64,000 nucleotides of DNA from Paragonimus westermani (lineage: Eukaryota; Platyhelminthes; Trematoda; Plagiorchiida; Troglotrematidae): contig QNGE01000833.1 of NCBI GenBank assembly GCA_008508345.1, positions 42,424-106,423 of the forward strand, written 5' to 3'. Below are positions 1 to 64,000 of this stretch, one piece after another. The notes beneath the pieces are model-generated. The model saw only the letters and a program-made list of their open reading frames with translations. It was not told the origin of the DNA and did not search any database. Position 1 is the first letter of the stretch; each line of letters opens with the position of its first letter. The translations under genes and the position numbers were made by a program.

Positions 1-130
1 ATGGTTGTGTGTGGGCTGAGATACTGCCAGGACGCCCAGACCTAGACAGGAGAACGATTAGGGTTCTCAACCAAAGCCTTTGGCTCAATAGCCTGTACCG
101 CAAGGCAGCGGGTGGGTGTCGGTGTACCCG
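1..130 (-). repeat. LINE 5'-region fragment, related to 49080-49190
   Basis: This segment aligns by eye with 49080-49190 in the same orientation. Shared stretches include GAACGATTAGG, CTCAA, GGCTCAA, AGCCT and TACCG.AAGGCAG, with about 75-80% identity over roughly 90 bases. The second copy lies just upstream of the 5' part of the - strand LINE at 45.8-49.0 kb, so both are probably the 5' leader of the same LINE family. The rest of this copy would lie left of the window edge. No protein can be read from it. Confidence 0.55.
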
Positions 131-1637
131 AACTGGTACGTTTTTCAGGAAGAGATGCCAACCATCTTCCAACCCCCAACCTGGAGGACCAGAAGACTAT
201 GGTTTGTCAGACCTCTACCTGTTGGCCTGGCTGATATGAGTAACTCTGTCCAGTTTAGCCCAAAAGGTCATCGAGATGCGCAAGCCGTCACATCACGTCA
301 AGGTCCAGTCTCACCGTCGTCACTGCAACAGATATTATTTGTATGGACTGCTTTTTGATCACTTGCGTGTACAGTCATGGTGTCTTCGCCGGTTTTTTTT
401 TAAATCCATACTGCTCTCTTCACCAGGTTTATTACGTTCCTGTCTAATACTCTTGCATATCGGCCGTTTCCACGTTGTATTCGGTGGATTAGTGGTGGTG
501 ATTAACGTCCGGCTAATTTTGATCCGAACTGTACACATATTGTCTGTAGTACACTACATCACTACTAGACTCTCCACTTTGTTGCTAGTTGCTTTTTACA
601 TGCATTAGAACGATATGTATATGTATAAGAGGCTTTTCTGAAAAGTATGTGGGTCTTACTAGATTACCTTGCCAATTGAAAGTGTACGGTGAAGTGTCTG
701 TTCTTTTTTGTCACGTTTGTGTCCCTGTACCGCTTCTGCTCAATCTTACTGTTGATGAAACCCCGGCTCGTTAACACGGAAGGTTGGACCATCCTCCTCT
801 CAATTAATTTCACTGTCTGGAATTCTCTGATGGTTTGTACGCCATACACCGTATTTGGTCCGAAAATTGAAATGCTGTGTGGGCTGGGGATCCCCGTCAT
901 TATGATAACCAGGTATCGATTGTGCATATTGGACCGTATCTAAATGTTTCATAAGATACAGCGTGCCCTTCACACAGCATCCCCATGAACTGTATAGCGT
1001 CCAACAGAATACGCAATCATTTGCGATTGTTCGATGATAACGTCACAGTGGATAGCGTGTAGGCGTTGAACGTGCTGGTTATATGTCATAATTCGGTTTA
1101 TTGGTACGGCAGAGGTCTCTAAATACCTTAGAACCGAGAACGGAACCATAATCAGAATGAGCACACTAATAGCTTGAGTTGTCTTAGAAAATTATTTCGT
1201 TGCATTTGAAATACAGTGCTATCCCAAACGAGGAATGCTGGGTGGAGCGCTTTGATAAGCTTAACTTCGATCGTTGTAAATGAGGCGATGCTGTCTTTAA
1301 CAGATCAATTTGCTGTTAAACATTCTAGAACCAATTCTATTACTGAATGATCCTAGCACCATAAGGTCATGTGATGGCAAGGTGAACCATGTTTTCCGTG
1401 CGCAGCGTGCGCTAGAAAGCGAGACGTCTAGTATTTATTGCTCTGCAAACGTGTTTGCACGTACGCTGGATTACTATCTGGTTGCCCAGGCCCAGACACA
1501 ACCCATGAATTTTTCGTTATGGAATAAGATTGCCGTGACTGCTGTTTCTTCTGCATTCATATTGTTTACCGTGTCTAAGGGACTGTAACATATTGGCCGA
1601 ATATGGTTTGCTTCATTTCCGTTGGAGGAACAATTAG
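131..1637. other. Non-coding stretch, nothing recognised
   Basis: Only short, unremarkable open frames occur here. The longest, 1310-1588 (+, 92 codons), has no recognisable motif and does not begin with ATG. I see no splice pattern, repeat or RNA gene. Confidence 0.5.
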
Positions 1638-1643
1638 TTTATT
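1638..1643 (-). terminator. Polyadenylation signal AATAAA
   Basis: The - strand reads AATAAA here (TTTATT on +). It lies 43-48 nt downstream of the stop codon that closes the exon candidate at 1687-1981. Strand, spacing and sequence all fit a poly(A) signal for that exon. One hexamer in AT-rich DNA could be chance, so its weight comes from its position. Confidence 0.4.
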
Positions 1644-1686
1644 ATGCAACTGGGTCATTGGAATCAACAGTTCCAAATATACAGGT

Positions 1687-1981
1687 TCATAAACAAAGTC
1701 TCTTGTATCCTGCACACGTAGTTACAGCGACCCATTCTAGTAGAGCATCCTCCCCGTGTCCTTGCGCCAATAGTTTGCATACTTCAACGATCTGTCCTGA
1801 GGTCAACGCGTAACTAGACCCGGTTTGACCTGTCCCACTGTCTCGTTCCAGTCCCAATTCAAATTCCCGGAAAGTTTCTTGTGGTTCTGAGAGGTTTATC
1901 CGTTCGATGCAATACTTGTTGGTGAACGATGCTTCTGCAAACTTTCTTGCAGCGGGGGGGGCCATAATCATGTTTTCATTA
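1687..1981 (-). CDS. Putative 3'-terminal coding exon, unknown protein
   Basis: The frame is open for about 97 codons after a good 3' splice site: the - strand reads TTTGCTATTTGTGCAG just before position 1981, a pyrimidine-rich tract ending in CAG. The exon enters with its first base completing a codon and ends in TGA at 1687-1689, with AATAAA about 45 nt further on. The peptide looks like real protein: charged and amphipathic stretches such as KFAEASFTNKYCIERINL and SGQIVEVCKLLAQGHGEDAL, with mixed composition and no low complexity. Eight consecutive Gs at 1954-1961 (Cs on the coding strand) lie in the frame near its N-terminal side and could be a slippage site. I do not recognise the family. 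Upstream exons would lie at higher coordinates and are not identified; the open frame at 2116-2298 (-) is a weak possibility. It could also be a chance frame. Confidence 0.42.
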
Positions 1982-3555
1982 CTGCACAAATAGCAAACGG
2001 AATATCCTTTGGTGAAATTAAATTTTCGTTGTGAACAGCTAACCATGAAAGTCCGTTCAGCACAACACACAGCCCCTCAAAAGTGCGCGTCACTTTTTAC
2101 GACTAGCCGTCTAGTTTACTGAGGAATCGTTGACAATTCTTCCAAGGAAAAAGGGAGCTCCCTCCAGTACGCAAAGTGAAATACGTGAGTAACACAAGTA
2201 TGACCTTTCATATTGTTGTGGTATTTTCGGCTGTTGTTACTAATGATACACCAATCCGAAACTTTATTTCCAGATAGCATTCTATATATTGCTTCCACTC
2301 ACTTCTTGTTGGTTGGATAACTCTACTGACTTTGTAACTTACCCGTTACAGATGAATAACAACATGTTTGTCATGAATAATTCAAAAGCATACCAATTCG
2401 GTATTGCTTCCGTTTCCCGGTCACTATTCCCACTTGAATCCTAGGCATGGAACGAATGGCGTTGAAGCTTGTCGCTTGTAATTCAACTCCCTTGAGGGCC
2501 CAACAATTCGAGATAGATCAGGCTAATAACACCATCAAACATGATCAATTAGAAATTCACAAATTACGTTTGCCAAACCATGTACTCGACTTTTGTTGTG
2601 GTTATACATTCACGTGTAGTAACTCTCATTTAATTCACCATCCTGTGTGGTTTGCCGCCTTCCCCGGGTCTCGAAAAATGGCACATCAGTTTGCTGTGTG
2701 CACAACTGGATTCCTGTTAGTTCACCGGTGTTCGGCGACCCGTTCGAACGCTCATCGCTATGTGTATATACAAAACTGGAAAGCATTATTTTGGACAGTA
2801 GGACAAATCTCACCCGAAAAGTGTGCTTGCCATTATACTGACTGCTTGTGTTTTGACTATAACGATGATGATGATTTGCTCAATGATTCAAAACGCTTAA
2901 TTTGATTGTATCAACCCTTTTGAAAGGTTTCACCTCTAAGAACCTAACCCTGCGTTGCGGTGAGACTTTTATTACCTACGTGCAGTTGAGGATTTTTGTT
3001 ATGACTTGACCAACACAACTTCAACCTTTCGGTCGATATGCTTTGATTAATATCATCAAACCCGCGTTTCTTTCTTGCTAGAGCCCAGTGCTAGTGCAAA
3101 ACTTTGTCTCCGCTAAAAAGCGAACTGTGCTTGTGAAGCGAGTGCGCTGATGACTCTATGCAAGGCATGACTGGATTATCGCGCCTAAAAGTTCATCCAC
3201 AGTCGCTCGTGAATGTTGTTAAAGTTTTCCGATCTCCGGGTGGTGACAGTTTAGTGAGGACAGACGGTCGCACCATACTATTTACGCCACTATTCAGTAG
3301 CAGCATGGATCGATGTAATCGCGGGATAAATACAGGAGAGATACGGGAAGGATCATTAGTGGGCAGCATAATGTAGAATTGCTTTCGCCATATGACGGAA
3401 CTGAGACATGGTGTCCAAAGCGACTGGAGCATCCTCAGACGAGTGTGGTGTGCAATTGAGTGTTTCTGTTTGTTGTCCCGTTGAGACGCATAAGTTGTGT
3501 ATTGGTTTCCCCAAACATACAAATTCTGTGCCATCCGCCTTCTGGGTTCACAACA
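1982..3555. other. Mostly non-coding; one unrecognised + frame of 152 codons
   Basis: An ATG-initiated frame runs 2447-2905 (+, 152 codons). It is Cys/His-rich toward its end and closes with an acidic run (YNDDDDLLND), but I see no family motif and no clear splice or promoter context. Frames of 128 codons (-, 3193-3579) and 72 codons (+, 3158-3376) overlap each other, so at most one is real. I support none of them as genes. Confidence 0.35.
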
Positions 3556-3559
3556 GTAG

Positions 3560-3740
3560 CACTGTTCAGTTAACTGCAATCAAGGACGCACACTAGTGCT
3601 GAGTTCTAACTAGGGTAAGACTCGAGTCTGATACGCCTTTTAGAAAGGGAATCACTGGGACGTCTATGGGAATGCGAAACCTACGGTCGTTTATGGGTGA
3701 TTTTCAGCTTAAGCGAACCAAAATCTAGACTTTTTTTATC
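3560..3740 (+). repeat. Ribozyme-SINE family copy, degenerate
   Basis: The family signature is recognisable: a box-B-like GGTTCACAAC near 3545, then AAGGACGCACACTA, a stem-II hairpin of GTTCT-AACT-AGGGT, the stem-III/cleavage block CTCGAGTC at 3640-3647, and tail sequence that includes GGGAATGCGAA and TGGGTGATTTTCA. The ribozyme core is damaged: CTGACGA reads GTGCTGA and GAAAC reads AAGAC, so it should not self-cleave. It is related to the copies at 17.6, 30.6, 41.2, 58.4 and 60.5 kb. Confidence 0.6.
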
Positions 3741-5129
3741 AGTCATTCTAATACGCTATAAGCATTTGGCCGTGATTTTGTTACTCAAAAAATAAACCTT
3801 TGAAAGACAGTGGACACCACGTTACCCATGGCGGTTGCTTGTCCGAGTGTTTTGTCCAGCAGTTCCTATTTTCAAATCACTAGAACTTACATTGTCTAGT
3901 GGGGTCAATGACGTAATCCGTCAGAGTCCTGATACCGCACCTTGTTTTCACGGTCCATGTAACACAGAATAACGTCTTGATATGCATGTGTTAGACACAC
4001 AGTTGCATGCCCCGTGTTTCAAATAGCACTCGTGGCTTCTCGTGAGCGGCGAACATTTTCCAACGTGAGGATAGTGGTTTGCCCAACCTATAAAGGTTAT
4101 TGACTGATGTTTGTTTCAGAACTCACTGCTAACCAGGACGTGCTTCACCCACTATTGCCAACACGTAGAACGAACCCCCTGAGGAGCAGGTTAGGTTCTT
4201 CTCAGCATGCGACCGCATTGATGATGCCCCGCCAGATTCTAGGACATGCTGTGGAAGATCACTTTCTAGTTACCCGACCAGATATTCCATAATGCCTCGA
4301 CGGAGGATATTTCTTTTCGTACTCTGTTTTCCCAAGGTGCGGAGTACCACATCAAAATATGCATGGGTCTGCGCTCATCATCGATAGTGACAAGTTGGAG
4401 GTGGTCGCGAAGCTTAATCCCCTAGGAAAGGTGTAGCAATTCTAATGAGGCAACTGAGCAAGTGGTTAAGGCTTGAGTGGTGTGTGTGTGTGGCTAACTT
4501 TCTGCTGATGTGTAGGGTGCATGTAACATTGTTCTGTGCAACTATGAGACTTGGCTTTTGTGAGATGATTTTCCTCTAACACAGCCTATTTCGTATCTCG
4601 CTGACTCCGTAGACTATATACACATATGGTGCAGGAATCACGCACGCAATGACACAGATTGGAGCGTGTGTTCAGAAGAGGCAAGTCACACAAATATTCT
4701 TATCGGTCTCCCCACCTAGGCTTCCATGGTTCGGATAAGTTTTGCGAATGCCAACCGATCGTGTACTTCTCCACGTACTGTCCGCACTCTCTGAAATGGA
4801 TTAGGCTACAACTAGGTTGTCATTTATGTTACTGGCTCGAAGGATGTACCGGTTTGGTTTCTGAGTTCCTTACAGTGCTCTCACTTACGTCTGTCACCAA
4901 GCTCACTATCTGAATAGTTGTAGAATCGAAGTCTGTCATTCAAGTTTTAAGGTGCTCCATCGTTTCTAACTATATTTAGGTTGTTTTATTCGTTGTTTTC
5001 TAAGTTGCACACCTCAACCTGCTGCTTTCAATCAACCTCATTTGCATACTGTACAAGATGATGGAAGGTTTGCTGAAACGTGTCATTCCCAAACCCTTCA
5101 CTTACCTAGCATAGCTTTAATCCCAGCTG
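3741..5129. other. Non-coding stretch
   Basis: Only short frames are present (4107-4292 and 4659-4913 on +), with no motif. There is a short GT-rich tract near 4480-4491. From about 5040 the sequence may already belong to the degenerate LINE described next, but the homology is only clear from about 5180. Confidence 0.4.
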
Positions 5130-5560
5130 ATCATACATCAACTTCGTGGACAGCTAAACGAAGATCAAAAACAATGATCTCATCTCTTACTGTCTTCTTT
5201 GATTTTCCCCAGACTTTCGACTGTGCCCTCATAGTCCTCTCAGCTGCATACTGGGGGCTTATGGTATCCAAAGCGAAATTCTCCGTTGGATTACCTACTT
5301 CCTTGGCGATAGGGATTTTAAAGTCAAGACTAGATAACACCTTTCAGCAGCCTCTCTAATTTTTGCAAAGGTTCCCCAGAGTTCTGTGCTCTCTCCTGCC
5401 ATTTCTTATTTGCTCCGCTCTAATCTACGTTGACGACCTCAAAATCTGAGGCTGCCAACTAGTCAGCACACGCCTCAAGAAAGCTTGACAGGATATTGCA
5501 GTGACTTAATGACAGATTGGCCGGAACTGTCCAAACATCCCCGGGGAGATGTTGGGAGTC
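5130..5560 (+). pseudogene. LINE reverse-transcriptase fragment, copy 1 (CR1/Jockey-like)
   Basis: Several reverse-transcriptase signatures appear in order but in shifting frames: a motif-A-like FFDFPQTFDCA near 5200-5225, an ILRWITYFLGDRDFKV-like segment near 5280-5320, VPQSSVLSPA near 5370-5400, and a motif-C-like YVDDLKI near 5425-5445. In functional members the last would be F/YADD, so the fragment covers the palm of a non-LTR reverse transcriptase. It is broken by at least one frameshift between motif A and the WI..FL block and by stop codons. A second, better copy of the same family follows at 6255-7150 in the same orientation. The clade is inferred from the WI.DFL / DDLKIW style and was not tested. 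Confidence 0.7.
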
Positions 5561-6254
5561 AGTTTTTAGTACTAGTGGTTTATGAGGTAAGTCATGTCTG
5601 TTAGCTGATACTGCCTATTTGAGTGGTGACTGCTTCCGTTGCCTCAGTGTCAGCTTGATTCAAGTTGTTGGAAGCTGTAATTCTTGGTATGTCCAACTTA
5701 AATTTGGATACGCTGGGCAGGAAAGTGTAAAATTCTTCTGGTTTTTCTTTCGGACGAGCATTCAGGTCGTTCTGATTAGTCAACGAGTTTGACAGTCACG
5801 TTCCATTTTTTATGGTCCTTTGACTCATTACTGTATTTTCTGTTTATTTTGTAGAAATTTGTCGGATTACTGCTGAGATTGCTGTGTTCGGTTTGACTGT
5901 TGTTCAGTTTGTTAAAAGACGACGGAAAGACATATCCGGGAAAATTTATACCTCCCCAAAACACTCTGTTGCTTAGCCTCGGATCAAGTGAGAGCATCTG
6001 ATCAGTTATAACCGTATTTTAGTATTAGGAGCGGAATGACCTTTGTTGTTTTACTGTTTAGGAGCACGCTGACCGACTAGCCACACGTATCTACGGCATC
6101 GTTCCCTTATGACCGACTTCACGGTTGAGAATACGTTAGCAATACCGTTATTGCTAGTTACCCGACCAGGCAGCCCTACGTTTTAGCATCTTGTTTAAAT
6201 AAACTGCAGTAATCATCTTCATTCTTAATTCAGCTATTGTTACCATTTCTCTCA
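5561..6254. other. Spacer between two LINE fragments
   Basis: Short frames only (5601-5783 and 5776-5997, both -). No reverse-transcriptase signature is visible. It may include decayed LINE sequence. Confidence 0.4.
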
Positions 6255-7150
6255 CCGTAAGCTGGTAGCTTATACCATCCAAGGACAGGTTCTTCAATGG
6301 ATTACCTCCTTCCTTGATAGCAGAGTCTTCGGGGTTAAAACTGTGTCAAACCTTTCATCTTTCTCCCCTATTTCTACGGAGGTTCCTCAAAGATCAGCGC
6401 TTGATCCCCTTTCGTTTCTTACTCACATCAACGACTCTCCGGACGATGCTATCAACAACACTCTGCTCTACGCCGACGACTTAAAATCTGGGATGCCCGC
6501 GATCCCAGTGCACTACAGATGAGTCTTGACGCGGTTAAGCGGTGGTCAGATGATTAGAGTCTTCCCCTAAATGACATATGGATACATGTCACTCCGTAGG
6601 AATTCTGGAAGTACCTCCGAAGAAACACCTAGATAGTTTGATGTCGTCTAACTTATCTTTCCCTCATAATCACGAAGAGGCTACACAAGAGCTTTGCTAA
6701 CCCTGGGTCGATCTTTCTGTGAATAGACAAAAATGTGTTTCAGACGCTTTAAAGGGTTTACGTAGGACCGCTTGTTAAGTCGCGTATACTGGGGTGAAGG
6801 AAGACATGCTCGCCATTTAACGTGTTCGGCGTGCAACTACCGAGATGGTCACTGGCCTGAGGCATATGAATTACGGGTCGCGACTTGAAATTCTTAATCC
6901 GTATCCACTTGAACGTTGATGACTCTGCATTAACTCCATTCCTGCACACGTTTTCTTTGAAATGGGTTCCATTCTGCGGCTGTTTGGTGCCATGGGTAAT
7001 AGTAGTCGACGAGGTCATGACAAGAAGATTTACAGCCAGGTCCCTGGACGTTCCATTGACAGCAATTCTTCTGTTATGGGGCTACTGATCACTGAAACCA
7101 TCCTCCGTCTGGGTTACCTAGTTGTTCTGCTAGGAATCTTTCTAAAGCAT
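6255..7150 (+). pseudogene. LINE reverse transcriptase and C-terminal region, copy 2 (CR1/Jockey-like)
   Basis: In order along the + strand: a VLQWITSFLDSRVFGVKT-like segment (6285-6340), VPQRSALDPLSFLTHIND (6383-6436, the usual VPQGSVLGPLLF region), LYADDL at 6461-6478 (the YADD catalytic box is intact), LQMSLDAVKRWSDD (6515-6555), and further on the post-polymerase block MVTGLRHMNYGSRLEILNPY (6845-6905), where a connection domain is normally found. A C-terminal stretch containing SSRRGHDKKIYSQVPGR ends near 7150. Stop codons and frameshifts interrupt it (TGATGA just after the PYPLER segment near 6915), so it cannot encode one protein. It is collinear with and related to the fragment at 5130-5560, perhaps as two insertions or a duplication. 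Confidence 0.78.
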
Positions 7151-8640
7151 TGGTAGGTTCCCATTTTCGCAAAACCTTCTTCTGCTCGTAACTTTACCGT
7201 AACCCCTCGAAGGTAGTCGTACATTTTGCTTTCATTCATTTTCTTCCAGATGAACGGATACTCGCCGAATCCGGGTGATTTGGACCTCCAGCCTCAAACC
7301 TGTGTATTAGTCGCTGAAATCTTGTGCTGGACTTGACGTGCACACTTCCCTCTATTCACACACAAGACCATGAGATTAGGTGATACTCTGCCCGGTGTAC
7401 TGATACCGCAAGTTTAAGAGTGATTATGTTCCACGTCTAACTAACTGAAATCATTGTGTCTTTATGGTGGAAAGTTATCCAGCGCCCGATTGTCCTTAGT
7501 GTCTTATTGAAGGAAGTCGTAAAAAATCACTGTGAAGTAACGACAAGGCTGTTTCACCATACGGTTTATCGGAGCAGGCTAGTTGGAAGTATTGGTTTCG
7601 GCTGACTTTGGAAAACCTGCGTTTTTTCGGTCTGTTGCTCACGAGCGAAGGTAATCTGGTTTCAGATCAATCTCTTACTAAACTTAAGTATCTCTCAGAT
7701 CCACCGTACAACCGCGGCTTTTATTCTTGTGTGCGTATGAAGCTAGCATGTCCCATAGACTTTGAGGTGGGTCTAAATTAGCAGTGCAGTCAGACTGACA
7801 TTTTATACTGGTCGTGTGCATTTAGACATCGCTGCAGAATGCAAAATTAGTTGTCCGAGAGGTGATCACTCGGTTTTACTTGCCAACATTTACCAAATTC
7901 CTGTTTTTATCAACTCAGAGACAGGCATGTTTGCGGATTTTTGTTTTCCTATCACCGTTTGTGAACAGCTAGACGCCTGTTTTTGCGCCTGTATTAGGTG
8001 ATTTTGACTTATTCGATACCAGATTTTTATGATCCTTGATCTAAAAAAATCTCTTTTTTCATCAGAATAGAAGCCCACCTCGAGTCTAGCCTTTGTGTGT
8101 TCTTTTCTGTTTGCAAACGGTCTCCATTAAGTGGCTCAAACTATTAGGTTGTTAATCTTTCTCGTATTGTTCATAGTGAAACTTCGCATATAAAGTTGAT
8201 TCATTTTTCTGATGGCGGTAGACCAAAAGAGATGATTTCTATAGTAGACTAGTTTATTTGTTTATTATGCTTTTTCTGTGCAGTTATAGTTAATATCACC
8301 ACAAAATTCATGAGCCTGACCAGGAGGTACTGTGGCTCCGGCCGCTTCTTGTCTCAAAAGTGACGTGAAATATCTCGGAAGAAACGTTGCTGAAAAGGTT
8401 ATAGAATGGTACTAACAATAACCTTAATAATAATAATGAAAGACTACGTGAGAGAACCGGAAATGATATGGATGTAAACACGTCAATGATTGCGACACAT
8501 TGCCATATCGAATCGCGTCTCTAACAAGCGATTTGAATGATCACGCGGACTCCAGTTACGCAGGCGACAACTACCCATTTTACTCAACGGAGCAGTCAGT
8601 ATCTTCATGTTTCGTGACCACGTTGTCGTCTGACCACCAT
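7151..8640. other. Non-coding stretch
   Basis: No credible gene. The frames at 7816-8001 (+) and 7890-8078 (-) overlap each other and carry no motif. CTCGAGTCTAG near 8081 matches the cleavage-site block of the ribozyme-SINE, but no ribozyme core or tRNA-like head accompanies it. Confidence 0.4.
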
Positions 8641-8650
8641 GCGGTTTTAC

Positions 8651-9775
8651 CTAACTGTTTGTGGTCTCAGTATGTAATGCCCGGTACGGTAAACTCTCAG
8701 CTGGCGTACCTGACCATCGTAGGCTGTGCAGCACGATTAGCTGACCAACTGATCGCTCATTCCGAGTGTCCCGGAATACGCACCAGCGAACGGTCACATT
8801 GCTCACGCGATCAGTCCACTTGATGTGGGTTAATTGGAGGAGACACCGATGGTTTGACACAGACCACGTTTCCGAACCATGGAGAAAAACAGGATGCGCC
8901 AGACTATTACACCCCATTCCTTTCAGCGACATCCGGACTTCTTTCCGGTGTCACAGATGACGTAGGTTGACAAAAGCAACTCATATCTTTACTATCCTCG
9001 CTGATATCTACTCAGCAATATTACAAGCTGACAAAATAGTGCTAGCGGAGTACCTACAGTAAAGAAATTGCGAATGGAAATGCCCCAGTTTTGAAGCAGC
9101 ATTTTACAGTTTGAAAGTGAGAAGAGCATACCATACAAACCAGTCCGGTCACTCACCTTGTTCAGCATGGTCTGTATGTCCACGGTAGACGGGCTAAGTA
9201 AGACATTGAAATTCGCATGCTGCAGGTCGGTAAACCTGGTGCTAGGACGAAGCTCAGCACCAAGTTCACTGGACTCCCCAAATGCACCTTCGAAAATATC
9301 GTTCATGATAAAACGGAACAGCAAAGGGAGATCGGACAACCCTGATGAATAGCACTAGAAATGATGAATGCATGTGACAACTGTCCATAAACCTCCCACT
9401 GTGATTGCAGAGTGGGCATACAGTGATCTCAAGAAAGTAAAGTATTTTCATGGAATTTCCTTGCGAAAAAGACAGATTCACAAGAAGTTACAAGCAACCG
9501 AATCGAAAGCAACTTCAGGTCTACAAAGACTATTACCATCGGTTGCCTATAACAAGGCCCATGCTCCAAGATCCGTCGCAAGGTGAAAATGTAGTCAACG
9601 CACCCACCACCCCGCTTGAACCCTGCCTGTTCCTCACGTATCTGACTTTCCCCGAGTTCACAGAACCGTCGTAATATGAGGCCAGAGAGTAACCTGGAAG
9701 CAACAGACTCTAGACTGATGTCTCTTTGGATGTCAGATAGAATTCGAACCCTCTTTTTGAAAACAGGAACTACTC
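8651..9775 (-). pseudogene. RTE-like LINE reverse transcriptase, copy 1, degenerate
   Basis: Read on the - strand from 9775 down: a VPVFKKRVRIL and SLESVASRLLSGLILRRFCE-like fingers region, then EEQAGFKRGGGCVDYIFTLR with an ILEHGPCYRQPMVIVFVDLK motif-A segment (9600-9480). After a frameshift comes DLPLLFRFIMNDIFEGAFGE (9335-9270), then the motif-C position at 9208-9219, which reads HANF instead of YADD, then QTMLNKVSDRTGLYGM and SNCKMLLQNW. After another break, the C-terminal VFLHGSETWSVSNHRC and LLQLTHIKWTDRVSNVTVR (8890-8770) lead to LIVLHSLRW. This order is characteristic of the RTE clade, which includes schistosome SR2. The broken catalytic box and frameshifts make it dead. It probably joins or overlaps a sister copy at 9985-10699. 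Confidence 0.82.
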
Positions 9776-9984
9776 TTTATAAGTGCCAATCACCAGGTAC
9801 CTCTTCAGTTTCCCAACTCGTCTGTGATCGATTAAATAGTTAGCTGAACTTCTGTTTCGACGTTTTCTATCCTTGGAAGAAACTTTCTGTACGTGTTGAT
9901 AGCTCACCATTCACTTATCTCAAAAAACTTCTTTGAATGATTAAAACCTGATATAGTTGTCCACAAACTCACACCCTACACCCA

Positions 9985-10699
9985 CAGTGAGAATACGATT
10001 ACCGGGCGAATGAGACAATTTCAGAGAGCTTCACAAGCAACCGAATCGAATGCAATCTTTAGGTGTTGTGAGACAAGGACCCGTCGTAGTAGAAAAATGT
10101 GGGCAGTGCACCCTCAACCGGATCTGTACCCTGTTTGATCTTTGCGTATGTGTCTCCCCCTGAGTTTGTTGGGTCGACGTAAAGTAATGCCAGCGAGTAA
10201 CTTGGACACGACAGACGCTAAACGGACTCCTTCGAGGTTTTCAAGTACACTTTGGACCCTCCTTTGAAAAGAGGGTAATCAGTAATAAACACCAATAATG
10301 AGGTACTCCTTCAAGTTCTTAAACCTTTTAAAGGAATTTTGTCAGTTCTGGCATTACGTTCTCCCCACCATCTTCGAAAAGGGAGGTAATTTGATCCAAA
10401 AACCTTGTTGAACTAATGGGCCACTCCTGCCTTCGACCGAGGACCCACTGGAACGCAATAACTGGCCATTCCGTTTCCGCCGTCTGTACGATTCCATTAA
10501 GGTCAGTTGAACTTTTCCTCAAAACGCTCAGCTCACCAGTCAAGTCGGCGTGACTGGCTGGTGGTAAATGAACCATCTTTTTCGCATATAGTTCCGTTTG
10601 CACCGACTGGACGGGTAGCACAACTGTAAATCGGGGAAATAACTTTATTCTATTCATAGATAAAAAGGCTTCGACCATCTTTTTCGATTGTTCGGTCAA
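9985..10699 (-). pseudogene. RTE-like LINE, copy 2: linker and N-terminal part of RT
   Basis: A - strand open frame (10699-10328, 123 codons) ends in LFEDGGENVMPELTKFL, the segment that precedes the polymerase in RTE-type elements. The polymerase follows in broken frames: LFKGGSKVYLKTSKESV, a SKLLAG-like motif and an FDSVA-like remnant near 10030. Nucleotides 10020-10250 align with 9475-9720 of copy 1 (for example CAAGCAACCGAATCGAA is shared exactly), at roughly 70-75% identity. The two copies lie in tandem in the same orientation, with overlapping content. Neither retains an APE endonuclease that I can see. Confidence 0.72.
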
Positions 10700-12640
10700 G
10701 TGATGCCCACGGTCTCTATGAAATCTTTTGGTTATTTTGCGTTTAAGTTATCCATGAGTGCTACTATATTTGGAACCAGATAGAATGGAGCGACATTTGT
10801 TTACAAAGTTTACTGACGTTACGGAATTTCATTTCTGTCGTAGCTACGCATCTCCTTAATATGCCGTTACACAGTAAGTTTTCAAAGCTGCTTCTGTTTG
10901 TTTCCAGGGTTCGTTAGGTCCACTCAGCTGACCTGAAGTGTGCAGTTTGTTAACCAATGCTTCCGTTTCTTTTCACTCTCCTCCGTCAGATGTTAGTTAA
11001 TTACTTTGCGTTTACGGGTGCATGACCTCCGAGCAAATGACAAAACAAAACGGGCATGCACAACAGCATGCTCCAAGTCCATTGGGTTGCTTCAAAAATG
11101 CGCGACAGTCTTGAACACCTGTAACTGGCTGCTGTACGATTAATCTGCACCTCTCGTCGAGGTGATCTTGGCGATCTCCATTTGTTGAAATGCAGTACCC
11201 AAAGTATAGAGACTGTAAGAAGTGTACAGTTGCGGTAGGTTTTCACTATTTTCAGTGTGTTTGGAGCGAATGTCTCTCAACGATAACGAAAACTGCCGTG
11301 AAATCTGGAAGTGGCTAATTGATGTCATTTTCATCGCGATATTGAAGAGTTTAACCGTGATATTGGAAGCTCACGTAAAATCCCTTCATTTGCTCTATGA
11401 ACAGCTTCTTTCAGCTTACCCTTCCTTCTCACTTTACTCATAGTGTTCTCATCACAAGAAATCTGATGGTAGCCACTTTAGGACGACCACTTCAATAAAG
11501 GGGGGTTGACACTGCAGCGCACTGGTGCACATGAACATCTCATTGTCTAGTCAACAGTCAGTACATAATCCCCCCCCCTTACTGCAGGCCTCACGTCGAC
11601 TTGGCAAAATTGAGTACGCCCACTCATAGGCACCGTTGCATGAGGCTAAAAGTGCACCGAAAAACAGACATGATATGACCTTGCTGAACGCCGATTGCGT
11701 AGGCGTTGATGAATGCGACTGCGTGCGGAGTGTCTTATGCGTGCACGGTGGACTGACCGCATCAGCCTAGCTGAACTCCGAGGCAAATTTCGGTGATCGA
11801 TCACCTTCATTCTATATCCGTTTCCTGTCTGAACCGTGAATTTTTGAGGGGAATTTTTCAGTCTTTTGTGTATACTGCCATTCGGTATCATGTCTGTCAT
11901 CTATCTCACTGGGATTGGCAAACGAATTATGATCAGTAGCAAATAAGTCATCGTCGCAGTTTAGGACTCCCAAATGAGACGAGAGCTATTCATGTGGACC
12001 ATCTAATTCAAGGTAAGTAATTGTTTAATTTGCCCGAAAGATGGAAATGTGGCTTTACCGTATGGGCATGTTCGACAAATCAATATAGAATTTGTCTGGT
12101 TGATAAAGTGCCCTGGTTACAGTATGATAACATCCAGTCAAAAGTCAACTGACTATCTGGAGACGTGAACGTTTCGGTAATTGTGTGTCTTTTCACTCAA
12201 AAACTTAACAAGATACAGGATAACTGATATTTTGTTTGTCCGTAAAACGAAGTAAACATACACCTGGCAGATTAATTCGATGTGCACCATGGTAATTCTG
12301 TACACTAAGAAAGGTAAGCATCTGAATGAACTTTGTTTACAAGTTTATCGGAGGCGCCAGGGAGTTGACACAGAGATGAGCGATGAAAACCGCGAACTGT
12401 GGAGAGAGAGAGAAACAGACAGACCTCGCAAGAGATTTCCACTCACATACAATATAACCTGCGTACATACATTAAGCAAACATCACAACCCTATGCTGAA
12501 CGATGTAGACGTGTTTGAATTTCGCGATCAACCTTTGGATTGCTGAAAGATAAGAAGATAGTGAAACGTGTTGTATGAAGTTGTTCGTGAAATAATCCAA
12601 TTGTGAATGGTTTGCTAAATCACTTAAAGGAATTTGAATA
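10700..12640. other. Non-coding stretch with a weak donor-bearing start
   Basis: An ATG-rich frame at 12280-12546 (+, 88 codons) contains AAAGGTAAGC near 12310, a good 5' splice consensus, so the first 35 nt could be a small exon. A GAGA-rich run near 12402-12413 explains its Arg/Glu-rich middle. Poly-C (11571-11579) and frames at 11001-11246 and 11646-11900 (-) have no recognisable motif. I do not support a gene. Confidence 0.35.
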
Positions 12641-12770
12641 GCTTGGGCGTCGTGTTGTAATCGAAATTTCGATTCCAACACTCCTGAGGAAGGCCACCCG
12701 AGGTGGTTGAAACGTAGAGTATTACAACTTGCTCGAAACGTTGTGTTATTCCCAATCTGTTTATCACTTA
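12641..12770 (+). repeat. Penelope-type terminal repeat with hammerhead-like motif
   Basis: CTGAGGA (12684-12690), a stem GGCCACC-CGA-GGTGGTT (12692-12708), then GAAAC (12709-12713) reproduce the order CTGANGA / stem II / GAAAC of a hammerhead core. Upstream, GTC (12649-12651) is followed by GTGTTG, a perfect palindrome AATCGAAATTTCGATT (12659-12674) and CAACAC, which can form a long stem-loop ending two bases before the core. Two extra bases (TC) and an unpaired A after the core mean the fold is not textbook. The downstream TTGTGTTATTC...TTTATCA block is shared with 50610-50720. Such motifs occur in the terminal repeats of Penelope-like elements, which is why I call it that. Confidence 0.5.
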
Positions 12771-13886
12771 AAGGAAGTTATTCTACAGATTCCACCGGAA
12801 ATTGTGTGTTGGGAAATGTGAGAGGGAATAGAGAAAGAATAGCAACTTGTTGAACATGAAATTTGTTTGATTGTTGGAGTACACAATCATCTAGTCATGT
12901 AAGATAAGTAGGAATTACATTAATAGATTCAAGAGGTGACAAAATATCATTCTTATCTGTGTTTTTGAATGTTTTATTGTTAACCAAAAACTTACGACAA
13001 TACGCTTACCAATGTAGAAAGGATGTCAATAACTGAACTGAAGACTTGGAAACAAACCATTTTTCATGATCGGAAAGTATGTCAACAGGTAACCTTAGAA
13101 AGTGTCATGAGCCTACCGTTCCGTACAGCTTTTAACATTCTTAGGTTGACACTCTCAGAGTATTTTGGCAATGACTGATCGTCCATAAGATAACAAGAAG
13201 ACATTTCGAAATGCTTATTTTTTCAGGAAGTCTGCAATTGTACAGATGGCTCAGTTCTTTCCTAATAAAACGTGCCCTTGTTATCTGCCCCTAAGGAGCA
13301 ACCAAACTATCTCTGGTAAGTGGTTTTTTGTACAACTAATCCATTTTGCTTCTTTTCAACAGCCATATCTTTATTGATGAATAAAATTCAGCTTTATATG
13401 TGTAATGTTATCCATACACACGCACGTTTAAATATCCCCAGTTATATAGAATAGGTAAGTAACTGAACAAAACGTGTAGACTGTTGACTGAGCATTTCTA
13501 ACTACACCAACATCTCAAGTGAGCACCCGCTCCGGTAACTATACCGTCAGGCATCTCCTATGCTCATTGGTCTTGTGATAGTTTTCTGCCTTCGAAAGAA
13601 AAACTATCATTTGAGTTCAATTTGCTGAAATATCACAAACGAAATCCTTCTGATCATTTTTTATGAATAGATCTAGCCTTGGTCAGAAAGTTGACAGTGT
13701 GTACGTCTGTCATCTTATGCACATGTCATCATGTTAAATGTGAATTAAATACAAAGGGTATTCAACATATTTTTGTTTTAAATTATGGACTTTTTCAATC
13801 AGCTTATTTGAAAACAGGCGAATTTGCATCCACCGAAGTTTAATTCGATTAATATAAAAACTTCTGTTAAAAACTGCAACCATATG
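12771..13886. other. Non-coding stretch
   Basis: AT-rich with no frame above about 60 codons. I looked for Penelope reverse-transcriptase signatures flanking the terminal motif and saw none. Confidence 0.45.
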
Positions 13887-14657
13887 TTACTTCTGGCACT
13901 CTTGTCTGAAAGAAGTATGATTAAATCTGAATGAGTGTCTGAAGTCTAAGAAATCCCTCATTCTCAACATTCGCAGTAGGAATGCAGTTGTTGCAGCCGG
14001 CTGTACTTCAGAAAATGTTGATAGATACGCCACATGAAGCTTTGGGTATACCGTGTGATGATTACATTTTTTGTGATCAACCACTTTAGAAGATTTCAAG
14101 CCGAAACCATTACCGAGCCACCAGATCCCAGAGAATTTTTTAAAAAGACCGCCACATAAACAACCCGACTCGTTCACAACACTTGTTCAACCAGTTGTTT
14201 GATGTATGTGAGAAATTTAACAAGGTTGGTTGGCTGTTACAGAAGAGTACACGATAATCTATTTCATGCACCTGTTGTCACTTAAGCCCGTCACAAAATT
14301 TATCATCGTTTCATGGTCTTGAGAGAAGTTCACAATTGCAATTCATGTAACGATTAGTAGGAGTAACAGTTTGATGGGAACGCTGAGTTAAGAAAAGCAT
14401 ACCCCTTTGATGGCTCCTTCAAGGAAGGTTGCTTCACAATGGCAGTTAGATAATGGACTTCTGTGTGGGGAAAACAAACGATCTCTGTAGCACAGAGGAT
14501 ACCATACATCAAGCAGGCCAGAAGAATCAGTTTCGGAATAAGGCATAGACAAACAAGTTCCCACTTTAATCATGTAAGGGGAAATATCTACCGGTTGTAA
14601 ATAGACACGATCTTGATAGACGGTAGATGGCCACAACAGCATAAAGACACCGTTCAC
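13887..14657 (-). other. Two exon-like - strand frames, unknown
   Basis: Open frames at 14657-14388 (90 codons) and 14177-13887 (97 codons) have protein-like composition. The first contains WPSTVYQDRVYLQPVDISPY and several Cys residues and ends near a possible donor, AAAGGGGTATGC (about 14405). The second contains GIWWLGNGFGLKSSKVVDHK and FLLRMLRMRDFLDFRH. Neither begins with a good start codon, and I found no convincing acceptor directly upstream of the first. A third - strand frame lies at 15312-15548. They may be exons or pseudo-exons of one gene, or chance. No family is recognised. Confidence 0.22.
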
Positions 14658-15891
14658 GTATTAAGAAGTGTTGGGCGTGTTACTCGGATCCAACCTATCG
14701 TTATCAATATGCTTGACTCGTGAAAGTCAACCAGTACATTACAACAATGCCTTTTACTTCCATTGGTTTTACAACTAACGGTAGCACACACATTCCTTAC
14801 CATTGGTGTCTTCCGTGAGTTACATTATCTTTCAATGAAGGATAGGAACATACTAATTATGCCCAATTCTTTGATAATGCTATTGAGCATTTGGAACCTT
14901 TCATTTTGAAGCCTTCTTGATAAAGCACTTGATGAAGCACTGGTTCTATCGAATGGTCAGTAAATCGTTTTTTTGACCATTATGGCATTATGGAAGTCAC
15001 AACATTAGGAACTATGGTGTTGCTCTCGGTTTCACACCTTCTTATTTTCGGACTGCTAGTTTCACAGTGGAACGGCAGACAGCTTAACCCTGACCATAAA
15101 GTGTACAGTAATGGCTAAGAGAACACAAATGAATCTGCACCTTTTATGAATTTTATGTGGAACTCACCATTCACGAGACTTCCCTAGTTTGTTCGCTTGC
15201 ATAAGCCACTCACACCTGGAAACTAACACACAGGCCTGCTGTCTTTATCTAAAACGGATGTAACAACCACTGAAACTGTTCATAAACGAGTTACTAGAAT
15301 AGCTGTGAACCTCAAAAAAAACATCCAGAAGGATCAGAAAGATTAGGTCTGTTCCAATTGCTTGTACGTTGAAAGTGAATCATGAAATGGGCAGGTTGCT
15401 GTGTAGATGGAACTGGTTTATAGTTTGGGCATTTACACTTAAACACATTGGTCAACTTTATGATCACGGCTGAACAAAATGAGTTTTTAATGATTGTGGT
15501 CAAAAGATAACCTGCGCTAAAAGGTTCCGAACCACCCTCGTATTCCAATCCTATTGAATGTACACATCACACACAGCGATGCATCCGTGTTTACTCCAAA
15601 TGAGGCTGCATTTCAGTGGCTTTATTAAAGCACCCTTGTAATCAATAACATACACGTTTTCTTTAAATTTATTAGCCATCTAACACAACTTTTTTCACTG
15701 ACCACTACAAAGGCAGGAACACAAAAAACATCTTTCTCCTTCCTGTGATAAACTACCAACCACAGAGTTCATTAGCAAATTTGATAAGGTGTTATATGGT
15801 TGTCACTTTTTTTCTTTTTAAAAAAGTCGAAACTGGTCGGGCGATTTTGATTTTGTATCAGTCCACAACAGTAGGGGAAAGCGTATCGAAC
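14658..15891. other. Non-coding stretch with one - strand frame
   Basis: The frame at 15548-15312 (-, 78 codons) contains VFKCKCPNYKPVPSTQQP and ends in a run of Ts just before its stop. I could not place splice sites on it. Nothing else stands out. Confidence 0.3.
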
Positions 15892-16140
15892 ATGCCCAGA
15901 ATGCATTTGTGGCTGCGCGCAAAAGACGTATGCTTTCGATCACTCACGAACAAGCAAACGAGTCCGGCTTTCATACTAGCTGTAGCCACTCTCATGCTCG
16001 TCTCACATTGTGGATGCGTTCATGGGCTCCCCCATCCCACAACTATCGATCTGTCACCGCAATATCAGCGCGGAATAGACACGGTGGTTTGTCATCAGTC
16101 TCAGCTAAACAAGGGGATTCCTTTAGAAGCTGGGTTTTAG
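15892..16140 (+). CDS. Possible small secreted protein or first exon, unknown
   Basis: Starting from ATG at 15892 the frame gives 82 residues. A basic, polar N-terminal stretch of about 23 residues is followed by a hydrophobic core, SPAFILAVATLMLVSHCGC, and then VHG-LPHPTT, a plausible signal-peptidase site. The remaining ~37 residues (with Pro, Asp and one Cys) would be a short mature peptide. I see no dibasic processing sites or amidation motif, so it is not obviously a neuropeptide precursor. A second frame overlaps it (15909-16223) and also looks coding-like near its end (VCAKIKSDVHKSEGELKSL). A strong donor-like ATGTAAGTTA lies at about 16233-16242, after both stops. The N-terminal region is long for a signal peptide, so an internal Met or a membrane anchor is also possible. 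Confidence 0.28.
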   Translation: MPRMHLWLRAKDVCFRSLTNKQTSPAFILAVATLMLVSHCGCVHGLPHPTTIDLSPQYQRGIDTVVCHQSQLNKGIPLEAGF

Positions 16141-17589
16141 GCGTCGTTTGTGCAAAGATCAAGTCTGATGTGCACAAATCAGAGGGGGAATTGAAGTCTC
16201 TGATTTATATGAACGAAGACTAAATTAGGCAAAATGTAAGTTACTTCTGAATTAGTATTGTTCATCAAAAACTATCACACTCCCAAGAAGAAATTATTTT
16301 CACAACCCAACAGGGTGTTTTAGGATTTCCTAATGCCATAGGTTGAAAGTATACAAGTGACGTTTTGTGCAATTATTGACCAAAAACACGAAAATATGCA
16401 ACTGCATATGACAATATGTATTATATAGATTTTCTGAGTCTCATCGCTGAGTAGTAGAGGGGAGTGGAATTACGTTACCCTCATAACTCCCACATGATCA
16501 TAGTTTTCGACTAATTTGTTGTGGTGGAAGATGCTAAATTTATCTCCAGTTATTCAACAGTGCTTAGTACAGCTCGAATTTAGGTGTGAAAACTCTGGGC
16601 GAAGCGTGTTAGTCGATGTGAAGTTCGGGTCCACTAAATGATGATAGAATGAACCATTGATCATTCATTATTTCTTGTGGTCTGTAGGTCCTGCTGAATC
16701 CAGTGAATTCTTACCATTCCGATGAGAAAAATGGAGTACGAAATTTATCGGAATCAGTTTGCAGAGAGAACGCTGTGAGCCATCAAGTTCAACTTACAAT
16801 CACTGTGGCCCCGTACGTCAGGCATGCGGTGCTCAGGATGACTGATGCTTTCGCAAACTGACTGGAGCATTTCAGACAGGTCAGCTTTGGTATTCCTTGA
16901 AACTAACTAAAACCATTCGACTATCAGGTTTTTATTAACAGAAATGAGATTTCTTAAATCGTGAACTCTCACTTTCCCCAAGTTACAATATAGGTATCAC
17001 GAATTAGCTCATAAGTATGACTTATTGGTTACAATAACCAAAACCTTTCAATGAGTTGCATTATTTTGCATTCGCCTTCAGTGGAATGTGTTATAGGGCA
17101 CGATCCCGCCAACTCAGTCTACGAGACTGGTGAAACAGGTTGTAGGAATACGTTGTTTGTATTGGTAAGCACTAGGTGGTTTTGGTTTTTTTAATACACA
17201 AATTAAACGCCACTCATAATTGATCGCAGTTGTCACATTCCCATAGACATTCCAGTCAGCCTTTTTCGAAAAACATCACCTGCAATGAAGTTGGACTGAA
17301 GCGGTTTCCTGACTCAAGAAGGCTCAGCCAATCGCAGTACATGCACATGCTACTAAAGACGGGAGTGTGGTCGGTCGGGGACAAGCGAACAAAAACGGTG
17401 ATCAGCTGCTGTTTAAATGTAGGTCAGATTCATACGACTGACTTGTTGGATTCAAGGTTGTCGAGGGTAGCACCGAACTGGTCAAATTGCAAGAACGCTT
17501 GTCACCCAACGACAATCGTAAATTCCCCTGTTCCTGTATTTAAAAAGTGCCGCTTTTCTACTAAATTGATATTGTTTGATGCCACAGAG
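16141..17589. other. Non-coding stretch with one unrecognised + frame
   Basis: A frame runs 17230-17622 (+, 130 codons, non-ATG start) directly into the inverted ribozyme-SINE at 17590, so its last part is repeat sequence. No motif is recognised. The rest shows nothing specific. Confidence 0.35.
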
Positions 17590-17815
17590 ACTGTTGTCGT
17601 TTTGCCTTTCTGCATTCGATAGCCCAACACGCGACTGCATTATACTCGAGCTTCATTCTTGTTAGAACTCAACCGCAACGCATATCCTTGCCGTGCCCGA
17701 GACTTAAAATCCCACTCACCTTTGCATGAGGCAACCCTGATAACCACTATGCTATGAACCTCTCATTAAGCATAACCAAACTATCACAAGCAAACGCTCA
17801 GACACATTCACTTGT
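17590..17815 (-). repeat. Ribozyme-SINE copy, well-preserved tRNA-like head
   Basis: On the - strand, from 17815: a 5' block containing GAATGTGTCTGAGCGTTTGC, then the tRNA-like region. This has box A TAGCATAGTGG, a perfect match to TRGCNNAGTGG, and a box-B-like GATTTTAAGTC followed by GGCACGGCAAGGATATGC. The ribozyme segment (17684-17636) keeps stem II as GTTCT-AACA-AGAAT and the block CTCGAGTA, but the core CTGACGA reads CGGTTGA and GAAAC reads GAAGC, so this copy is inactive. Its stem II differs from the GCTCT/AGAGT form by a paired change on both sides. The tail (17635-17590) is truncated. It is head-to-head with the + copy at 17850-18010. Confidence 0.78.
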
Positions 17816-17849
17816 ATCTGGTGTTCAGATTGCTCGATCATCCTGAAAA

Positions 17850-18010
17850 AAGACACCAATCAAGTATACGTTCTAATTATATCTGGCAAGAGTGGAACTT
17901 GAGTGCAGTACTTAGTTTGAAAAGGAGCTGGCTAGAAACTCAATGCGAATATGAAATGCCTGATCAATTTCGAGTGATACTCAAATCATATGCATCATTT
18001 TCAGCAACCT
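17850..18010 (+). repeat. Ribozyme-SINE copy, 3' part
   Basis: Recognised by GTTCTAATTATATCTGGCAAGAGT (stem-II region, expanded and degraded), GGAACTTGAGTGCAGTAC around the former cleavage site, and the tail block AAAAGGAGCTGGCTAGAAA...CAATGCGAAT, which matches 30683-30717. The tRNA-like head is absent or unrecognisable. It points away from the - strand copy at 17590-17815. Confidence 0.55.
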
Positions 18011-19944
18011 CAGGCCTAGGTTATTAATCCTAAAGTGGCATATTTTTACTCCCAACATCCCTTAGCTTTGGGTGACCTATGGCTAATTCTATGGAAGTCT
18101 GTTTCTCCCCCTATTTTTGAGCTCACAACCTTTTTCGTGCTAGTCAACTGAAGACTAGATTGACCTAACAGAACAGCATTGTGATTGTCAATTGTACATA
18201 GCTAAGTGAATAATTCCTTCATGTAGCCAATCTGTTTGCTTAGTTACTCACCACATGTGCTTTTTCCGATTACCTGTTTCATTATAAACAACACATTATC
18301 AGTTTTGGAATGGACAAACAAACGATACATTACCACCGGCTACCTCTCGCTCACACACGTACAAACACATCAATTCTGTCCGATTCCACAATAACATCAA
18401 ATGAATCAATACAATGAACCACCCTTTTCACACCTTCACTTTCAAGTGTATACATAATAGTAGTCAGTAGGACTGTTGTTTCACACAGTCCCATCCACAA
18501 CTAGAGACTCAAATGTTTCTGCTGCCTCTACTACGTTTCCAGATGACCTTGCTGCTCCTACCTTACCCCCCCCCCAGACCAATCTGTAGGTGGCAATGTT
18601 ACTTCTAATTGCAAATGGCCTTATCCCTCCCCATTTACTGGTTCGTGACTATCCCGGTTACGAGTGCGATATTCTCGTACAATCATCCATTTGTCCAACT
18701 CACGTCCAATTAACTGGCAATTAGAAGGGACCGAAGGGGTAGTTGAATTAGCCCGTATTACATAAAGTGTTAATTGTAATCACATCATGGGGATGACCGC
18801 AACTCAGTGAACTTATGTGGACACTATTGTATGCTCTTACTTTCTGATTAAGATTGGCAGAAAACATACTCACGTGCACGGGTGCATTTATACAATTGCA
18901 AATATGCACTCGTATGAATGGAACTTCTATCCCAAACACAGCGTAATCACTGGCCACCTTTCTGTTCTCACGAAAAGAAAGTGGTGTGCATTTACACATA
19001 CAAATACATACATACACATACAAACACAATCTAGTTTCCCAGAATTGGTAGGAGCTGTAATGAACTTGATGCAAACATATCCAACTACTGTTAACCGAAC
19101 TAGGCTATTAGACGTTTGGGGAACGAATGACCACTTTCACAAGCGTGATTAATTTACTGCAAATGTATCCTTTTATAATTGATGGCCAGGTTACAGATAC
19201 CCACGTAAACATCAGTCTATGTGAACAAACACTAAGGTACACGTCGAAATATGTGAATGTCTGAAATTCCGATTATATTAGCTGATCATCATGTTTTTTT
19301 CTCAGCCATGTGTGACTCTTCAATATACGTAACATAGCGCACCTGATGAGTTCAGTAATGTTTTATTTGAAGGAAATGCAACATCCACATAGACCTATTG
19401 AGTTGTATGCTGTCAAAACGTGGAATTGGAAAATGTTCAAACAACTTTTTGTTGTGAAATTCCTACGGTTCACGAGTTATGAATAGCGCTATGTGCATAC
19501 ATGTAGCTATATGGATTGCGGAATTCATATTGCTCTAAGCGTGTTCTCTCCACTAGCAGCTAACACTGCACCAATCGCAATTTCGTCCATAAAAAATATA
19601 TTCAATATAAACCTGAGAGACCAGAAAGTATATGAATGAGATCTAAATACCACAATGTTCCAACCGACTAGCACATTTCGAAATGCGTTATCAAACTCTT
19701 GAAAATGAAATACAATTTCTTAACTAAATGATATAACTAATGCTATACGTGTGAGAGAATTGTGATGAGAGTGCAATATGGTCTGTGCTTTACGGGAATG
19801 ACGATTGTGACGGTGTCATAAGCAAGACAACGAACACGGAGCCTGTGGAGCCCGTGTGATCTCAAAAAGAAATATCTTTGTGAATAAAAAGGATATCAAG
19901 ACTGTTTCAAAGCAAATAAGCCAGTTATCATTTGTTCTTATAAC
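18011..19944. other. Non-coding stretch with simple-sequence tracts
   Basis: A poly-C tract occurs near 18566-18577 and an AC/AT-rich tract (ACACATACAAATACATACAT and similar) at about 18993-19030. The overlapping frames at 18748-19152 on both strands come from that tract. No gene is supported. Confidence 0.45.
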
Positions 19945-20065
19945 CAAATAACTACCGATGAGTTGTAGCGGGAGTGAAATTCGAGTACAGTACTTTGTTT
20001 CGAAGAAGAGGGACGGGGTAACAAGCCTATCTGACTGTGAAATCTGCAATCAACAGCGTGTAGTA
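19945..20065 (+). repeat. Ribozyme-SINE copy, degenerate 3' part
   Basis: ACTACCGATGAG...GGGAGTGAAATTCGAGTACAGTAC aligns with the hammerhead segment. GAAA and the stem-III loop TCGA are kept, the core reads CCGATGA (second base changed) and the cleavage triplet reads GTA. The tail follows with TTTCGAAGAAGAGG and CTATCTGACTGTGAAATCTGC. No tRNA-like head is visible upstream. Confidence 0.55.
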
Positions 20066-20370
20066 TTCAACTTTTATCAACTAAATCTACGAGTACTCAT
20101 CAGTACACATGCAGTGTATACCACAAAAACATCTGGTCCAGTTAGTATCCTCGTTTTCGAATGTTCTTACTCTTTACCCCGACAAGCGGAATGGTGTGCA
20201 CACTGTTCAGTGGAATAGTGTTATCTGGTTGGACAGACGACGAACGGTATCTTATACGTGTGATTTTGTTATCCACTGGTTGTTCTTCGTGTTTCACTCA
20301 GTAATGTGCTATAATTACTAGTCGTGAGCTTACTATCTTAAAAGTACAAGGTAAAAATGCTTATTGTCAT

Positions 20371-20622
20371 ATGTCTTTCCGGAGAGGCAATAACTCAGGT
20401 CCTTTCATAGACAGACTCACTTCAGCTATTGAGTATAGATACAACGTCGCGAAGGCTGTGCTTACTGATGGTACGATGCCACTGCGAACGCCGTCCAAAA
20501 AGTATTCCCGTAGAATATGTCAACTCCCAAACAGTCAGTGGTTCCGTTTGAACCTAACTAAGTGTCAGTCGTTCCCGACAAAGCAAATGCGAACAGGAAT
20601 CACTGAGCATATGCTCAAATAA
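20371..20622 (+). other. Exon-like open frame, unknown
   Basis: An ATG-initiated frame of 83 codons with a basic, protein-like composition (DRLTSAIEYRYNVAKAVL, KKYSRRICQLPNSQWFRLNL). No splice acceptor, promoter or family is evident. Chance is a fair alternative. Confidence 0.18.
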
Positions 20623-20627
20623 CCTAG

Positions 20628-20772
20628 TTATAAAATTGACTTAGCAACTTTCAGCACGCCAGATGTTTCTTCGCTGAGAGCATACCGTAGAATTGTCAAT
20701 ACCGGTTCGAAATGTTCCGTGAATTTGTGACCAGTAACATCGACAGTCCCTCCATACATTGTAATTTTTCTT
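20628..20772 (-). CDS. Candidate exon with good splice acceptor, unknown
   Basis: The - strand reads ATTTTCTACTGCAG immediately before 20772, a strong 3' splice site. The following frame is open for 47 codons to a TAA at 20628-20630 and includes KITMYGGTVDVTGHKFTEHF and LTILRYALSEETSGVLKVAK, which look like real protein. No poly(A) signal is seen close downstream, and no other exon is linked. The family is not recognised. Confidence 0.28.
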
Positions 20773-21616
20773 CTGCAGTAGAAAATTCGTTGCCCTTGTA
20801 ATCTGTGGGGAACAATTCGGATCACAATGGTTCACACTATCCCGTGCTCCACGTTGTGCTATGACGCACAGAGATATGGATATCATTGTAAGAGACCTGT
20901 CTGAAAGGCAGTCCACTAGAGAGTTTTCTTGTGGTTGAAACTGTGTTCAGTCGTCCTCAGTTGTTTGTACAGCAGCTACCTCGTGCTCGGTCTTTTTGTC
21001 TGTTTTTCAAGTGTTCTGAATTACGAGGCGGTCTAGATACCAATATGACCTCAGCTAAGCGGGTACCTGTCCAGTAAAATACATGGACGTTGTGACAAAT
21101 GTGATCACCAGGTGTCTGGGGGTGTTAAGTAGCCCCCAGTGAGACCGAAACCAAATCTGGACTTCGAGTAAAGTTTGTTGTAACAAAGATCAGAGCCGTA
21201 TTTATAAGGAACACTCAAATATAGTAAACATCTCGTTCGACTATCTTTACTGACTAACTAACTAGATATTGTGTAAATGGCTTTAGGTCCACAACGTCGG
21301 TTTCTGATCCAAGCATTATGTTCAGTTTCATGTTAGTTACTCGCCTGTGCATTGTTGGTCCTCATATACGATCAACCGATCAACAGATTTACACCAACAT
21401 TCGTTCGTCATATCGCACGATTATTGTTGGATACAGTTGGCTTTGTTGATGAGCCTACGGTTGTTTCTGTTAGAGCCAATAAGCAAATCCATGTAGTATT
21501 ACATTTCTGCGTCTGTTCGATTCCTTTTGGTCCATCTACACTACTTGTACCTTATCTTTTGTCATTGCGTGTTGTTGCTGGTTATTAACATCGACAGTAA
21601 ATATATATCCGTGTAG
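20773..21616. other. Non-coding stretch
   Basis: A frame at 21352-21588 (+) with a hydrophobic end (LLVPYLLSLRVVAGY) lies just upstream of the interrupted frame below, but nothing links the two. Nothing else is recognised. Confidence 0.35.
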
Positions 21617-22045
21617 ATTCTTATGTCCCCATACGATTTCACTCCTTTTCATGGATCTCACCTATTGAATTGTTCAATCAATTACACACCCACTCGTGAG
21701 GCTTGCATCCCAACCCGAGAAGAAGACATGGTCACCAACGAGCCCAAAGGGGTTCTGAATACATATGACAAACAATTACCACAAAAGACAATCAACGCAC
21801 AGAGTGAACCGGATGGGACTACCATATATGGTAGACCTGAAGAATCATGTCTTTAGGGTGCTAATAAGCGAACAAGGAAAATCAGTTCAGACAGAGTTGA
21901 GGCCAACAAGTGTCCGACTGCGCAGCTGCATTCTGATTCGCTAATTGGACCAATACGGTTTCACCCACCCGGCTGGGAATTTGGCTCAATCAAGAAGGAC
22001 CTAAACATTCCAGATTCACTTCAAACAGCTGATATTCACAGATGA
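21617..22045 (+). pseudogene. Coding-like frame broken by one in-frame TAG
   Basis: From 21617 the same reading frame is open for 79 codons, meets TAG at 21854-21856, then stays open for another 62 codons to TGA at 22043-22045. Both halves look alike in character: hydrophilic, rich in Thr, Glu, Pro and Asn. Examples are YTPTREACIPTREEDMVTNE and SEPDGTTIYGRPEESC before the stop, and PIRFHPPGWEFGSIKKDLN after it. The first ATG is at 21623. A weak acceptor (CCGTGTAG) directly precedes 21617, so it may be an exon. The simplest reading is a pseudogene or pseudo-exon with one nonsense mutation; stop-codon readthrough or a sequencing error would look the same. The family is not recognised. Confidence 0.35.
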
Positions 22046-24477
22046 TGCTATCCTCCAGACTGAATCGAGTGATATTGTGTGATTCGCCTTGCTTGCTTCG
22101 TTAGGAGATCTGTTTTTATTCCCATCTTAAATTAATCTAGTTCCGTCGAAAGACGTAGTTACCTGTCTTAACACCATAGCTTCCTTCTTCTCTCTGTCTT
22201 TCAAAAGTACCCTTTCTCCTATGTTCATCAATTTCTGGTAAAACCTGTATCCATGCCTCTTCCCCAGTTTCACTTGCCACTATCTTTCTTGACCAACTAT
22301 CATAAGAGTGGTTCTATCAAAACATTCGCCTTACAAACCAGTAGTCCAGCACGGTGAGTCAGTTCTTCGCTAAGTGGAATAGAGAACCTGTTGTGAAAAG
22401 TAGTGTCCTTGTCCTTCGATTAAACTAAGGTTGCACTGGGCTAGTTTCAACCTCTTGTGATGACGTGTTTATTCTCCCCAGCAGCATAAAGTAAATATCC
22501 TCGTGGATATTCTTCACCTTGGACGACAGTCACTTCACTTCTATACTTCCGCTTTCACTTTTCCGTTCGACTGACCACGATAAGCGCTAGCAAACCGATG
22601 CATGATTTTCTAGTTTCGGTCAGAATCTCGAAATTCTGCACTAAAAATTTGATCCGATATCGAATAACAGCTGTTCTCGTGTTTCATACCGAGTAAAGTA
22701 CATGGTAACTTGTACCCTATCGACTGCGAGTTTGTCGTACGCAGGAAGCCAGTCTTACATAAATCACTGAAATAATCCACTGTTATCAGGTGGTTATTTT
22801 TATTCATTAGTAAAGATATCGACTGTTATTTTCTGCACTTCGTGTGTCATCACTGATTACTTTATTCGATGATCTTTTTGAATTTGGCATATTGAACAAT
22901 CAGATATATAGTCGCGGACTTGACTCGACATGTCGGATCAAAACACTAGTTTGACAGCTCATCCGACACAAGTATTCATACCAAGATGTGGACAGTGAGG
23001 AGTATCCAGTATTAAACATTGCATTGTCGCTGAGTTGAATGCCTTGCTTCCTTTGAATGTTAGTCCATTCTGGACTATTGGCTTATCTTGGCAGCAACTT
23101 CCGATCTTCAAACTATCCGTTTAAGATAACATTCTGAAGCAAATTACTGCTGGTATTTTTGGATGTATGCTATTTCATCCAGTAAAAGCATTCTTCTTTG
23201 AAAGAGAAGTACCGTTCAAAATCAACCATGTCGAAATCCGCCTGTGCTCCGTCGATTTCTTGGGGATAGGCTGCCGAAGGTGTGTCAGTGACATACATTT
23301 TTTATCCTGGTTGGTGAACGATTATAAAACTGTTCTTCTGAAGACGGATAAATACTGACCGCAGATATCGAGATATTAAGTACAGGGGCTTACGTGCAAT
23401 GAATACCGGAGTGTCTGAGATGTGAAACTTGCAACGCTTCTTCCAAAGACGTAGTCATCAAAGTGCTCCAATGCACAGACAAAGACCAATATTCCTTTTT
23501 CAATCTGCACTTACCGCTGTTTGACGTTAGTCAACGTCCTGCCTCCAGAATCAGCGGTTTTTCTTGATAAATCAGTATTGCTTCCCAACCGTGTTGGCAA
23601 TTACCACACTGTGTTTCGAGCGAATAAGGCGGATTTAAGTATACGTGTATTGGTGCGTCGGTTATCAACTTTTTGGTTTTTTAAACGCCTTATCTTGCTC
23701 TTCACTTCGTTATCATCACGCTACATTCTTACGATCCAGTTTCCAAATCAGTTTCAATATATCTGGCAAACGGCTAGTGGTCTGTGATTAAAACGTACCC
23801 GATTCGTTGCTTATTCAAACCCCGACACAATAGACGATCCAACCAGGGACCAGTCCAATCGTCGCGTTAAGATACCACGCCAGGATTGGACGAACAGCCT
23901 CAGTGTTACATATTCCGTTATTCACTAGGCTCTTTGTTCCATATTGTAGCAATCAGCTTGCAATTTGTGACTTCGGGTGTACCATTATGATCAGCCACTG
24001 ATGGACTCTGATTAATTTACTATTGATGTATATTTATAAATGCGAGTTCTCGTCTTATGAATAATAGCTGATTGCTGTAACAAGTCCGAGGTTTCCCCCT
24101 TATTCCTTGCGTTGTATATTTCAATTTGAGTACAATTTCTACAGCTATTAGAAGTTCATAACTTAGAATACTTCCTGATCTCCACTTCTTTCAGAACAGG
24201 CTTTTCTCTGAGTGCTCTGACCTTTCCCTCTCAGGTCTGCACTTGTTTATGAAAAACCATATCCGCCGTGCGTACCTCCACCTACTCTGACTACAACTCG
24301 ACGTTATTCTGTGGCCGACACTTTGGACTTTAGCAGAGATTCCGATCATGCCCCTGCGGTGTCGTAACATGGATTAACACATTGCTCGTTACGTATACCA
24401 CGTTGCACAAGTTGTTGTGCGTTTGTAACAACCGCCTTTAAGAAATCCATGCGACACCTTTAACATGAACTATAGAC
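22046..24477. other. Non-coding stretch
   Basis: Short frames only (22610-22807 -, 23167-23358 +, 23521-23787 +), none with a motif or splice support. No repeat from the families in this window is visible. Confidence 0.4.
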
Positions 24478-24729
24478 GTGGATAGTGATATCTTTCGAAA
24501 GGTTTTAAACGATGTCGGTAAACAACCTGACTGGCCTTCCAGAGTTGCATATCAAAAGACTGAGGGCAGATCAACATTAGTGAGATACTGCGTCTTTGAT
24601 ATCTCGTACGGCATGTCGTCCAACCTGGGCAGCTCAAAACAGTCCCTTCACAGCATACCGTTTAACGGTTTTAAATTTATATATGCACACAACTCATCAT
24701 TCGTCTTAGCGATAACTGGAGAATACTAG
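24478..24729 (+). other. Exon-like open frame, unknown
   Basis: An 83-codon frame begins shortly after ACTATAG (24469-24475), a weak 3' splice site. The peptide contains DIFRKVLNDVGKQPDWPSRV and YCVFDISYGMSSNLGSSKQS, which look like genuine protein. A GTGAGATACTG donor-like site lies inside at about 24579, so a shorter exon is possible. No family is recognised. Confidence 0.25.
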
Positions 24730-25597
24730 CAAACGCTTCACTCCTTCGAACAGTATTTCGCTTAAAAAGAGTAACAGTTTTCTGGCAGATGTGACCGACG
24801 TCTAGTAACAGAAATGCTTAGCCATCAAACCTACTCAAAGCAGAATTAAAAACACAAGAATAAAGCTCAATGATGTCCACTGTGTTGTGATATGCACAAA
24901 CGAATGAAACAATGTTAGATTGGATAAATCCTAGCAGTTATGTGACATCCCAATCAAAAATCGACATTAGATGTTTTCTAACTATTACAAATTGATGGCT
25001 TTTCGTTGCCTAGTTTTTGGTTGGCCACATTTACTGCGGCTATCTTTTCTGGTTGTAGTCAAAAACCATTCCGCATTCATAGCTCAATTCACTGCGATCT
25101 GACCGCAAAATTTTGCGGGCAAAATGTTAACGGTAGCTCATGAATCCAATTGAAATTCCACCGATTGACCGTCAACTTCACACAGATGACTCTTCCTTGT
25201 CTGTGATGCTGCAAGTTGTAGATAGCAGGATCTTTCTAGACGGATTACGTTGTCACATCCTGGTATACAGCCGTTCACATTTCCTATCATCAAACAACTA
25301 GTGTGACCTGTAATTGCAAAGTGCACATAACTTATGTCACCCTTCAAGTACTTACTTCGGTCTGTGAGCCACAGGTCGTTCACAATACCATTCTCGATCA
25401 AGCAGTAAGCAGGTTTCTCTGTAATCAGTATCCTACGTCTCTCGGACAGTCAACAACTTGTCAAGCTCTTTATCGTATAGACCTTACTATACCCTCAGCT
25501 TTAACAAATGACTTCAACTTGCTGTGTTTGGTTTTGATGTCATTGAAGAAATAAAATGTGCATAAAGGGGACTACGAGTGAGTAATGGCTACCACTT
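24730..25597. other. Non-coding stretch
   Basis: A - strand frame (25401-25138) has protein-like composition. On the same strand a different frame would give a 63-nt segment at 25356-25418 bounded by ATTACAG and GTAAGTAC. The two interpretations conflict and neither is supported further. Confidence 0.25.
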
Positions 25598-26101
25598 TTG
25601 TTTGTTTTGCCATCACGAACGTCTGTTCAAAAGCAGGTCACGATTGTCAACAGACGAAGGTATCAATCAGGTCTGAGGTGGACTATGACAGCCTACTTTC
25701 TCGGTTGGACAGACAGAGTTGGAGGTCATTCGAGTAGGTGTACGCAACTGATGAAAACGAACGTTACGTTATCTTGGCACATACAGTCTATAACCACTTC
25801 GGCGTTCCTTGAATGGATTACATACTTAAATGAGGTGACAACCAATTTGTCGTCTAGCCCCAATATGACCGTAAAACGATGGTATCCTCAACGTCTTTTT
25901 CGAAACACCCAGAACACCCAGAACATTGATTGCTACACTACCACATCAGATAGTGGCCCAGCCAGTAGTACGAACGGAATTGGGGTTTATATCAATGTCT
26001 TGGTGATCTGTGATCATCCGATTTTGAACAGTTTCTTGGTTGTTCGGAAAAGCCTTGTTCGATGTCACAAGCTATTTAACAACAGGACTGATGTGATTTA
26101 A
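25598..26101 (+). other. Long unrecognised open frame (167 codons)
   Basis: This is the second-longest uninterrupted frame in the window, starting with TTG rather than ATG. The peptide is Thr/Ser/Asn-rich and includes a short duplicated unit (NTQNTQN, from two copies of AACACCCAG at about 25904-25921). I see no transposon or enzyme motif, no signal peptide and no clear splice sites. It may be a chance frame or a decayed exon. Confidence 0.2.
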
Positions 26102-29100
26102 CCAATATGTTTTAACTCATCCATCACTTGTGTACAAACCAAAATTTTCTTTTAGAATACAAGATGACGAGAGGTCTAAATTATAATGCGATTGGTTCGT
26201 TTAACGAGAACTAACTGCTGGAAACAACAGTGACCGAATCCAACACGCATACGCGTGTTCTGAGGTGACAGATACTGTTTTATTTCGGTCACTGTCCTGA
26301 TTGCACCGAAAGACTGATCGTCGGTATTGAGAACCGTTGCTTACATTTGTATCCTATTCTATCATTCGAATAAAAGAGCTTTTGTGACTTTCACTACAAA
26401 AAAAAGTAACTTTCTTCAAGGTTTTCCATTTTGCAACAAGTCTCACACATGAACGTCACGTGTGGGTGAGGTATGTGGGAAAAAACAAGAAATGCGACAG
26501 ATCAGACCTAACAACCTAATTTGCCCGTCCCTAAGGACGCTCACAGGAAGTGTAATTGGTTACAGTCGCGGAGCTGATAAAAGCCGATTTCATTATCTTG
26601 AAATCACACTCACCGTAGTGCTTCATATTTAGTACAAATTCATCATGTATACCGAGACGAATGAATATCCAGGATTGTACGGGTTGTTTTGCTGGACCGT
26701 TTCCATAGGACAAATGATCATATGGGTAAAAACTTCGGCATGTAATGTGAATATTGCTAATTCGATTCTCTATCCGGCTATTTCTACCTGATTAGCCAAC
26801 AATACGAGTATGCTGCCCACAAAATCTGGTTGTGAGTATTAAAAAATAGGCAAGCACTCCAAAGTTTCCCATATACTATTTACTTGTATCCCCCCTTCTA
26901 CCGGTACTGAACAATAAACTGTACGATCTCTGATCATCAAACTTAATCAACTCGAGTTCGCGTATGCGTTCATCTACTCCTTTAAGGTGCATATGACACA
27001 AACGTCTACTGTGTTCTCAAGTCCTTGGAACAGTGCAGATTCATACTGTCCAAGAGTCTTGGAGTGTCACTGTTACCCCACATCTTATGATAAGTTATTT
27101 TAATCAAGTATAAGACGTAGCCGGAGCTGAAAGATCATTCCAACCGTGAGAAAGAACTTGCGAGTTGGAAATCCTACCAACTGCTTAATCTCTTGGTGCA
27201 CATATAATTTGATTACCAGAGACGCTTGTTTTGATATGTTTATTGCCAGGCGTTCATTATCAGGCATGTGAAAGCACGGTTGACGTGTACTAACATGCTT
27301 GGCAAACTGAGCCACCAGTCTGTTTGCTGACACGTCCCACGTATTGTACTTACACGTTTCCAATTGTCACTTCCAACTCCTGGTCGTCATGGTCTTCCAT
27401 CTTTTTTGCGTTGGACTTACACTATGCTGTGAATTACACAACATTAGGAAAGACAGCCGATGTTTAAAGCCCCACTTTGACAGTCACCTTCGTAACATTA
27501 CTTAAACCGTTTATCCATCATGTTTCATCAGGCGTATTGATAAGTCGGTCACTGCCCCCATCATTCCATAAGCTAACCCTTCATCTCTATCACTACATGG
27601 TACTGATGGTACGCATACACTGGTAAACTGACTCTTTATACAATGACCTCAAAAGATTTCAGTCGAGGGAACGCCCAAACAAGCACAGGTGGTAAACGAG
27701 TACAGGAATTTTTAAGATACTCGAAACACCATTGGAAGGCAGTACTCATAGCTACAACTCTCTCAGTTCAACTCAGGTTTAGAACTCGTCCTCCAAAAAC
27801 AGCCAAACCAGTCAGTAACGATAACAACTGTACTCGGTATTTTCTCGTCTTGTCGCCAACCGTCTCAAGTGAAAGGTAACCACAGCATCAAGGATAATCT
27901 ACAAAGACTTAAAACTGAGACTGATGTTGACTGCTTCTTATAAGTGATGTACTGCTGATGAAAGGGTGATCATTAAACAAGGGGATAACCGTTACGATCG
28001 TTTCCATAACTTTTTCCGGTTTGTTCGTTTCAGACGGACGAGTTCTACGCTTTGATTTGAGTGACTGAGTCACATTGGCAGGCACTATCTTCAAACGGAC
28101 GTGTAGTTGCTGCTGCTGCTGGCTTGGTAATCCATAGACAAACAATAACCTCCTGGTGCTAAAATTTGTTGTTAGTGATTGTTCTCATTGAAGTGACCTG
28201 ACGGCTATTATCCTCGCGGATACACTTGTAACCTATCCTCTCTATTATGTAAATGTTTTGCCTGACCTCACTAGTTTACTTATCACTGTCACTACTCTTG
28301 CTGATCATCGTTTCATTTCAGTGCACTTGTTCCAGAAACACATATAACAGGTATGGTAGATTTCTAGGGGCAATACTCTATTCCATACAAATCGCAATTT
28401 CGTGATACCATGTATAAAGGTAAGGTCATTCGTCATAATTAGACGAACTGTCCACCAACACATGCATAGCCGTGTGCAGTTTCGTCTGGGAAATTTTGTA
28501 GCCGACAAAATAGTAGTTTCAATGCACAAAAAAAATTGAGTTAGTTCAACTTTCCAAAAACATGTGAACAAACCCACCCCAACATGTTGTCTAATATGAA
28601 CAGTGGCTGGGGACATCGTGATACTTGTATCCTGAAATCCATATGAGTAGACAGACGCAATACTAAATATGGGGTGTATTGGCTATCCCTTATGATAAGT
28701 AGTTTTTACTGCACATGCGATAGGTACGCTTACCGCCATATTGAAGAATTCACTGGTGCAAAGAAGACCACTGATGTAACTCAGTCAGTTCGCTAGGATT
28801 TATTCCAGTGTTACTCGGTGCATGAAGTACAGGATACAACTTCAAAAGGCTTATTGATAAAGTACTGTGCGACTGTTTCATCCGATGTCCTCTTGAAGTG
28901 TCAACCATAAGCATAATGCAACAGCAAAATTTTCCGTCGTTTACAGGATCAGCGAATAGTCACATGCCTTTTTTGATTAAGGTTTAAACAATCTGGTGTC
29001 CAATTTCTTTACTCGGTAAGCCAAAACTTTCAAACGTATATATGCTTGTCAACGTAATTTCCGAACGTTCTGTCTGGTTCATAATCAGTGTAGGCATAAG

Positions 29101-30551
29101 AGAACCCGCGAGAATATGTCTCGCCCGAATTAATCACACTCATATCAATATCGTTTTTCCAGTGTCACTATCACAGGACTAAACGCATAATTTATCTTCT
29201 GCGGATTGCTTGACAAGATGGTCCACGAGCCTACCACACAATTACACCACAGCCCATAGTATCATATGAATAAGTTTTAAGTCAGGCGTATCACCTCTGA
29301 GACACCAGAAGTTATTATAACAGGCTGTAAAAATCAACTAGGGTTGGGAACTACCATAATTTCACTAATCTTCTTAATGTATTAATTACTAAAGCCGTTA
29401 AAATCGTCTGCAAGTGGTTTAATCAAACAACTTTCCTATAACCAAATTGGTATAAAGGCGTCTGAGGGTGTTACACACCTAACTGGACAAACATCGTTGT
29501 AAAGCAACAGAACAATCATCTTCTTGCTGAATCCAAAATGTTGACTGGAGGGTCAGATTATATTTCGACCTAGTCCATTTATTGTTGGCAGTATGCCGTA
29601 CGCTGAACACGAATAACATCACGACACTTGAAACAAGATTGTTAGTCGTACTCACGAATAAACTGGTCAGTTCACTGTGAAATACTCACTTAAGAGGAAT
29701 CACACAATACTAAAAACATATCCCCAAAATACTCTACGATGTGGGATACCAGTCACTCAGATACCGCTTCTATCAATCATACGAAGCCAGCCTATATTTC
29801 GAGGGATAAGGCTCAGTAGTATGACAAATCAATGCAAGACAATAAAACTTAACACGTCTTAAAGTGGGGGTGAATCCTGACTTGCATACTGGCTACTGTT
29901 AAATACTTCGGGGTTACCATCAGATCTGTAGAACTTGTAAAGCTCACAGCAAATCTATCCTACTGATCACCCGCTCTAATACTGTCCTATAGGTATCACA
30001 ATTCACTATTCACCGTGAGTCTGGCAGGTTGTAGCATAGCCTCTCCAGTCGATATCTGAAAGTATTTTATATATCTCCTCACCTATTTGTATGTAGCCTG
30101 TAACATTTTGAACAGCAGGCTGATTGATGGCTGATTTATTGTTCAGGTGGATTTAGTAACTAATATAATTAGTCGGGACCTCGCTCAGTCATTCGACACT
30201 TATGTAATGCGCCTTTAAAACTAAAGTAACGAACACACCCGTCAACTTGAGTCTCTGTCACCTTACGTTTACATGTGCCCCTTGTATCAGAGAACAACAT
30301 TGAATGATTCATGGCGCATACGATTAGTTTGAACAGACTGTCCATTACGCATTTTTGTACCATCTTCCTTATTAGCCAATTCGTATTGTTGGATAACTTT
30401 ATTTCGTGTTAAAATGCCAATCCTAAGATGTTATAAAGCAATATTCTGACAATCCTTTGTTTCTCGGCTACGTGAGTTATGGTTCTGGCTTACTACATTT
30501 TGGATTGTTGAATTATTGAGAAAATTTGTTGTATCTGTTGTACGAAGTGAA
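26102..30551. other. Non-coding stretch
   Basis: No frame carries a recognisable motif. The ATG-initiated frame at 27643-27879 (+, 78 codons) and the - strand frame at 27363-27100 are the most protein-like but lack splice or start context. A short CTG/GCT-rich run occurs near 28107-28121. Confidence 0.4.
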
Positions 30552-30741
30552 CATCATTCACATTTTATCGCAGCCTTCGCATTCAGATAGATTTTCCAGT
30601 CAGCCGGTTTCGATCGTAGCAAAGATACGCACTACTGACGAGCTATATTGAGAGTGAAACTCGAGTCTAGTGTTTCTGTTCAAAAGAGGCTGGCTGGAAA
30701 GTCTATCTGAATGCGAAGGCTGCGATCGAATGTGGGTGATG
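30552..30741. repeat. Inverted repeat (54-nt arms) around a hammerhead segment
   Basis: The left arm 30552-30605 is the reverse complement of the right arm 30688-30741 at about 48 of 54 positions. It includes a long exact run containing GCAGCCTTCGCATTCAGATA on the left. The right arm is part of the ribozyme-SINE tail, so the left arm is an inverted tail fragment. The 82-nt spacer contains the intact hammerhead core. Confidence 0.85.
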
Positions 30742-31160
30742 GTCAAGTTGGAAATAAACCAAATCCCTGACTATTCATTAGTGACTTTGGTTAGTTTTGT
30801 GATTTTCACCTGGCAAGAAGCCTCAATCGTGGGGTCATTGATTAGAGTCAGTAAAGATTTATTTTGTTTCCTCTCTAGACGATCAGGTGTTTTGTGCACT
30901 ACTCACAAGCGAATGTGACCCAGCGTTTGCATATGATGGTACAGTCATACCCAATGGTAGTTCATTGGCTGCCGTACGAAGGTTTGGTTGGAGTTCACAA
31001 CTTAGCAGTGAGAAGGATATACACTAATAACGAGCTCTAACAAGAGGAAGACATCAGACCACTGCTGTTCTTCGAAAGTGGCTAACTGAACTGTGTGTGG
31101 AAACGCTATAGCTGCGATTAATTTTGACTGATGTTTTACTCATATTAACCAAAAACTCTC
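30606..31160 (+). mobile_element. Tandem dimer of a tRNA-derived ribozyme-SINE (retrozyme-like)
   Basis: The first copy contributes the hammerhead (30630-30672) and a tail (30673 to about 30890). The second begins with the conserved 5' block CAAGCGAATGTGACCCAGCG (about 30905-30924) and continues with a tRNA-like region with a box-B-like GAGTTCACAAC (30991-31001) and GGATATACACTA. Then comes a decayed ribozyme, with core ATAACGA (31027-31033), stem II GCTCT-AACA-AGAG and GAAGAC in place of GAAAC, and tail again to about 31160 (GAAAGTGGCTAACTGAA). Equivalent cleavage positions are 30667 and about 31059, so the repeat unit is near 392 nt. The element has no protein. Any transcript would be pol III (internal boxes) or read-through, and mobility would depend on another element's reverse transcriptase. 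Confidence 0.8.
30630..30672 (+). ncRNA. Type I hammerhead ribozyme, core intact
   Basis: All conserved elements are present in order. Stem I is CACTA (30630-30634) with TAGTG (30668-30672), perfectly complementary. The core is CTGACGA (30635-30641). Stem II is GCTAT...AGAGT (30642-30655), with one mismatch. GAAA follows at 30656-30659. Stem III is a minimal CTCGAG (30660-30665), and the cleavage triplet GTC (30665-30667) lies directly before the 3' strand of stem I. Cleavage is predicted after 30667. Short stem III and an open stem I are typical of hammerheads in schistosome Sm-alpha SINEs and animal retrozymes. Loop-loop contacts that speed the reaction cannot be judged here, so activity is inference. 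Confidence 0.82.
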
Positions 31161-32030
31161 CTACTGTTTGCTACTAAGCAACATAAAAATGTGAAGCGTG
31201 TTCAAAACATGACCGCCAAAAGATGCCACCTACATAGTGTGACAGCATTTTCTGTGTTCTACATTGTGAGTGTGATACAATTTATTGATGGCACTGTGCA
31301 TAGATTGAAGTAGTCGTCATCACTCATCAATGGAGTAACGACAACCCGTTGAATAGCATTCACCAACCTATTTGTTTCCTAAATTGGCGAATTGCAGTCA
31401 GATTTCACTCCTCGTGAGTGCAACTGACGAATTCTGAACGTGTTGGGATTTCGGTGTTGCTTTTTAGTGGTACTGTAGCCCGGAGAACTTTCGTATCACA
31501 GGAGCATTTGGAATTGTTGCTTTGCACAGAAGCCGAGTGTTTGACCATGCTTACAAACACTAGTCGTTCATTTGTTGTCGCTCGTGAGCTAATACAACTG
31601 CGGTCTTTTGCCGTTTCAACAGAATAAATGTAGCATGTATGCAACCTAAAAGACAGAACACATACTAGTAACCAACCAAACGGACACAGTGATCCGGTTA
31701 TCTCTGTGTCCACTTACTTACAAAATTGGTGACCTTTGGAGATTAACACCCAGTATATTGTAACAGTACAGTCTACCAATGAAAAGATCTGTTTCTAGTG
31801 ACTAGTTAGCAAGTGTAGAACATTGTGATGAGAGCAGAATTTCAAAATCTGATGATTATTATTACTATGAATAAAAGCTGCGCTTAAATTCAGAATTAAA
31901 ACATGTCATATCTTTTTGCTTAACTTCAGGTAGAGACACTAGCATATACGTAGTTCATCGATTGTGGAGCGGTCATTTTTGATCGTTCTTATTTTGTGAA
32001 TAAATCTTGCTAACAATAAGAGTTGTTACT
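31161..32030. other. Non-coding stretch
   Basis: The frames at 31405-31713 (-) and 31418-31627 (+) overlap. The - one has a hydrophobic N-terminal part (GWLLVCVLSFRLHTC) but no ATG near it. No gene is supported. Confidence 0.35.
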
Positions 32031-32032
32031 TT

Positions 32033-32051
32033 CTCCTCTCTCTCTCTCTCT
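32033..32051 (+). repeat. (CT)n microsatellite
   Basis: About nine CT dinucleotides with one break, flanked by ordinary sequence. Confidence 0.9.
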
Positions 32052-35000
32052 ATTCACACATGAAAATGGATCAGTACGGGATGCAATTGCGGGAACTTTA
32101 ATCGTAGTAACAAGTGGTTTGTCAATCATGAGACAGACAGTAACCACAGTACTGATGGGACACATATTTTAACGTTAGTTTCTTTCGTTCTGATAAAAAA
32201 TGGATCATGTTGGTTTATTATGTCTTTTCTTTTAATCTAATTCCTTAACTGTTCCGTGGAGTTAACTACTACGATTTTGATTCAGTTACGCAATCAGAAT
32301 GAGTCGCACCGTCCCACCGACCCTTGTGTGGGTCAACGACAATGGGCCAATAAAAAGTAGACCAAGAATACTTGGTACGAAAACGGATTGATCTCTTCGG
32401 AATTAGTTCATGTTTCCTACCTGATTGACGATTGTATGTTAACACTCGCTTTGTGCTCTAGTGATTCCGTTTTTACTCTGTTTTTAGGGTATCCTGTAGT
32501 AGCAGGCACTGACGTGCAGTGTGCCGTAACGACGCTCTCCTGACTAACGTGAGATAAATCCGATCCATTGCTCCATTGTGTAAATGCTAATTCAACAGTA
32601 AATGTTGAGAGTCGAAGAAGTAACTGAATCAGAAAGTGTTAAGTTTGGATAGTTTAATCAAAACCACATCATTCAATGTACATAAGTCCGTGTTCATTCT
32701 GTGCATGACTTACTAAACAATAAACAGTGTCTTAGTAACGTCCCTTTTTGGGGCAGAAGAACGCTGAAATTTGTATAACAGTAAGTGAATGAGCGCATTT
32801 CGCGTACGCAAGATGAGCAGATTGGTCTCTAACCTTTTGTATTCGCGCTAGCACATATACAGGGAACGCCGAACGAATAGGCCACTGAGTTGACTACGTA
32901 CATGAGAATAGTGTGGAAGCACTGGCTAATGTTTGCAAAACAAATATAGTTCACGTGAACTTCCGAAACCGTTGCGAATGTTACATCGAATCAGACAAGT
33001 TGGTGTAGCGATACCAGTCTACCTTGCATGTTCATATTCCAGCACAGTATATACATTAGATGTTTCAAACGTTAGACAACAGTGGATCGTGCCTGTAAAT
33101 CTCTTGCCGACCCTTTATAAGTTTTCTTTAGGGCTGTTTAACAAAAGATTGGAGCAATAAAATGAAGTACAATCGCTTTAGTCACCTTCTTCTGTGTCAG
33201 TATTCTCTGACATACTGTTGCCTGACTAATACCTTGATGGGTATCCCAAGACAGTTTACAGTTCTCACTAGTTTGCTTCCTACCGACCATGATGCGAACC
33301 TTCTAAATGGTTCCCATACATTGTGAAGCTTTACTGTCAACAATGTGAACATTGTTTGAGAGCATTGTACAACGACAAAAATAGAAGACAATAGAGGACT
33401 CTAAATGTGAGTAGTAGTCAGTAGTGAACAAATCTGGTCATTTTGTTGTGATCATCCTGAAGTAAACCGGACAAACATTGGTAAACCGCACAACGAAACA
33501 TCTCAGTTCAATTGAGGTAACAGTTTGACAAGGCGGGGTACCATCCCGATTTCTAATGCTTAGACCAAGTTTACTGAATTAAAGTGGTAATGCTAAGTTC
33601 TAAAGTAAGCATTTACTGACGCCCATTTAATGTTCATCTGTAACTTAATACGGCTATTCTCCTCCGGTGCATCGTTTGGTCTGACTCGGGGGATTAAAGT
33701 TTACATTCAACAACGCGGCATTTTGTTATCCTGTATTTCGAACATGTGTGACCTTGGTATGAAAACACACTATCTGTGGTTATTGAGGCACACATTCCAT
33801 GTGTCGGGTTTGATTGGCTCAGCGTTGAGATAAAAACATTAAATGACCAAATAATCACGTAGCCATGGATTGCTTCTTTGGGTACAGTACGGGTACGTGC
33901 CGTTCACCATATCCGGAAGACCTCGTGGTCATCCACATTGCTTGACGGAAACGCTATTCACCATGTCAGTGTAACGTTGTCAGTGGCAGCGGACTGGATT
34001 TTATTTTTTAAAAACTGTCACAGACACTGTGCGAGAATGAGGAAAGCACTTGTAGCAACTGTATATCCCATTCTGTAAGCTGTTATTCTGCAAACGGTCA
34101 ATACGACATACTGCCATTTCGATTCAGCACTTTGACACATATGAACATGTTTCCGACGACAGACTGTGACTCGCTGAGATTCATACTCATCTGCTCCCGT
34201 TTCAAACCATTCAGTCCGTCGAGCTATATGCCTTGACGTGTTTGTTTACCTGTCGGGTACAGCTCTTTTCACGGAATTGAGTTCAGGGCTGCAGATTGGC
34301 CTACTCAAGTCCTTCATCCCTCGGAAACACCCAAGCTCCAGACATGTATGAAGTATGAACTAGGTATTGCCCTCGGTGTGTTGGTTAAAGCTTACTCTGG
34401 TCTTTTGAGTATCATTCTAAGAATACGCGTACTCTTACGGGCTTTCCCTCCATACTGAACCAAACGAAACACCGTTGCTGAATCCGGGAAGCTTGAGTCT
34501 CAGCACACAATAATCGGTTCTGTATGGAATGCTGATTAAGCCAAATCTTTTCTCACATTTTATTACGGTTCATTCCCGGATTTCTGTATGACATCTGTAG
34601 CACGGCTGCTGCAGATACATTGGAGCTGAGTCCCAATCGGCACCAAATTACGCCTTGTTAATTTTTCTTCTAGCAGTAATAGCTGTCCTTTGCTTCACTT
34701 TTACCGAGTTGCCTGTCATTTTCTTTGCGTCGTCTGCACGTGTTTTAGTGATCTCGGATAATGCGTGACAGCATCTCTGAATTTTTAGACAATCCCTCAT
34801 CAGGCCAGTTTATTTACTTGGGAACAGTCAAATTGTTCCTCTTTTTCAAATCGACTAGTTCACTTCCTCGTGGTATTGGGTAGACGGAGCAAACGAAAAG
34901 TCATATGGTCCTTTGTCAGTGAGTTCACATCTAGTCTTCAGATAACTACAATGTTGACTGGATGGTGGTTGTCACGTCTTCGTGATCCCATAACATTCAG

Positions 35001-38000
35001 TCGACGCTTCAGAACGTACAATTCTGTTGAGGTCAGTTTTTTCCAATCATTCGATTACTTGGTGGCAGTCGTGTTTCAGAAACTAACGTCTTATGTCGAC
35101 CTTAGCTGTTTGTGAATAAAACTGACACCTCATATCTGAATCTGTCTTAGTTGACTTGGATTAACCTGGTGGCAAATGAATGCAAACTTGGGTTGTATGT
35201 TTTCTTAAATGAAAACTTTGTCCATCCTGATAGCAATCCTCTGAGTAAGTAGTGTAAACTAGCACTCACGTGTACCATACTCTTCAGTTGTGCAACGCCG
35301 TTTGCATTGCAGGCATCAAAGACAAATCCTTCACACTTTTCAGTTGCTGAAAAACTAGCCGAGTTGACAGTTTGGGTTGATGGATTAGGTCTTCTATGGT
35401 TCGCCGACCGTGCCACCTATACGTTCGATACTTTGTGCTATGTGAGACCGTTAGGGTGAGGTATCCACATCAACATCACTTTGCTATACCTCATAGTTAG
35501 AGGTCGCTTTATTGTTGCGAACTTTATTCTCGGGTGCATTCATCAGGACTCTATCAATGAGCGCTCCCTATCAGGATGACTGGTCAATTTTGATGACAGA
35601 AATGATTAGTCTATTTGTTTTTCGTAACTATCTTTCAACAATCCCCACCTATCCTATCATCAGCTATACATCCTCTCTCAACCATAGTGGTCCTTGAACT
35701 GGCACTCGGATGATTCTTACGGGTAGTCCGCCCCCTGATTATCTGCGTTCAAACTTACTCGCTGTTCACTAAACACGGATGACATGAGTTTGCAGATTAT
35801 CCGCGTGTATGGTAGGACACATGAAGAGTCCTATATCCCGCTCTTTCTGATTGCACACGTCTAACGTATGCAACCTGTTTCACAAACCCTTCATCTATCT
35901 TGTGAATAACAATATGAGTACAAAGATGAAGCAGAAGAACGGGATTGGACAGGCAAAGCGTTGATTGCAATCAGTCAGTAAATCGGCTTAAACTGTCAGT
36001 CTGTCTTGGACGGAACTCGATCAACCAGTCCCGGAGTTAATCCCCAATCCACTTGAACCACTCGACCTGTTCTTCACCGACTGTTCTGGTAGCTTGCTGG
36101 CCGTGAGTATCAGTGTTTTTGATCAAGCCGAGGATAGTCCGACCTTATGATGAAGCATGTAATCTTGTTCTGTTCTGTGGTCTCATCCTACGGCTAACAT
36201 TGGCTGTACTCGTCGAGTTTCCGTTAGACTTGTCCAGTGACTACAAACCGGTTGGTGATGATTTCCGGTGAATTTAGCAACTGGCAGCTGTAACAGTACC
36301 ACTGCTAATACAATGCTATTTGTAAAACTTGTAAGCTATCCACATGCAACATCCTCTTCTGTGTCAGCTCCAGATCTCTGCAAGTGTCGCTGGGCGGCCG
36401 TCGGTATGTACTTTTATGGCAAAAACGATGGACCCCGGCTGTGTGTAGCGATGATGTATACCACTTATGACCGGTGATGTCGATGATACTGGCATATTGG
36501 TTGGATTGAGTAAACATGGACGGGTAGGTTTGTTTGTAGAGACCTCTCTGAGAAGACAAAAATCCGAACCGTCGGCTTATCTGACCGAATGATTGCGTGT
36601 ATGTATTAGTCAAGAAATGTGTGCACACTGACCGTAGAAGTGATGACCAGCATAACAGGCAGGAGACGTTTCACCAACTCTGGTGATACCATTGAGGTGT
36701 ATACACACTCGCATCACACTCATTACAGTATAGGGTCAATCTCTATTTGTGCTTACACGTGCCCGTGTGCCAACGTTGGCACTCTTGCGTTTGGTGGTGC
36801 GCAAACTTAGTTGAGTCGTTGTTGCCATGACTGCGGTACAGCTGTGTTGACCAGTCCCAGTTTTAATCACTTTACTCGCCAACCCCTCCTCACCTTGCCA
36901 GACCTTGCGTGTGTGTGCCGGATTTACATATACCGTACCAGTGTGTATACAATAAGACCACATTCCAGTTTCATGTCAAAAAGACTTTATACGTACGATT
37001 GTGCGTTCATTTGTGTGTGTACACGCAAGCAGATTCAGTAGGCTTGGGGGGGAGGAGGTTTCATTTTAGTTCTTCGTTTCAACCTTTACAGAATTTGTTC
37101 ATCTTATGTAATCCGTAAGCATAAAGCAGTCCATCTGTTGCCAAGGCCTGGAAACCGAAAGAGGTACTGCACCGACCTACTTGAATATAATTATAACTTC
37201 TCACTGAATACATTTGTGTCGGTCATTCCACTGTGGTTACTGAGCTCATAAACCGTCATCACAGTTAGGTTAAATCTGAAAACAAGAGGGAATTTGTTTA
37301 CTTCGTGTCGTTGCACTTCATCTGACCTGTTACCACAGTGAAGACGGTAAGCTGACTATGAAGGCATGATAGATTTGCCCGAAAACAGACAGTGTTCAAT
37401 TGTGACATTTGTTCTAATTAGTACCCGGACAGTGCCATGAATTCTCCGTCTGTATAAACAGCAGAGACGGTGTTTGCGTAAACTGATACATATCTCCATA
37501 CTATCCGTTACGATGATACACTGATAGGGTGAATAGTTCGGACCACGATGTGATCTCTATCAGTAGTACAGCACATACGACCAAGTGTCAGAATTTCCCA
37601 TTCTTAACGATATTTGAAGATAAGATTCATTGTGTAAAAGTGGTCACCCGCATAAACTGATCAGACCGAATGCCAAGGTTACCAAGATGCCACTACAAAA
37701 AAGCCACTTGTAACGCAGGTCAGATTAACGGTTGGAAACATAAACGATGATCACACCGACAGCTTAAACACACCCGGAATGACGCTGGTTGTCGACTGTC
37801 AAGAGTGTTAATATGACACACATCTTATAACTCCGTTGTTGTCCAGCTAATTCGGAAGGGGACAGGAGGGTCTATGTTCGGATAGTGGTGAGAGGTAAAC
37901 AGAGGTAGCAGAAGGTATCACAGCAACTTGGCAGAAGAAGTTTACTGCTTATCGCATTCTGTCGCGCCGTGTCTTCAATCAAATGAGACATGCGCTGAAC

Positions 38001-39164
38001 GGGCCCACTGATTTACCGAGCATTTGACACAACGAGTCACTTCTTGCTGAAACAGAATTTGTTCTTACTCAATGTAGGGATCTACTGAACATCACCTTCG
38101 GAGATGAATTTACAATACGACGTTGTAAACTGCGAGGAGCTGTCAATAATCTGATAGTGAGCTGAATTCCGGCAGGTACCTAACAACCAGACAGAAATTT
38201 GTCACTGTCCAAATCAGCATTTAAACAGTTACTCTGATGGACTTAGCAAGCAGTGCGTGAATTTTGCGGTCAGGTTAGTTGCCGCCGTTTGCATGTCCCG
38301 CTAGCACGATGTTACTCGAATCAACACTTCACGTGATGCGCTGTGGGTGGTCAGTGAACTGTGCGCAGACAACTTTCAGCGTCCATTTGAGAAATCACTT
38401 TGACTTGGCCATGATAAAAAGGGTCCTGTCCTTTGATCATGGTGCAAGCGCCTTTGCTGGGAACATGACAGCTGCAAGTGATCCGGTTTCGAAACAGCAT
38501 CATCTCTTCACTCCCTTGTCATTATACGGAACGGGGAATTGCATCACCGTTCTCCGATTTCTTGCGGAACGCAGAAACGAATGAAAGCAGTACACTGAAT
38601 ACCTCCAAGCCGTAATACAAGAACGTTCGAGTGGCCAGCTGGTAACCATGCCTTGCTTTCAGTTTTAGATAGGAATTGTCGTTTACCGGCAAGCTAGAGG
38701 GAGTGTTGTTCCAATTCAGCATCCATCAGAGTACCAGAGACAAGATGACACTCAGACATACTAGATACCAGATGGACAAAAGTCACATTGGGTTGGGGTG
38801 CAGATTCCACAATAAAAGAGGCCGTAAGGCGAACGCTGATTTTTTATGGAGTGTTTTTAACTAGTAAGCTTATATATACCATTTCAATTTGGGGAAGTGT
38901 TGTCTAAAGCTAACATGAAAAATGTTAATGTATCACGAGTAATATAAACGGAGAATTCCGGGCGTTCACTGAGAAAAGATCATCGGGCATTATAACGATA
39001 AATAAGGTGTACTCAAAGCCACTGTGCCTTAAGTTAGTTGCTCAAAATCAATGGCATTGCTAAGGAGTACCAATTTTCAACGGAAATCTGTAGATCGGTG
39101 TTAAATAATATCTCACATTCTCTGTCTTGCTTGTTGAAAGACTGTTAGGTGGACGCTGACATTA
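32052..39164. other. Long stretch without a supportable gene
   Basis: Frames of 60-107 codons are scattered on both strands, none with a family motif. The most exon-like is 35416-35147 (-), with TEKCEGFVFDACNANGVAQL followed by a donor-like CACGTGAGTG at about 35266-35275; no acceptor was found with confidence. 36305-37118 has overlapping frames over a CA/GT-rich, slightly GC-rich tract. A G-run lies at about 37044-37051. The frame at 38279-38584 (+, 101 codons) overlaps another on the opposite strand. None of the repeat families described elsewhere is visible here. Confidence 0.4.
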
Positions 39165-39498
39165 AGCAGAAAGCCAACAGTGTGAAACTCACAGTTTATA
39201 TGCAGCAAAAATTCCCATTTTTCGATATTGGATTCCATCTCGAGCACAGCTCCCAGATGGTGGTTTCATTTCAATCATGTCTGGGTGTGTTGAATATCCA
39301 GAGAAACATTATTATCTTGGCACCGTTGTATTGGCGTTTGATCTTGATGACAATTCTGATCACCGCATGGTTCCAAACTTAGTCCATTTCCCAAAACATC
39401 CAACTGGGATTTGTGCATCTACGTTGAGAATAGACCCAGTTACTGCTGCATGTCATCTGTCTTACTTCCAGTCATCTAATCTACAATCTGTACCTTAA
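39165..39498 (+). other. Exon-like open frame (110 codons), unknown
   Basis: After a TAA at 39162-39164 the frame is open to TAA at 39496-39498. The peptide is convincingly protein-like: IPIFRYWIPSRAQLPDGGFI, then GCVEYPEKHYYLGTVVLAFD, DNSDHRMVPNLVHFPKHP and TGICASTLRIDPVTAACHLS. The first in-frame ATG is at 39277 (73 codons remain). I found no strong acceptor or poly(A) signal. It could be an exon, a retroelement remnant or a pseudogene; no family is recognised. Confidence 0.3.
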
Positions 39499-40799
39499 TT
39501 CACAAGTTGGTTTCATTGGACCATATCTAAACCTATTGTGGTTTAGTGTATTACACCAGTCTCTTGAAAGGGAACAGCAACAGATGGCCACTTGCTCAAG
39601 AGTTGTTCAGCAATATCGTACAGTCGGTCATGATAGTGTATCTAAGCCAACTCCGTTGGCATACTCAGGAAGCAGACAGCTCACTGTGTAGCGTATCTAC
39701 CCTTCTTGCGTTGAATTTGCCGAATGATCTGAATTCTTCGTTTGCAATATTCACATAATCAATATATAGCATTGTAAATTCACCCTTCAGATTCAGATAG
39801 AATAGATAGAATTCAAATGTCAGCTGCTAACACAATTTGTGTTGTCCTACAGCAAGAAGTGTTTTTTCCATCAAAATTACATTCTATAATGTCCAGTATG
39901 TCTGATTAGTATTAGGACAGAAAAAACGTAACTTTTGAAAGACTGAGTATCCCAACAACAGATTTCTTAGTCCATAACGAACACTACCGATGGTATGGAC
40001 AGTATTGTTCATCTGGGACCTAAGGTACGTCATGACGAACCGGTAGTTGTTCTGTTCGGTCGTTTTGGCCAATACGGCGTTGCGATTACCTCGCTGACTG
40101 AAATGGTTTCAGATAAGATTCTGATCGTATTTCTCCGCTTATCGGCATGAAATTGCAGTCAATTTTTTGTTCCCGTCTACACGACTCATTATTATTCGCT
40201 GATAGCTGTCTCTTAATGCATATAAGCTGTTTATTAAGGCATCCGTTTCAATGGACCACTCAGTATAACAGTACCTGGAGCCCGTTTCTTGCCTTCTCAA
40301 AGATAACACAATCTCCTCCACTTTGATGCCTCATCGTTTGGTAACAGCGTCGTGTCTCAGCAAATTAGACACAATATGTTTTGCCGTTTCCACTTAGTCG
40401 AATGTGTATATGGAGAAATACAACGCCGAGCTCTTGAATCCAATGAGTTGTTACATGTCTAGGCGATCATAACGCAGAAATGAATCGTTAACTGCAGATT
40501 ATTTGGTTAGTCTAAAGCAGATTGATGTATCCCACTGTAACACCCCAAACTTTACTTCCCATTCCACAAGCCGATTGTCCAGATTCTTTTCTGGTGTGAT
40601 TAATGATGACACTTTGTTCGCGTGGAACTACCATAAAGTGATCACAACAAGAATATACTTCATCTAAGAAGTTAGTTTACTCAACTGAGCTACTGGCACA
40701 ATCACGTCTTCCACAAGGAGATCAGTTGATTTCCGTCGCTCGCCTTTACTTCAGTCGGATTCTGTCATCAGTGATGCATGACTGGAAGTTAATAGCCTC
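39499..40799. other. Non-coding stretch
   Basis: Short frames only (39546-39758 +, 39884-40072 -, 40139-40321 -). Nothing recognised. Confidence 0.4.
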
Positions 40800-41045
40800 A
40801 TGTAAATTGTTGAAAGATGGAGGGCGGTTTTGGTCAATGAAGGTTAAATATCTTTCCCAACTGATCACGACGTCTGCATTCCAGGAGGCCTTCTAGCTAG
40901 CCACTTTGAACCAGATTTACTGAACTCGAGCTTCACTCTTGTTCGAACTCGTCAGCAGTGCATATTCTCAACAAACATCAACAAGCCTAACGATTTATGT
41001 GAGTTCAACTACAAGAAAAGTCCTAGTCGTGAGGACACTTGTCAG
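40800..41045 (-). repeat. Ribozyme-SINE copy, - strand, nearly intact ribozyme core
   Basis: On the - strand: a weak tRNA-like part with GTAGTTGAACTCAC, then AATATGCACTG, core CTGACGA (plus coordinates 40955-40949), stem II GTTCG-AACA-AGAGT, GAAGC (one change from GAAAC), loop TCGA, cleavage triplet GTT, and CAGT, which is complementary to the preceding ACTG. The tail GGTTCAAAGTGGCTAGCTAGAA...GGAATGC runs down to about 40800. The single core change (A to G in GAAA) is expected to disable cleavage. This copy points away from the + copy that starts at 41083. Confidence 0.7.
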
Positions 41046-41059
41046 AAGTAACATGATAG

Positions 41060-41420
41060 TTAGTGTGCCTTTTCTCGAGACGATCGAACAGTCGAAGTAT
41101 TGTACACAAGTAAATATGCCTGAGCGTTTGTACATGATAATTAACGCGTGAATAATGTGAGATCAACGGCAAACTGGTCACCATAGTTACTTCATTAAAG
41201 CGTGGTCGGATTTGAACTCCTGGAAGTGACAAGGATATGCACTACTGATGAACTGTAACCACAGCAAAACTCGAGTCTACGTTTCCTTCTTAAGAATAGT
41301 CAGCTGAAATATCTATGGACATACGGTAGCTGCAATCACCTGTGGATGATCTTCAACCTACACATGCATATTGTGTGAATATCACATCAGGCAAGAACAG
41401 CTTGTATTATCTTGTGACGG
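41060..41420 (+). repeat. Ribozyme-SINE copy, near full length
   Basis: In order: CTCGAGACGATCGAACAGTC (as upstream of the second unit at 30.9 kb), the 5' block ACAAGTAAATATGCCTGAGC, a tRNA-like region with box B GGATTTGAACTCC (41208-41220), AAGGATATG, CACTA, core CTGATGA (41245-41251, the canonical form), stem CTGT-AACC-ACAG, AAAAC in place of GAAAC, CTCGAGTC (41270-41277), and a tail to about 41420 with TATCACATCAGGCAAGAACA. The ribozyme lacks only the conserved G of GAAA plus one stem-I pair. Confidence 0.78.
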
Positions 41421-44159
41421 TCTTTCATGTCCTGCACTCACTCTGTTGATCCCGCCTGTTTACAGCCTGGTTATTTGATCACATGTATGTTTCGATTCTT
41501 CAAGTAGGGACAGAATGAAGGAGTTCGTCTAGCTAGCCTTGGTGTGGTTAGGAAAAATACAGGAATATTACTAGTTGAACAAATGCTGTGATGGTGGTGT
41601 TTGGGCGCACACTCTAACAGATTCCTAGGAAGTAACGTCACTCAAAATTATGAAATCCCATTATTGTTTGTCGGCAGTCTAGTTCACGGCTTTCGGAACA
41701 ACTTTTAGCTAAGGCTGATGGTAATTGTAATGGAGGCCATTTCATTTCGAAAAAGGTCCCCTGTGACTCGACATTTTTTAATGGCTTCAAAATATATTCG
41801 AACAACACGGAGTTGCCATAGACAATCTTCGCACACTAATAAACTATCAACTTTTCCCCCAGTTTATCAGTTCTAACAGAGCTGGCTTGCGAGGTTGATG
41901 ATTTTCCACCTTAACACAAAAATCTGGTAGAAAAAACTACATAGGAGAATCCGAATAAGCTGGTTAAAGTTAGGACTCAACGCGACGACCAAATTTTGCA
42001 GAGCTTATTGACTTCCTGATAAGCTGTACTTATGAACTTATGTAAGACTGACATTCACCTAATATTCGCATTCAGTAGTTAGTCTTACAGTTGAAAATTC
42101 AGTTTCTTCGAAAAACGCTCCTAAAATACGTCTGAACTTTGTTACACCCCAGAGAAATCAGCAGCTTTGACCACACATTCCGTAGCACGTCGATAATTAC
42201 TAGCTGGTCTGCCTACCACATTCGCCTGGACAGCACGTGATCAGTTTGTGACAGTTAAGGTCGCTAGTATAGACATGACAACTAGTAGTTATTGTTGTCC
42301 TGGACAGTGTTGCACCAGTTTCAAAGGATGAGCGTACTACTATCAGTGTACCGCTGATGACGGTCAGGTGGTTTTACGATGAAAACAACATTGAAATTTC
42401 TCAGTGTTCATTCGTAAGCGCTCCACCTACAGTTAAAACTATCAGGTTGGTTGTTCGGTCTGGTCTCTATCGTGTAGGAGATTGTGCCACTGATCTACTA
42501 TACTTCTCTTTCTATCACTATTGTTCGGTGCGTCGTGGTTTATTGTATAAATCGAAGCTTAACTATTACGTCAGTCATATGTCAAGATAAACGAACTTCT
42601 ACTGAACACATTTTCCCATCGTACATTGTCAGAATTTCATTTATTTACGTCACCAGTCACTGGATTGTATAAGCGAATAGATCTACGTCCAGATAAACGG
42701 TTTACTACCTGACTGAACCTAGTGAAAAGTGTTCCAACATCGATCTTTCTTCACGCCGTAAGGCTTCATGTCCGAACCGTTGCATCCGACTGTCAACCAA
42801 ACAAGGCGACTCGTCACTCCAGTCGCGTGCCCCGTTTGATTGGCTCAGCCAATGATCAGGCATTACATTGTTTACGGTAGTGGGTACGGATGCTGTGATC
42901 AAGCTAACATTACTGGAAAATATATTGTGAGATAACTGGACGGTAGAATCACATTGGTTAAACCATTCAGTGACATTCATTTGAGACTGAGTGCACTCAT
43001 CCTTAGCTACTCGTATGCCGTATACACTAATAAACTTTCCTCCGTTTAGGTGCGTTCCACAAGTTCCGAGTACACTGATGGATAAAAAACGAGCAATTTA
43101 GCTTCCAGTCAGTAGGGGCCAGATAGCTCTATGAAGTACAGTGCTCTCGCTTACGGTTGCTACAGTTTACAAATGCGCGTTATCTGAAAATCTACCCGCA
43201 TCGGAAAAATAAAACCAGTTGCTGTCTTTGCTGGTTTTCCTTTCCCACTATGGGGTATTTAGGTGAACAGTGATGAGTGCCGCTCATTTATCCGATGATC
43301 ATTCTGGGTGGATCTTATATGTGACCATATTTGGTCCACCTTACTCACCATAATTCAGCAATATACTGTCTGGCGAAGCCAGCAGATTCGGCACCGATTG
43401 CAATGTGAAAGATTCACTGTTGAATCCCGCTTTTGCAGCAGGCACTTGGATGATTATCCCTGAGTGAGCGCTTCGGTTACCACATGAACATTCCTACAAT
43501 ACAAAGCAATGATATTTCAATCCATGTACTGGCTGTTGTGTAAGTAAACGGTTGAAAGGAATCGGTTCTTCATAATCACGTTCTTAATGGTTCTAATTAC
43601 GAGAGCTTAAAGCAAATCCATTTTCGCGTCGTACTGTCAGGCGGGGTTGGAGGGGCATTTTTCTTGATAATAACTTCCCAATACATTAGCACGTACTTGA
43701 GGACGTGTTCGAATCGTCTCACGCTAATGAACACCTACACGCCTTGACGTCCTTGACCACCTGACCGTTATCTCACAGAGCACCTTCTGGCTCACCACAC
43801 CCTGACGATATTCAGGTTGTATACGGAACTGCGGACACTTTCGCATCTGAGATCGGTGGTCTCTAGCACACGATGATAAACGAATCAAGAATACTTCATA
43901 AAGGGTTGCTACACTACCACACTAGTAGTAATCAGTAGAGGTGAACCCACTGTGCACTAGCAATCGATAAGGAAAACTGATACGCCTTAGAAACACTCCT
44001 ATAGATTGTTACATTCATTCGTTGTTCAACAACACACGGTGCTAGTAATGTGGTAACCACTTAGGTAAAGCTGTTAGTTAGATCATATAGGCAAAGATGA
44101 CACTAGCATTCGGCCCGGGTGCCCTTGATTTTCGATGTGAAGAGTGTTAACTGGAAGAG
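41421..44159. other. Non-coding stretch
   Basis: Frames at 42357-42590, 42484-42672 (+) and 42980-42705 (-) overlap or lack motifs. A segment around 43375-43450 (GGCACCGATTGCAATGTGAA...TTTTGCAGCAGGCA) looks weakly similar to the reverse complement of 34590-34640, too little to call. Confidence 0.35.
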
Positions 44160-44378
44160 TCACGAGTCTTTCAACTCGACGTAAAATGTGTCATAATGGT
44201 AGTTCCACCATACAGTAATGTGTTGGGCTTCTGAATTCGTAATGAACGCCATTGATGTTATTTCCATTTCCTGATTGTTGACATTGTCGTCACCTTGTGG
44301 AAAATAGTTAAAGTCAACAACATCATGAACAGGTGGCCTTACAGGTGGAAAGTGAATCCCAGAAAATTTACAGAACAA
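44160..44378 (-). other. Exon-like open frame, unknown
   Basis: A 72-codon frame follows ACTTCCTGGTCAG (a plausible acceptor just before 44380). It contains DVVDFNYFPQGDDNVNNQEM, AFITNSEAQHITVWWNYHYD and TFYVELKDS before TGA, an acidic and aromatic-rich composition typical of real protein. An internal GTAAGG at about 44334 offers an alternative donor. No poly(A) signal is seen close downstream. No family is recognised. Confidence 0.28.
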
Positions 44379-45429
44379 TCTGACCAGGAAGTTTTATCTT
44401 GTGCTGACCACGTGTTCTGGGTTTTCTTGCCGATAAAGCGTGACTGTTAGCTTACTAGACTGAGTAACTATCACGTGGATTTCAGTATAGCGAAGACATG
44501 AACGATTCAGGTTTAGTCGTATGTTTATATCCTGTATTTGAAATCGGTTTTTGTAGCCGAACAACTGTAATCGTCAATTAACTGGTCAACGCCTCGAATC
44601 CACTTCCGTGTGCTATATTGATAAACCGACTATAATCACCAAATTATCGTACCTTTTGAGAGCGCTATTCAGAATGAATTGTATCATGCAAGGTCACCAG
44701 GATGTGTGAAATGAAGAACACAAGGGTAAACTGAAGACCAGTAAAGACTATCGACGTGCTGGTAGATAGTTTCAGACCATACGTGGTATGTATTTCTGTA
44801 CAATTCTTGGCTGCCAGTGGAACATATCCATGGGCAGCGTTCAATTCTTATATACAAGTGAGCTAGGCAAAGTTTACGTGAAATTTAAAAAAAACTAACG
44901 TTCTGCTAAACTGCAACAAGGGTTTTGTACTCGGATGCGACATGTTCTTAACCAGTTGTAATAACAAAACATGCCAGGATCCTCAAAATACCACAACAAG
45001 GCGTCGTTTGCGTCACCATCCCGCCAGGTGTTCACCTACAAATAGCCAGCTCCAGAATGTCCTTAAAACACATATGTAGACAGGTGTGAAAAATGAATGT
45101 CTGTTACTGAAATGTTGAATAAATAAGAAGCCTATCAAAAAAGTCTTTTTTAATGTGGAAACTAGTGTTAAACCTATGGTAATCAAGATGCTCGATTATT
45201 CCTCGGTGGTAACAACCGTTTTGCAGGTGATTGGGAGAAACCTCTTTTTATGTTGGCCTAACTGTCGTTCACTTATTGACTACTATTAAAGGTAGTAGCC
45301 GGATCAGGCGCATCTTGAAGGTAAGATAGTTAGGCTCACGTCTACTGAAGTTCAAATCATAACCATAATGAGGATGTGTGTCCCTGATAGGCTACAGCCA
45401 ACAGATAACATTCTAACTCTGGTTGTTAA
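44379..45429. other. Non-coding stretch
   Basis: No frame above 60 codons and no family repeat until the block beginning at about 45430. Confidence 0.45.
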
Positions 45430-45780
45430 GTTAGCACGAAAATGAAATCCCTACCTCTCGGGAAATAGGCAGATTGAGACTCCAATGGTTAGATCTCAGC
45501 TATGAAGAAAAATACTGAAAGTACAACGCACGATGTAGTTCAGTATAAGTGTACATGTTATTGCTCTCTAAAGAGGACACAGAGGAAAAACTGAATGCAA
45601 GGTTGAACCGGAAGAAAACAGATAAAGCATTCGCCATACAAAACACCAACGAGATGAAGAAAAGTAGAGATAAAAGGCTACAGACAACCAGTTTTCTGAA
45701 AAGCGAACCACGTGAGCTCTAAACGATTGTGGTCGTTGATAGATACGTACAAGAAAAAATGGATATAAAGGACAACCTAA
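45430..45780 (-). repeat. LINE-flanking block A (3' side), related to 49380-49700
   Basis: Aligns by eye with 49400-49680 in the same orientation. Shared words include CTCTCGGG, GAGATCT or AGATCTCA, the AG.A...GATGTA spacing, ACCAACGAGATGAAGAAA against ACCAACAAAGCTGAGGAAA, and TTCTGAAAAG. It sits immediately 3' of the LINE's C-terminal zinc-knuckle (LINE on -), so it is either the LINE 3' UTR or the repeat the LINE landed in. Confidence 0.55.
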
Positions 45781-45788
45781 TTAACACA

Positions 45789-48700
45789 CTAACCTACTCG
45801 CTGTCTCTTAGGCGACGTTGTACTGTGTGCAATTTGTTGACCTACTAATCCCAAACGGCCAGTGGATTCGCGACCACACACATCGCAACACCATTTAGTC
45901 ATCTCACCACGACCTATAGCACCGGTGTTCCCGCTGCGTACAGCGCGGTCCCGTTCACGGCCGCGTAATTGCTGCTCGTTCAATTTCCGGACGCTCGCCC
46001 GAATCGTATTTCTTCGAACCGTCTAGTTCAATACTAACTGTTCCCAACATCTAAAATCAACGTTGCAACGCGAAAGAATTACCTGGATAAAATCCCGGTA
46101 TTTCCGCTTTTGACCATCAGGATTTCGTTTACCTGGTTTTACCTGCTAGTATAGTAGCTGCTTTGAAATAGGATCATCGCCCATCCAAGGCAGCTGAATG
46201 AACATCAGCATGGCTTCCATTCCGTCCATGTCCGCTCACCGCTGTACTTCAGTGTTCCGAATCATGTCCGATCATGGGATACCCAAGATGCGTCTTAGAC
46301 ACTACAAATGGAAACCGTTCAAAGAGCGCACGTCCCACTGATAGAGTATCCAAGTTTTACTGCAGCGTAGCAGTATAGACAGCACCAATGACCAGTAGAG
46401 ACAGAGCTTAGTGGACACCATCGGGCTGGGGCTTTTCCAGATGAACTTTCAAGAAGTCCGAAAGCAGTACTAGCTTTTGCCACGCGAGCTCGTAGCTCGC
46501 GGTCCATGGACAGATCTGTGGACAACTTGTTACCTAAGTAGCAGAAATCGGCGCAGCTGTCGACAACCTATCCATGTATGCAAATCTCAGGCGTACGTAC
46601 AGAAAAAGCACCTCCGCCCGGAGAACACTCAAAGAAGGAAGACGTCTTACCTGTGTTTATATCCAAGTCAATGTTGGATGCGGCGGTCGCAAAAACCGTG
46701 ACCATTCGCTATAGTTCGTCTTCGCCGTGTGAGGACGCAACGTCACCTGCAAACAGAAGCATGCTCATCGTCGAAGTGTGTATCCGGGTTTGGCGCCAAA
46801 GCGTCGGACATTTAGTAGACATCCATCCGCTCACTATTCAACTCAAGTTCCCTCCTCCCCCAATTCATAAAGGGCATATCTCAGCACGGCAGTCAAATAT
46901 AAACTAAGTTGATTTGGGGGTTAAGAAACAACCCTGCTTCACACCGATGGCAATTTCTAAACCACCAGAGGTAGGTCCAGACGGCAGTGCCTTCGTCTTC
47001 ATGCCCACGTGCAACATTCTAATCAAATTGGCGAAACAACCCGGACATTCAAACTTGCCAAGCGTTGTCCACAATGCCTCACGCATCACGGAATCGAATA
47101 TCTTGGCGAAGATTACGCAGAGGGCATAAAGGGACTGATTGTGTTCTCGGCACTGCTGCTGAATCTGTCATGCACCAAAACTAGGTAAATCGTACTGCGA
47201 CTGGCGCACAATCCACACTGCCTCTCAGGATCATTGTCCCCCCCCGGAACGTTTGCATTCAGTCGGTTCAGAAAGAATCTTTCAAGTACCTTGCTCCGAT
47301 AGCTGTCGGAACACTGCTTGTTACCCTTACCTTTAAACAAAAGTACGATCATGACAACTTTGAACTCTCGAGAGATTGCTTTCTGCTTTCAGGTGGAGTG
47401 ACCTAGCTGGTGCAGAGGGCGTTCTAGCGCCAGTCCGCCATTCTTCAGTATTGCACCTGGTAATCCATCCTTGACTGCAGCCTTTTCATTCCACAGTTGT
47501 CTAGCCGCTCTTTGTACCTCTAGTAAATCCGGGACAAAAGCACGTGAAGATTCGTTGGCCTGTTGCGGCAGACTGTTCACGGTCACCCAATCAGTGGTAG
47601 CAGGACGGTTTACTAGGCCAACGAAGTGTTTGCGCCAAACATTCACGATATCCTCTGACTGGGTGCACGAACAGCCGGTGTCCACGTCAACCCGTGTTTT
47701 GGTAGATGGAAAAGATGGACTTGAAACCGCCTTAAGTAAATCATAGAACCCCTTGTGTTGTCGGCGATCGGCGTAACTTTGTATTCGCTCCCCTTGTTTC
47801 CTCCACCAGTCGTCCTTGGCTCCACGAACGTGTTCGGCCACTTGACGGTGAATGCTCCGGAAGGTCGATTTCTTATCTTCATTGTTTTGGCCCATTGTGA
47901 AGGCGGTAAACGCTATATTCTTTTCTTTTATCAAGCTGGAAATAGCCGTGTTGTTGTCGTCGAGCCAGTCCGGACGTTTCTGGCGTTCGATGCCGACTGT
48001 CTCGGTGACTGCTGCTTTGATCTGGCCCCTCAGCTGTTGTCACATATCCTCTGGGGTTGTGGATACAAGGACGTCTTTCACATGAGCGGCAACCGCACAC
48101 TAAAAAGCAGTCCCCGTCTTGAAATCTTCTAGTCACGCATCAATCGCATGATACGCACTTTACGAATGTCGCGCCGCACAATCACTTAATCAAGCAAATG
48201 ACAATGACTGTTTCGTGGATGAGTTCATATCGTGATATCTGTCACATCCAGCTGAAACCGGGTGTTTTTGATGGCCAGATCGTGGGTAGCACATAGTTGG
48301 AACAGAAGACCATCGTTCTCGTTGGCTGAACAAACGCTGTAGGGTCCGAGGGCTCTCGGTCAGGCTACGGAGTTGTGCCCATATCGATCTCTCAGATCAC
48401 CCAGAACAAACAAGCGATAGCTCACCGGTGTCGACAGGTTTGTGGCGGACAGCTGATCACAGTGTTGATCCTTTGATTCATCAGTGTAACACACGCTTGG
48501 TACACAAACCCTAACAAATGTAGCACACTTACTTCGATCAAGTTGTAGACGCGTGGACAGGAATCGAGGGCTGATGCCCTGCGGTTTGCCTAAAATCGAA
48601 GCGTTGGTGCGGCCAGCGACTGCTAAAGAGACACCATGCCTCCGGGTACCGTCTGTCGATTACCTCATCCAATAGAAGGTATACCTAGTACCTGCCTCTC

Positions 48701-48970
48701 GGAGGTTACCTTGGTCTACAAACCTTGTCTCATTCAAGGCTGCTGCGTCGATGCCATTACGGCTCACTTCCATTGCGGTCAGTGCAGTTTGACGTTCTGG
48801 CCGTCCTGTGGTATTGTATCGATCCATCAGCATTTCAGGTCCCGACCGAAAACGGTTTGCCTCCCCGGTCTCGCGTCAGCCTCCGAGTTAGTGAGACTCG
48901 AGTGAGCATTGTCTGCTCTCGGATTCTTGTTGGCAGAGTCACTGAGGTAGGGGAAGGAAGAGGATTCGGC
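45789..48970 (-). pseudogene. Near full-length non-LTR retrotransposon, APE endonuclease plus RT, broken
   Basis: Domains run from high to low coordinate. About 48750-48230 is an APE-type endonuclease in broken frames, including VYKPCLIQ-strand counterparts of the SETRF region and a ...LGPYSVCSANENDGLLF segment near 48300-48370, as in the N.NG.LLL endonuclease motif. Next is DWLDDNNTAISSLI near 47950, and the linker frame 47934-47389 (181 codons; NVWRKHFVGLVNRP, RAARQLWNEKAAVKDGLPGA). The fingers motif LLFKGKGNKQCSDSYR lies at 47350-47300, then RQCGLCASRSTI, then LWTTLGKFECPGCFANLIRM and GVKQGC (47085-46920). The catalytic box reads FAGD instead of F/YADD (46753-46742). It is followed by DRELRARVAKASTAFGLLES, CLRRILGIP (about 46300) and a terminal zinc-knuckle CDVCGR...GLVGQQIAH (about 45900-45820). 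Many stops and frameshifts show it is dead. I do not assign the clade. Confidence 0.85.
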
Positions 48971-49079
48971 AGTAGCATGTTTTCGCCTATCTACCCTGCT
49001 GCAAACAACAGATAGGGCCACCGGTTTATCTCGTGAGACAACTGGTGCGTTATGCTATTTGATTTATTGGGGTTTTGGA

Positions 49080-49190
49080 TCCTGTCAGGACGTCCTGACC
49101 AAACGGCAGAACGATTAGGACTCTCAACTAATCCTTTAGGCTCAAAAGCCTATACCGTAAGGCAGAGGATGGTACGGTTGGCGGCATCCG
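49080..49190 (-). repeat. LINE 5' leader block, related to 1-130
   Basis: Lies just upstream, in LINE orientation, of the endonuclease remnant and matches the first 130 bases of the window. It contains GTCAGGACGTCCTGAC (49083-49098), a perfect 16-base palindrome. Confidence 0.55.
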
Positions 49191-49400
49191 ATTCGGATTA
49201 GTCTGTCACAGTGGCCGAAGCCAAAGGACGCCTGCGCTTAACCAGCACCGCAGTTGGTTTGCGTTGCACCAATTGCAGTTCCACCCACACACCACATATC
49301 CAGTGTAAACCCGAAGGAATAAGACCGGGAGGTGTGCCAGTGGGCCCTTTGTGTCCAGCCGGCCAATGCTGGTTAGTCACTTGTTTGGCTAATAAGGGAA
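49191..49400 (-). other. Possible 5' leader open frame of the LINE
   Basis: Open on - (49443-49198, 81 codons) and on + (49211-49423), with somewhat raised GC. The - frame (LAKQVTNQHWPAGHKGPTGT) may be part of the LINE leader; no ORF1-type motif is visible. Confidence 0.25.
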
Positions 49401-49700
49401 GGAGACTCTTATCTCTCGGGTAGTAAACAGAGAGAGGTTGCAATGACGAGATCTAAACTAGGAAGAAAGATTTTTGATGTACACTACAAGAAGCATTGTA
49501 GTATAGGAGTTCATGTTGGTGCATCCCAGAGAAGATAGGGATGAAAAGCAAAATTCTCATCGAACTGTGAAAAGTCAGATACACCATTCATCATACAGTA
49601 CACCAACAAAGCTGAGGAAATGAATCGGTAGGAGATTGCAGACACAGGATTCTGAAAAGAGGAGGAGATTATTTGTCAATGACCAGGCTGTTGGCCGATA
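49380..49700 (-). repeat. LINE-flanking block B (5' side), related to 45430-45780
   Basis: See block A. The blocks are on both sides of the LINE in the same orientation, so this one may be the 3' end of a second LINE copy placed head-to-tail upstream. The continuation to 50160 shows no clear reverse-transcriptase signal. Confidence 0.5.
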
Positions 49701-49720
49701 CAGTCATTAACAGCAGCAGA

Positions 49721-49756
49721 ATGAATATACTGATAAGAATGAATATACTGATAAGA
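49721..49756 (+). repeat. Perfect 18-bp tandem duplication
   Basis: ATGAATATACTGATAAGA occurs twice back to back (49721-49738 and 49739-49756). Confidence 0.95.
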
Positions 49757-50609
49757 GGGTGGTACACATACACGAACACAAACTCACCAACATCGACAAC
49801 CAATAACAACTAAATTGAAATAGCTACCACAGGCTTGACAAGCATACATCTATAAAGTCAGCATAGTCACAAGACGAATACTATTATAGAGGCAGACAAG
49901 TCAAAAACATAAAACCAGAACAAACAAGGGGAAATAGCATGCGGCAACAAAACACAACACACTAGCACTATCCACAATGAGCGCATGTGCCTTTTGTCTG
50001 GCTGCTCCCGTTTGGCCAAACTGACATGGTTGAAGTTGCGAGAACCAAAGTCCTAGTTAACACAGCCTGCCTGATCAGAACAGTACCCAAACCTGTCCAC
50101 CACGTCAGGGTAGCAGAGTAGGTCAGGAATCAACTAATACCAACCGCTGAAATCACAATCTAGTGTGTTATACCAGTAAATATTATGCTCTGGAACGATG
50201 TGACCTAATGTTGAAGTCCTTCACATTTTCCCGTTAGCGCAATGTAACGTATGGAATTTTGAAGCTTACATGTTGAGGTAAAATAGCACTTTTTTAAAAC
50301 GTAACAAGTGTTTTGTTCAGCCGAACTGAGTTCTATTGGTCTCCATAAATGTTTTCGTTGTATACGCCATTCTTCTGAAAGTGCACTCGTTCGAACATTT
50401 TAAATCTTTTCAGATTTTCACTTGGATCTACCACATTCCGGAACGTTCTATTTCGTAAAATAACGGTTCTAAGTGGTAGAATAGATAGAAAATTGTGAAT
50501 GCAGCATTATTTAACACTGTACTTCTTCGTAACACTAAACGCGGCCTATCAGACAACAATTTTTCTGAAAAGGAAAGCATTTCAAATGCACGGAATCCCG
50601 TGATCGCTG
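49757..50609. other. Non-coding stretch
   Basis: Purine- and A-rich to about 49940, then mixed. The frame at 50622-50428 (-) has no motif. Confidence 0.4.
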
Positions 50610-50740
50610 TGAGCACCAACATTACAACACTTCTGAAGAAGGCAATCCTAGGTGGTTGAAACGTAGATTATTATGGCCTGTTCATAATGTTGTGTTATTC
50701 TCATTCGGTTTATCAATAACATGTTGAACACGACGCCCAA
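50610..50740 (+). repeat. Penelope-type terminal repeat, second copy of the hammerhead-like motif
   Basis: CTGAAGA (50633-50639), AGGCAATCCTAGGTGGTT, GAAAC (50658-50662), GTAGATTATTA and then TTGTGTTATTC...GGTTTATCA match 12684-12765. Stem II is poorer here than in the first copy. At about 50722-50735, GAACACGACGCCCAAA is the reverse complement of TTGGGCGTCGTGTT, which lies upstream of the motif in the first copy, so this end is rearranged or two ends are joined tail to tail. Confidence 0.5.
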
Positions 50741-52156
50741 ACTGTTCGACTCTATTCGTACTAAATTTGGTGCAGATATTTTACAGCGAGTTGGACTGTT
50801 TTACATCATAAGGACGGTCGAAATAAAGACGCACGTATGAGTAATTATGAGGTCACATCAGAACATTTCTTAGTATTTTGAGGTGCTATGGACATCCTGA
50901 AAGAAAGTATGCTTTCTAATGATACTTACATTCCACATATTGCGGTTATTAAGTAACCAACATACAACAATGGCCGATACGCTAATATATACGATCTATT
51001 CGGCCTACTAGGTAAGAAACGAAAATAGTTAGTCGTTTTATATAGTCTAATAGTTGATGTATCGCAAAAACATGATTAGGCGCCAGCTGAGTCAATGCCA
51101 GGTTAACCAGACACAAGGGTTTAAACGTGGAAAGAAGGAAAACGTTTCTGTTAGTCTATCATTCTAACAGCTTTCAAAAAAACCACTTGTAGTTTTTGTT
51201 CATATTTCCTGAATGACATTCGGGATAGCAACTACAGATCACACTGTACCGGTGTAACTCGAGTTAATTATTCAAAGTGCCTAAACCAGAGGCATCATAC
51301 TCAGTATAGTGTTAGTCTGGTTTAGTGAGCAAAGCCAAGTTGAATTATGCTCGTTTCCTAACTTTACTGAATTAACTTATGACCGGGTTCCTGTGTCTGA
51401 TGTTGATGAGCTTTCCGTCTGCCAGAACTGTATGTAAAGAATGTTCTCGACTGATCTTAAGTACTTTAGCCACCCGTACTGCAGTTTGCGCATAGCTACG
51501 TGGGGCCGGAGTTTACAAGTCTACTGCTACTTGCTAAGATGTCTAACCCTTCAAATGGTTGCAAAATCATTCTTTCTTCACAGAATCGCTTCTTCCGAAC
51601 GTTTTCCTCTTGGATGAACACTCTTATTCGATTCAGACAATTTGTCACAGTTGTGTCGAGGCATCTTTTCATATAACTGAATTGTTCCACTATTGACTGT
51701 TCTGTCGCTAATTTTTACGTACAACATCAAGTTTGCAGCGTTACGGCCATGCGGCCGGTTCCAACAGTGGGCAAAGTTTCGAACAATGACAAAGAAACCG
51801 AGACAGTTTTTTGATAAAATGACGGTTTTGATGAAGAAGATACCTACGAACTTCTGAGTTTTTGACCGTCTGTTGCTTTGTGTCTTAATCATTTGCCAAA
51901 ATGTTCACCTATCCTATCATAGAGAGGAGATGCGCAAACGAATTAACTGAAACGTGTAAGTTGAACTGATTTATTGTAGGTTAGTGTTGTTTTTCACCCT
52001 TTGGACTGATTTTAAAGGTTGAATTTGTCCAAGCTTCCACTGACTCAGACACTGTCTTGAATGTCAACTTGCTGATTTCACTACTCACTGTGAATTTATC
52101 TTACTGATCAATGATCGAACCGCTGTCACTGATATCACCCTGTTTCACTGTGCACA
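50741..52156. other. Non-coding stretch
   Basis: Two - strand frames overlap (51892-51578 and 51690-51496), with no recognised motif. CGGCCATGCGGCCG (51746-51759) is a GC-rich near-palindrome. Nothing else stands out. Confidence 0.35.
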
Positions 52157-52363
52157 GTGATGAAAGTATCAGCGGAAAGAACACCAGAACAGAACATAAT
52201 TATCAGCGCCAGACCGGCATCGAGTCGAAGTGATAATATTGGTGGTGGAATGTACACAACCTATCCTGAGCACGGCCTATCGACATCCGAACAAAAACCA
52301 ACAATTCCATTTGAACAAAGCAGATTGAACATGAAAATGGTAGATGCAAGCATTTCGTATTGA
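52157..52363 (+). CDS. Candidate terminal exon, unknown hydrophilic protein
   Basis: CACCCTGTTTCACTGTGCACAG ends at 52156 and is close to an ideal 3' splice site. The frame that follows is open for 68 codons to TGA at 52361-52363. The peptide is hydrophilic (SAERTPEQNIIISARPASSR, MYTTYPEHGLSTSEQKPTIP) and would fit a disordered C-terminal tail. No AATAAA lies close by, and no partner exon was found. The Penelope remnant begins about 100 nt downstream on the opposite strand. The family is not recognised. Confidence 0.35.
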   Translation: MMKVSAERTPEQNIIISARPASSRSDNIGGGMYTTYPEHGLSTSEQKPTIPFEQSRLNMKMVDASISY

Positions 52364-52459
52364 CTCATCAGTACCAAACTTACAATAACATGGGTGGGAT
52401 TTTTTAAAAACCAATCGATTTGAGGGGTGGATAATCAATAATCGAGTTAGGATAAGACA

Positions 52460-53130
52460 TTAAGTCCAGGGAAGGGTCAGGTTCACGAAAAGTTGTTTCT
52501 GAACACAGAGAGCTGGTTTGAGTCGATTCATTGCAACTGCTCCAGCAAACCGTAAGAATCTCAGGTTAGAATGACGCAACAGGATTCTGAATGCACAAGA
52601 TGGATCGATAGCGTGACCGGTGGTCAGGACGTGTCTAGCGACTGAGGAAACTGGCTGTTTATGCGTTTCAGAAACATTGCCATTCTCCAGTAACACGGAC
52701 TTCTGTACCCATTTAGGTAAATGTTCCTTCATTCTGGAGCTCAAGCATCTCTCGGTTCTGCCTATGTAACTTTCTCCGCAGCTACATACAAATTGGTAAA
52801 CACAATGTGAAGTGACGCCGATAGACTGATCTTTGACTGAAGGCACTGGCAGCTTCTTAGTCCGAGTGAGTACACGGAGTTCAGCTGCACTGAACGTTCG
52901 TTTAATTGAATTTCTTAATCACTGTGCTGTTTGCTGCATGGCATAATCACCCTTAAAAGGTGGTACTTTTTGTCTACTGTGTCTATCTATGAACCTTCTG
53001 GGGGTAACCACTTGATTGTACCACAGACGTAATCAGGTGTACTTCCTCCGCGAGGCTGTCGAACGTACAGATTCGTCTTGCTCGTGTGAACAGAGTATTT
53101 ACTAGTGCTCGTTTGTGTCACTCACGGAAT
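52460..53130 (-). pseudogene. Penelope-like element, 3' part: RT C-terminus and GIY-YIG endonuclease
   Basis: On the - strand from 53130: HKRALVNTLFTRARRICTFD and LITSVVQSSGYPQK, the usual region between the reverse transcriptase and the endonuclease. A frameshift near 52990 moves to RFIDRHSRQKVPPFKGDYAM, and a TGA (52921-52919) interrupts it. Then comes RTFSAAELRVLTRTKKLPVP and the GIY-YIG core, VYQFVCSCGESYIGRTERCL (about 52801-52740), with Tyr in VYQF, YIG and the following Arg in place. CVQKQLFVNLTLPW closes the protein before a TAA near 52460, as in other fluke elements. The product would nick DNA and prime reverse transcription in the nucleus. The upstream polymerase motifs are not found beyond 53130, so the copy is 5'-truncated. 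Confidence 0.9.
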
Positions 53131-53559
53131 CGCAAATCACACAGCATCTACTGTCACGTTCATTAATAAAATGTGTTCGAGGTAGGCGTCAGAATTTCTG
53201 TGAAGATCCCAAAACCGCCTCTTATAGGAAACCAGGCTGACTGTGCCTTCTGGCATCGTGATGAGCGCAGCTACACGTTAACCCCTGGCACCACTGATTC
53301 AGCCTGTGTGGCTCAGCATTTAGCTCCGTCGTTCGCTGGGGCTAGTCAAGTCTGAAGGTAGAGCCTGGTTTCATTCAAATAAGTTCATCATTGTCACAAT
53401 CATCTCATCACAAACCAACATCAGTGTGTGGCAACCCCTCTCACCAAGTCTCCCACATGGTCTACTCCCACCCTTTCGTAGTCTGCCAATCTCAGTTTTG
53501 ATATCGCTGCCCCTACAAACATCTTTGTATTAGCGTGGTGCGGCATAGAATAGCGTGTG
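53131..53559. other. Non-coding stretch
   Basis: May include unrecognisable remains of the Penelope polymerase on -. The frame at 53173-53355 (+) shows no motif. Confidence 0.35.
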
Positions 53560-53975
53560 ACGTGTGGTGTATAAGCCCATGTGACGCCGCTCCGTGCAGC
53601 CGGTTATCTGCTACCTAATTGGATGGCGCGGTTGGCTATCTAGCCAATAAGATCCACGCTAACAGCCGCGCCGTGATAAGCCACTCAATCGAAGGCCGAT
53701 GCCGTGTCCCTTTGTTGTGTCCGTGTTCGTATGTGCATGTTCGGGTGTGGACACGCGCGGACGCATGATCTGCGCTATAGCCGGATAACAGTAACGCACA
53801 GAGGTGGTGTCATGCGAACAACTTCGGTCAAATTTGCCGTGTGCAATATAGCTGGCACGGACCACACGACGTCACATACGCTTTTAATTCCGCTGCGTGA
53901 ACAAGTGCGCCAACGGACAGATCACGTTCTTCAGTCATAGGTTGCAGCGTTAGTTGTGTGAGTAAAGCGAAAGTG
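53560..53975 (+). promoter_or_regulatory. CpG-rich putative promoter / 5' UTR
   Basis: The segment is clearly richer in G+C and CpG than its surroundings and precedes the zinc-finger exon on +. It carries ATTGG (53618-53622) and CCAAT (53644-53648), which are oppositely oriented CCAAT boxes 21 bases apart, and several GTGACG-type words. No convincing TATA box is seen. In AT-rich flatworm DNA such an island is a reasonable promoter candidate, but this is inference. Confidence 0.35.
53625..53672 (+). other. Nested hairpin in the CpG-rich segment
   Basis: GGCGCGG (53625-53631) pairs with CCGCGCC (53666-53672). Immediately inside the left arm is TTGGCTATCTAGCCAA (53632-53647), a perfect palindrome. 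At 48 nt it is too short for a tRNA. Confidence 0.7.
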
Positions 53976-54296
53976 ATGGAACTTGGTCAATATCCTGTGG
54001 TAGCGATGCCAGACTCGGGAACAATAATTGACAGAGCAGGCACATCAGCCCTTAGAAAACCATCTCCTATTGCGAAACATGCCATGACCACCTATGCTTC
54101 ATGTGGAATTGTCCATGTGCTTCGATGTGCCGAGTGCGGTTTTGAGAGTATCGTGCGAGACCGATTTGACACACACAGCCCCTGTTCTCGTAACATCGAA
54201 TCCTACCTACTATACACGTGTTCACGTTGTGGTGGCAGTTCTACATCGCAAACACTAATGAATGAACACGCAGAATTTTGTCATCCGGACCTATCG
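53976..54296 (+). CDS. First coding exon of a two-finger zinc protein (candidate)
   Basis: ATG at 53976 has G at -3 and G at +4, a fair initiation context. The frame stays open through two zinc-binding modules: C-A-E-C with x12-H-x3-C (LRCAECGFESIVRDRFDTH), and C-S-R-C with x12-H-x4-C-H (YTCSRCGGSSTSQTLMNEH). Both are close to C2H2/C2HC fingers. Immediately after the second finger the DNA reads TATCGGTAAGTCA, a canonical 5' splice site with GTAAGT at about 54297, so this looks like an exon rather than a chance frame. The upstream CpG-rich segment would supply the promoter. It would be a nuclear nucleic-acid-binding protein if real. Downstream exons are not identified. The earlier N-terminal codons before 53976 (from 53958) are also open, so an upstream exon is possible. 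Confidence 0.48.
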
Positions 54297-57200
54297 GTAA
54301 GTCATCTGGTGGTTTTGTTCATGGCCGTGTGTTTTGGGTAGATAGCTTGGTTTTGTCAACTCTGTTGCATCCTTTTATCACGCTGTTAGAGGTAGAAGAA
54401 CAGTTTCTTATTGATAAACAGATTGAGGAAGTTTCCCAGTTTCCACTACATACTCTTCTCTTCTACTGTTTCATGTCTAATTTGAGAATGTGCATTTGGG
54501 AAACAGTATTTGTGTACAGTACTATGTGGTAATACTTTTCTTCAATAAACGATTGATTTTACCATTCAGATGAACCGAAAAAAACCTGTGTATTGCGTGT
54601 CCAGCTCTTGTGTGATTGGGCTTGTTGATCAATATTTCTAAAAATTGGTGATGTGGGGGGACAAATGAGGTTTTAATTGGAATTTGAACGCAGAGATGGT
54701 GATGATGATAAGGTACACTTCAGATTTCGGAAAGTAGAAAACCCAGCTTTCTGATGGATGATCTCCAGCTGATATGATCACCCCAGACGCATCCATCACA
54801 TCACGCCAGAATATGTTATCTAATTTTTTTAATTGCTACTTTTCTAATCCTATTGTTCAGGTTGTGCATGTTGTGTGCGGGAGGCGTGAATCTTCAGTTT
54901 GAGAAAACAGGTAGATGATAAGCGGAAAAAATGTTTAGGAACCGCCTAAGTTGAAGAGGAGAGACCGCCTCATGTTAACAATTTAGCTTGGGCACGGTTC
55001 CCTGGGTTGAAATATCATTCGTGTAATAATCTTATAGTTCTGCTTCCCAAATTCTATGGTAGCTTGTCTCGTAGATATGTTGACCTCAGTGGGCAGTCAA
55101 AACTTTAAACCGTTCACTTTTATGTCCCAAATCAAATTTTCCTTCTCCTTCGTCAGTGGTGTGTGAGAGACTTGGTTTGTGCTTAGCGGATGGATAACAA
55201 TCATTTCCATTCCTTCGAAGAATAGCAGCCATCATCATAATCTACAGACTCTGTCAATAAATCAGTGAGGAAAAAAGCGAAGAGCAAGCCCACTTTAGGT
55301 ATGTCAACTTCATGTCAATCACATCACACTGCACACACAAAAATGTTTTGCGAGACATTCGGGTGATCCTCAATACAATAGGAATATCTAAACATTTAGA
55401 GATTACGGAATTAGTTACTGCATCACTGTGGCACTGACGGTTGGTCATCGTCAAGACCTGTAGAAGAAAACATCGAAAACCTGGTATCCTGTCAAATTTT
55501 GCTGCTTGATGAATTTTGCTTGTACATCCAAAGAATTAAGTCATTAATATCTATGTCGAAAAGACAGTACCAATGATCAGCTTAAGGCTTTGAACAGTTG
55601 TCTTGTGTTCCGTTTTCTGTTATCTGATCGTTCTTGTTAAGCGTTAGTCTAAGCATCACTTTCACAATACAGTTTGCGTCTTGGTAAAAATTATGATATG
55701 ACAAGGCACTAAGCTTCACTCATATGCATAGATATAGACGGCTATCCCGTGCAAATTGATTGGTGAATTACTTGGTATCAGGTCTTGTGAATTTTTACGG
55801 ATTGTATAACATTTGTGTACGAAGAAACGCGAGCCTGGTGACCCATTGGAGACTAGGCAGGCTATATTTATATCGCTAAGATGAGAAACTGTCTTAAAGA
55901 CGCTGCGAGCACCGAACTAACTAAACGCTACTGGCCAACACATAGGTCCTCTCAGGCTTAGAAACATTGACTGAAACTTATACTTTTGATCTCGTCGGCA
56001 TGCCATTTAGTATTGCATAGGTGTAGATATGTCTTACCGTTTTTCATATTCACGAAATGTCAAACTGAGGATAAAATCTGTCTTAGTGAAGTGCACATCG
56101 TACCACCACAGTCTACGTTATTTTGCTAAACGTAATCACCCGATTTTTAGCAATGAACAGTGTTTCAAATTTAAAGTGATTTGATGAGTTCAGTGTGAAA
56201 GGCTTGAAAATAACACAAATGATGATACCTACATAACTGAGTTTGTCCAACTGGATCCAGACTGTAAACCCGAATGTGGTAACGAGAGCCTATTCCGGTC
56301 CAATCAATTTGATTTCAACACTGAGGGCACAACAATCATTTGTCGACTTATTTTTCCTCTTGGCTATTAAACAGAACATTCAGATTACCGGACTAAACAT
56401 TATTTGTGTATGTGGTATCTAACAGATTTTTAGTAGAGCTAGTTTTCAAATGAAAAACACTTCTATTTTAAGCCAGTTGTTTTAGTATTATGCACACCAG
56501 TACGAGAAAGATTGTCCGGCCGAATAAAATTCACAAAGCGTACAGCACCGCTGTGCGCATCGCCAGTGTTGCACGCACACATTCGTATGGCTGACTTATC
56601 TCTATACTTCCTACCTGTTTTTGATATAGATTCACAAGTATTTCCGGTCGTCGTTGTGTGGTTCTTATCGTCTGGGCTTTCAGGATTGCCATTACTTCCA
56701 TTTCGTTATTAATAAACCCCGGTCTATATCATACTACTCATGGACGAAGATGAGTAGTTTTTTCGCAGTATTCCTCCCCTTTTTGAGGTGCTTTGATAAG
56801 TTGTAAATTAATGACAGATCTCTCCGAACAGATGCAATATTTACTGCCAGGTCCGTAGTTCTGTGTAGGTTCACTCCTCAGACACACTACGCTGCTTCCG
56901 TCTACTAACGTACGACTCTTTATTCCTAAGAACAGCTGTTGATTTTGATCCGTTCTAAATACGTACGAGAATCTTGATGTCGTTTGTTCAATTTACATTT
57001 GGAGTACAATTAAAACTAAAACTAGACGAAGTACAGCTGCATGTAAAATACAGTAACTTACCTGAGTGATGTTAAATCATGTGACATTTAAGATAAGTAA
57101 GACTCGTCCGGGTATAGGCACAACTTTCGTGTTAGGTGTTTCAGATGGTAGTGATTAGATATGCTTTGCATAGAAACTACTTAAACGCGTAAGTGATATG

Positions 57201-58290
57201 TGTGAGACACTGGTCTTCATGAACTGGAAAACACGATCATTCGTTCAAACGATGTATATTTTCTTTAAGTTTCGATAGGTAGCATGTTGATCAGAAACAC
57301 AGCAACCTGAAGCTCTTTGGTAGCCCACCACCAACCCGCTACTCAATTCTCAGAACAGTTCTTATTTATCTGAATATGCGTCCCAATAGACATCACATGT
57401 ATAATAATTTCTTCTGATCAACATATATCGATCTATTTTTAGATGTCCTCTTTTCCTGAATACATAGTGCAGGTTTATTAACCACTAGTTTGTGCTACTC
57501 CGCTCCCAGACAAATGTTGACCAACTCGGTCCAACAAACATAGTTCCCAATTCAAACCACAGTGTTAACACAACAGAAATTGACACCTCTGTATTTGACT
57601 GTACCGACCAACTCGATACCGTCCCATCGTTACAGAGGCTTGTTTTCCCATCAGTAAACTGTGTGTGAATCGTTCGGGTCTCGAAACTCCTGTGTACCGA
57701 CTGATGATGTGCCTACTCCACACACAACGAGTAAAGTTTTATTTTGGTTGGAAATATGCGTATGTTTTATTTCTGAAGGAATAATTGCGTTCTTTGCTTA
57801 AAATCATTTCCTTTGCCTATGCACTGTAGCAAATTTTGACGGAACCAATGACCAGATAGTTACACATAACAGTCACCGTTCGGTAATGTATTGTGTGCAT
57901 TCTCGGATTAGGAATAAATAGACGTACACATGACTGAAATCGGACAATTTACACTGAGCATTGATCAACGGATTCCTAGTGGAACAGGCAACTTAGAAAC
58001 TAGTTCAAATATGACTGTTATCGGGGACAATGCATCTTACCGATCAAGCTGTGAATCAATTGCAGTTCAGTTGAAGCCAGTTCTCAGTCAAACATAAGTT
58101 TTGACTGACTCTAATCAAACCTATTAGGGAGACGGACGGTACTGGGTCCTGACACCCAGGTTCTTTAACCGATTTCGGCTGTACCAAAATTGAAATCTGA
58201 ACTTGCGTACTATACCATACTAGTGTTCACTTCTGCTAAACCGATTAGAACATTCAATCTTGCTGAAGAGTAGTGGGAGACTTTGTTGGT
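54297..58290. other. Long non-coding stretch, possibly intron of the zinc-finger gene
   Basis: No frame with a motif; the longest are 54278-54532, 55454-55254 (-) and 56512-56712. No repeat of the families described here is seen. If the exon at 53976 is real, this is its first intron at least in part. Confidence 0.35.
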
Positions 58291-58299
58291 TTAGGTTGA

Positions 58300-58560
58300 A
58301 TATCACTTCGAAGCATTACTGACAAGCGAACGTGGTCGAGTGTTTGTATATGGTAATTCGGTCGTGTCTAATGTGACTTCAGTAGCGCAGTGGTGCCTAA
58401 GGAATACGTGGTCGAAGTTCAAATCCTCGCCATGCTAATGATATACACCACTAATCAGCTCTAACATTAGTGAAACTCAAGTCCAGTGGTACTGGTCAAA
58501 ATATTTACGGGAATAGGAAAGCCGCGGATGACCTTGAGTGATTTTTTACCTTCCATTAAC
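58300..58560 (+). repeat. Ribozyme-SINE copy with good pol III boxes
   Basis: The 5' block GACAAGCGAACGTGGTCGAG (58321-58340) is followed by box A TAGCGCAGTGG (58383-58393, perfect) and box B AGTTCAAATCC (58415-58425). Then come ATATACACCACTA and a deleted ribozyme core (AATCA where CTGACGA belongs), GCTCT-AACA-TTAGT, an intact GAAAC, and CTCAAGTC. This copy shows the tRNA-derived head best but its ribozyme is dead. The tail runs to about 58560. Confidence 0.75.
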
Positions 58561-59553
58561 TACTGTTTGTTCTAAATTAGCAAAGTTTTTCTGAGTACCC
58601 GAATGACCGGAATAAGACAGTGTGAATTGAATAGTAGAGAATGTTTCCGTTGTTCACTTTCTATCCTGCACAAGTGACAGAGTCTTTAGTTTGTTCAGTT
58701 AAACGTAACTGACAACCACAAGCCTATCAGATACTGACAACGAACACTATTTTTTTTGGGGGGGGAGGGGGAGGGAACCCCACATCAAAATTCATTGCGG
58801 TCTGAAACAGAATTCGGTGTTGTCCACAAACAGCAGTTACCTCTAATCTTCTAACACTGATATTGGTTGAATACCATTTTCACGTGGGCGGAATTGTAGC
58901 ATTCGGACGGATTTTTTCCACCAGTCCACTCCCAAGAAATTTGTGGAGTTCTCAATGTATTTCCAGCTATGCTACATTGTCTACACAGAATTTCTATGCA
59001 TTTTAGACATACTTGTCCGTTACGGAGTTTGGATTGAGCAGATAGTCTTCCAAATAATATACCTTACCAGAAACATTTTACATGGTGTACCATAATACCA
59101 TTTGATTCGTTTGCTAGCCTCATAAGTAGACAGTTGGTGATTGGTTATTGTTGCACATTAGCGCTCATCATCTGGTCAGGCATCTCCTTCACTGTGAGGC
59201 TTGCTCGTTTCGAAATGGAAGGTGTGATACGTAGATTATGTGCTAGAAGCATCTAGCTCTGTGTCTGTTGGCAAATTGTTTGCACCGTCTATACCATGAT
59301 ATTTGAGCCCATGTGGACTCATCGTAATCAACTACACTGTTATCAAGAGTAGCGGAATGGTCCAAACTGGGTGAGACCAGAGAATTACTACAGAACCTAG
59401 GTGTATACTTACAATTCCCCTTCCATGATGAAAGTGCATGTTGTCCGCTTCGAACCGGAGGCCATAGTGCACTTGTTTTGGTTTTACGATCCCCAGTTTC
59501 ATTGTGCACATACACCCACACTCATTCATGTGGTGGTACTTTGCTGAACTTAC
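58561..59553. other. Non-coding stretch with a T/G tract
   Basis: A T8 run is followed by G8-A-G5-A-G3 at 58750-58775. A - strand frame at 59521-59243 is protein-like (RSGQHALSSWKGNCKYTPRF) and has GTAAGTAT inside it at about 59411. It may be linked to the exon candidate just upstream on that strand. Confidence 0.35.
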
Positions 59554-59673
59554 CTGTCTGTAGACAATGGATGCATCTGTTGGCATACGTGTGTATGTGG
59601 GAGTGAAGATTATCATTAAAAGCTGGCCCATATTGCATATGAGGCTCTATCAACAACCTGTCGTGGTGTACAG
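59554..59673 (-). CDS. Candidate internal exon (120 nt), unknown
   Basis: On the - strand, TTTATCTATCCATCTAG precedes 59673 (a pyrimidine-rich acceptor) and ACAGACAG|GTAAGTTC follows 59554 (a perfect donor). Between them one frame is open throughout: two bases, 39 codons, one base, so the exon is symmetric phase 1-1. The peptide is HHDRLLIEPHMQYGPAFNDN followed by a His/Asn/Cys-rich stretch. The other two frames contain stops. No family is recognised. Possible neighbours on the same strand are 59521-59243 (downstream) and 61281-60898 (upstream). Confidence 0.38.
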
Positions 59674-60379
59674 CTAGATGGATAGATAAATGGGTGGATA
59701 GGCCGGATGCCGGTGCTTGTCTTCTTCGTGCCCAGAATACCGTAGAACCAGGTGGTCTGTTCAAAAGAACCGTTCAACACAACCTGATTGTGATGAGTGG
59801 TGGGACAGAATGTGTCTGGTGTTGCACGGACCAACGATGGGTGGCCAGAAAACGATGTTGTCTTGTTTCAAGTGCGCTATAAATTCAAGTGGTGCTTATG
59901 TTGTTGGAATAATATTTGCAGATAATACGCTCATGATCAGGTTGATGGTGAGGACGAAGGACAAGAGTGGCTGGGTATTGTGTAGACCTGTGGACAAAGT
60001 GGGTATTTTTGTTCACACCCAGCTTCGTAAACGATCATAAAATTTGCAACGCTTCCCCTCCCGAGCAGATTATCAATGATGGAGGAGAGGTTGATGTGCA
60101 CTTCATTATTCCAGTCCTGTTTTATTCGCGCAGGTTTTGTAATTATGGTGCCGGGTGGAATACGGGGACGCGAACATCAAGGCAATGGACTGCGTTTTAA
60201 TACGGCCGCTATTCGTTCGTATGGATCATGCTACTGCCAGCATGGCTACACTATTTCGTACCTAAATGGGCAGAGGGCCGGACGCTAAACTCGGTGCTCG
60301 TTCACATCGGAATAAAAGACTACCGCCTCCCACCCCATCCCCTAAAAATACACCAACCGGCACAACTAACAACCAACAG
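59674..60379. other. Stretch with several overlapping open frames
   Basis: Frames 59694-59882, 59717-60040, 59967-60200, 60076-60288 and 60228-60461 (+) and 59834-59616 (-) overlap in different phases; GC is a little higher than average. None has a motif, and a single real gene cannot be picked out. Confidence 0.3.
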
Positions 60380-60660
60380 GAATAGAATATCACTCACAGC
60401 CAACCCCGGCCATCGCATTTGCACAGATTTCCCTACTAACCACTTTCGAAAAGAAGCATGACTCAAGTTTCGTTCTTGTTAGGGGTCGTCAGCAGTGCTT
60501 ATGTTTACCGTGGCAGGAGTTGAACATCGAGCACGCTTCCCTGAAGCCACCGTGCTGACTACGGCGGCAGTGATCTCAGAGCAAGCACGAGTGATTTGTC
60601 CCATGCAAGCGCTCAGCCACATTCTCTCGTGAGTAATATAGTTCACGAGTAATAACCAGT
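60380..60660 (-). repeat. Ribozyme-SINE copy with conserved ribozyme core
   Basis: On the - strand from about 60635: 5' block GAGAATGTGGCTGAGCGCTT, then a tRNA-like region (CAGCACGGTGG as box A, TGTTCAACTCC as box B, GCCACGG), AAGCACTG, core CTGACGA (60492-60486), stem II degraded (CCCCT-AACA-AGAAC), GAAAC intact (60471-60467), CTTGAGTC with cleavage triplet GTC, then the tail CTTCTTTTCGAAAGTGGTTA down to about 60380. Core bases are complete, but stems I and II are poor, so activity is doubtful. Confidence 0.78.
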
Positions 60661-60897
60661 AGCCAGCAATCACATTACCACAGTATATGCTGTGACAATT
60701 TTCGGGATCTCGTGACGAATCACTATCCGCAGACCATATTTGGATCTTATATCGTCTTTAACGCCTTCTATTGTCATGATCAAGTGTCTAAAAAATTTCA
60801 CGATCATACCACAACTTCTTATCACCTATACGAAGTTCCTGAATCTGTGCCCTTAGTTGACAGTAGGCAACCCATGACGTCCGCGTGGTCCTGCACT
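60661..60897. other. Short gap with a + strand frame
   Basis: A + frame (60712-61020) is antisense to the - candidate below. It contains CAGGTAGTG near 60907, and TTGTTTGTTGCAG ends at 61079, so a + strand exon pair is the competing interpretation. Confidence 0.25.
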
Positions 60898-61281
60898 TCA
60901 CAAAGCCAGGTAGTGACCACGCCCACCCATAGCCACTCGGCTGTAGGTTCGAGCGTCCCTGATTGTCTTGACTGCTCCTGCTATCAATGCTTGGGCAGTT
61001 CTTCGGGTAGTGTGGCTTGATAAATCACATGACAGTGAACAACTAGTGGTATGCTGATCAGAGTTATTGTTTGTTGCAGTGCGTCTCGTCCATCGGTTCT
61101 GCTGCAGATCCGCTAATATATCAACTACTCCATTTGCGGCTTTCAAAGACGGAAATTCAATAGGGATAACTTCAACTTCCTTCACAGTATGGTTGTCAGT
61201 GTCTTTCAGGACACACGAGGTACTTCCAACAGCTTGTGATCGTAGTTCCTCGGGTACACTGGTGAATCGCTTTGATGAATT
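60898..61281 (-). other. Protein-like - strand frame (about 127 codons), unknown
   Basis: After a TAA at 61284-61282 the - frame is open to TGA at 60898. Its first half looks strongly like real protein: FTSVPEELRSQAVGSTSCVL, HTVKEVEVIPIEFPSLKAAN, GVVDILADLQQNRWTRR. The second half is Thr/Ser-rich. A second frame overlaps its N-terminal side (GVKFIKAIHQCTRGTTITSC), so a frameshift or an exon boundary near 61200 is possible. No ATG or clear acceptor marks the start. The family is not recognised. Confidence 0.3.
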
Positions 61282-61284
61282 TTA

Positions 61285-64000
61285 CTCCCAGAGGAGAAGT
61301 TTGCGAGCAGCACACAGTCGGACGCCCCATCCAGATTGATTGTAGAGCTTAGCCACTTCGTACATCAGTTTCCATGGTCAAATGCATCGTATACATGAAT
61401 TCGTATGCAAACGCGTTGCATGCGATAGTCGAACAAATGATCACATTTACTATAATGCTGGTGTCCATTTTACAGACACGTGACGATTTTTAGACGATCG
61501 CCTGCAAATGGACCGCTTTTCTGTTGTGAAAATAACTCACTCGATTGCATTCTAGTCTGATACAAGTTAACATGATCAGCTAAGGTAGATATGGATGAGA
61601 AATGAAATCCTGAGTGAAGACTTTGAAGACGCGGGTAGTACTAATTCATGTGTTGTGTATAGTTCACGCGTGTGATTCGGCCGCTTTCGTAAACCACGTC
61701 ACGATATTACTATGTGACATGCTTTTGTTCATGTGGGCCAGTAATCTAGTATAGGAAATTACTTGTAATGCTAAAACCTATATTTAATAACAATAGCAAT
61801 AGTAAAGCCTATGTCTCCTTGTCAGTTATTAGAATTGAGCATGTGGATCTATACGAAAGTCCGCACTCACAGTGAATTCACACTCGATTATGAATAATCC
61901 AATCTTCATGCGACATACTACTCTTCAATGGAAGATAGCAATTGGGGTATCTACAATGAAAGGTACCGATCTTAGTAAATAGCACAATTAGAGGTGTGAC
62001 CATTTCATAAGTCTGCCGATAAGCTTTACCGTGCAAAATAGTTTTTCAGAGTGGTCCATGTGAATTATTGTGTGACAGTGTATGGACTCAGAGGTGATGT
62101 TAAGGAAGTGTACGCCAGAGATGACTTTCACCAGGATACCGGTAATTCAGTACTACTGAAAAAAGTTGCCCCATTGTTTTGACTTATTGTCGTGTACTGG
62201 ATCCTAGTACAAAGTTGCATCATTGCTCTGTGCTCACTTAAAACATGTTCAGTGTAGAGGGTAAAACCTTGTAAACGATAAGCTGAAAACAGTTGTGAAT
62301 TACGGAGTTAGAACAACGCATTAATCAGCCAACAATTCATTTTCTCATTTGCGAAACCCCTACGTTTTATTCAGTTGGTCGTATGTTAATCTAAAAATAT
62401 TTCCATAGTTAAACTGAGAAAAATTTACTTTCCAGTTCATTTATTGAGTAAATATGAGGTAGAATCGGACAAACCACTATTTACCGGTTCCAGTAAACAC
62501 AGTTGTTAGTTTTTATACAGTATATCGGCTGACAGTGTTAGCTTGAGATGCGGTTCCCAAGCAATCATATCTGACTTGTTTGGTACGTTTACTTTCCAAA
62601 CTGGAATTCAGACAATCGGTAGTTGACTCATATACTTATTAGTCGGACGTCTTGAAATAATTCCTAGTAATAATATGCATAAAGATTTATACCCCTGGAA
62701 AACAGATAGATAAATCATCTCTATATAAACTCAGACGAAATATGGTAGGGTGAGTCTAGAACGGCTAGTTACTGTCCTGATCGACCGCCGTATTTTGTTC
62801 AGTTCGGTCGAAATGTAACCAGAATTTTACTAGCTGTTGAAACATACGAACAGAGCAGGTCATCGTATAGTCTACCCAACTCATATGTTACTAAGCAGAA
62901 ACTACATTAATTCAACTGACAGCCTTAACCGCGAAAGTCTCATGTCTCATACTTTATTGATCCGTTTGACAGGAGTTCGTTAGCCAACACCCCTTTGTTA
63001 TAATAAACCAGTATGACAACATGACAAGCTCACCAATTGCGCAAGATGTGTACCAATGCTCTTCCGACTCCGTTGGTCCTAGAACAAAGTCCAGTGGGCT
63101 ACTTCAAATACTTTCAAACTTAGAGGATCGAATGTAGGACGTTGAGGCCCCACTAGCACAGCATATTATTCACACGGCTAAACCCTACTGGTGAACGTGT
63201 TGTGTTATGTGCTCGTGTGTGTGTGGACGTGATCCCAGTGCGTGTTAAGCCACTCGAACGCAGCGGGACGAACGACAACGTGTCAGACCACACAGTGGTT
63301 CGAGCTGTCTTAACAACCTCACGTCAATGTGCGCACTCGAGCAGACGGTACAGCAGAGATGTGCACGAAAGCAGATCCGATAGCAATCCACCGTTTTTGC
63401 CAGTTCTGAAGCTACTTTGACTTTGCGATCCATCTGCCTCCAGTCAGAAGCTGTATCTTCTTCCACCATAATGCGCTTGGCCCCGCCCCTGTCACCATCC
63501 AACGTATTTACAAGTCCCATTCCTGTTTGGTCGGTCCGGTCACCGCTGTCCTGTCATCAAGACTGGAGTATTCTCCTCGTAGGCTGTCGGCACGCACGTA
63601 TGCGCATCCAACCAACGCCCCCTCCGAAAGCCAGATGTGCTTGAATCATCACCTGTTGAACAAGCAGATCTGATTTCGTCAGACTAGTGTCGCATAATCA
63701 TGGGGTGTTATTGTTCTGACTTTCGACTGACCGGAGGGGTGGCTTGTGACTTGAAGCACTGGTTATGGTGACTTACTGGAACTGAGGAGGGGATGTGAAC
63801 GTTGTCAAGACGGTGATCTTCAAATCGGTTGAGAAGAGTCGCAGATGTCTTGTGTTGAACCGTTTGAAATTCGAAGCATTGCGCTTTTAGAATTGGGATC
63901 TGTAGCCGTGGTTACCACAAACGTTGTACAACTAGGAGGATATTTCGAGAAGAGTGAGACTAGAATGGTCTTTCAAATAACAGGTGTCTTACCCTGTAGA
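61285..64000. other. Non-coding stretch, GC-richer near 63190-63650
   Basis: No motif-bearing frame. At 63520-63245 (-) a frame has KRIMVEEDTASDWRQMDRKV and an acceptor-like CCAAACAG just upstream, but it overlaps two + frames. TAAGCCACTC at 63247-63256 is also found at 53676-53685 inside the CpG-rich segment, suggesting a short shared repeat. Confidence 0.35.

Follow-up and report, generated by a model that had tools for sequence, protein, structure and literature searches.

A hammerhead SINE of Paragonimus westermani with Penelope-type two-site ends, likely copied in trans

Among the closest counterparts of the repeat analysed here is Sm-alpha, a SINE-like element that carries a type I hammerhead. 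It is tRNA-Gln-like in S. mansoni, and more than 10,000 copies of it exist (Ferbeyre 1998; Laha 2000; as summarized in the parts of PMC2770079 and PMC8490949 used here). A second group are the metazoan non-LTR retrozymes. In the sections of PMC7229834 drawn on here they are tandem repeats of 150-450 bp with a type I hammerhead, a GC content below 50% and neither ORF nor LTR, and with target duplications, where present, of more than 4 bp; retrozyme-like repeats of platyhelminths are mentioned there without detail. The labels overlap, and metazoan retrozymes could count as a novel SINE family (PMC7761336, in part). According to the relevant passages of this 2020 review, retrozyme repeats contain no conserved motif that reveals their mover, and Penelope elements and Terminons are the likely candidates; Penelope elements thus appear in reviews as likely, unproven movers of animal retrozymes (PMC7761336).

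For the Penelope protein of a lizard, the portions of PMC11167929 consulted describe reverse transcription in vitro from two adjacent internal sites. Most starts fall in an AC-rich loop at nt 111-118 of the ORF; the hammerhead cut is at nt 26, and by subtraction the loop lies 85-92 nt past it. Both target strands were cut and extended, a "tail" of 30-40 bp lay between the two start sites, and insertion in vitro was unchanged with mutants of the hammerhead core. The strands did not differ in start site, and opposite pairing of the sites is not reported in these portions (PMC11167929). In rotifers, Penelope elements were described whose pLTRs are inverted, one of these bearing a 31-bp tail; the duplications measure 8-10 bp, and a gene was moved in trans (PMC3846280, in part). 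A search of the open-licence literature yielded no report of hammerhead repeats in Paragonimus or of Penelope-type ends in hammerhead SINEs. The locus presented below bears on the questions why short repeats of animal genomes retain hammerheads and by what enzyme these repeats are copied.

The window, the whole 64-kb stretch of P. westermani DNA that was analysed, contains one well-kept hammerhead. Direct reading of 30629-30673 (+) gave GCACTA CTGACGA GCTATATTGAGAGT GAAA CTCGAG TC TAGTGT, with every conserved base of the type I core present. The original prediction of ordered hammerhead pieces from CACTA to TAGTG was borne out by this reading, including the one mismatch in stem II (A/G). Stem I forms 6 pairs, the last one G.U, and stem II is paired at three of four positions (G.U, C-G, U-A) before the mismatch. 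The stem-II loop is TATTGA; the loop AACA first assigned to this copy was found in others of the window, for example at 40924-40968 and 60461-60505. The CTCGAG palindrome of helix III is loopless and could close only in a dimer or as a very short helix. Cleavage is predicted after C30667. With a descriptor that asked for a run of 5 or more in stem I, CTGANGA, 3/4 or better in stem II, GAA, a short stem III and UH, only 30629-30673 (+) matched in 64 kb, while no match was obtained in 150 first-order Markov windows on both strands, in agreement with the tiny chance originally claimed for the whole motif. With a type I core, three helices and an open helix I, the hammerhead motif of the window is real. 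Rfam at gathering gave no match in the whole window. Below threshold, HH9 reached 21.4 bits at 30617-30690 and Hammerhead_1 22.9 bits at 40917-40961 (-), and RAGATH-1 marked the hammerhead of a Penelope-like element (Table 1).

Table 1. Features of the 64-kb window with strand and basis of assignment. M positions refer to the 431-nt genomic reference unit.
Feature	Position	Strand	Basis
Type I hammerhead motif	30629..30673	+	sequence, descriptor, Rfam HH9 below gathering
GCACTA	30629-30634	+	sequence
CTGACGA	30635-30641	+	sequence
Stem II region	30642-30655	+	sequence
GAAA	30656-30659	+	sequence
CTCGAG, self-complementary helix III without loop	30660..30665	+	sequence; length equals CGcgCG stretch of Rfam Hammerhead_1
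TC	30666-30667	+	sequence
TAGTGT	30668-30673	+	sequence
SINE 3' part (M258-M431), from head end through hammerhead and tail to site B (M431) on the right	30611..30784	+	ungapped local alignment to 431-nt genomic unit
29-nt AC-rich "tail", site A (M402) to site B (M431)	30756..30784	+	alignment; sites defined on 87 genome loci
Inverted left arm, reversed SINE tail replacing head	30548..30613	-	inverted repeat 66 nt, 85%; M327-392
Old SINE copy, hammerhead decayed	2984..3190	-	profile search
Old SINE copy	3495..3730	+	profile search
Old SINE copy, 3' part	17181..17295	-	profile search
Old SINE copy; head resembles box A/B by eye	17547..17795	-	profile search, reading
Old SINE copy	17807..18006	+	profile search
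Old SINE copy	19931..20092	+	profile search
Old SINE copy with head	30925..31161	+	profile search
Old SINE copy; hammerhead 22.9 bits with Rfam Hammerhead_1, below gathering	40822..41026	-	profile search, Rfam
Old SINE copy with head; retains CTGATGA and CTCGAGTC	41126..41378	+	profile search
Old SINE copy with head	58342..58570	+	profile search
Old SINE copy with head; CTGACGA and GAAA retained, stems broken	60362..60610	-	profile search
Penelope-like ORF end	52460..52918	-	protein search; Pfam no match
Minimal Penelope hammerhead, core overlapping likely start codon	52338..52402	-	RAGATH-1 28.7 bits, gathering 56.3
Predicted Penelope hammerhead cut to element end at its site A (about 33 nt)	52310..52342	-	alignment with 12 other genome copies

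The copy that contains this hammerhead is an old head-to-head composite without a head of its own. Its inverted arms, 30548-30613 and 30680-30745, are 85% complementary. The right arm aligned without gap up to M431 (30784), and the outer end of the left arm is decayed near M392-402. Since this end is decayed past M392 and a looser alignment was poor, site A on this side (to about 30538) is an extrapolation only. No clear target duplication was seen at this copy on inspection. Iterated profile searches of the window gave 13 matches at 12 places, one of them with the inverted part. The mean identity of the 12 copies to a young unit was 71-77%, depending on the region, and the copy at 30611 was the best kept, with 41 of 45 hammerhead positions. 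A box A-like and box B-like pair was recognized by eye upstream of the hammerhead in the window copies that have a head. No selection on the hammerhead was seen in old copies; the core was not clearly better kept than the rest across the 12 window copies (121/152 versus 1096/1491 positions, p 0.12).

A 34-nt core pattern identified 3351 sites (1645 + 1706) in the 823-Mb genome assembly, compared to 0 for the reversed control. The repeat unit behind these sites is non-coding, 431 nt long, single or in tandem. It combines pol III-like A and B boxes with the hammerhead, whose cut is followed by a further 117 nt. The unit of locus L017 was taken as reference unit M. It contains box A at M203 and box B at M247 (spacing 44, 2 mismatches together; 3 of 2000 Markov sequences were as good) and the hammerhead at M276-320 with a predicted cut after M314. 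The GC content of the unit is 0.478, and the longest open stretch in two units comprises 53 aa. A tRNA-derived short element had been proposed originally. The repeat is indeed short and bears pol III-like boxes; a tRNA was found neither by ARAGORN in the window and in the 11 genome loci given to it, nor by the Rfam tRNA model in the unit at L133 620-1060, up to E 10. For this reason the term "pol III-box-bearing" is used here instead of "tRNA-derived". The unit is likely transcribed by pol III.

The Rfam check suggested with the original prediction gave a split result, with the window copies below gathering and young genome copies above it. Young copies reached 34.7 bits with Hammerhead_1 versus a gathering value of 34, with 14 matches in 11 of the 14 loci given. 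One young unit scored 35.3 bits with Hammerhead_HH9 (RF02275), slightly above its Hammerhead_1 score, yet below the HH9 gathering value of 52. Compared to the Rfam Hammerhead_1 consensus, the young hammerhead has equal segment lengths and forms 14 of 14 pairs (hand count on the alignment), which makes the precedent of Sm-alpha, named at the outset, an apt one. The sequence was originally also stated to be different from that precedent; with respect to the Rfam consensus, 8 of the 14 pairs were changed on both sides (helix I 5/6, II 2/4, III 1/4; hand count). These double-sided changes are covariation between families.

The repeat resembles Sm-alpha and Sj-alpha of schistosomes as a type I hammerhead in a SINE-like element, in the fluke with a short, self-complementary helix III; this likeness was judged on descriptions and the Rfam consensus. 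At 431 nt the unit differs from a W-element similar to Sm-alpha (335 bp in the parts of PMC2770079 and PMC8490949 used). Dispersed copies with target duplications and without ORF were found, as in SINEs. With metazoan non-LTR retrozymes the repeat shares the type I hammerhead, tandem units within 150-450 bp, GC below 50%, the lack of ORF or LTR and the target duplications; the A/B box head and the two-site head-to-head ends set it apart from retrozymes as described in the cited sections (PMC7229834). The repeat functions like a hammerhead SINE or an animal retrozyme and is most fittingly classed as such. Being a counterpart, in this fluke, to both the Sm-alpha SINE and animal retrozymes, it is a 431-nt hammerhead repeat of an already known kind. 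The new part is how its copies end.

Copy ends were analysed at 100 listed core-bearing sites in contig order, obtained as 30 loci and 60 further stretches with near pairs sharing one stretch. Site C35:372900 is absent from this sample, as are C30:476025 and C32:334676, both of which lie in loci of the first sample. From the 90 loci, L048, L055 and L068, each within about 600 nt of another, were dropped. We are aware that the remaining 87 loci were selected for an intact core. Right ends were found at two sites 29 nt apart in 76 of 87 loci, 39 at M398-407 (site A) and 37 at M424-431 (site B), with 11 elsewhere; sites A and B lie 88 and 117 nt past the predicted cut. A head-to-head inverted left piece was present in 42 of 87 loci, with outer ends at A (14), at B (17) or elsewhere (11). 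Both outer ends were canonical in 24 loci (A/B 12, B/A 9, A/A 1, B/B 2), and opposite sites were paired in 21 of these 24 (Fisher p 5e-4, binomial 2.8e-4). Two end sites were again observed in most loci of the first sample, L001-L046, which was picked by likeness to the window copy and is biased to composites. Two 3' ends 25-40 nt apart and head-to-head copies with the tail on one side only, taken as the Penelope-like signature, were thus both found in the SINE. Using a score of at least 6, target duplications were identified in 34 of 87 loci versus 0 of 425 swapped-flank controls, and none in the other 53; 24 of the 34 were 10-12 bp long, and 21 hand-picked ones were 73% AT. One tail-to-tail adjacency was seen.

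The 5' ends were variable. They clustered at M187-192 (6/82) and M1-17 (11/82) with p about 0.01 each, where the clusters were chosen after looking and ends at M1-2 may be an edge effect of the linear query. Variable 5' ends, target duplications and a box A/B head fit SINEs moved by a LINE, and the repeat could accordingly be an ordinary Sm-alpha-like hammerhead SINE of this type, its inverted copies being accidents of twin or double priming. We consider this unlikely. Most copies begin at two fixed internal sites, with one at each in the opposite pairs counted above, no poly-A or simple-repeat tail was seen by eye in the printed ends of the first sample, and native Penelope copies have an equal layout (see below). 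Furthermore, twin priming inverts 5' parts, whereas both outer ends here are mostly 3' tails.

The simple junctions of inverted arms were distinct in 38 of 39 cases, with only L129 and L130 sharing one, and therefore point to recurrent events. Overlaps of 1-8 nt were found at 26 junctions, 1 was flush and 12 had a gap. In L009, L011 and L023 a single N stands exactly at the junction, possibly a hairpin assembly gap; the window copy has no N. The foldback at 30548-30784 might also be explained as a snap-back, in which the end of the cDNA looped back onto hammerhead helix I to serve as its own primer, so that the ribozyme stem would give rise to the inverted repeat. The left arm indeed joins directly at helix I in L015 and L020. 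Nearly all of the 39 junctions are distinct and the majority are located outside helix I, self-priming should give equal outer ends where mostly A opposite B was observed, and target duplications flank many composites. Since junctions differ and the outer ends are mostly A opposite B, this explanation, in our view highly improbable, was dropped. Inverted arms and target duplications would also fit a DNA foldback or MITE spread by a transposase, with the hammerhead as a passenger. Such an origin appears next to impossible: 45 of 87 loci have no inverted arm, arms begin almost anywhere in the unit, tandems of 431 nt are in register, and the distinct junctions show that the inverted form is not one lineage.

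The left arms, which were not selected for an intact core, also inform on the template. From 39 left arms, 26 run through the predicted cut, 1 stops at it and 12 stop short. As most arms cross the cut and their ends do not pile up there, a cleaved linear RNA was not the usual template, and the sequences suggest that the SINE is usually copied from uncleaved or re-closed RNA. Such a template fits the lizard core-mutant result (PMC11167929, in part), and it fits circles as well. Tandems of 431 nt in one register were found at L010 and L017; among the 100 sites listed, four same-strand pairs were less than 1 kb apart, each exactly 431, and 13 in-register unit-to-unit junctions were counted in the 87 loci. 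These pairs and junctions, together with the arms that cross the cut as a closed circle would permit, agree with a retrozyme moving as ligase-closed circles made via the hammerhead and with no Penelope role. By itself, this model predicts neither two fixed start sites nor opposite pairing, and tandem genomic transcripts account for the tandems too. We therefore judge it very improbable as a full account. Movement as circles does not conflict with copying by Penelope, to which it may contribute a further step.

The window also contains the end of a Penelope-like ORF on the minus strand (Table 1), in which a stretch was taken by eye to be a GIY-YIG-type region. The closest named proteins are from Paragonimus westermani, at 89% over 40% of the query and 70% over 69%, and from Dicrocoelium dendriticum, at 58% over 81%. 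In this element (52310-52918 -) the CTGATGA of the minimal hammerhead contains the likely start codon, as published for lizard Penelope. Two Penelope families served as the within-genome comparison set for the two-site signature. Family 1 is the window element, with right ends taken from 12 of 40 listed matches and the window copy. Out of these 13 ends, 10 are at A (34 nt past the predicted cut) and 3 at B (59 nt), 25 apart. A small insertion of this family at L149, the one that was read whole (n=1), has an inverted arm and ends at A on the left and at B on the right, and by eye AGTTTTCACA flanks it on both sides. For family 2, the fragment at L094 was used as query and 150 of 20065 candidates were scored. 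For 14 of the 150 listed matches, the end was placed near A (33 nt) in 6 cases, at B (60 nt) in 5 and elsewhere in 3, with A and B 27 nt apart. Native Penelope elements of this genome have two-site ends, at least one insertion with the whole pattern.

Many very similar copies of family 2 occur among the 150 scored, for example with frames of 839-840 aa at C294, C4438 and C1550, and head-to-head pairs 2840 bp apart were noted at C2160, C46, C263 and C4484. A GGGAAC..A.TGTTTCA-like stretch is, by eye, common to both Penelope tails (L145 210-235 and L151 239-266), the rest of which differs; it is a possible protein-binding motif.

The SINE shares with Penelope-like elements a hammerhead adjoining two adjacent start sites, a one-sided tail, duplications of about 8-12 bp and partial tandems (PMC11167929, PMC3846280, both in part). 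It differs from them in that it lacks an RT/GIY-YIG ORF, has a tail sequence of its own and bears pol III-like boxes; its hammerhead, in young copies, also scores above the Rfam Hammerhead_1 gathering value. The type I fold is common to the SINE and to the RAGATH-1 or minimal Penelope hammerheads, with a 4-bp helix II in the SINE. Its sites lie 88/117 nt past the cut versus 34/59 and 33/60 in the two Penelope families. Comparing the SINE tail to 12 family-1 and 14 family-2 ends, no convincing match and hence no shared 3' sequence was found. A solo Penelope pLTR was considered and rejected, as the SINE has no long open frame and no convincing match to the two families. With no open stretch above 53 aa, the SINE falls outside the Penelope elements proper and could be no more than a non-autonomous dependant. 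Six loci with Penelope fragments, checked for preferential SINE insertion at Penelope ends, gave a mixed picture.

Since the SINE ends share their two-site form with native Penelope elements, the latter likely do the copying: we conclude, with a probability of roughly 0.76, that the reverse transcriptase and GIY-YIG endonuclease of a Penelope element supply the machinery by which the hammerhead SINE with its Penelope-type ends is copied in trans. Counted against Penelope copying are the ends off both sites (11 of 87 on the right, 11 of 42 on the left), the SINE tail without clear shared sequence with either native family, the distances of its sites from the cut, which differ from those of both families, the 53 loci in which no target duplication of score 6 was seen, and the lizard protein, whose start site did not differ by strand. 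With some reserve we also favour a wider reading, in which the movers long sought for the hammerhead SINEs and retrozymes of animals would be Penelope-like elements, and the SINE a second kind of Penelope parasite with a pol III-type head joined to a module of hammerhead and start sites. Each insertion would be made by a two-subunit Penelope complex that starts a single cDNA on either target strand, using a different site for each.

In the proposed course of events, pol III would transcribe the unit, and the hammerhead would cut tandem RNA into units, which a host ligase may close into circles. The Penelope protein would bind the region downstream of the hammerhead and nick both target strands, so that one cDNA could begin on each strand, one from each site. 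Joining of the two cDNAs, often by microhomology, would then yield inverted copies. At 30548-30784, one arm would represent a cDNA of the tail alone, the other a cDNA that comprises hammerhead and tail. This mechanism draws on the lizard protein, with its internal starts and its cutting and extension of both strands (PMC11167929), and on the rotifer elements, which have inverted pLTRs with one tail (PMC3846280), each as far as given in the parts used.

The genome itself supplies the signature, two start sites, opposite pairing, one tail and short duplications, in a form common to native Penelope elements, and the question of the mover becomes testable with one purified protein and one 431-nt RNA. 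In turn, the opposite-site pairing informs on Penelope, as 21 of 24 SINE pairs differ by side versus no strand difference in vitro in the portions of PMC11167929 used.

Outside the repeats discussed so far, a 216-aa open frame at 47389-48039 (-) presumably resembles, judged by eye, the coding sequence of a fluke non-LTR retrotransposon; a Pfam search with six window ORFs, this one included, gave nothing above cut-off. Two direct repeats were also noted in the window, one of 95 nt at 12672-12766 and 50621-50715 (81% identical), the other of 70 nt at 46-115 and 49103-49172 (80% identical).
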